Source of the DNA: Candidatus Altimarinota bacterium
Lineage (GTDB): Bacteria; Patescibacteriota; Gracilibacteria; RBG-16-42-10
DNA length: 25,430 bases
Reading direction: 5' to 3'
NCBI GenBank assembly: GCA_017984655.1
Contig: JAGNZB010000003.1
Span: 1 to 25,430 of the forward strand
Every line of letters begins with the position of its first letter. Within the stretch, counting starts at the first letter, position 1. Of this stretch, positions 1-25,430 are shown piece after piece. The translations under genes and the position numbers were made by a program. The notes beneath the pieces were generated by a model. It saw only the letters and a program-made list of their open reading frames with translations, was not told the origin of the DNA and made no database searches.

Positions 1-45
1 TTATCTCGGTTCCCACTTTCTTCAAACGACACACACAGTTCAGTT

Positions 46-136
46 CACCTTTACCTTTGCTTTCACCTTCACCTTTCATGAGCGCAGCAGTTCGGAAAGA
101 AACGTAAAAGGAAAAGTAAACGTGAAGGTAAAAAGG
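46..136. repeat. Degenerate TTYACC-hexamer inverted repeat, copy A
   Basis: The left arm is a pyrimidine-rich run of degenerate hexamers (TTCACC, TTTACC, TTTGCT) ending at a TTTCATGAGCG core. The right arm, after TTCGGAAAGAAACG, is the purine-rich complement. The two arms could form one long imperfect hairpin. The same architecture recurs at 6767-6857 and 11394-11480. The preceding bases 1-25 match the segment next to the hairpin at 11355-11375, so the window begins inside a copy of the larger composite repeat. No coding sense is apparent. Confidence 0.75.
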
Positions 137-142
137 GGCTCA

Positions 143-170
143 TTGCAATACCAGCTAGTTTCGCTATGAT
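143..170 (+). promoter_or_regulatory. Probable sigma70-type promoter of trpS
   Basis: A TTGCAA -35 box (143-148) is followed after 16 bases by TATGAT (165-170). The predicted start near 176-178 falls just before the sequence CAAAGCGATTGAG. That sequence is nearly shared with the predicted start of the aspS leader, which supports the call. It has not been tested experimentally. Confidence 0.55.
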
Positions 171-401
171 AGTCTCAAAGCGATTGAGCTGGGAGAATGG
201 GCCCGGCGAGCTTGTCCGCAAACATTCTGCCTCGCAGGATCAGTAGTCGACACGGCAGAAGGCCGTCATCATCCTTCACACCAATCGATCGTCATCTGAC
301 TGTCTGTTGGTAAGCAAGGTCACACTAGTAATAGTCTGACAAAACAAGGTGGCATCACGACTAAACAGTCGTCCTTGTAAGGAATTTTTAACTGCTTCCT
401 T
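171..401 (+). promoter_or_regulatory. T-box riboswitch leader of trpS
   Basis: The 3' part folds as a T-box antiterminator. Helix A1 is ACAAGG (344-349) with CCTTGT (373-378). The seven-base bulge is TGGCATC (350-356), close to the family consensus UGGNACC. Helix A2 is ACGACT with AGTCGT around an AAAC loop. The bulge UGGC can pair with a tRNA 3' end GCCA; bacterial tRNA-Trp has discriminator G73, so this fits. An alternative short stem TCCT-TGTA-AGGA followed by TTTTT could terminate. AAGGAA (379-384) can also pair with TTCCTT (396-401) right before the ATG, so control could instead be at translation. I could not assign stem I or the specifier codon. In the known family, uncharged tRNA turns on the synthetase gene. 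Confidence 0.8.
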
Positions 402-1397
402 ATGAAACGATTACTTACAGGTGATAGACCCACTGGCAAACTCCATCTCGGTCATTATGTTGGTTCATTACAAAATCGCGTCAAGCTCCAGCATGACTAT
501 GAGACTTTTTTGATGGTGGCTGATGTCCAGGCCCTCACTGATAATTTTGCTCACCCAGAAAAAGTGCGCAGCAATGTCCATGAAGTAGTCTTGGATAATC
601 TTGCTGTCGGCATCGATCCCGACCACGTCACTTACTTTATCCAGTCTCAAATTCCTGAGATCGCTGAGCTCACCATTTTTTTCCTCAACCTGGTCACTGT
701 CAGTCGTCTCCAACGAAATCCCACAGTAAAAGAAGAGATCAAACAAAAAGGCTTCGGTACTAGCATTCCCGCTGGTTTCTTATGCTACCCAGTTTCCCAA
801 GCAGCAGACATCCTCACCTTCTTGGCGGAAGTGATCCCAGTCGGCGATGACCAGAATCCCGTGATCGAACAAACTCGCGAGATCGCAGACAAGTTCAACA
901 GCCTCTACGGCAATGTCTTTCCCCAACCAAAAACCCTACTCAGTCCCACCTCACGGCTCATTGGTATCGATGGTGATAGCAAGATGAGTAAAAGTCTCAA
1001 CAATGCTATCTACCTCTCCGATCCACCTGAAGTGATTGCCAAAATGGTAATGCAAATGCGCACTGACCCCAATCGGATTCGAGTGACTGATCCAGGTACG
1101 GTCGAAGGCAACCCTCTGTTCATTTACCTCGATGCTTTCACTAGTCCGGCCCACGATGCCGCCATTGCTGACTTCAAAGTACGCTACCGCGAAGGTCGTG
1201 TCGGGGACGTGGAAGTGAAGAAATACTTGATCAATATGTTGCAAGAACTCCTCGCTCCCATCCAAATCCGCCGCCAAGAGTTCGAAAAGAATCCCCACTT
1301 TGTTCGGCAGTTTTTGGAGAAAGGGACAGCTCGCGCTCGTGAGGTAGCACGTGAAACCATGTCGCTAGTCAGAAAAGGGATGAAAATTGATTATTAA
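402..1397 (+). CDS. trpS: Tryptophan--tRNA ligase
   Basis: This cytoplasmic class I aminoacyl-tRNA synthetase activates tryptophan with ATP and loads it onto tRNA-Trp. The class I signature is seen as PTGKLHLGH at residues 10-18 (HLGH at 15-18) and KMSKS at residues 194-198. The length of 331 residues is normal for bacterial TrpRS, and the ORF is intact. The ATG lies directly after the T-box leader hairpin; no Shine-Dalgarno sequence is in the usual place, since AAGGA is about 18 bases upstream. The next gene starts 19 bases downstream, so the two may be cotranscribed. Regulation by uncharged tRNA-Trp through the leader is inferred. Confidence 0.97.
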   Translation: MKRLLTGDRPTGKLHLGHYVGSLQNRVKLQHDYETFLMVADVQALTDNFAHPEKVRSNVHEVVLDNLAVGIDPDHVTYFIQSQIPEIAELTIFFLNLVTVSRLQRNPTVKEEIKQKGFGTSIPAGFLCYPVSQAADILTFLAEVIPVGDDQNPVIEQTREIADKFNSLYGNVFPQPKTLLSPTSRLIGIDGDSKMSKSLNNAIYLSDPPEVIAKMVMQMRTDPNRIRVTDPGTVEGNPLFIYLDAFTSPAHDAAIADFKVRYREGRVGDVEVKKYLINMLQELLAPIQIRRQEFEKNPHFVRQFLEKGTARAREVARETMSLVRKGMKIDY

Positions 1398-1416
1398 TTA
1401 ACAAACCACTGTCACC

Positions 1417-1950
1417 ATGATCAAAGTAATCGTCGCCTCTACCAACCCCGTCAAAATCGCTGCAACAAAACTCGGCTTCGAAAGGATGTTCCCTGACCAA
1501 CTGTTTAGCTTCGAAGGTGTCAGTACTATTTCTGGAGTCAATGATCAACCATGGGATGAAACAGAGACATTTACTGGTGCCTACAACCGCGCCAACAATG
1601 CATTTGCGACTCACAACGATGCGACTTACTGGGTCGGATTAGAAAGTGGCATTGCTGATTTTCAAGGTGAGACATTGGCTTTTGGTTGGATCGTTATTCG
1701 TAACCAAGAAGGCATGTATGGCAAAGGAAGAACAGCCGGATTCATCCTCCCTCATGCAGTCACTAGTCTGATGAAAGAGGGCAAGGAACTGGGTGAGGCC
1801 GATGACATTGTCTTTGGCCGGTCAAACTCCGCCAAAGCAAATGGTGCGATCGGCTTACTCACTGGTGACGTCATCACCAGAACAGCCTATATGACCGAAG
1901 CAGTAATCACAGCCCTGATCCCGTTCAAGAATCCCAAACTGTACTTCTAG
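1417..1950 (+). CDS. yjjX: Inosine/xanthosine triphosphatase, YjjX family
   Basis: The start of the protein, with VIVASTNPVKIAA, is the phosphate-binding motif of the DUF84/YjjX NTPases. These hydrolyse non-canonical nucleotides such as ITP and XTP to keep them out of nucleic acids. Further family features are the GV..QPWDETET segment, YWVGLESGI, and the late GAIGLLTGDVITRTAY motif. The length of 177 residues matches the family. The gene follows trpS by 19 bases on the same strand. No clear ribosome binding site is visible before the ATG. It ends three bases before the end of the convergent gene at 1954, with no space for a hairpin terminator. Confidence 0.9.
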   Translation: MIKVIVASTNPVKIAATKLGFERMFPDQLFSFEGVSTISGVNDQPWDETETFTGAYNRANNAFATHNDATYWVGLESGIADFQGETLAFGWIVIRNQEGMYGKGRTAGFILPHAVTSLMKEGKELGEADDIVFGRSNSAKANGAIGLLTGDVITRTAYMTEAVITALIPFKNPKLYF

Positions 1951-1953
1951 TTC

Positions 1954-2337
1954 TTACAGTCGTCGATACAAAAGTTCACTGATATTTACGTCTGGGGCAT
2001 TACCCAGCAATGATTCATCAAATCTAGTCGAAGTAGTATTGGGGCGTCGTTCAATTTCCCCATTGAGATACAGCTCATGCAACAATATTCGCAAAGGTGT
2101 GACAGCTCTCCGATAAAGAGCACGACTGATTTCACCTTGATCACAAATTTTCTGCCATACTCCACTTTTGGTATGCCAGATTCCTCTACCAAGAGCTCCT
2201 CTCACATCAGCCAGTGTCAGTACCCATTCTGAACTAGGAATCTGCACCCGCCCACTGATCGCAACACTCTCTCGCTGACGACTACGTGATCGATCTAGAA
2301 AAGGCATAGAAAAAATATCAGGAGAAAAACTTAGCAT
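1954..2337 (-). CDS. Hypothetical protein
   Basis: This 127-residue protein is not recognised. It is rich in arginine and serine, predicted soluble, with no signal peptide or membrane segment. The middle (WHTKSGVWQKICDQGEIS to about residue 95) reads as mixed helix, and a short ELYLNGEIERRP segment might be a helix-turn pattern, but that is not enough to call a domain. It lies downstream of aspS on the same strand with a gap of about 120 bases, so it may be transcribed by read-through. The start at 2337 is ATG; another ATG at 2307 would give 117 residues. It could be a lineage-specific gene; the other frames here look less convincing. Confidence 0.55.
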   Translation of the reverse strand: MLSFSPDIFSMPFLDRSRSRQRESVAISGRVQIPSSEWVLTLADVRGALGRGIWHTKSGVWQKICDQGEISRALYRRAVTPLRILLHELYLNGEIERRPNTTSTRFDESLLGNAPDVNISELLYRRL

Positions 2338-2455
2338 GAAGAGATCAGGAAAGAAAAACCTTTCCGCACAAATCAGTTGACGAGCAGAAAGTGCCAGAAG
2401 AAGAGACCACCACTAGCGATAACAGTCTCTTCTATACATCCTTCTTCGATCCAGA

Positions 2456-3763
2456 TTACGGAGCAAGTCGCTGTACATCACGAACGAACAAGGAGGCTTC
2501 TTTGACATTGCTGAGATCAAAGATCTTCTGGGTCACCCGTTCTAGCCCGAGACCAAAGCCCCCTTCTGCCGGCATCCCATAGGCAAAAGCATCAAGGTAG
2601 TCAGCCAGACCAGGATCCTGGGGATCAATGCCATGTGCATGAGCGGAAGCGATCAGGTCCTCATAGTTACTAACTCGTCGAGACAGTGTCGCGATCTCCA
2701 CCCCCTTGAAAAGCAAGTCAGCACGATCAGCTACTTCTGGTTTTTCTGAAGAGACATAATGATAGAACTTCGCATCGCTAGAAGGAAACTCCGTGATCAG
2801 CACCACATCGCTGCCAGTTTGCTTCTTGATATAATCACAAATAAATCGTTCTTCGATTGGTGATGGATCGGGTTCCTTGGTGAAGTCTTGACCAGTTTCT
2901 TGCAAGCACAGACGGTGAAGCTCAGCGACAGTCACTTCAGGTACTACCAGAGGAATCAACGGCTTTTGTAGCTCAGGCCACAAAGCCAAGATCTTCGTAT
3001 CTTGTTCCCAGAGACTCTCGACTATGTATCGTAGTAATCCGCAAGTAATCTCCGCCACATCACGCCATGACTCGATGAATCCCAGCTCCACATCGATCAT
3101 CACCAGTTCTGACATATGCCGACTAGTGTTACTTTTCTCAGCACGATAAGCATGGCCGATTTCATAGACTCGCTCAAAAACTGACACCATCATTTGTTTG
3201 TAGAACTGAGGTGACTGAGCCAAATAAGCAGTACGATCATAATACTTGACTGCAAATACTTCAGAGCCGCCCTCAGTGGGGAAACCAATCAACTTGGGAG
3301 TGTTGATCTCAGTAAATTGTTCACTGGCAAAGTACGCACGCATGTACTGCAAGATTTTTGCTTGCGCCTCAAAAATGGAACGGACTTTTAAGTTTCGCAG
3401 TGAAACCAAACGATGATCGAGCATTGTATCGATGCGCACATCCAAAGATTCTTTCTGAATCGCAAATGGTAGTTGCTTCTGTACAGCTGCAATTACCTTG
3501 AGTGATTTTACTTGCAGCTCCATCCCACCACCTTTTTGTTGGGCAACCACAATACCTTCTAATTCGAGAACCGATTCCAACTGTAAACCCTGCAGGTGTT
3601 GATAACATTCACCTTCTATCACACACTGCAAAATACCTGATCGATCACGAACAATCGCAAAAGCAATTTTGCCCAGATCTCGCAGGTTATGAAGCCAGCC
3701 AGCAATCCGAATTGTTTCACCAACATGACTCCCCACGGCAGACACCAAGACTCTTCCTTTCAT
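2456..3763 (-). CDS. aspS: Aspartate--tRNA ligase, archaeal type, probably non-discriminating
   Basis: This class IIb synthetase has an N-terminal OB-fold (residues 16-95) that reads the anticodon and a C-terminal catalytic core. Motif 2 is YEIGHAYRAE with NTSRHMSEL (200-220); motif 3 is GGFGLGLERV (401-410); TEGGSEVF and AQSPQFYKQ are typical of the family. At 435 residues it lacks the GAD insertion of the usual bacterial AspRS (about 580-600 residues) and ends like the archaeal or AspRS2 type (RDVQRLAP). In GWLHNLRDLG, His25 aligns, by memory, with Trp26 of the discriminating Thermococcus enzyme; histidine there is linked with relaxed anticodon reading. It may therefore charge both tRNA-Asp and tRNA-Asn, which would need GatCAB elsewhere. 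Asparaginyl-tRNA synthetase is a less likely alternative. Confidence 0.92.
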   Translation of the reverse strand: MKGRVLVSAVGSHVGETIRIAGWLHNLRDLGKIAFAIVRDRSGILQCVIEGECYQHLQGLQLESVLELEGIVVAQQKGGGMELQVKSLKVIAAVQKQLPFAIQKESLDVRIDTMLDHRLVSLRNLKVRSIFEAQAKILQYMRAYFASEQFTEINTPKLIGFPTEGGSEVFAVKYYDRTAYLAQSPQFYKQMMVSVFERVYEIGHAYRAEKSNTSRHMSELVMIDVELGFIESWRDVAEITCGLLRYIVESLWEQDTKILALWPELQKPLIPLVVPEVTVAELHRLCLQETGQDFTKEPDPSPIEERFICDYIKKQTGSDVVLITEFPSSDAKFYHYVSSEKPEVADRADLLFKGVEIATLSRRVSNYEDLIASAHAHGIDPQDPGLADYLDAFAYGMPAEGGFGLGLERVTQKIFDLSNVKEASLFVRDVQRLAP

Positions 3764-3981
3764 AAAAATGAGTTTTAAAAATATTCCTTACTGAATCTGA
3801 TCAGGTAAGGGTGAAAGGATCACGGTGCCACCTTACTGCTTCTTGAACATTACTATCCAAGACTTGTCATCCTCTAGCAAGGACTCGGTCGCTAACGGGA
3901 CTTCCCGGCAAAGTTCTACTCCCCCTCTCAGGGTTTCTTCCTGCAGCTCAGCTGTGTTGGCAGCCTCATCGCTTTGCCAAT
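3764..3981 (-). promoter_or_regulatory. T-box riboswitch leader of aspS
   Basis: Read on the minus strand, GTAAGG (3836-3831) pairs with CCTTAC (3810-3805). It encloses the canonical seven-base bulge TGGCACC (3830-3824) and an upper helix GTGA/TCAC with loop TCCTT. The bulge UGGC fits a tRNA 3' GCCA; tRNA-Asp and tRNA-Asn both have G73 in bacteria. Near the 5' end GGCAAAG pairs with CTTTGCC further on, possibly the base of stem I. A GAC in GCGACCGAG (complement of 3888-3890) is a weak specifier candidate. The first bases CAAAGCGATGAG resemble the trpS leader. Premature termination when charged tRNA is abundant is inferred from the family. Confidence 0.87.
3777..3810 (-). terminator. T-box-controlled intrinsic terminator before aspS
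   Basis: On the minus strand CCTTA-C-CTGA pairs with TCAG-TAAGG around a TCAGAT loop. This gives nine base pairs with one bulged C, and it is followed by AATATTTTT. The 5' arm shares its CCTTAC bases with the antiterminator helix, so the two folds exclude each other, as in a classical transcriptional T-box. Confidence 0.75.
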
Positions 3982-4010
3982 AATTTAACAATCCCTTTCA
4001 CTTTTAGCAA
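3982..4010 (-). promoter_or_regulatory. Probable promoter of aspS
   Basis: On the minus strand TTGCTA (4010-4005) is followed after exactly 17 bases by TAAATT (3987-3982). The predicted start near 3977-3975 gives a transcript beginning GGCAAAGCGATGAG or AAAGCGATGAG, the same kind of 5' end as predicted for the trpS T-box leader. Confidence 0.55.
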
Positions 4011-4045
4011 ATCCATTCAACCGCCCCCCCCAAGAGCCAATCCCC

Positions 4046-4080
4046 AATTCATAATTCCTAATTACTAATTCCTAATTAAC
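4046..4080. repeat. AATTCCT-type heptamer array
   Basis: Five consecutive degenerate 7-mers are seen: AATTCAT, AATTCCT, AATTACT, AATTCCT, AATTAAC. They are preceded by a C-rich tract and CCCC. The same kind of array closes the composite repeats at 6984-7018 and at both ends of 11232-11519. Between 4011 and 4138 I see no gene, only this array and C-rich sequence. Confidence 0.8.
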
Positions 4081-4138
4081 AACAAGTTGCCCACCCCACC
4101 CAAAGTACCTATAGTAAGCCCAATTGCCTCCCCCACTT

Positions 4139-5794
4139 ATGCTTCAAGCAGTCTGTCGAGTCACTGGCCAGCCATTCATTATTTCTGACAAAGAGCAGGC
4201 TTTTTGTGAAGCCAATGGTATTCCTCTCCCCGATATCTCACCGCTAGAACATCTGCGCATTGCGACCACCTTTACCAATGCGATTTTCCTCTACCAAAAT
4301 ACTTGTGACTTTTCCCACAAACCGATTTTGAGTGCGATACCACCTAATCAAGGCTGGAAAAATTATGATATCGATATCTGGTCCTCTGACCAATGGGACG
4401 CTATGGACTATGGCCGAGACTATGACTTTGGTCGTCCGTTCTTTGATCAATTTTATGACTTGCTCCGAGCAGTCCCGCACCCCAATGTCTCAGCGATCAA
4501 ATCAACATTGGAAAACAGTGACTATACCAATGGTATTGCCTATGCCAAGAATTGTTATCTGGTCTTCATCGCTACCAATGTTGAAGATTGTCTCTTCTCC
4601 ATGCAGCTGACCAAGTGCAAGAATGTCAGTGATTCACTACTGCTCAAAGACTGTGAATTGTGTTTTGGCTCTCGCAATCTCACCAATTGTTATCGGATCG
4701 CTTACTCTGACAGTTGTGAGAACTGCAGCACGAGTAGCTTTTTATTCAATTGCAAAAGTTGTACTGATTGTTATGGCTGTAGCAACCTGGTCAACAAACA
4801 GTATTACTTTGATAATCAACCCTATTCCAAAGAAGAGTACCAAGCCAAAGTCACCGCGATTGATCTCGGCAGCTTTGCGGTCTTGAGTGAACAGCAACAG
4901 AAGTACGAACAGATCTTTAGCAAAGTAGCCCGCAAGTACATGGTTGGCTCCCATACAGAGAACAGTAGTGGCAATTACCTCAACAACACCCAGAACTGTA
5001 TCAACTCCTACTTTGTCGCTGATGCACAAGACGTAGAAAATGGATTGGCCCTGCGTGAAGGCACCAAAGACAGTATGCGTCACGGTGGTTTCGGTATGAA
5101 CGCCGAGCTGATCTATACTTGCCAAGGAGTGGGAGCCAATGCGTACAACCTCAAATTCTGTGTCTCCTGCTACTCCGATGTCCGTGATCTCGAATACTGT
5201 TTCTATACTGGATTTGGTTCTAGTGATTGTTTTGGTTGTGTGGGACTCAAGAAAAAGCAGTACTGTATTTTCAACAAACAATACACCAAGGAGACGTACC
5301 ATGTACTAGTCACTCAAATCAAAGATCAAATGCGCGCCAGTGGCGAATATGGCCAGTTTTTCCCCACTACACTTTCACCATTTGCCTACAACAAATCAGA
5401 AGCTTATAGCTACTTCCCCCTCAGCCGCGAAGCAGCACTTGCCCAGGGATTTGCGTGGGAGAATGAAGAAGAGAATGAATTCATGCAGACCTATATCATT
5501 CCTGACCATATCAAAGATGTCACTGATGAGATCCTTCATCAAGTGCTGAGCTGTGCAAAAACCGGAAAGAAGTACCGCATCATTACCCAAGAACTTGCAA
5601 CATATCGGGACCTGAACATGCCGATCCCCCGCATCGCGCCCCTGGAACGAATTAAAGACAAGCTTACGCAAAATATCTTGAAGCCTCTCCAAAAGATTGC
5701 CTGCAGCAATTGTCAGACAGCACTCGAAAGTGTCTATGATCCAAATGAACATCCAGTCTACTGCGAGACTTGTTATCAGAATTGCTTACAATAA
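4139..5794 (+). CDS. Cysteine-ladder protein with terminal zinc-binding motifs, paralogue 1
   Basis: Function unknown. The 551-residue protein (ATG chosen; an in-frame TTG at 4124 adds five residues) contains a recurrent motif DC-[YF]-GC-x-[NG]-L-x3-KQY followed by FN or DN and a Y-[ST]-KE-x-Y tail. It occurs twice, at about 4765-4850 and 5225-5310. Before each copy cysteines recur about every 11-13 residues (NCYLV, DCLFS, DCELC, NCYRI, ENC, NCKSC), which suggests a stacked beta-helix-like ladder. The C-terminus carries CSNC and CETC, a zinc-ribbon pair. A segment CxxTGxxF/Y with an IPLP or IPIPRIAPLER motif occurs at both ends. No signal peptide or membrane segment is seen. Compared with the paralogue at 7110 it lacks the first N-terminal CxxC zinc pairs. 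From memory, similar proteins are common, unnamed, in CPR genomes. Confidence 0.88.
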   Translation: MLQAVCRVTGQPFIISDKEQAFCEANGIPLPDISPLEHLRIATTFTNAIFLYQNTCDFSHKPILSAIPPNQGWKNYDIDIWSSDQWDAMDYGRDYDFGRPFFDQFYDLLRAVPHPNVSAIKSTLENSDYTNGIAYAKNCYLVFIATNVEDCLFSMQLTKCKNVSDSLLLKDCELCFGSRNLTNCYRIAYSDSCENCSTSSFLFNCKSCTDCYGCSNLVNKQYYFDNQPYSKEEYQAKVTAIDLGSFAVLSEQQQKYEQIFSKVARKYMVGSHTENSSGNYLNNTQNCINSYFVADAQDVENGLALREGTKDSMRHGGFGMNAELIYTCQGVGANAYNLKFCVSCYSDVRDLEYCFYTGFGSSDCFGCVGLKKKQYCIFNKQYTKETYHVLVTQIKDQMRASGEYGQFFPTTLSPFAYNKSEAYSYFPLSREAALAQGFAWENEEENEFMQTYIIPDHIKDVTDEILHQVLSCAKTGKKYRIITQELATYRDLNMPIPRIAPLERIKDKLTQNILKPLQKIACSNCQTALESVYDPNEHPVYCETCYQNCLQ

Positions 5795-6691
5795 TTAGCG
5801 CGTACTGTTCAGATGGCGATGACGTAATGACTCCAAAATCTTGATGTTCTTGAGTTTGACCAGTGGGATCAGTAAGAAAAGGATAGTAATCAATGTCGTA
5901 CTTTCTACAACTTGGAAGTAGCTGTTGGCGAGATACAATGAAACAATAACTCCCAATTGTACTACAGTTTCTACTGGACTAGCCTGACGATCAGAGACTC
6001 GTCCAATCAAAATGCGTGCATGTTCACGGACTCTAGCATCATTGTGATACCGACCAGGAAAGAGCTGAAACAAATATTCAGTATGAATCACCGTATAGGT
6101 GACAAGCGCAGCACTCAAGACCCAGTTGACCCACATCATCCCCGTAGTAATAGAGGTCAAAGCCAAGTCCCCCCAGATCGCTCCGATCCGAATCAAACAA
6201 ACAACCAGAATGACAATCAAGTAAGCAATCGAGTACGCCAGCTTGAGCCAAAAAGGCAAAGACCATTTGATCATACAGCTAACGAATAAGACAGCTGTAG
6301 CCAGCACTGCAAACACCAGCAAAGCAGGAAGCTCAATAAACAAAGTCTTCGCATATGGCACCAAGGTCAGCATGAATAAGACGAACAACAAAAACAGCTT
6401 CGATTCAGTCAGCTTGGGCAAGATCTCTTTGCGCAAATCAAAAGCGACCCAGCTCAAAGCAAAAAAGTACCAACCCATAAAAGATTCTTGACTAAAGAAC
6501 TGATAGGTTTGCTTCCCCGCAATCCACTGCCAAGCAAACAGCACGAGCACCGTCCCCAAAGAAACAATACTAGCCACAGCAAAAGTATTGAGCAGCTTCC
6601 GCCACTGAGCAGCGCCCACCAACCCCACAATCTCCAGAATAGACCCAATCACAATGGCACTAAAGAACAAGTATGGAGTAGAGCTGATCAT
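5795..6691 (-). CDS. Polytopic membrane protein of unknown function
   Basis: This 298-residue protein has about nine hydrophobic segments (near residues 5-27, 32-58, 72-90, 99-117, 118-143, 148-173, 176-200, 243-263 and 266-284). A polar loop rich in Arg and His (FPGRYHNDARVREHARILIGR, about 213-233) separates the last two helices. The positive C-terminus suggests an inside end. I do not recognise the family. It sits tail to tail with the first cysteine-ladder gene with no base between the stop codons. It lies between the two paralogues on the opposite strand, so it is not in one operon with them. The start is ATG at 6691; no Shine-Dalgarno sequence is evident. Confidence 0.85.
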   Translation of the reverse strand: MISSTPYLFFSAIVIGSILEIVGLVGAAQWRKLLNTFAVASIVSLGTVLVLFAWQWIAGKQTYQFFSQESFMGWYFFALSWVAFDLRKEILPKLTESKLFLLFVLFMLTLVPYAKTLFIELPALLVFAVLATAVLFVSCMIKWSLPFWLKLAYSIAYLIVILVVCLIRIGAIWGDLALTSITTGMMWVNWVLSAALVTYTVIHTEYLFQLFPGRYHNDARVREHARILIGRVSDRQASPVETVVQLGVIVSLYLANSYFQVVESTTLITILFLLIPLVKLKNIKILESLRHRHLNSTR

Positions 6692-6766
6692 GCAGTAAGA
6701 ATATTAGTGAGACAACACAGGAAAGATACTAGCACTAAGTATCCTTGCCAACATTTCGCCTCTCCA

Positions 6767-7018
6767 TTTACCTTTCCTTTTACGTTTACGTTCACTTTTC
6801 ATGAGCGAAATAGTCCGGAAAGAAACGTAAAGGTAAAAGTGAAAGGAAAGGTAAAATGAGCTAAATGCTGGGGAGAAAGGAAGAACCGAGATACTCAGCA
6901 AGGTCCTTCGGCTACGCTCAGGATGGCGGGATGAGAAAAATGATGCTACCAAGCCACAATCCTATTTTTCGATGCCCCTCCCCAATTCACAATTCCTCAT
7001 TCCTAATTACTAATTAAT
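6767..7018 (+). repeat. Composite intergenic repeat, copy B
   Basis: This unit has three parts. The hexamer hairpin (6767-6857) has arms TTTACC..TTTACG..TTTCATGAGCG and their complement after TCCGGAAAG. The middle, about 120 bases, contains AACCGAGATACTC, GGTCCTTCGGCTACGCTCAG and CAATCCTATTTTTCGATGCC. The heptamer array AATTCAC-AATTCCT-CATTCCT-AATTACT-AATTAAT is at 6984-7018. The middle is repeated almost base for base, inverted, at 11262-11375. Out-of-frame reading gives the RHPERSRR peptide often seen in spurious ORFs of other bacteria. The rest of 6692-7109 holds no gene; a separate AT array follows. Confidence 0.85.
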
Positions 7019-7031
7019 AAGCCCTCTTCTC

Positions 7032-7065
7032 AATTTATAATTTGTAATTTGTAATTTATAATTTG
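7032..7065. repeat. TAATTTR heptamer tandem array
   Basis: Five tandem seven-base units are seen: AATTTA, TAATTTG, TAATTTG, TAATTTA, TAATTTG. They lie between composite repeat B and the gene at 7110. The unit length equals that of the AATTCCT array next to it, but the sequence is different. It may also act as an AT-rich upstream element for the downstream gene. Confidence 0.8.
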
Positions 7066-7109
7066 AGCCCACTGTGTTATTTTCTAAGTAATGAGGACTA
7101 CTCACATCC

Positions 7110-8801
7110 ATGAACCAAAGCTGCACTACCTGCTCCAATCATTTTGAGATCCACGAGCGTGATCAGTTTTTCTATCAACAGGTTGCTCCTCGAATTGCCA
7201 GCAAACAGTTTGCTTTGCCCTTACCAAGTCAGTGCCCTGACTGTAGACGACAACGCCGGCTCGCTTTTCGCAATGAAAACAATCTCTACAGTCGACCGTG
7301 CGACCTTTGCCACAAAAATATCATCAGTATTTATTCTCCAGACAAAACCTATCCAGTTTATTGTGCCGATTGTTTCTGGAGTGAGAGGTGGGACGCTTTT
7401 GGTTATGGCCAAGACTTTGATTTCACCAAGCCTTTCTTTGAGCAATTCCAAACACTTTTTGAAAGTGTGCCCAAGCTAGGACTGATCATCGCGGAGAATG
7501 AGAATGCTGATTACAACAATAGCGGCGCTTTCTTCAAGAACTGTTACCTTTGTTTTGATGGCGCGCATGCCCAGGACTCATACTATGGTGAGACCTTCCA
7601 AAACATTCGTGACTGTGTTGATTTTCTTTGTCTCCAGGACAGCGAGCTCTGTTACCAATGCGTAAACTGTATCAATAGCTATCAACTCTTCTACTCCTCA
7701 TTTTCTCAGCACTGTTCAGACTCATACTTTCTTTCTGACTGTAGTAGCTGCAAGAATTGTTTTGGTTGTATCAATCTTCACCAGAAGCAATATTACATTT
7801 TCAACCAGCCTCACAGCAAAGAAGACTATGAAGCATTCATTGCCAACCAAGATGTAGGTAGCCACCAGTATGTCGAGGCAATGAAGGTCAAAGTGAACCA
7901 ACTTTTTAGCACCTATCCACGCCGTGCTTATCGCGGTACAGCCAATGACCAGGTCAGCGGCGACAACATCGTCCACTGTCACCAAAGCTACGACAACTAT
8001 GATTGCAAAGACATGGCTGATTGTAGCTATTGTACCCAAGTGATTTCAAAAGCCGCCAACTGTCAGGATATCGACAAATGGGGTGAAAATATCTCATGGT
8101 GCTTCAATAGCTCAGGTGTGGGCAACAATGCCCAAAATGTCCTTTGTAGTTATTATGCCACCTTCAATGCCGACAGTATTCTCTACTCAGCTTTTTGTTG
8201 GCATGGTTGCAGTCAGCTGTTTGGCTGTGTCGGCCTCAATCGTCAGAAAAGTTATTGTATTTTGAACAAGCAATACACCAAGGAAGCTTACGAAGCTCTG
8301 GTACCCCAAATTATTGCCCACATGCAAAAGACCGGTGAATGGGGCCAGTTCTTCCCTCCACACCTCTCAGCTTTTGGTTACAACGAATCAGTCGCCCAAG
8401 AGTACTATCCGTTGACTAAGGATGGAGCTCAACAAGCTGATTATCATTGGTCTGACTACAGCACAGCCAAACTCGGCTCTGATGCAGTTGAGGCAAGCCA
8501 ATCACCCGATCGGATCACCGATTGTCCTGACAGCATCCTTTCAACAATCATTACTTGCCCAGTAAGCCATAAGCATTTCCGAATCACCAAACCCGAGCTC
8601 CAGTTCTATCGCACCCATTCAATCCCCTTACCACATCTCCACCCCACAGAAAGAAATCGCTACCTAAAGAACCAGAAAAATCCTCGCCAACTTTGGCAAA
8701 GAATGTGTGCTCAGTGTCAAAAGAGCATTACTAGTAGTTATGCACCAACTTCTGCAGCTACAGTCTATTGTGAAGAGTGTTACCAGAAAGTGATTGTCTA
8801 A
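7110..8801 (+). CDS. Cysteine-ladder protein with N- and C-terminal zinc motifs, paralogue 2
   Basis: Function unknown; 563 residues, the fuller version of the protein at 4139. The N-terminus has CTTC, CPDC-RRQRRL-x-FRNEN, CDLC and YPVYCADC, which read as two treble-clef or zinc-ribbon units. WDAFGYGQDFDFTKPFFEQF and KNCYLCF follow, matching paralogue 1 (WDAMDYGRDYDFGRPFF, KNCYLVF). The cysteine ladder runs to NCFGCINLHQKQYYIFNQ; a second half ends in LFGCVGLNRQKSYCILNKQ and EWGQFFPPHLSAF-YNES. The C-terminus repeats CPVSHKHFRIT..IPLPHLHPTER and ends with CAQC...CEEC. GAGGA lies 12 bases before the ATG, a loose ribosome binding site. No signal peptide is seen, so a cytoplasmic place is likely. 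Protein scaffolding or nucleic-acid binding is possible but unproven. Confidence 0.9.
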   Translation: MNQSCTTCSNHFEIHERDQFFYQQVAPRIASKQFALPLPSQCPDCRRQRRLAFRNENNLYSRPCDLCHKNIISIYSPDKTYPVYCADCFWSERWDAFGYGQDFDFTKPFFEQFQTLFESVPKLGLIIAENENADYNNSGAFFKNCYLCFDGAHAQDSYYGETFQNIRDCVDFLCLQDSELCYQCVNCINSYQLFYSSFSQHCSDSYFLSDCSSCKNCFGCINLHQKQYYIFNQPHSKEDYEAFIANQDVGSHQYVEAMKVKVNQLFSTYPRRAYRGTANDQVSGDNIVHCHQSYDNYDCKDMADCSYCTQVISKAANCQDIDKWGENISWCFNSSGVGNNAQNVLCSYYATFNADSILYSAFCWHGCSQLFGCVGLNRQKSYCILNKQYTKEAYEALVPQIIAHMQKTGEWGQFFPPHLSAFGYNESVAQEYYPLTKDGAQQADYHWSDYSTAKLGSDAVEASQSPDRITDCPDSILSTIITCPVSHKHFRITKPELQFYRTHSIPLPHLHPTERNRYLKNQKNPRQLWQRMCAQCQKSITSSYAPTSAATVYCEECYQKVIV

Positions 8802-8861
8802 ACTAGGCAGCTGCTGCCAAAAGGATTATGATCACTCTAGCTATTTTTGTCCCCCCAGCAT

Positions 8862-9371
8862 ATGAACGAATCAATAGCAGCAGATCCAGGACAAACACCT
8901 GAGCCGATCAATCCAAGAGTGATCAGAAAATCGGTAGCAGCTTTGTTCGTACGTGCCGGGATCACGGCGGTAATTGTCGGCGTCATCTGCTACATCATTA
9001 CCATTATCCTCACCCTGGTTGGACTCTATCCTAGTGACATCTTCTTGGTCACTGGTGTTTTCTTCATCACCGTATTTGGTATCTACTTGATCACTTCTTT
9101 CCTACAGTGGTACAGTAGCTACTACATTCTCCGCCAAGATAGCGTCACGTATGCTGTTGGCACCTTTGCCCACAAAGAAAAAGGGTTCGCCTTGAAGAAC
9201 ATGAGTACGGTCAGTGTCAAACAAAGCTTGATCGGCCAGCTACTCCACTACGGCACAATCAGAATGACATTTAGTACACCAACCACCACGGAGTCTGAAA
9301 TGTACATGGCTGACATCAGTGAGCCCAACGAGATCAAGACCATCATCGAACATATTGCGATCAAGAAATAA
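8862..9371 (+). CDS. Membrane protein with bacterial PH-like (bPH2/YdbS) domain
   Basis: The protein has a polar N-terminal tail and two hydrophobic segments (IRAGITAVIVGVICYIITII-type, and a DIFLVTGVFFITVFGIYLI-type). These are followed by SSYYILRQDSVTYAVGTF and LKNMSTVSVKQSLIGQLLHYG. This is the usual layout of YdbS-like proteins, where the PH-like fold follows two helices at the cytoplasmic face. The ATG at 8862 gives 169 residues; an in-frame TTG at 8847 is less likely. The exact role in this family is not well known. It lies 60 bases after the cysteine-ladder gene and 38 bases before the lipoprotein, on the same strand. Confidence 0.8.
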   Translation: MNESIAADPGQTPEPINPRVIRKSVAALFVRAGITAVIVGVICYIITIILTLVGLYPSDIFLVTGVFFITVFGIYLITSFLQWYSSYYILRQDSVTYAVGTFAHKEKGFALKNMSTVSVKQSLIGQLLHYGTIRMTFSTPTTTESEMYMADISEPNEIKTIIEHIAIKK

Positions 9372-9409
9372 TTAGTACCCATTACCTTTATTTTTAATTG
9401 CTCCTCTCT

Positions 9410-9775
9410 ATGAAAAAAGCTCTTATCATCACCGCTCTCATCCTTAGTGGTTGTGGCACGACAACAACTCCGCTGACTGCTCCTGGTGCCACACAAACAC
9501 CAACACCAGCTGTCACCGTAGCGCCAAATACCACCTACACCCTAGCCCAAGTAGCTGAACACGCCACCCCCACAGACTGCTGGCTAGCACTCAGTGGCAA
9601 AGTCTACAATGTCACCGACTTCATCGCCGCCAACCAACATCCAGGAGGCGAAGCAATCCTAGCCGGCTGCGGCAAAGACGCCACCGCCATGTTTGAAAAC
9701 AGACCCAACGGCACCGCCCACTCTCCTCAAGCACGTGAACTAGTCAAGAACTTCTATATCGGCGATCTCAACTAG
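9410..9775 (+). CDS. Lipoprotein with cytochrome b5-like heme-binding domain
   Basis: MKKALIITALILSGC is a short lipoprotein signal peptide with an LSGC lipobox; the mature protein would be acylated at that cysteine. After a Thr/Pro/Ala-rich linker comes a cytochrome b5 fold from about residue 45: YTLAQVAEHATPTDCWLALS, GKVYNVTDF, NQHPGGEAI, GCGKDATAMF, HSPQARELV and FYIGDLN. The HPGG histidine and the later His of AHS are the two expected axial heme ligands, and both are present. It is therefore probably a membrane-tethered heme protein or an electron or steroid-like ligand carrier outside the cell. Heme binding is predicted only. The ATG at 9410 is preferred over TTG at 9398. Confidence 0.9.
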   Translation: MKKALIITALILSGCGTTTTPLTAPGATQTPTPAVTVAPNTTYTLAQVAEHATPTDCWLALSGKVYNVTDFIAANQHPGGEAILAGCGKDATAMFENRPNGTAHSPQARELVKNFYIGDLN

Positions 9776-9780
9776 ACGGA

Positions 9781-10695
9781 TTATGTGATGACCAGAGGAG
9801 CTCTCCTTCGAGGTAACTGCACTTTGGTCAGAGATGATGGCATGATCAGCTCTCGCTGGGCGAGATCCAACCCATTTCTAGTAACTGGATCTGTCATGGT
9901 AGGCACAACATCAGCTGCATAAGATTGTACGCGAGTACGATCAAGTGACTTCGCCAAGTGTGGAGCAAGTTCAATCCCATACTGCAAAACCCAAGCGGGC
10001 AGACTTTGTCCTTGGGCCAAAAAGGTAGTTGGCACTGCCGCCAATCTCTTGGCCAGAATCACCTTCGGCGCCCGCGGAAATAAAGGCCGCAACAAACGAC
10101 GAAGAACATCCCGCACGCCCTCATGAGGCAAGAGATAATTTTTCTCATCCAACGGTCGATCAACAAGATGAGCACAATAACCCGGATAGTCTAAAAGTAT
10201 TGGTTGAACAAGGACTGGTTGATTGAGGAGTGGAAGGAGGGTTCCTCGAGATTGATACGTTAGGAAAATTTGATCTAGAAAAGCCCGAACCTCCTTAACA
10301 TAAGCTAGCGATTGGTATTTTTCACCCGTAATAAAGGCGTGTTCAGGATGCTCTTTCGCTTCTGACTCATTAATACTGACTTGCTGATCACCACATATTG
10401 GGGCAGCGTAACGATATACTTTTAAGCGTGACCTCGCAGGTCGTGGAATTATTTCACTTGAGTTATAGACAACTCTGTCAGCTAATAATTCAATACCAAT
10501 CTCTTCAAAAAATTCTTTTATCACTCGACTGATAGAATTACCATCATCAGATTCAATCTTCCCACCAGGAATTTCATACAAGCCTGCATTATACTTTGCA
10601 TCTTCCGCACGCTTAATCACCAGCACACTATCATCCAACGGACGAAAGGCGGCTACGGTTACGACTGATTGGATCTGCTCTGGTGTCTCATTCAT
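9781..10695 (-). CDS. Nudix hydrolase with long C-terminal extension
   Basis: Residues 10-150 form a Nudix domain, a fold that hydrolyses nucleoside diphosphates linked to other groups. The Nudix box reads GGKIESDDGNSISRVIKEFF then EEIGI (44-68). The core KEFFEEIG keeps the metal-binding glutamates (E61, E64, E65). The loop has one extra residue, and Asp51 takes the place of the usual Glu. The C-terminal part (about 160-304) is not recognised; it is rich in Leu, Pro and Arg and ends RRRAPLVIT. The protein is nearly twice the length of a single-domain Nudix enzyme. The substrate cannot be read from sequence. It is convergent with the lipoprotein gene (five bases apart) and lies downstream of the hypothetical gene at 10748 in opposite orientation to 9410. 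Confidence 0.85.
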   Translation of the reverse strand: MNETPEQIQSVVTVAAFRPLDDSVLVIKRAEDAKYNAGLYEIPGGKIESDDGNSISRVIKEFFEEIGIELLADRVVYNSSEIIPRPARSRLKVYRYAAPICGDQQVSINESEAKEHPEHAFITGEKYQSLAYVKEVRAFLDQIFLTYQSRGTLLPLLNQPVLVQPILLDYPGYCAHLVDRPLDEKNYLLPHEGVRDVLRRLLRPLFPRAPKVILAKRLAAVPTTFLAQGQSLPAWVLQYGIELAPHLAKSLDRTRVQSYAADVVPTMTDPVTRNGLDLAQRELIMPSSLTKVQLPRRRAPLVIT

Positions 10696-10747
10696 GATGG
10701 CAAATTATTTTGAGCGTTCACCTAGCAGGCACCTTAGAGATTTTTTT

Positions 10748-11158
10748 CTAATAATGCAAAGCATCATTGAGCGCCCGGAGCACTTCGAGTCTGATCTTGT
10801 ACCGAGCTGATAGTAGCTTGGCATTCTCTGATGAAGGATCCCGCAATGCTTCATAAACATCCACCGCCAAGAGTCCAGTCTCCCGAGCGATCCTCGCCTC
10901 GAATCTTGTCCGTACCCCCCGAACAGCAGTAGAGAGAGGGAATCTAGTATGACTCGTCACTTCCCGCTTTAGCAATTCACCACCCAACATCCGGCTCACA
11001 TCTTTTCGAGTCCTCAATTCATTCTCCAAAGTCATTCTATGTAACACATCGTCCAACATGCCACGGACAGTGAACGGTGGCAGTACTGATGGTCGAAAGA
11101 AAGCGTCATCCACTGGTGCTTTATATTGTTCGGGTGGTTTTACAGTATTTGTAGTCAT
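10748..11158 (-). CDS. Hypothetical protein
   Basis: A 136-residue soluble protein, charged and mostly helical from about residue 30 on (many Arg, Glu and Leu). It has no cysteines and no membrane segment. Segments such as RGMLDDVLHRMTLENELR and YKIRLEVLRALNDALHY look amphipathic. I do not recognise a family. It lies upstream of the Nudix fusion on the same strand (52 bases apart), so the two may be cotranscribed. The start is ATG at 11158. A conserved AT-rich stretch and composite repeat C lie just upstream of it, which may carry its promoter. Confidence 0.65.
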   Translation of the reverse strand: MTTNTVKPPEQYKAPVDDAFFRPSVLPPFTVRGMLDDVLHRMTLENELRTRKDVSRMLGGELLKREVTSHTRFPLSTAVRGVRTRFEARIARETGLLAVDVYEALRDPSSENAKLLSARYKIRLEVLRALNDALHY

Positions 11159-11231
11159 CAGCGTAATAAGTTTGAGGGAGAAATATACAACAGCTTGGTG
11201 TATTTGTCGACAAGGGGACTCAAAGACTGGG

Positions 11232-11519
11232 TTAATTAGGAATTAGGAATTGGTAATGATGAATTGGGGAAGGGCGTCGAAAAGTAGGATTGCGGCTTGA
11301 TAGCATCCCCTTTTATCCCGCCTCCTGAGCACAGCCGAAGGACCTTGCCGAGTATCTCGGTTCCCCACTTTCTCCCCCACACTCAGCTCATTTTACCTTT
11401 ACCTTCACTTTTACCTTTACGTTTCTTTCCGGAATTTCTCGCTCATGAAAGGTGAATGTGAACGTAAAAGGAAAGGTAAAAAGCCCCCCCCAATTCCTAA
11501 TTCCTAATTACTAATTGAC
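11232..11519 (-). repeat. Composite repeat, copy C, with heptamer arrays at both ends
   Basis: On the plus strand the order is: (AATTAGG)n at 11232-11269; the middle segment in reverse orientation to copy B (AAAAGTAGGATTGCGGCTTG, CCGAAGGACCTTGCCGAGTA); the hexamer hairpin (11394-11480, with TTTCCGG..CTCATGAAAGG); a C tract; and (AATTCCT)n at 11492-11519. The outer arrays are inverted relative to each other, so the 288-base unit ends in imperfect inverted repeats of about 24 bases, like a MITE. The gap 11159-11593 otherwise contains only the small ORF at 11504. Confidence 0.85.
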
Positions 11520-11584
11520 ATACCGATTCCCACCGTACTCAGAATCATGATCAGCACCAGTATCAGCACTACTACTTTTTTCAT
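11504..11584 (-). CDS. Possible 26-residue hydrophobic peptide
   Basis: MKKVVVLILVLIMILSTVGI is a strongly hydrophobic run after two lysines, like a single membrane helix or a signal peptide. The ORF starts nine bases after the stop of the M29 aminopeptidase gene on the same strand. It ends inside the heptamer array of composite repeat C, so its last residues (MSISN) come from the repeat. It may be a true microprotein or the start of a longer protein cut by repeat insertion. There is no visible ribosome binding site. Confidence 0.4.
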   Translation of the reverse strand: MKKVVVLILVLIMILSTVGIGMSISN

Positions 11585-11593
11585 AGAAAATAA

Positions 11594-12616
11594 TTATTGA
11601 GCGATCACGTACTGTCCGTCGCGGAAAATATCGATACCATCGGCAGTGGCGGCGTCGACTACAGGGAAAAGATCCACATGGAACTTGGTTTTATTGGTCT
11701 TGATGCCTGGTTTCTTATAAACACTATGCTTCTCCCCAAGGGAAAGATGCATGCCATGGATTCTTTCGAAGGCAGTGATATCACCAATGTATCGATCCTT
11801 AGTAATGGCACGATTGAGACCAAAACCAATTTCACGAATCAAGGGGCGCTCATGGGTTTTCACCAGCTCCAGAATTGCTTTAAAACCCTCTGGTGTATTG
11901 TCCCCCACTCCCACCACAAAACCTTCTTTGACATCGACACGAAAGGGCTCGTGCATGCTGATCGAAAAATCTTGATTGGCAAAAGCATAGACATAGAAAG
12001 AGCCATTCATGCCCGCGAAGTCTTTGCCCTCAGTAAATACTTCACCAATCGGAAACGTACCACCGATATTTTCCATCCCAGTATAGTCACCAATATTAAG
12101 CTTGGGCACTTCCAAACCACCCGTGATCACTAGCTCAACATCCCCGGACTTGATTATCAATTCCTGAGCATCTGACAAAACCTTCTTGATTCTGGGTGCC
12201 ACCGCATCATACCAGCTGACATCATGCTCCAAAGCATTGATGTACACATCCCACACTTCAGGATCATTGCGATACAGATGCATATGCTCGATCACCTTGA
12301 GCTTCTTGGAAAATAAGTGAATGCGAATCCGGAAATCATCGAGACGGAAGTTGGAGGTCTGAATCATCACCACGAGATCATTGGGCTGGAGTTGGTTGAA
12401 CTCCAACATAATCTGTTGCTTATCCACAGTATCGAAGTCAACAAACTTTGCCTCAGGCAAAGCTGCTCGGTAAGCAGCGACCAAAATGTTGGTCAGCTCA
12501 TTATTGGTATCATAAACCACCAACGCTTTGTTCTCCCCGCCTCTTTCAAATTTGATCGAAAGATCCAAAATATCGCGCACATGCTTGGTAGCCAAGGCAA
12601 TCAACTGCTCATGCAT
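11594..12616 (-). CDS. M29-like (AmpS/AmpT type) metalloaminopeptidase
   Basis: This 340-residue protein resembles thermophilic aminopeptidases of family M29, which remove N-terminal residues from peptides with two metal ions. Candidates for metal and catalytic residues are present in the family order: Glu192 in GGTFPIGEVF, Glu262 in REIGFGLN, His290 in GMHLSLG, Tyr300 in KHSVY, and His313 and Asp315 in FHVDLF. The first half (residues 1-150) is the usual alpha/beta domain. It is somewhat shorter than typical M29 enzymes (about 400 residues). It is probably cytosolic; no signal peptide is seen. It follows the zinc/HhH/MORN-like gene by 126 bases and is followed by a tiny hydrophobic ORF. Confidence 0.85.
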   Translation of the reverse strand: MHEQLIALATKHVRDILDLSIKFERGGENKALVVYDTNNELTNILVAAYRAALPEAKFVDFDTVDKQQIMLEFNQLQPNDLVVMIQTSNFRLDDFRIRIHLFSKKLKVIEHMHLYRNDPEVWDVYINALEHDVSWYDAVAPRIKKVLSDAQELIIKSGDVELVITGGLEVPKLNIGDYTGMENIGGTFPIGEVFTEGKDFAGMNGSFYVYAFANQDFSISMHEPFRVDVKEGFVVGVGDNTPEGFKAILELVKTHERPLIREIGFGLNRAITKDRYIGDITAFERIHGMHLSLGEKHSVYKKPGIKTNKTKFHVDLFPVVDAATADGIDIFRDGQYVIAQ

Positions 12617-12742
12617 ACGGATTCACAGTAAACAAAATAATCAGCTGCCAAATAGTAGCATCTTTTGTAACTATGTATAAACTTTGCCCCCCATCACTAC
12701 CCATACGTTACCGTCCAGAGATCATAACTGACAGAAACATCT

Positions 12743-13282
12743 TTACTGTACTACTGACTTCATGATCGTAGTCTTGTATATGGCACCACTATTATCGAAA
12801 GTAATCCACTGTCCCACTTGCTTGTCATCTTCAAAATACCCGGACCGCATAATCACACCATCCTTCCGGAACCATTGCCAATAGCCAGCCCGAACTCCGT
12901 CCAATGTATAGCCTTTAGCCCACAAACTACCATCACGATGATACTGCACAAATGGCTCCATCTTGGCCTGATTGAAACTGAGTCCTTTTCCCGCCAAGGC
13001 CTTAGTCAGTGTAGGAATACTGGCCGGTCCCATACCATGCAATTGCAAGATGTCATCCACAATATGTTTGGACAGTAACTCCAGCGAGGTGACACCAACA
13101 CGCTCCAAAGCACGACGAGCTGGAGCACCCAACAATGACAAAAATCCACTATCTGGTTTCTTTGCTGCTTCACAAATCGGGCAAACGGGACAATCACTAC
13201 TCTTAGTAAATTGATGCCCCTGCGGACATACCTTCATGTTCTTTTGAGATGACACTATTTTTTCAGTTGATGCTTTTATCAT
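12743..13282 (-). CDS. Zinc-motif, helix-hairpin-helix and MORN-like repeat fusion
   Basis: The N-terminus has a cysteine cluster CPQGHQFTKSSDCPVCPIC, a likely zinc knuckle. LLGAPARRALERVGV..LLSKHIVDDILQLHGMGPASIPTL follows, which resembles the RNA polymerase alpha C-terminal domain-like HhH fold of a small family found in Bacteroidetes and others. The last 75 residues (FVQYHRDGSLWAKGYTLDG, GYWQWFRKDG, GYFEDDKQVGQW) are MORN/YwqK-like repeats with the GxWxxxxxxG pattern. I know the first two units together, but not with this repeat tail. ATG at 13282 is chosen; an in-frame TTG at 13297 would abut the upstream stop. DNA or protein binding is likely; the function is unknown. Confidence 0.8.
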   Translation of the reverse strand: MIKASTEKIVSSQKNMKVCPQGHQFTKSSDCPVCPICEAAKKPDSGFLSLLGAPARRALERVGVTSLELLSKHIVDDILQLHGMGPASIPTLTKALAGKGLSFNQAKMEPFVQYHRDGSLWAKGYTLDGVRAGYWQWFRKDGVIMRSGYFEDDKQVGQWITFDNSGAIYKTTIMKSVVQ

Positions 13283-13297
13283 CGGAGAAAGAGTCAA

Positions 13298-13996
13298 TTA
13301 AATACGCGTAGCAAGCCAGCGTCTAGTGGGATCATTTTTGGTTCGGTAGACTACCTTGAAGTTTGCTTGTTTTACGGCCACTAGCACCTTGTTCACAATA
13401 CTGTACGGATCACACAAAGCACCATCAGCGCCTCGAACCTGATTGAGATGAATCACAATCTGATGATCACCGACTACTCCCAAGACACTGAGCAAATGTC
13501 GCCAAAAGGAATACTCCACCTGAGAAAAAATCAACTTACACGGTGCAACTAAGTGCCGCATCTGACGAGTCTGATAAGATACATAGGAAAGATCGGCGAA
13601 GTTGATCTGCCTATCCCCCAAAAGCCACTGATCAGTATTTTTGATCGTGAGCTCCCTCGTATAGTTTTTATTCAGATAGAGATACAGCATCAAAATGCCC
13701 ACCATCGCCACCAACAATAATACCTGTGCAGCATACTGACGGAATCCAACATCGACATCAGGAGCAGCAGACATCAGCACCGCCCCACCGCCACCGATGA
13801 TGAAGAGAATCGGAACGATGACAATCAGGGGAGAATAATAGCGATAGAGCCGAAAAATCTCACTATTCATAGCAGCAGCATCAAATATACGTATTGCATG
13901 TATAGTATATGATAGCCCCATCACGGACAACACAAAAACCAACTCTGCCACATTTACCCCAAACACCCAACTTGCATCAAAATGCCTCTCACGCAA
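13298..13996 (-). CDS. Membrane protein with cytosolic C-terminal domain, unknown
   Basis: This 232-residue protein has four hydrophobic segments (about 10-32, 53-76, 85-108 and a short one near 15-25 that may belong to the first). A soluble part begins near residue 110 (LTIKNTDQWLLGDRQI) with alternating beta-like stretches ending RRWLATRI. The C-terminal half slightly resembles PH-like domains that follow membrane helices, but I cannot support this. It is 11 bases downstream of the oxygenase-like gene and 15 bases upstream of the zinc/HhH gene, all on the minus strand, suggesting one operon. Confidence 0.7.
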   Translation of the reverse strand: MRERHFDASWVFGVNVAELVFVLSVMGLSYTIHAIRIFDAAAMNSEIFRLYRYYSPLIVIVPILFIIGGGGAVLMSAAPDVDVGFRQYAAQVLLLVAMVGILMLYLYLNKNYTRELTIKNTDQWLLGDRQINFADLSYVSYQTRQMRHLVAPCKLIFSQVEYSFWRHLLSVLGVVGDHQIVIHLNQVRGADGALCDPYSIVNKVLVAVKQANFKVVYRTKNDPTRRWLATRI

Positions 13997-14007
13997 ACTT
14001 ATTCTAG

Positions 14008-14718
14008 TTAAATATTTGCCACATATACTTCCTCACCAGAATACGTTTCATCTTGGGCCAAAAACCTTGCATGCGAGGTATTACTCCCCCTGACTCGGTC
14101 ATAAAAATTATCAATCAGTACGACCGCTCCATCACTTCCAACCCAGGAATGAACATGGATCTGATGCCGTATCCTAGCTGTTGCTTCTTTTTCTAATGCG
14201 ATGATTCGTTCACTGAGATCCCCTTCTCCAAGCTCCCAAGCAGTATCTAAGAGCGTGGCCATTTCAGAATCGTATCCCGGAGTAGGACAACCTTGATCCC
14301 AAATCTCTTGCAGATCCTCCCCTACATAGAAACTTGCATCCGCTAGTGCGTTGTTGATTATTTTTGTAGGAGCGATAGCAGTACCGGGAACACGTGGAGC
14401 TACACCCACAGCCTGGGTCAAGGCCACAATATTTTTGCCACATCTTCCATCTGTATGCCAGGGCAAATTAAGCTTATCCTTATTCACATATAAGGGCCGC
14501 CAAGGAAATTCTGTACTAGCTACTCGATCAGCTGGATGCTGCACTATCAGAAACCCCCAAGCTCTGACCAGGCTTCGTAATGTACTTTCATGATCACACC
14601 AAACTTGTTCAAATGAACGTTCCTTTTCGGACAGTTTCAATTCCAATCCAAAACCTTTTGGGAATACTCCTGCTACTTGAATATCAGGCCGAATTATTCT
14701 TGTTGTTGCTCCCTTCAT
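14008..14718 (-). CDS. Putative 2-oxoglutarate/Fe(II) oxygenase-like protein (TauD-type fold)
   Basis: The segment LPWHTDGRCGKNIVAL (about residues 85-100) contains an HxD pair (His88, Asp90) in the setting typical of TauD/TfdA-like dioxygenases. The late VGSDGAVVLIDNFYDRVRG segment resembles the region that normally carries the distal histidine. There I see Arg, not His, at the nearest position; His at SHAR (216) is an alternative. The metal-binding triad is therefore not complete by eye. The length of 236 residues is on the short side. The substrate is unknown. The start is ATG at 14718; the gene lies downstream of the methyltransferase with a gap of about 165 bases and directly before the membrane protein. 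Confidence 0.6.
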   Translation of the reverse strand: MKGATTRIIRPDIQVAGVFPKGFGLELKLSEKERSFEQVWCDHESTLRSLVRAWGFLIVQHPADRVASTEFPWRPLYVNKDKLNLPWHTDGRCGKNIVALTQAVGVAPRVPGTAIAPTKIINNALADASFYVGEDLQEIWDQGCPTPGYDSEMATLLDTAWELGEGDLSERIIALEKEATARIRHQIHVHSWVGSDGAVVLIDNFYDRVRGSNTSHARFLAQDETYSGEEVYVANI

Positions 14719-14884
14719 GCATAGTGGTCAAAAGAAAAGCTATTCTAAAACAAAAGGCCAATTATATCAACCCTCATACTATTGATACATGCAGAGAGAT
14801 TTCAACTAAGATACTGGGCATCCTCAATTTTGAGCACACAGAATTGATGGCATTAATAAAATTCAGCATCAAAATCAGAGTCCA

Positions 14885-15565
14885 TTATTGGTGCAAGCGC
14901 TGAAACTCTAACACATAGAAAGTAACATCACTGTTGTGAGCTTCGCTAAAGGTATTTTCCAATCGAAAACCATTCTCTGCTGCTAATCGAAAAGGCAGAT
15001 CCACATCGATGTCACCAAAGTTCGCCCAACCAAAATAAATGCGCCCGTTTAATTTCAAATGGGCAGATGCCTCTTTGAAAAATCGCTCTTTCATTTCATC
15101 ATTCGGATCCCAAAACATCCGATCAATAGTATCGTGGACATCATGCCTGGTATAGGGTGGATTACAGATAATCACATCGAACACACCCGCTACTTGCTCA
15201 AATCCATTGGAGAGCAGAAACTCCACATTCGACACACCTTGGAGCTGCGCATTACGCACGCTATTGGCCACTGCCAAAGCATTGATATCAACGCCAATCC
15301 CACCTGCTGCTCGCTTTGCCACAGCAATCGAGACCGCCCCACTGCCACAACCGATCTCAAGAAAATTTTCCGTCTGACCAATCTCTACTGATTCCATCAT
15401 CAGCTTCGTATCAGTGGACGTCTGGTATACGCCAGGATCGACCACAATATCCAGAGCACCACAGTGGACATGCATCTGTGCAGCAGTATGTCTTTCCTCC
15501 AGTCTTTTTGCTTGCTTCGGCACCGAAAGAAAACCGCTTTGTGGTATTGGAGAAGATTTTTCCAT
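14885..15565 (-). CDS. SAM-dependent methyltransferase, NPPY type
   Basis: Residues 65-80 hold motif I (FLEIGCGSGAVSI), which binds S-adenosylmethionine. Motif IV is CNPPYTR (about 134-140), the signature of enzymes that methylate a nitrogen, such as HemK/PrmC (glutamine in release factors) and TrmN6 or adenine methylases. The N-terminal extension (HVHCGALDIVVDPGVYQ) and the end (FYVLEFQRL) are like PrmC-related small methyltransferases. At 226 residues it lacks the PrmC N-terminal helical domain, so the target is uncertain. It is the first gene of the minus-strand run down to 11504. Between it and the oxygenase gene (14719-14884) I see no other gene. Confidence 0.85.
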   Translation of the reverse strand: MEKSSPIPQSGFLSVPKQAKRLEERHTAAQMHVHCGALDIVVDPGVYQTSTDTKLMMESVEIGQTENFLEIGCGSGAVSIAVAKRAAGGIGVDINALAVANSVRNAQLQGVSNVEFLLSNGFEQVAGVFDVIICNPPYTRHDVHDTIDRMFWDPNDEMKERFFKEASAHLKLNGRIYFGWANFGDIDVDLPFRLAAENGFRLENTFSEAHNSDVTFYVLEFQRLHQ

Positions 15566-15675
15566 ACTAATAAAAGTGATACCGTCACAATAGACAAATT
15601 ATTCATCTAAGAACAGGTAACAACCGGCTGCAGATTGACAAATAGTGGGACTTTTGTATAACCAACTATTCACTA

Positions 15676-15912
15676 TTACAGCACCACGCAGTCAAATGGG
15701 GGGAATGCCGGCACAGCCAAGAGGCTCCGGGTGACAGCCCCAAAATAAAGACTGAGTAGCGAGTCATCTTTTCTCGTTGCATATACTATAGCAACATTAA
15801 GCGCTGTACTGGTGTGTAGATCTATTGGCAATTGTGCAACGGATTCTTGCAAAATACCAAAGTGGAGCTTGGCTCCACTAAAAAACAGGACTTTACTCAC
15901 GCCACAACACAT
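15676..15912 (-). CDS. Doubtful small ORF, weakly like a universal stress protein remnant
   Basis: This ORF of 78 residues lies in the 416-base gap between the divergent genes at 15565 and 15982. KVLFFSGAK near the start and GAVTRSLLAVPAF near the end faintly recall the two ends of a universal stress protein, but the middle is missing. It could equally be chance. It covers the region that has the hairpin at 15861-15879. Confidence 0.2.
   Translation of the reverse strand: MCCGVSKVLFFSGAKLHFGILQESVAQLPIDLHTSTALNVAIVYATRKDDSLLSLYFGAVTRSLLAVPAFPPFDCVVL
15861..15879. repeat. Perfect 8-bp inverted repeat
   Basis: AGTGGAGC-TTG-GCTCCACT is a perfect hairpin with a three-base loop, followed on the plus strand by AAAAAA. 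It lies 33 bases before the predicted promoter of the kinase cassette. It could be an operator or, on the minus strand, a structured RNA element. There is no T-run on either side in the right place for a standard terminator. Confidence 0.55.
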
Positions 15913-15940
15913 TGACGCTAGATTATTTGTATTTTAGATT
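15912..15940 (+). promoter_or_regulatory. Possible promoter of the kinase-glycosyltransferase cassette
   Basis: TTGACG (15912-15917) is followed by a 17-base spacer and TAGATT (15935-15940), a four-of-six match to TATAAT. It is the best candidate in the gap before the kinase ATG at 15982. A leader of about 35 bases would result. Confidence 0.4.
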
Positions 15941-15981
15941 AATAGTTCGTATAGTGTTCCCGACTTGGTAAATCATCGCTA

Positions 15982-16668
15982 ATGAATGATGAGAAAAAGA
16001 TTAGTTTTCCAATTCACTTGCCAGGCTGGTTGGAAGAAATAATAGGTCATAATCATACTCCCCCACTAGAACTCGTTCAGTTTGGGACTTTTTTACATCA
16101 ACAAAAGCTGATTAAGATTTCACTGGAAGGATTACCTGGTGGTGGCAAAAGCTCTATTGTAAAGCACTTTAGACAATATGACACAATAGATTGTTTTAAC
16201 CAATTTGAAACTAGTATCGACTCATCCTCTTTCGATCAGGTTCAGTATATTAGAAATGACATTGTGAAGTCGCACTTAGCTCAAGCATCTAAGAAACGAT
16301 TTGTTTTGTCGGACAGAGATTTTTTATCTACCCTAGCATTTTTGTACGCTACTTCATCTATGAATAAAGATCATGCGTATGAAATACTCAATGAATACTA
16401 CAGTATGTTACTTGGTAGAGATCTAGTATTGGCTGATATCTATATTTACCTCAAAGTACCACAAGATCAAGCATTGATCAGAAAGAATAGAATTGCTAAT
16501 TCAGAATCAGTCTGGTGCAATTTGGATTTTTTGAATCGGATGAGTGACTTTTATGATCAGGTGTTTGATAAACTACAACACTTAAGTTTTGTAATAGTAA
16601 TTGACACAAATAGCACCTCACTTTCACAAGCCATTACCAAAATTACAAATATAATTAAAAGCATATGA
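15982..16668 (+). CDS. P-loop kinase, thymidylate/deoxynucleoside kinase-like
   Basis: ISLEGLPGGGKSSIVKHF (about residues 48-65) is a Walker A motif in the form typical of thymidylate kinase and deoxynucleoside kinases. SDRDFLSTLAF resembles the DR(Y/x)xxSxxAF substrate motif, and YIYLKVPQDQALIRKNR is like the lid region. The protein is 228 residues with an N-terminal extension of about 45 residues that is not typical. It would phosphorylate a nucleoside or nucleotide, but a sugar-like substrate cannot be excluded. It opens an AT-rich cassette and overlaps the glycosyltransferase by four bases (ATGA), so translation is probably coupled. No ribosome binding site is apparent. Confidence 0.8.
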   Translation: MNDEKKISFPIHLPGWLEEIIGHNHTPPLELVQFGTFLHQQKLIKISLEGLPGGGKSSIVKHFRQYDTIDCFNQFETSIDSSSFDQVQYIRNDIVKSHLAQASKKRFVLSDRDFLSTLAFLYATSSMNKDHAYEILNEYYSMLLGRDLVLADIYIYLKVPQDQALIRKNRIANSESVWCNLDFLNRMSDFYDQVFDKLQHLSFVIVIDTNSTSLSQAITKITNIIKSI

Positions 16669-17798
16669 GTAATGCTTATGACATAGTATTTTTGAATGAA
16701 GGCAAGTTTCAGCCAATCACTACTGGTGGTGATTTGTTCAAAGTAAACTTCTTCAAGTACCTGAGTAAAAAGTTACGACTGAAGGTTATTAGTACCACCA
16801 GAAACTATGATCAAGAAGCTCCACGTTATCAGCAGTACTTAGCTAGTATTGGTAATAGCTACGAGATTGAGCTGCTTCCTCCCTATCAATTTTATTCCAA
16901 CTTACAGTATTTAGAGTCAAGTATCGGAGATACACCATGTGTGATGTTCAATGATGCCATCAACATGAACACTATTGGGAGAAAGTTAAAACAGAAACTT
17001 AATGTAAAGATTGGCTACGAGGCTCACAATATTAATTACCATCTCAATACAGAATTACAACTAGGTGCAAAAGAAATAACTTATGAAAAGATAATTGAAA
17101 CTGAAGCTCTCATACTGGCAGACTATATTTTCGTGAGATCACAAAATGACAAAAACCAACTACAGTTGTTAGCAACAGCCTATAGTGACAAGATTCATAT
17201 CGCTCGTAGCGGCATTGATGATCAGTACATCAAAAACATCTACCATCTCCAAACCAAGTCTAGCTTCAATAAAAAGATCGGCTTTATAGGACATTTGAAT
17301 TACCAACCAAACATTCAGGCAGTACAATACATCATTGATCGCATAGCACCACAAGTTTATCAATACGACAAAGAGATAGTATTTCTGATAGCTGGAGTTG
17401 GGATGGATAAAAGTCGATTCAAAAACATCCCCAATGTTCAATACGTAGGTTATGTCCCTACTGTTGAAGCTTTTCTCCAAGATGTTGATTTAGCTATTTG
17501 TCCATTAACAGAGGGATCTGGAACTAGGTTGAAAATTGTTGATTATCTTTCTCGAGGAATCCCAACAATTAGTACTTCAAAAGGAATTGAGGGATTAGAA
17601 GACACAATTGAGGAATGTATTATTTTAGAGAACAATATTGATGCATATGCCAATAAAATTAAAAGTTTCTACAACCAAGACTTTGCATCAATACAAGAAC
17701 GATCAAAAAAATCACTAGAATTTATCAAGAGATATCGAGCTTGGTCAGTAATTATTAATGATTATTATCTACCACTAAAATCTTTATGCCCTTATTAA
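16665..17798 (+). CDS. Glycosyltransferase, GT4 family (GT-B fold)
   Basis: The C-terminal Rossmann half shows GFIGHLNYQPNIQAVQYIID, IPNVQYVGYVPTVEAFLQDV and CPLTEGSGTRLKIVDYLSRG, the usual GT4 set. The EGSGTRLK segment places the conserved Glu that holds the nucleotide-sugar donor. The N-terminal half begins IVFLNEGKFQPITTGG and has YEAHNINYH before the interdomain hinge. At 377 residues it is a normal length. It is soluble and probably peripheral at the inner side of the membrane, transferring a sugar to a surface glycan or lipid. Its donor and acceptor are unknown. It overlaps the kinase by four bases and the Nudix gene by 13 bases. Confidence 0.92.
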   Translation: MSNAYDIVFLNEGKFQPITTGGDLFKVNFFKYLSKKLRLKVISTTRNYDQEAPRYQQYLASIGNSYEIELLPPYQFYSNLQYLESSIGDTPCVMFNDAINMNTIGRKLKQKLNVKIGYEAHNINYHLNTELQLGAKEITYEKIIETEALILADYIFVRSQNDKNQLQLLATAYSDKIHIARSGIDDQYIKNIYHLQTKSSFNKKIGFIGHLNYQPNIQAVQYIIDRIAPQVYQYDKEIVFLIAGVGMDKSRFKNIPNVQYVGYVPTVEAFLQDVDLAICPLTEGSGTRLKIVDYLSRGIPTISTSKGIEGLEDTIEECIILENNIDAYANKIKSFYNQDFASIQERSKKSLEFIKRYRAWSVIINDYYLPLKSLCPY

Positions 17799-18193
17799 GC
17801 GCCATTTGTGCTGGAGGTTTTATCACAAAAGGCAATCAGTTTCTTTTGGTTGAGGAAAAAGACGGTACATATAATTTTCCTATGGGCAATGTAGAACAGA
17901 ATGAATCAATCGAAGACGCTTGTATGAGAGAGGTAAAAGAAGAAACTGGCTTTGAAGTAGCCATCGACAATTTGCGCACGGTACTACATATCAAGAGAGG
18001 TGACTTTTACTTAACGAAGTTTCTATTCAATGTCTCAATTGTGACTATACACACACATTATGATCCGGAGGTGGTGGGCATTAGATTTGTAACTGAAGAA
18101 GAATTTAGAGCCCTTCATGCTGCACATAAATTGAGAAGTTCTGACATGCTGGCACTTTACGAAAGCCGTAAACAAATAGGTTATTATGAGTAA
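17786..18193 (+). CDS. Nudix hydrolase
   Basis: The Nudix box is perfect: G34, E40, then R48-E49-V50 and E52-E53-x-G55-F56 in MGNVEQNESIEDACMREV. The domain covers the whole 135 residues (ICAGGFITKGNQFLLVEEK is the first strand pair). It should cleave a nucleoside diphosphate linked to another group. Next to a glycosyltransferase and a sugar-nucleotide dehydrogenase, a nucleotide-sugar is a reasonable but unproven substrate. It overlaps the genes before (13 bases) and after (8 bases). Confidence 0.92.
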   Translation: MPLLSAICAGGFITKGNQFLLVEEKDGTYNFPMGNVEQNESIEDACMREVKEETGFEVAIDNLRTVLHIKRGDFYLTKFLFNVSIVTIHTHYDPEVVGIRFVTEEEFRALHAAHKLRSSDMLALYESRKQIGYYE

Positions 18194-18581
18194 CAAAATT
18201 ATTTATGCTCTCATTAAGACTGAGAGCTACAAATGCTCAACCAGTAGGAAATTTATTGAGCGCGCAATCACTGAAGCGGACATTCTGATCCTACGGAGAA
18301 GAGTCTTCATTCTGGGACTAAATGAATTCAACTTTCTGCGCCGAGCGTCTTTGACCAAGCCCTATATAGATGAGCTAAGAACTTTATACTTAGATAAAGA
18401 ACATGAGTTATTAGAACTGTCGCTTGCTAGAATTCCTAATGCGGAGATGCTAACAGCACTACAAAGGTTAAAAGATCGTATCAGAAAACAATTGACCAAA
18501 AACTTTTTAGTCAACGGTATTCACATTCCAGACCCTGAAGAAATTACTACTGAAAGCGATTATTTTAGCAAAATTCTATGA
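18186..18581 (+). CDS. Hypothetical protein of the glycan cassette
   Basis: This 131-residue protein is not recognised. It is soluble and mostly helical, with many charged residues (for example LYLDKEHELLELSLARIPNA and LQRLKDRIRKQL). There are no cysteine clusters or membrane segments. It overlaps the Nudix gene by eight bases and the dehydrogenase gene by four bases (ATGA, stop TGA), so it is translated as part of the same unit. Its place suggests a role tied to the cassette, but nothing in the sequence shows which. Confidence 0.75.
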   Translation: MSNKIIYALIKTESYKCSTSRKFIERAITEADILILRRRVFILGLNEFNFLRRASLTKPYIDELRTLYLDKEHELLELSLARIPNAEMLTALQRLKDRIRKQLTKNFLVNGIHIPDPEEITTESDYFSKIL

Positions 18582-18763
18582 TCAATATCATTGGTGGTGG
18601 GAAAATTGGCATTATCAATGCTGTTGGCATTGCCCTACTCAACCCTAACTCAGAGGTACATATCACTGAACTTGATGCAAGTAGACGTTCACTGATTCTA
18701 TCAATGGAGGTCTTACAAGAAGACAGTAGTTTTGCAGTACTCAGTGAAAGAGAAATAACTTAA
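18578..18763 (+). CDS. N-terminal fragment of a UDP-glucose/GDP-mannose dehydrogenase-like enzyme
   Basis: These 61 residues begin MINIIGGGKIGIINAVGIAL, a Rossmann NAD-binding loop (GGGKIG), with an acidic residue at the end of strand two (ITELDAS). This is the first part of the sugar-nucleotide dehydrogenase fold. The frame ends at TAA (18761-18763), and the same frame continues directly in the next entry with the expected FICVGTPF motif. Together they would be one 403-residue enzyme if the TAA were sense. A CAA to TAA change (one base) would be enough. It may be a pseudogene, a sequencing error, or a split but still active protein. Confidence 0.8.
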   Translation: MINIIGGGKIGIINAVGIALLNPNSEVHITELDASRRSLILSMEVLQEDSSFAVLSEREIT

Positions 18764-19789
18764 TTGAAAGACCAGATATCTTGCTCAGAAAAACTCGAAC
18801 TAGATGCTAATTTCTACTTTATTTGTGTAGGAACACCTTTTATCAGTTATGAGGTAGGTTTTGACTCAAGCAAAATTGGTGAAGTTATCAGTGATGTGTG
18901 TAAACAGAAACCCCATGCACAAATCATTGTACGTTCCACACTAGGCTTGGATTTCCTAGAAAAACATCTTGAGCAAACTAACATTGCTGTGATGCCTGAG
19001 TTTATTCGAGAGGGATGCGGGTTAACTGACTTCTTGTATCCTACATTTTCAGTTATTGGCACTGCCAATGCTCAAATAGTTACAGCTCTAGCTAAAGTAG
19101 AACTCACAAAAGATACCAATGAAATTATTCACCTAACAATAAAAGAAGCAATTCTCTTGAAATTATTCAATAATTCATTCCATGCTCTCAAAGTAAGTTT
19201 CTTTAATGAAATAGCTCGTGTAGCAGCAAAGTATGACACTCCTTTCAAAAAGGTCATAGAGGTGATTGTTAGCGATAAAAAGGTGAATCTTTCCAATTAT
19301 TATACAAAACCAGGGTTGCCTTATGGGGGCCCATGTCTAACAAAAGACATTGAAGAATTAAGAAGATTGGCGAGACATAAAAAATGTCCAGTACCACTGC
19401 TAGACGGCATTACCCATAGCAACAAACAACATTATCTCAGGATCAAGACACAAATTGTTCATGCTCTGCTCAAAAACAAATGCTCAAGAGGAATTTGTTT
19501 TTATGGTATTGCCTTCAAGGAAGATGTAAATGATTTACGAAATTCTATTCCCTACAAATTAATTACTGATGTCATTGATGATAATGAAGTAGTAAGTCAC
19601 CTTGATTACTTCTTTTACGACGTAAATATCAAAGATGACATCGTGATCAATGGTAAAACTATCAAAAAAGTTTCTGACCCATTTAATAAAGAAGTAGTTG
19701 AAAAAATTGTGTTTCTGCATGGTACAGCAGGCCAAGAAGCAGCTACCATTTTGGATTTAAGCTCCAACGCAACAACATCATTGATTTAA
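18764..19789 (+). CDS. Main part of a UDP-glucose/GDP-mannose dehydrogenase-like enzyme
   Basis: The ORF continues the frame broken at 18761; its formal start TTG is not convincing. FYFICVGTPF, AVMPEFIREGCGLTDFLYPT and LFNNSFHALKVSFFNEIARV are the hallmarks of this family, which oxidises the sugar of UDP-glucose or GDP-mannose to an acid with two NAD. The catalytic cysteine is C191 in LPYGGPCLTKDIEEL; the usual form is GGSCFPKD, so Ser is Pro here. The C-terminal nucleotide-sugar domain (CFYGIAFKEDVNDLRNSIPY) is complete. All catalytic-domain motifs are intact, so the interruption may be recent or artificial. It is the last gene of the cassette. Confidence 0.88.
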   Translation: MKDQISCSEKLELDANFYFICVGTPFISYEVGFDSSKIGEVISDVCKQKPHAQIIVRSTLGLDFLEKHLEQTNIAVMPEFIREGCGLTDFLYPTFSVIGTANAQIVTALAKVELTKDTNEIIHLTIKEAILLKLFNNSFHALKVSFFNEIARVAAKYDTPFKKVIEVIVSDKKVNLSNYYTKPGLPYGGPCLTKDIEELRRLARHKKCPVPLLDGITHSNKQHYLRIKTQIVHALLKNKCSRGICFYGIAFKEDVNDLRNSIPYKLITDVIDDNEVVSHLDYFFYDVNIKDDIVINGKTIKKVSDPFNKEVVEKIVFLHGTAGQEAATILDLSSNATTSLI

Positions 19790-19824
19790 TTATCTAGAGA
19801 TAAAAACTCTTGTACTGATTTTTA

Positions 19825-19909
19825 TGCGGAGATAAGAGCTATCTCTTGGCTTCTGTGGTACTACAAGCGTAGGTACATGGAACCGCCGTTCCTTGAAGTT
19901 TCCTCCGCA
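19825..19909. other. Structured intergenic element, possible IS200/IS605 right-end remnant
   Basis: TGCGGAG (19825-19831) pairs with CTCCGCA (19903-19909). It encloses three hairpins: GAGATA/TATCTC, GTACTAC/GTAGGTAC and GGAAC/GTTCC. On the minus strand an ORF tail (VAEETSRNGGSMYLRL then TAG) is followed by CCACAGAAGCC and the GAGATA hairpin. That order recalls TnpB C-termini followed by GAAGCC plus a stem at the right end of IS605-type elements. No TnpB body is present. The gap 19790-20065 holds nothing else except the hairpin at 20027. Confidence 0.4.
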
Positions 19910-20026
19910 ACTGAAAACGTTACTTTTTGATTATGATCGACACCGCCACCAGCTAAATCCTCTCAAACGTCAATTGGAAGTAGTGCTATTCTGGGGGATC
20001 TATTAAGGCTTTGCCAAAGGATTGTG

Positions 20027-20044
20027 TTATTACTAAGGTAATAA
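20027..20044 (+). promoter_or_regulatory. Hairpin just before the SLH protein gene
   Basis: TTATTAC-TAAG-GTAATAA is a perfect seven-base-pair stem followed by TTTT, 21 bases before the ATG. It may be an operator, a weak attenuator or a 5' stabilising hairpin. No clear ribosome binding site lies between it and the start. Confidence 0.45.
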
Positions 20045-20065
20045 TTTTCTTAGCAAAAAAATCAC

Positions 20066-22498
20066 ATGAAGAAACTGGTATCGTATTGCTTAAGCATTGC
20101 AATCAGCTTGATGTGTTTTTTGGTAGCACCAGCTCCCGTGCTAGCGGCTCCGGCTGCTGATTTTTTCACCACCTGGGAAACTACTGTGGATGGTGAATCA
20201 ATTACGATCCCGACGACAGGTTCCGGCTACAACTACAATGTCGATTGGGGAGACACTACCGGTAGTGTCGGCGTCACAGGGAACGCTACCCATACCTATG
20301 CAACCGCTGGAATATATACAGTAATTATTTCTGGTGATTTCCCTCGTATTTATTTTCAGCTGGCTTCCGATCCGGAAAAGATACGATCAGTAGAACACTG
20401 GGGTACTAGAGCTTGGACATCTATGAGTGGCGCATTTGCGAACACCAACAACCTAGTCATCAATGCTACTGACATCCCCAATTTTTCAGCAATGACTAAT
20501 GCTTCATCCATGTTCATGGGTGCCAGCCAATTGACCACTATACCCAACATCAATGATTGGGATGTCTCTACCATTACCAATATGGCCAGTATGTTCTTTG
20601 GTACTCCCTTCAATGCTGATATCTCAGACTGGGATGTGTCCAATGTCACCAATATGAACAATATGTTTGGTAATGCTAGCGAGTTCAATCAAGATATTAG
20701 TAACTGGAACACCGCTAGCCTGACGTTGATTGAGAGTATGTTTTCTTATGCTGTAGCATTCAACCAGGATATTAGTAGTTGGGATGTATCCCAGATCGAC
20801 AGTACGATTAGTCTTTTTTCTCATGCTGCGGCTTTTGATCAAAACTTAGCTGCTTGGAATATAGCTAATGTGCTCGCAATGCATGATATGTTTGTGGATT
20901 CAGGGATGTCTACTACCAACTATGACGCCACATTGATTGGTTGGGCTACACAAGCTGTAGAAAGCAATGTCACCTTCAATGCCATAGGTACCCAATATTG
21001 TGCCGCATGGCAACAACACGCCACATTCATCGCTACTTATAATTGGACCATTCTAGATGACGGCATCGTAGACGGGGATTGTACGGTGACAGCTTCACCC
21101 ACCCTCTCAGCACCGCTCTCTGCCTCATCTCATGTCACCAACGTCCCCTTAACTATTTCATTTGTTCTTCCCGAAACCCCGCTGCCCGGGAGTGTTCGCC
21201 TCACCTTCACCCCCAGTATCGGCACTCCAATCGTGATCACTCTCAGCGATCCGGCACCGACCGTGCTCAATACATTTGCATTACCACTGAGAGGAGGCTT
21301 CGCCAGTACTAGCGAGGTCATCTCTGCTACTGCTTCTGAGATTCCAGCTGGTAGCTATACGATCACCCTTAGCTACCAAGACGAGATTGGCAATGCCGCA
21401 GCATCGAGTTCCGTAACTACAGTCACTCTTACAGCCCCCACAGAAGGGACATTACAGTTCCACATCTTTACTGATGATGACAAAAATGGTGTCCAAGGCA
21501 CAGCAGAAGACGATGGTTTCTCTGGAGCCACCCTAACAATCATTCAGGGCTCAGAGAGTGAAGAAGTTTCTTTTGATGAGCATGGTGATATCGACTCGAG
21601 TATTGCTGTGGGTACCTATACTTTGCGCGTCAATGTTCCTAGTGGCTATTCTCTCAGTGGTGGAGCAAATAACTTTTCAGTCACCATTACCGGTGGAGAC
21701 ACCACAGATGCTGGTAGCCGAGGAATTATTGTCCGCGCTGCCAGTAGTGGTGGCGGAGGTGGTAGTAGCGGTAGCAGTGGCAGCTCATTCTCAAGCAGTT
21801 TCAGTTCTAGTTCAAGCTCGAGCTCCAGTCTCAGAACAAGCAGCACCAGTAGTACCACTCCCGCAACTACTGATGACCTACCCACTCCCCAACCAAAAGA
21901 AGCTGTATGTTTAACAGCTGGTACAGCAGCAATACAATTTACTGACATCCAGAACAATAACGATGTCAGTTACCTGACCAAGCTCACTTTCAAGAGTGAC
22001 CCTAGTCGTCATTTGATCAATGGGTATAATCCTCTCCACTTTGGCCCCCATAACCAGCTTACTCGTTTTGAACTCTTGAAGATCGCCATCGGTAGCAACT
22101 GTGTTGGTGGTGGTAATTATACTAATTTCACACATACCAATACTCACTTCATTGATGTTCCCAAAGACAACTCAGAACAATCAAAAATTATTGGCGAAGC
22201 ATTTAGTCGAGGCATTGTCACTGGAGTCGGTGATCGTTTCTTTCCTGACACCCCAGTTTCTTTTGCTGAAATGACCAAAATGATCTTGGCTTCTTCAGCA
22301 TATTTCAATGAGGGAATACCAAACATCGCACTCACAGTTAGCAGCACCGATCTCCCCGATCCTTCATTTGCTCAACCAGTAGAATATGCCAAAAGACTAG
22401 GCATACTGCCAACCACGTTCGCTCCTCGCAATCCGGTCAACCGAGTGGAAATGGCCAATGTTCTCGCTAAGTATATTCAAGCGATGCACAGTCTTTAG
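20066..22498 (+). CDS. SLH-anchored surface protein with BspA-like (DUF285) repeats
   Basis: This is a large secreted protein of 810 residues. A signal peptide (1-27, ending VLAAPA) is followed by a PKD-like N-terminal region (YNYNVDWGDTTG, HTYATAGIYTVIISG). Residues about 140-330 are DUF285/BspA-like repeats with the motif FNQDISSWDVS..TNMxxMF. About 340-455 is an Ig-like domain. About 460-555 is an SdrD-B-like domain with a Ca-binding type loop DDDKNGVQGTAEDDGFSG. A Gly/Ser stretch (559-598) is a flexible spacer. About 620-810 are three SLH-like repeats (FTDIQN, FIDVPKDN, IVTGVGDRFFPDTP), which in other bacteria hold proteins on the cell wall. It is likely a surface adhesin or S-layer associated protein. 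It has no visible ribosome binding site. Confidence 0.93.
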   Translation: MKKLVSYCLSIAISLMCFLVAPAPVLAAPAADFFTTWETTVDGESITIPTTGSGYNYNVDWGDTTGSVGVTGNATHTYATAGIYTVIISGDFPRIYFQLASDPEKIRSVEHWGTRAWTSMSGAFANTNNLVINATDIPNFSAMTNASSMFMGASQLTTIPNINDWDVSTITNMASMFFGTPFNADISDWDVSNVTNMNNMFGNASEFNQDISNWNTASLTLIESMFSYAVAFNQDISSWDVSQIDSTISLFSHAAAFDQNLAAWNIANVLAMHDMFVDSGMSTTNYDATLIGWATQAVESNVTFNAIGTQYCAAWQQHATFIATYNWTILDDGIVDGDCTVTASPTLSAPLSASSHVTNVPLTISFVLPETPLPGSVRLTFTPSIGTPIVITLSDPAPTVLNTFALPLRGGFASTSEVISATASEIPAGSYTITLSYQDEIGNAAASSSVTTVTLTAPTEGTLQFHIFTDDDKNGVQGTAEDDGFSGATLTIIQGSESEEVSFDEHGDIDSSIAVGTYTLRVNVPSGYSLSGGANNFSVTITGGDTTDAGSRGIIVRAASSGGGGGSSGSSGSSFSSSFSSSSSSSSSLRTSSTSSTTPATTDDLPTPQPKEAVCLTAGTAAIQFTDIQNNNDVSYLTKLTFKSDPSRHLINGYNPLHFGPHNQLTRFELLKIAIGSNCVGGGNYTNFTHTNTHFIDVPKDNSEQSKIIGEAFSRGIVTGVGDRFFPDTPVSFAEMTKMILASSAYFNEGIPNIALTVSSTDLPDPSFAQPVEYAKRLGILPTTFAPRNPVNRVEMANVLAKYIQAMHSL

Positions 22499-22511
22499 CC
22501 TCAATTATAGA

Positions 22512-23543
22512 TTATAAGGGTGTCACCAAGATGGCACTGGCAATAGATGCTGCTAATTGTGGATCACTTCTATCGGCCAGACTCTTCAAAAAATCTCCAG
22601 CTGCTTTGTCCTGCATTGGTTCTGGTTGTGATCGTTTGCTTCGTAACGGGTGAAGCGTGTAGGTGATTTTGTGTTCCTCTATTTTCATTGCCACTGCTAA
22701 CTCTTCTTGCGTAGCAGTAGAAAAGTATTGGTCAAATATGAAGTTTCCCAGAGAGTAAAAGATCATCTTGTCTTTGTACATTTCTATTGATTGAACTACA
22801 TGGGGATGATGGCCGATGACAGCATCAGCACCACTATCAACAAAAATATGCGCTAGTTCCTTTTGGAGTTTATTTGGTTTGAGCGCATATTCATTCCCCC
22901 AATGAATAGTGACGATCACGATGTCAGTTTGACTGTTCATTTCTTGTACCAAAAGGCTGGCTTGGTCACGGTCAAAGGGCAACTTTGTAGCATTGAAACC
23001 GAGAAAACCAATCCGTTTACCATGAATATCTTTGATAACTGCATGTTCTGAGGTTATTTCCAAAGGATGCCCTAAGGGAGTGAGGCCAGCGTTTTTTAAT
23101 TGCTCTCTTGTTTCAGCAAATGCTTCTTTGCCATGATCATAGGTATGATTATTGGCCAGTGTCAGTATCGAAAAATGATTATCCTTCAAAATAGAAAGAT
23201 ATTCGGGACTAAATGAAAAGTTCATCGCATTATCTGGAGTCTGCTTACGTTTTTCAACCACCGGTCCCTCTAAATTTCCGAGGACGATATCGTAATTTTC
23301 CAAAAGAGCACCAATTTTGGCAAAAGGATACTCCGCCCCCTCTTTCTTGATCAAAGTCTCCACATAACGATCCAACATAATGTCACCTACTGCCAATAAT
23401 GAAATCGGTGGCTGTTTCTCTTGCGTGGTAGAAATTGAGACAGGCAGATCAATAGAAGGAACAACTCCCATTGGCAAAAGCACAATTGGACTAGAGAGGG
23501 AAAACATCCAAGCAAACAGCAGCAACAATAGGGGGAAGAACAT
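22512..23543 (-). CDS. CapA-family (PgsA-like) metallophosphatase
   Basis: This is a membrane-anchored or exported protein of 343 residues. An N-terminal hydrophobic segment (1-28) is followed by LLAVGDIMLDRY (about 49-60), GNLEGPVV (89-96), LANNHTYDHG (129-138), VTIHWGNEY and IGHHPHVVQS. These are the calcineurin-like metal site motifs of the CapA family (poly-gamma-glutamate synthesis, capsule). All five motifs are intact. The closest role in this organism is probably in surface polymer turnover. It is convergent with the SLH gene, 13 bases apart, with no room for a separate terminator. Start ATG at 23543. The gap 23544-23706 has no gene; ATGAT-CCCG-ATCAT then TTTTTT at 23619-23637 is the only hairpin. 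Confidence 0.92.
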   Translation of the reverse strand: MFFPLLLLLFAWMFSLSSPIVLLPMGVVPSIDLPVSISTTQEKQPPISLLAVGDIMLDRYVETLIKKEGAEYPFAKIGALLENYDIVLGNLEGPVVEKRKQTPDNAMNFSFSPEYLSILKDNHFSILTLANNHTYDHGKEAFAETREQLKNAGLTPLGHPLEITSEHAVIKDIHGKRIGFLGFNATKLPFDRDQASLLVQEMNSQTDIVIVTIHWGNEYALKPNKLQKELAHIFVDSGADAVIGHHPHVVQSIEMYKDKMIFYSLGNFIFDQYFSTATQEELAVAMKIEEHKITYTLHPLRSKRSQPEPMQDKAAGDFLKSLADRSDPQLAASIASAILVTPL

Positions 23544-23706
23544 GGAAAAAGGAAAGTGGATGTGCTTTTGACATGATCAATTCTAGGTAGATTTCCTCAG
23601 ATTCACAATACGTTTGTCATGATCCCGATCATTTTTTAAAAAAGCAGGCGCAACCAAGAGAATAAAGATAAAATACAAAGAAAGAACATAGCTCAAAGAC
23701 TACAGA

Positions 23707-23976
23707 TCACACTCTTACCGCACCGCGCAGGCGCAGAAGATGGCTGGAATCGTTCGGATTATCGACGCCCAAGTTGACCGGACCATCGCGCCAATAACCA
23801 CCACCGAGAAGCGCTTTTTCGTCCTTTACCACGACATTTACATTGAGCACTGTCCAACACTTTTCATCGATAGGTGTTTTTGCAACCAGCCCTTGCATCA
23901 TTAATGTGAGGTATGCTCTGGCGCCCACTAACGTTTCTATTCCATCTTTTTCATGTAATGATCTTAAAGCCTTCAC
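23707..23976 (-). CDS. C-terminal fragment of an unknown protein (split by TAA)
   Basis: This 89-residue piece (formal start GTG at 23976) continues without frame change the protein encoded at 24028-24714; the in-frame TAA is at 24028-24030. Between them the frame reads YLPYNEEVQAGKSSHKQV, fully open. It contains GGGYWRDGPVNLGVDNPNDS and ends LRGAVRV at TGA. I do not recognise the family. It would be the last quarter of a 335-residue protein. It is probably not translated on its own. Confidence 0.55.
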   Translation of the reverse strand: MKALRSLHEKDGIETLVGARAYLTLMMQGLVAKTPIDEKCWTVLNVNVVVKDEKALLGGGYWRDGPVNLGVDNPNDSSHLLRLRGAVRV

Positions 23977-24027
23977 TTGCTTATGAGAGCTCTTACCTGC
24001 TTGGACTTCTTCATTGTAAGGCAGATA

Positions 24028-24714
24028 TTATCTGCCATCTACAAATACTACTTCCCATGCAAGATTTTCTGGTTTTCCATTATTCCAAAGATGGTCATCT
24101 TCTAGTTGATATGTACAAGCCTCATGCTTCATACCATGTTCACCGACTTTGCTGTTTATTGCTTTCACTAGATCTTGACGAGATTGAGGAGGTACAAGAA
24201 TAAGCTTCGCACCGTCTACTTTTTCTATCAATGCTAACTTCTTAGAAGTAAGGCGTGCAGCAATGTCATCCCATGAAGGCCCCCCTCGGCAGTCGATACC
24301 AAAAGCATCTAATGACTTGAGAGCTAGATCGTATTGTCCTTGGTATCTCTCAGCTCCCTCGTTGGGATTCATTACCTGGTGAAGTGCTTCTTGTAGCGTA
24401 TGACGAAGCTCGTCTTCACGTTCAATAGACTGTATTACTTGTTCGATACCATATTGTTCTATGAGTCTTTGGAGCAGCACCGTTTGTTCTCTAGCTAACC
24501 CAACAGATCTAGCAGCAACTTCGATGGCACGCAAGGACCCTACTGCAGCTGCACGCCAGCTAGTAGCATGGTGTGCACTGAGCCTTTTTTGTTGTGCCTC
24601 AATCAACGCCACTAATTTAGCTGCAGAAATTGTACGGACAAGTTTCTTGAGGTTCATATCGTCATCAGGAGACATTCGCCGTTCTCTATAGTGAAGAGAC
24701 ATGAAATTAATCAT
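24028..24714 (-). CDS. N-terminal part of an unknown protein (split by TAA)
   Basis: This 228-residue ORF is highly helical and charged (for example MNLKKLVRTISAAKLVALIE and LQRLIEQYGIEQVIQSIERE). AWEVVFVDGR is its last segment before the TAA at 24028-24030. No signal or membrane segment is seen. The reading frame continues on the other side of the stop for 107 more codons. The family is not recognised; the protein could be a phage-like or conserved CPR gene. It is divergent from the gene at 24931. The gap 24715-24930 has only a promoter for that gene. Confidence 0.65.
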   Translation of the reverse strand: MINFMSLHYRERRMSPDDDMNLKKLVRTISAAKLVALIEAQQKRLSAHHATSWRAAAVGSLRAIEVAARSVGLAREQTVLLQRLIEQYGIEQVIQSIEREDELRHTLQEALHQVMNPNEGAERYQGQYDLALKSLDAFGIDCRGGPSWDDIAARLTSKKLALIEKVDGAKLILVPPQSRQDLVKAINSKVGEHGMKHEACTYQLEDDHLWNNGKPENLAWEVVFVDGR

Positions 24715-24879
24715 TACATTCTTTTAATGATACCAAAAAATAACCCACAAGCGAAATGGCACTAAAAGAATTGGGATAAGCCGTGTGCCGTTCTGGCAAA
24801 CTGTCGCGAAGAGTAGTAGACAAAGTTAGAACTATGATTGAAGAAAAATACGAATCAAAGTGTGTGGTAAGGCAAGGTA

Positions 24880-24909
24880 TTGTTATTAATTTGAATTATA
24901 TGTTAAAAT
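24880..24909 (+). promoter_or_regulatory. Probable promoter of the gene at 24931
   Basis: TTGTTA (24880-24885) and TAAAAT (24904-24909) are separated by 18 bases, with TGT before the -10 (extended -10). AGGGG at 24911-24915 would then lie in a very short leader, so transcript and ribosome site would nearly coincide. The spacing is one base longer than ideal. Confidence 0.5.
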
Positions 24910-24930
24910 TAGGGGATTAAAAAAACCAAA

Positions 24931-25430
24931 ATGGGATTAATGGATAAATTGCGCGGCAAAATCGCCGAGTCTACTACTAAACCAGTTACTCTGCTGCAGG
25001 CAATGCCCGATATAGCTGATGCTCAGGAGCGTATTAAGACAATTTTGGCAACGCCAGATTTGTTACCTAAAGGTATTGATTTGAATATTAAATCTTGGGA
25101 AAAGGTTGTGGATATTAGAGCGATTGCACAAAAACTGGTAGAAACAAATGAAGGTGATGCCAACTATCAATTGGCAGTAATGCCCCCGGCTTATGATGCT
25201 GCATGGACTAATGATGCAGCATACGGTGATCATCCTGACTACCTTCGTTTCGGTGATGACACAATGGGCAGAAGAACTAAAGAGATTGTTCATCAAGTAG
25301 CATTTTCAACTGATTTTTCAACTGGTGAATATCCCAACAATCCTAAGATTCCACATTTCGATCGGGATCGCTACTTTGTTCAAGTAGCTGGTGGATGTGC
25401 TCTACCTAAAGCTTCAGTATACCATTATGC
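24931..25430 (+). CDS. Hypothetical protein, 3' end beyond the window
   Basis: The frame from ATG (24931; a second ATG is at 24940) stays open for 166 codons to the end of the window. The N-terminus reads MGLMDKLRGKIAESTTKPVT, followed by acidic helices (LLQAMPDIADAQERIKTIL) and a region rich in Asp, Tyr and Pro (GDHPDYLRFGDDTMGRR, IPHFDRDRYFVQVAGG). AGGGG at 24911-24915 is a fair Shine-Dalgarno site, 15 bases from the first ATG. No family is recognised. The lack of a stop over 500 bases, with an upstream promoter, supports a real gene. Confidence 0.75.
   Translation, partial: MGLMDKLRGKIAESTTKPVTLLQAMPDIADAQERIKTILATPDLLPKGIDLNIKSWEKVVDIRAIAQKLVETNEGDANYQLAVMPPAYDAAWTNDAAYGDHPDYLRFGDDTMGRRTKEIVHQVAFSTDFSTGEYPNNPKIPHFDRDRYFVQVAGGCALPKASVYHY

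Follow-up and report, generated by a model that had tools for sequence, protein, structure and literature searches.

According to PMC12102498, type IV coupling proteins are inner-membrane proteins, and Patescibacteria carry tandem arrays of VirB2 pilins whose divergent paralogues are connected with type IV secretion-related genes. The window analysed here (the whole stretch of DNA, 25,430 nucleotides) carries two genes, gene 1 and gene 2, whose products proved to be genuine and full-length representatives of a very large family of cysteine-module repeat proteins. This family is designated F, and genomes with and without it are designated F+ and F-. The two proteins share one layout, in which a zinc domain is followed by two cysteine modules and a second zinc domain:

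4139..5794, + strand: family gene 1, 551 aa from the ATG at 4139 (frame open from the TTG at 4124); N-terminal zinc domain degenerate throughout its subfamily
4400..4906, + strand: gene 1, first cysteine module
4766..4840, + strand: gene 1, first GC-x-[NG]-L motif, DCYGCSNLVNKQYYFDNQPYSKEEY (from the translation)
4892..5362, + strand: gene 1, second cysteine module
5225..5299, + strand: gene 1, second GC-x-[NG]-L motif, DCFGCVGLKKKQYCIFNKQYTKETY (from the translation)
5519..5791, + strand: gene 1, C-terminal zinc domain, 4/4 pair cysteines kept (from alignment to gene 2)
7110..8801, + strand: family gene 2, 563 aa
7110..7379, + strand: gene 2, N-terminal zinc domain, 8/8 pair cysteines kept
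7395..7895, + strand: gene 2, first cysteine module, with a 3-residue cysteine register
7755..7829, + strand: gene 2, first GC-x-[NG]-L motif, NCFGCINLHQKQYYIFNQPHSKEDY (from the translation)
7881..8354, + strand: gene 2, second cysteine module
8217..8291, + strand: gene 2, second GC-x-[NG]-L motif, better conserved than the other nine of 10 stretches compared
8523..8798, + strand: gene 2, C-terminal zinc domain, PF23477 above cut-off

The open frame of gene 1 is 4124-5794 with a TTG start, and the initial annotation began the gene at the in-frame ATG at 4139. It also described the two genes as tandem paralogues. They are paralogous (35% identity across 530 residues) and lie on the same strand, but they are neighbours rather than an immediate tandem because an opposite-strand ORF of 298 aa (5795-6691) intervenes. 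A recent duplication was rejected, as the two genes fall in two old subfamilies, that of gene 2 having members from 13 surveyed records and a tree support of 1.0. Because the subfamilies are different and old, there is no support for the suggested split of functions within the pair. The loss of the first zinc units from gene 1 is real in that only 2/8 N-terminal zinc cysteines are left (with 4/4 at the C-terminus, against 12/12 in gene 2), but it is a trait of the old subfamily and not of this pair. An AT-rich repeat that precedes both genes was rejected as a family-specific upstream element, since it recurs elsewhere in the window (8 matches).

The gene 1 and gene 2 proteins contain 29 and 37 cysteines, respectively. 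As first proposed, each has two internal modules that carry the GC-x-[NG]-L motif and a [ST]KE.Y tail: the motif occurs twice per protein and the modules are homologous to each other (hhalign probability 99.7%, E-value 2E-26). The terminal zinc units were likewise borne out. The two zinc ends are homologous to each other (hhalign 99.8%, E-value 3.4E-28) and gene 2 scores above the PF23477 cut-off at its C-terminus (29.5 bits against 27), the best stretch spanning only 35 of its 563 residues. Scores for PF13451 (15.6 against 24 bits) and TIGR04272 (24.1 against 36 bits) fall below cut-off in gene 2, and gene 1 has no Pfam or NCBIfam match. The proposed repeat period of 11-13 residues, which had suggested a cysteine-lined and perhaps metal-binding solenoid as a putative fold, fared less well, as the main regularity is a 3-residue cysteine register in module 1, followed by 12/12 cysteines in gene 1 and 11/12 in gene 2 (0 of 2000 shuffles were equally strong). 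Module 2 has no such register in either gene. Signals at the longer periods are marginal in gene 1 (period 11: P = 0.03 for module 1 and 0.04 for module 2; period 13: P = 0.04 for module 2) and absent at periods 11-13 in gene 2. Among 261 F proteins the second GC-x-[NG]-L motif is less variable than the modules, with a mean entropy of 1.22 bits against 2.25 and 2.68.

F comprises at least 6,035 passing matches among the 7,993 candidates scored (those sharing most words), and the only existing names found for its proteins are hypothetical or zinc-ribbon protein. The view that it has no characterised relative held up, in that the modules have neither a Pfam or NCBIfam match above cut-off nor a convincing PDB sequence match; searches of the modules against Pfam (E-value up to 10) and PDB sequences gave scattered weak matches and no hint of a fold. 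Residues 141-221 of gene 1 show a borderline match to phrog_15341, a family of unknown function (E-value 9E-4). A weak match to Med15_N of Pfam recurs in 20/61 F members (best 1E-5) and in 3/15 pieces of module 2. A phage origin of F was rejected (one partial locus in the IMG/VR scan), as was a replaced C-terminal domain in genome G519, where matches end near model position 436 and at first suggested a different tail; no F protein in the 8 code-25 stretches read has one. The window's genome carries 13 F copies. Elsewhere the number ranges from 1 to about 50 matches per genome, with dozens in some relatives and 48 matches (36 full-size, about 8% of the genome) in one. These copy numbers come from scans in which all first-look candidates were scored, while scans of up to 3 or 7 candidates per genome give lower bounds. 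That streamlined bacteria devote 2-8% of a one-megabase genome to F alone is striking.

A partner of F emerges from other genomes; associations with an ATPase and with TrmB regulators are not visible from the window. The ATPase, here called array-type, is assigned to the VirD4/TrwB superfamily of type IV coupling proteins, judged from the one member scanned (L012). ATPases of this sort hand cargo to secretion machines of bacteria. Across the genomes of the class, F and this ATPase are present or absent together. The class draw comprised 192 genomes of the same class as the window's genome, 98 of which were F+ at an E-value of 1E-60. Array-type ATPase was found in 91 of these 98, as the main form (at least 815 bits) in 75 and as a diverged form (at least 704 bits) in 16. 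The latter are among the 23 F+ genomes without the main form, and all belong to three families whose F genes contain in-frame TGA. Only 1 of the 94 F- genomes (G449) has the main form, and the diverged form was found in none of the 13 F- genomes tested (best score 376 bits), out of 24 visible in the three TGA-reading families. Seven F+ genomes gave no array-type ATPase: G392, G439, G494, G495, G533, G451 (85% complete) and G526 (73% complete). In 20 relatives, the ATPase occurs in 10/10 F+ and 0/10 F- genomes, a count that is not independent of the class count because the relatives belong to the class draw.

The association also holds within families and genera, as tabulated for 166 genomes of visible family that include one (G316) from the phylum draw. 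In nine mixed-state families other than the three TGA-reading ones, 60 genomes have both F and the ATPase, 4 have F only, 1 has the ATPase only and 32 have neither (Mantel-Haenszel P = 1.7E-15). Inside the class the partnership is well supported; beyond the class the pattern is less clear-cut and ATPase scores form a continuum.

The ATPase gene often lies directly 3' of a run of F genes. In the relatives, 8/10 ATPase genes have an F gene 53-1156 bp away, where about 0.24 would be expected by a rough count, and 2/10 are on contigs without F. In the F-centred records, no selected ORF separates the ATPase from F for 16/18 array-type ATPases. Neither ATPase nor TrmB adjoins the window pair; in the window's genome the ATPase is on another contig (C21) near another F gene, with a 225-aa opposite-strand ORF between them. 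Genes for TrmB-type regulators are also frequent beside F, in divergent orientation. In the 10 F+ relatives, 13/36 are divergent to an F gene no more than 2 kb away, and for 10 of these the distance is at most 400 bp (against roughly 0.2 expected by a similar count); in the locus survey (76 loci from 80 of at least 502 relatives) 36/43 touch an F gene, 24 of them divergently. For the distances in the 10 F+ relatives, 123 of the 141 F matches were used; the 18 omitted were short pieces. In the F-centred records and the locus survey, the neighbours counted were ORFs of 80 aa or longer selected by length rather than annotated genes, with the code-25 loci L067, L073 and L082 left out and L032, also code 25, kept. 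A VirB4-type ATPase (PF19044) is present in 19/20 relatives, F+ or F-, so a channel does not appear to track F, and VirB4 was rejected as a gene that travels with it.

One copy of the array-type ATPase is present in 74/76 main-form genomes and two in G443 and G491; G428 also has two copies. The ATPase also matches phrog_5156 (E-value 1.5E-72), a family of phage proteins whose function is unknown. A hydrophobic stretch resembling a membrane anchor is absent from 14/14 F-linked ATPases by hydropathy (best 19-residue means 0.94-1.18). Loss of the membrane segment was rejected as a hallmark of the array type, as two other paralogues are likewise low (1.06 and 1.58).

One motor accompanied by many variable F genes suggests that F proteins are variable cargo or recognition partners. 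Our preferred reading, held tentatively and with somewhat less than even confidence, is that F proteins are the variable clients, or cargo, of one soluble-looking VirD4/TrwB-superfamily ATPase, with which they would form one functional module in Patescibacteria. The motor would recognise the conserved part of F, which lies at the end of module 2 and in the zinc ends, while the variable module body may confer individual activity or specificity and TrmB regulators may switch sub-sets of F genes. Most likely, F or something bound to F would then be delivered to a channel resembling those of type IV secretion and leading toward the partner cell. Counted against a coupling protein with its cargo are the missing anchor-like stretch in the ATPase, a VirB4 that does not track F, and the zinc ends of F. 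Zinc domains of this kind are usually intracellular. On the same side stand the seven F+ genomes without the array-type ATPase, G449, the genomes with two copies, the separation of the window pair from both ATPase and TrmB, the 2/10 ATPases of the relatives on contigs lacking F, the score continuum beyond the class and the phrog_5156 match.

The missing anchor-like stretch and the zinc ends fit an alternative that is possible, if on balance doubtful, in which F proteins stay in the cell as interchangeable recognition subunits, or adaptors, that supply the targets of an intracellular ATPase machine. This machine would act on nucleic acid or protein and may serve defence. A single motor with many variable partners would be expected here as well, and the ATPase shows a weak likeness to the PADLOC model mads_8 (E-value 3.7E-13) and to HerA models. 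Full and short F genes also tend to alternate within one array. On the other side, the gene 1 and gene 2 proteins match 0 PADLOC families, on which count a known defence family was rejected for F. TrmB and the ATPase apart, neighbour clusters occur in 11/74 records at most, although these clusters are mostly without annotation and an effector gene may be among them.

It is improbable that F is a store or buffer for zinc or another thiophilic metal, or a structural thiol-rich protein, with the ATPase and TrmB links secondary. The many cysteines, the strict register of module 1 and the zinc ends speak for such a role, but many module cysteines have given way to other residues within F (4 to 13 of 13 kept in 261 proteins), and a store would seem to need neither a dedicated ATPase nor many old subfamilies. 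Genomic hitchhiking, with F and the ATPase gained and lost as a block on one region, is very improbable: the two are often adjacent, so a single deletion could take out both, but many F genes sit on contigs other than the ATPase's, yet only 7/100 class genomes without either ATPase form have F (the diverged form being sought in 37 genomes only), F and ATPase change together in the 8 genera with mixed F outside the three TGA-reading families (sole exception G533), and the rule is kept on either side of the genetic-code change.

Returning to F as client of the ATPase, a family known so far by its zinc ends gains a concrete partner, and one group of the orphan VirD4-like ATPases of Patescibacteria gains candidate clients. 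Their role, left open in PMC12102498, becomes answerable by binding and secretion tests. It is a real possibility, rather than an expectation, that this putative system, in which a soluble type IV-derived ATPase would drive a large switchable F repertoire for interaction with partner cells, is one not described before in Patescibacteria; if so, it would identify the missing clients for part of the phylum's orphan VirD4-like proteins. A literature search of titles and abstract openings, with bioRxiv preprints and most subscription papers outside its scope, found neither the F family nor its ATPase link described.

Comparison with known systems places F, the ATPase and the TrmB regulators as follows. 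The zinc ends of F resemble PF23477 (zf_Tbcl_2), PF13451 (zf_Tbcl) and TIGR04272 (CxxC-x17-CxxC), with PF23477 in 48/61 and PF13451 in 25/61 F members at an E-value of 0.1 or better, but these models are 37-48 positions long and nothing in the central part of F scores above a cut-off. The F-linked ATPase is like the type IV coupling proteins VirD4, TrwB and TraG in exceeding the cut-offs of PF02534 (39.9 against 20.1 bits) and PF10412 (34.3 against 20.5 bits) and in having TrwB as its nearest PDB sequence (E-value 0.0016). It differs from them in its lack of a transmembrane-like stretch, in an N-terminal part of about 310 residues without a Pfam match above cut-off, and in having F as its genetic partner. 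The helix-turn-helix proteins beside F are like TrmB-family regulators (PF01978), the two scanned (255 and 277 aa) being above cut-off, and here they often stand divergent to F. In contrast to the VirB2 pilins of the tandem arrays, F proteins are about 560 aa in length with zinc ends, and 254/261 have no 19-residue stretch with a mean hydropathy of 1.6 or more; like those pilins, F forms arrays of divergent paralogues that are tied to a type IV secretion-related gene.

ORF1 and ORF2, the two genes of the window that belong to a large family of cysteine-module proteins (here called F), share 35% identity across 530 residues. They are separated by an opposite-strand 298-aa ORF, for which a Pfam scan gave no match. 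The features of the window are:

4139-5794, + strand: ORF1, 551-556 residues (the frame extends back to TTG 4124)
6762-6860: inverted repeat of 39 bases, imperfect, in the intergenic gap ahead of ORF2
7110-8801, + strand: ORF2, 563 residues
8847-9371, + strand: bacterial PH-domain protein, downstream of ORF2
9398-9775, + strand: protein with a cytochrome b5-like domain whose start resembles that of a lipoprotein, downstream of ORF2
20066-22498, + strand: probable cell-surface protein of 810 aa, carrying DUF285 repeats and an SLH domain and matching PKD weakly
4044, 4058, 6982, 6989, 11234, 11248, 11490, 11497: AT-rich dispersed repeat CCAATTCATAATTCCTAATT

The eight matches to CCAATTCATAATTCCTAATT (up to 3 mismatches; 0.01 expected) lie upstream of ORF1 and ORF2, but also elsewhere in the window. 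In the source genome, G000, contig C13 (L120) bears the core of this repeat, which is absent from the other eight F contig stretches examined.

The motifs described in the initial annotation are present in both proteins. Profile comparison of ORF2 indicates homology between the modules at residues 90-262 and 263-420 (99.7%, E 2E-26) and between the first 90 and last 92 residues (99.8%, E 3.4E-28). Treble-clef zinc models match the protein ends, in agreement with the terminal zinc units proposed earlier, and F consists of two consecutive cysteine modules flanked by a zinc domain on either side. A cysteine period of 11-13 residues, also proposed, was not recovered, with marginal signals only in ORF1 and none in ORF2. 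The module 1 cysteines fall on a single 3-residue register (12/12 in ORF1, 11/12 in ORF2), and none of 2000 shuffles was equally strong. Comparison of the modules with Pfam and NCBIfam gave nothing above cut-off and with the PDB no convincing match; ORF1 has a single borderline match, to phrog_15341 (a phage family, function unknown; E 9E-4).

Among 7,993 candidates scored in a protein search, 6,035 pass E 0.001. The 120 matches listed have query coverage of 91-100%; those with an organism name are from Patescibacteria (Abawacabacteria, Peribacteria, Gracilibacteria, unplaced) and are annotated as hypothetical or zinc-ribbon proteins. In a phylum-wide draw, 127 of 379 genomes have an F match at E 0.001, many being the zinc end alone. 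The 13 copies in G000 (92 contigs, 1.05 Mb) occupy 2.0% of its bases; of 20 relatives, 10 have full-length F and two more have partial matches alone. Higher numbers occur in G519 (56 matches) and G382 (48 matches, 36 of them >1500 bases, ~7.8% of the genome, whose stated size is 0.9 Mb), and the longest same-strand run is eight genes (L013). At L067, L073, L082 and L032, F genes are full-length only under code 25 (TGA read as glycine). On contig C4 of G476 (L141-L143), full-length F genes tend to be interleaved with shorter members whose zinc ends are not complete, an arrangement suggestive of paired partners. L048, whose record title is Micrarchaeota archaeon, likewise bears a full-length F gene; since two of its neighbour genes cluster with those from Patescibacteria records, it may be misbinned.

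Recent duplication of ORF1 and ORF2 was ruled out, as in a midpoint-rooted tree of 261 full-length proteins they sit in separate clades. The ORF2 clade has genes from 13 records (support 1.0), while that of ORF1 has 21 members (support 0.93), including 9 of the 13 G000 copies, and keeps 1 to 3 of the eight N-terminal zinc cysteines. Because just 40 of 241 F proteins have their nearest relative in their own genome (some named and unnamed contigs being pooled by length as one genome for this count), F copies are mostly old paralogues kept apart.

In a neighbour survey covering the window and 73 named loci, the top recurrent cluster was a TrmB-type regulator (43 genes, 30 records), followed by an ATPase of ~747 residues (20 genes, 19 records) matching the T4SS-DNA_transf and TrwB models; the next occurred in 11 records, and most clusters were without annotation. 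Eighteen of the 20 ATPases are alike, sharing at least ~50% identity with one reference, and zero selected ORFs separate 16 of these from an F gene; for the two remaining ATPases (35-37% identity) the distance is one and four ORFs. Because these loci were picked for F, the closeness of the ATPases is partly by design. Genomes for the co-occurrence and relatives' adjacency tests were not picked by F loci. Among the relatives, 8 of 10 such array-type ATPases lie 53-1156 bp from an F gene and two are on F-free contigs; on G000 contig C21, an opposite-strand 225-aa ORF lies between the ATPase (2951-5167) and an F gene (6014-7669). Of 36 TrmB genes in the 10 F-positive relatives, 13 are divergent to F within 2 kb (10 within 400 bp), where a rough count gives ~0.2 by chance; G000 has one divergent pair (C72). 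In the window, ORF1 and ORF2 have neither gene as a neighbour. One F-linked ATPase (L012:14375-16615) matches phrog_5156 (a phage family, function unknown; E 1.5E-72). In G334 (C22, 28622-32170) and G194 (C19, 5476-10238), diverged partial F matches are close to a different ATPase from this superfamily, and the F-ATPase link may therefore predate full-length F.

All 10 relatives with full-length F have a single array-type ATPase (≥755 bits), which is absent from the other 10 (best paralogue ≤524 bits). In the 192-genome class draw that includes these relatives, the main form scores ≥815 bits in 76 genomes, the next score below the gap being 666 bits; F (E 1E-60) is found in 98, and both in 75. 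Of the 23 genomes with F alone by this measure, 18 are from families f157, f160 and f164, where F carries in-frame TGA. When the code-25 ATPase of L073 (~93 bp behind an F gene) was used as query, 16 of the 18 showed this diverged form (≥704 bits), and all 13 F-negative genomes tested (of 24 visible in the same families) lacked it (best ≤376 bits). Either form is thus present in 91 of 98 F-positive genomes of the class, the exceptions being G451 and G526 (85% and 73% complete), G392, G439, G494, G495 and G533; the ATPase without an F match is seen in one genome, G449. Of the 76 genomes with the main form, 74 have one copy and two (G443 and G491) have two copies; G428 has two diverged copies. 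Nine other families with both states comprise 60 genomes with both, 4 with F only, 1 with the ATPase only and 32 with neither (Mantel-Haenszel P 1.7E-15). Outside the class, the evidence goes against a simple F-ATPase rule: scores show no clear gap from 854 to 800 bits (G014, G307, G274, G340, G162, G194, G152), the F match of G162 and G152 is the zinc end only, and F-positive G163, G357 and G365, from one other family, have no ATPase score above ~650.

What the data show for F is its association with the ATPase, usually one motor for numerous partners, together with the TrmB regulators and a pattern of conservation. Mean entropy is 1.22 bits for motif 2, 2.25 for module 1 and 2.68 for module 2; a recognition site may lie in the conserved part, with individual specificity carried by the variable modules. 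We favour F proteins as candidate cargo of the coupling-type ATPase, because this superfamily picks out clients for export and many variable genes share one motor. The rival is an intracellular ATPase machine with F proteins as exchangeable adaptors, for which the best argument is that the ATPase is without a membrane-like stretch.

The zinc ends of F and the ATPase superfamily are already known; among the papers searched we found no account of the cysteine-module family or its ATPase pairing. PMC12102498 reports that 148 of 5,713 VirD4-like genes of Patescibacteria are near virB4, and states that the coupling protein may have a different function. One clade of these VirD4-like proteins may have F as its partner.
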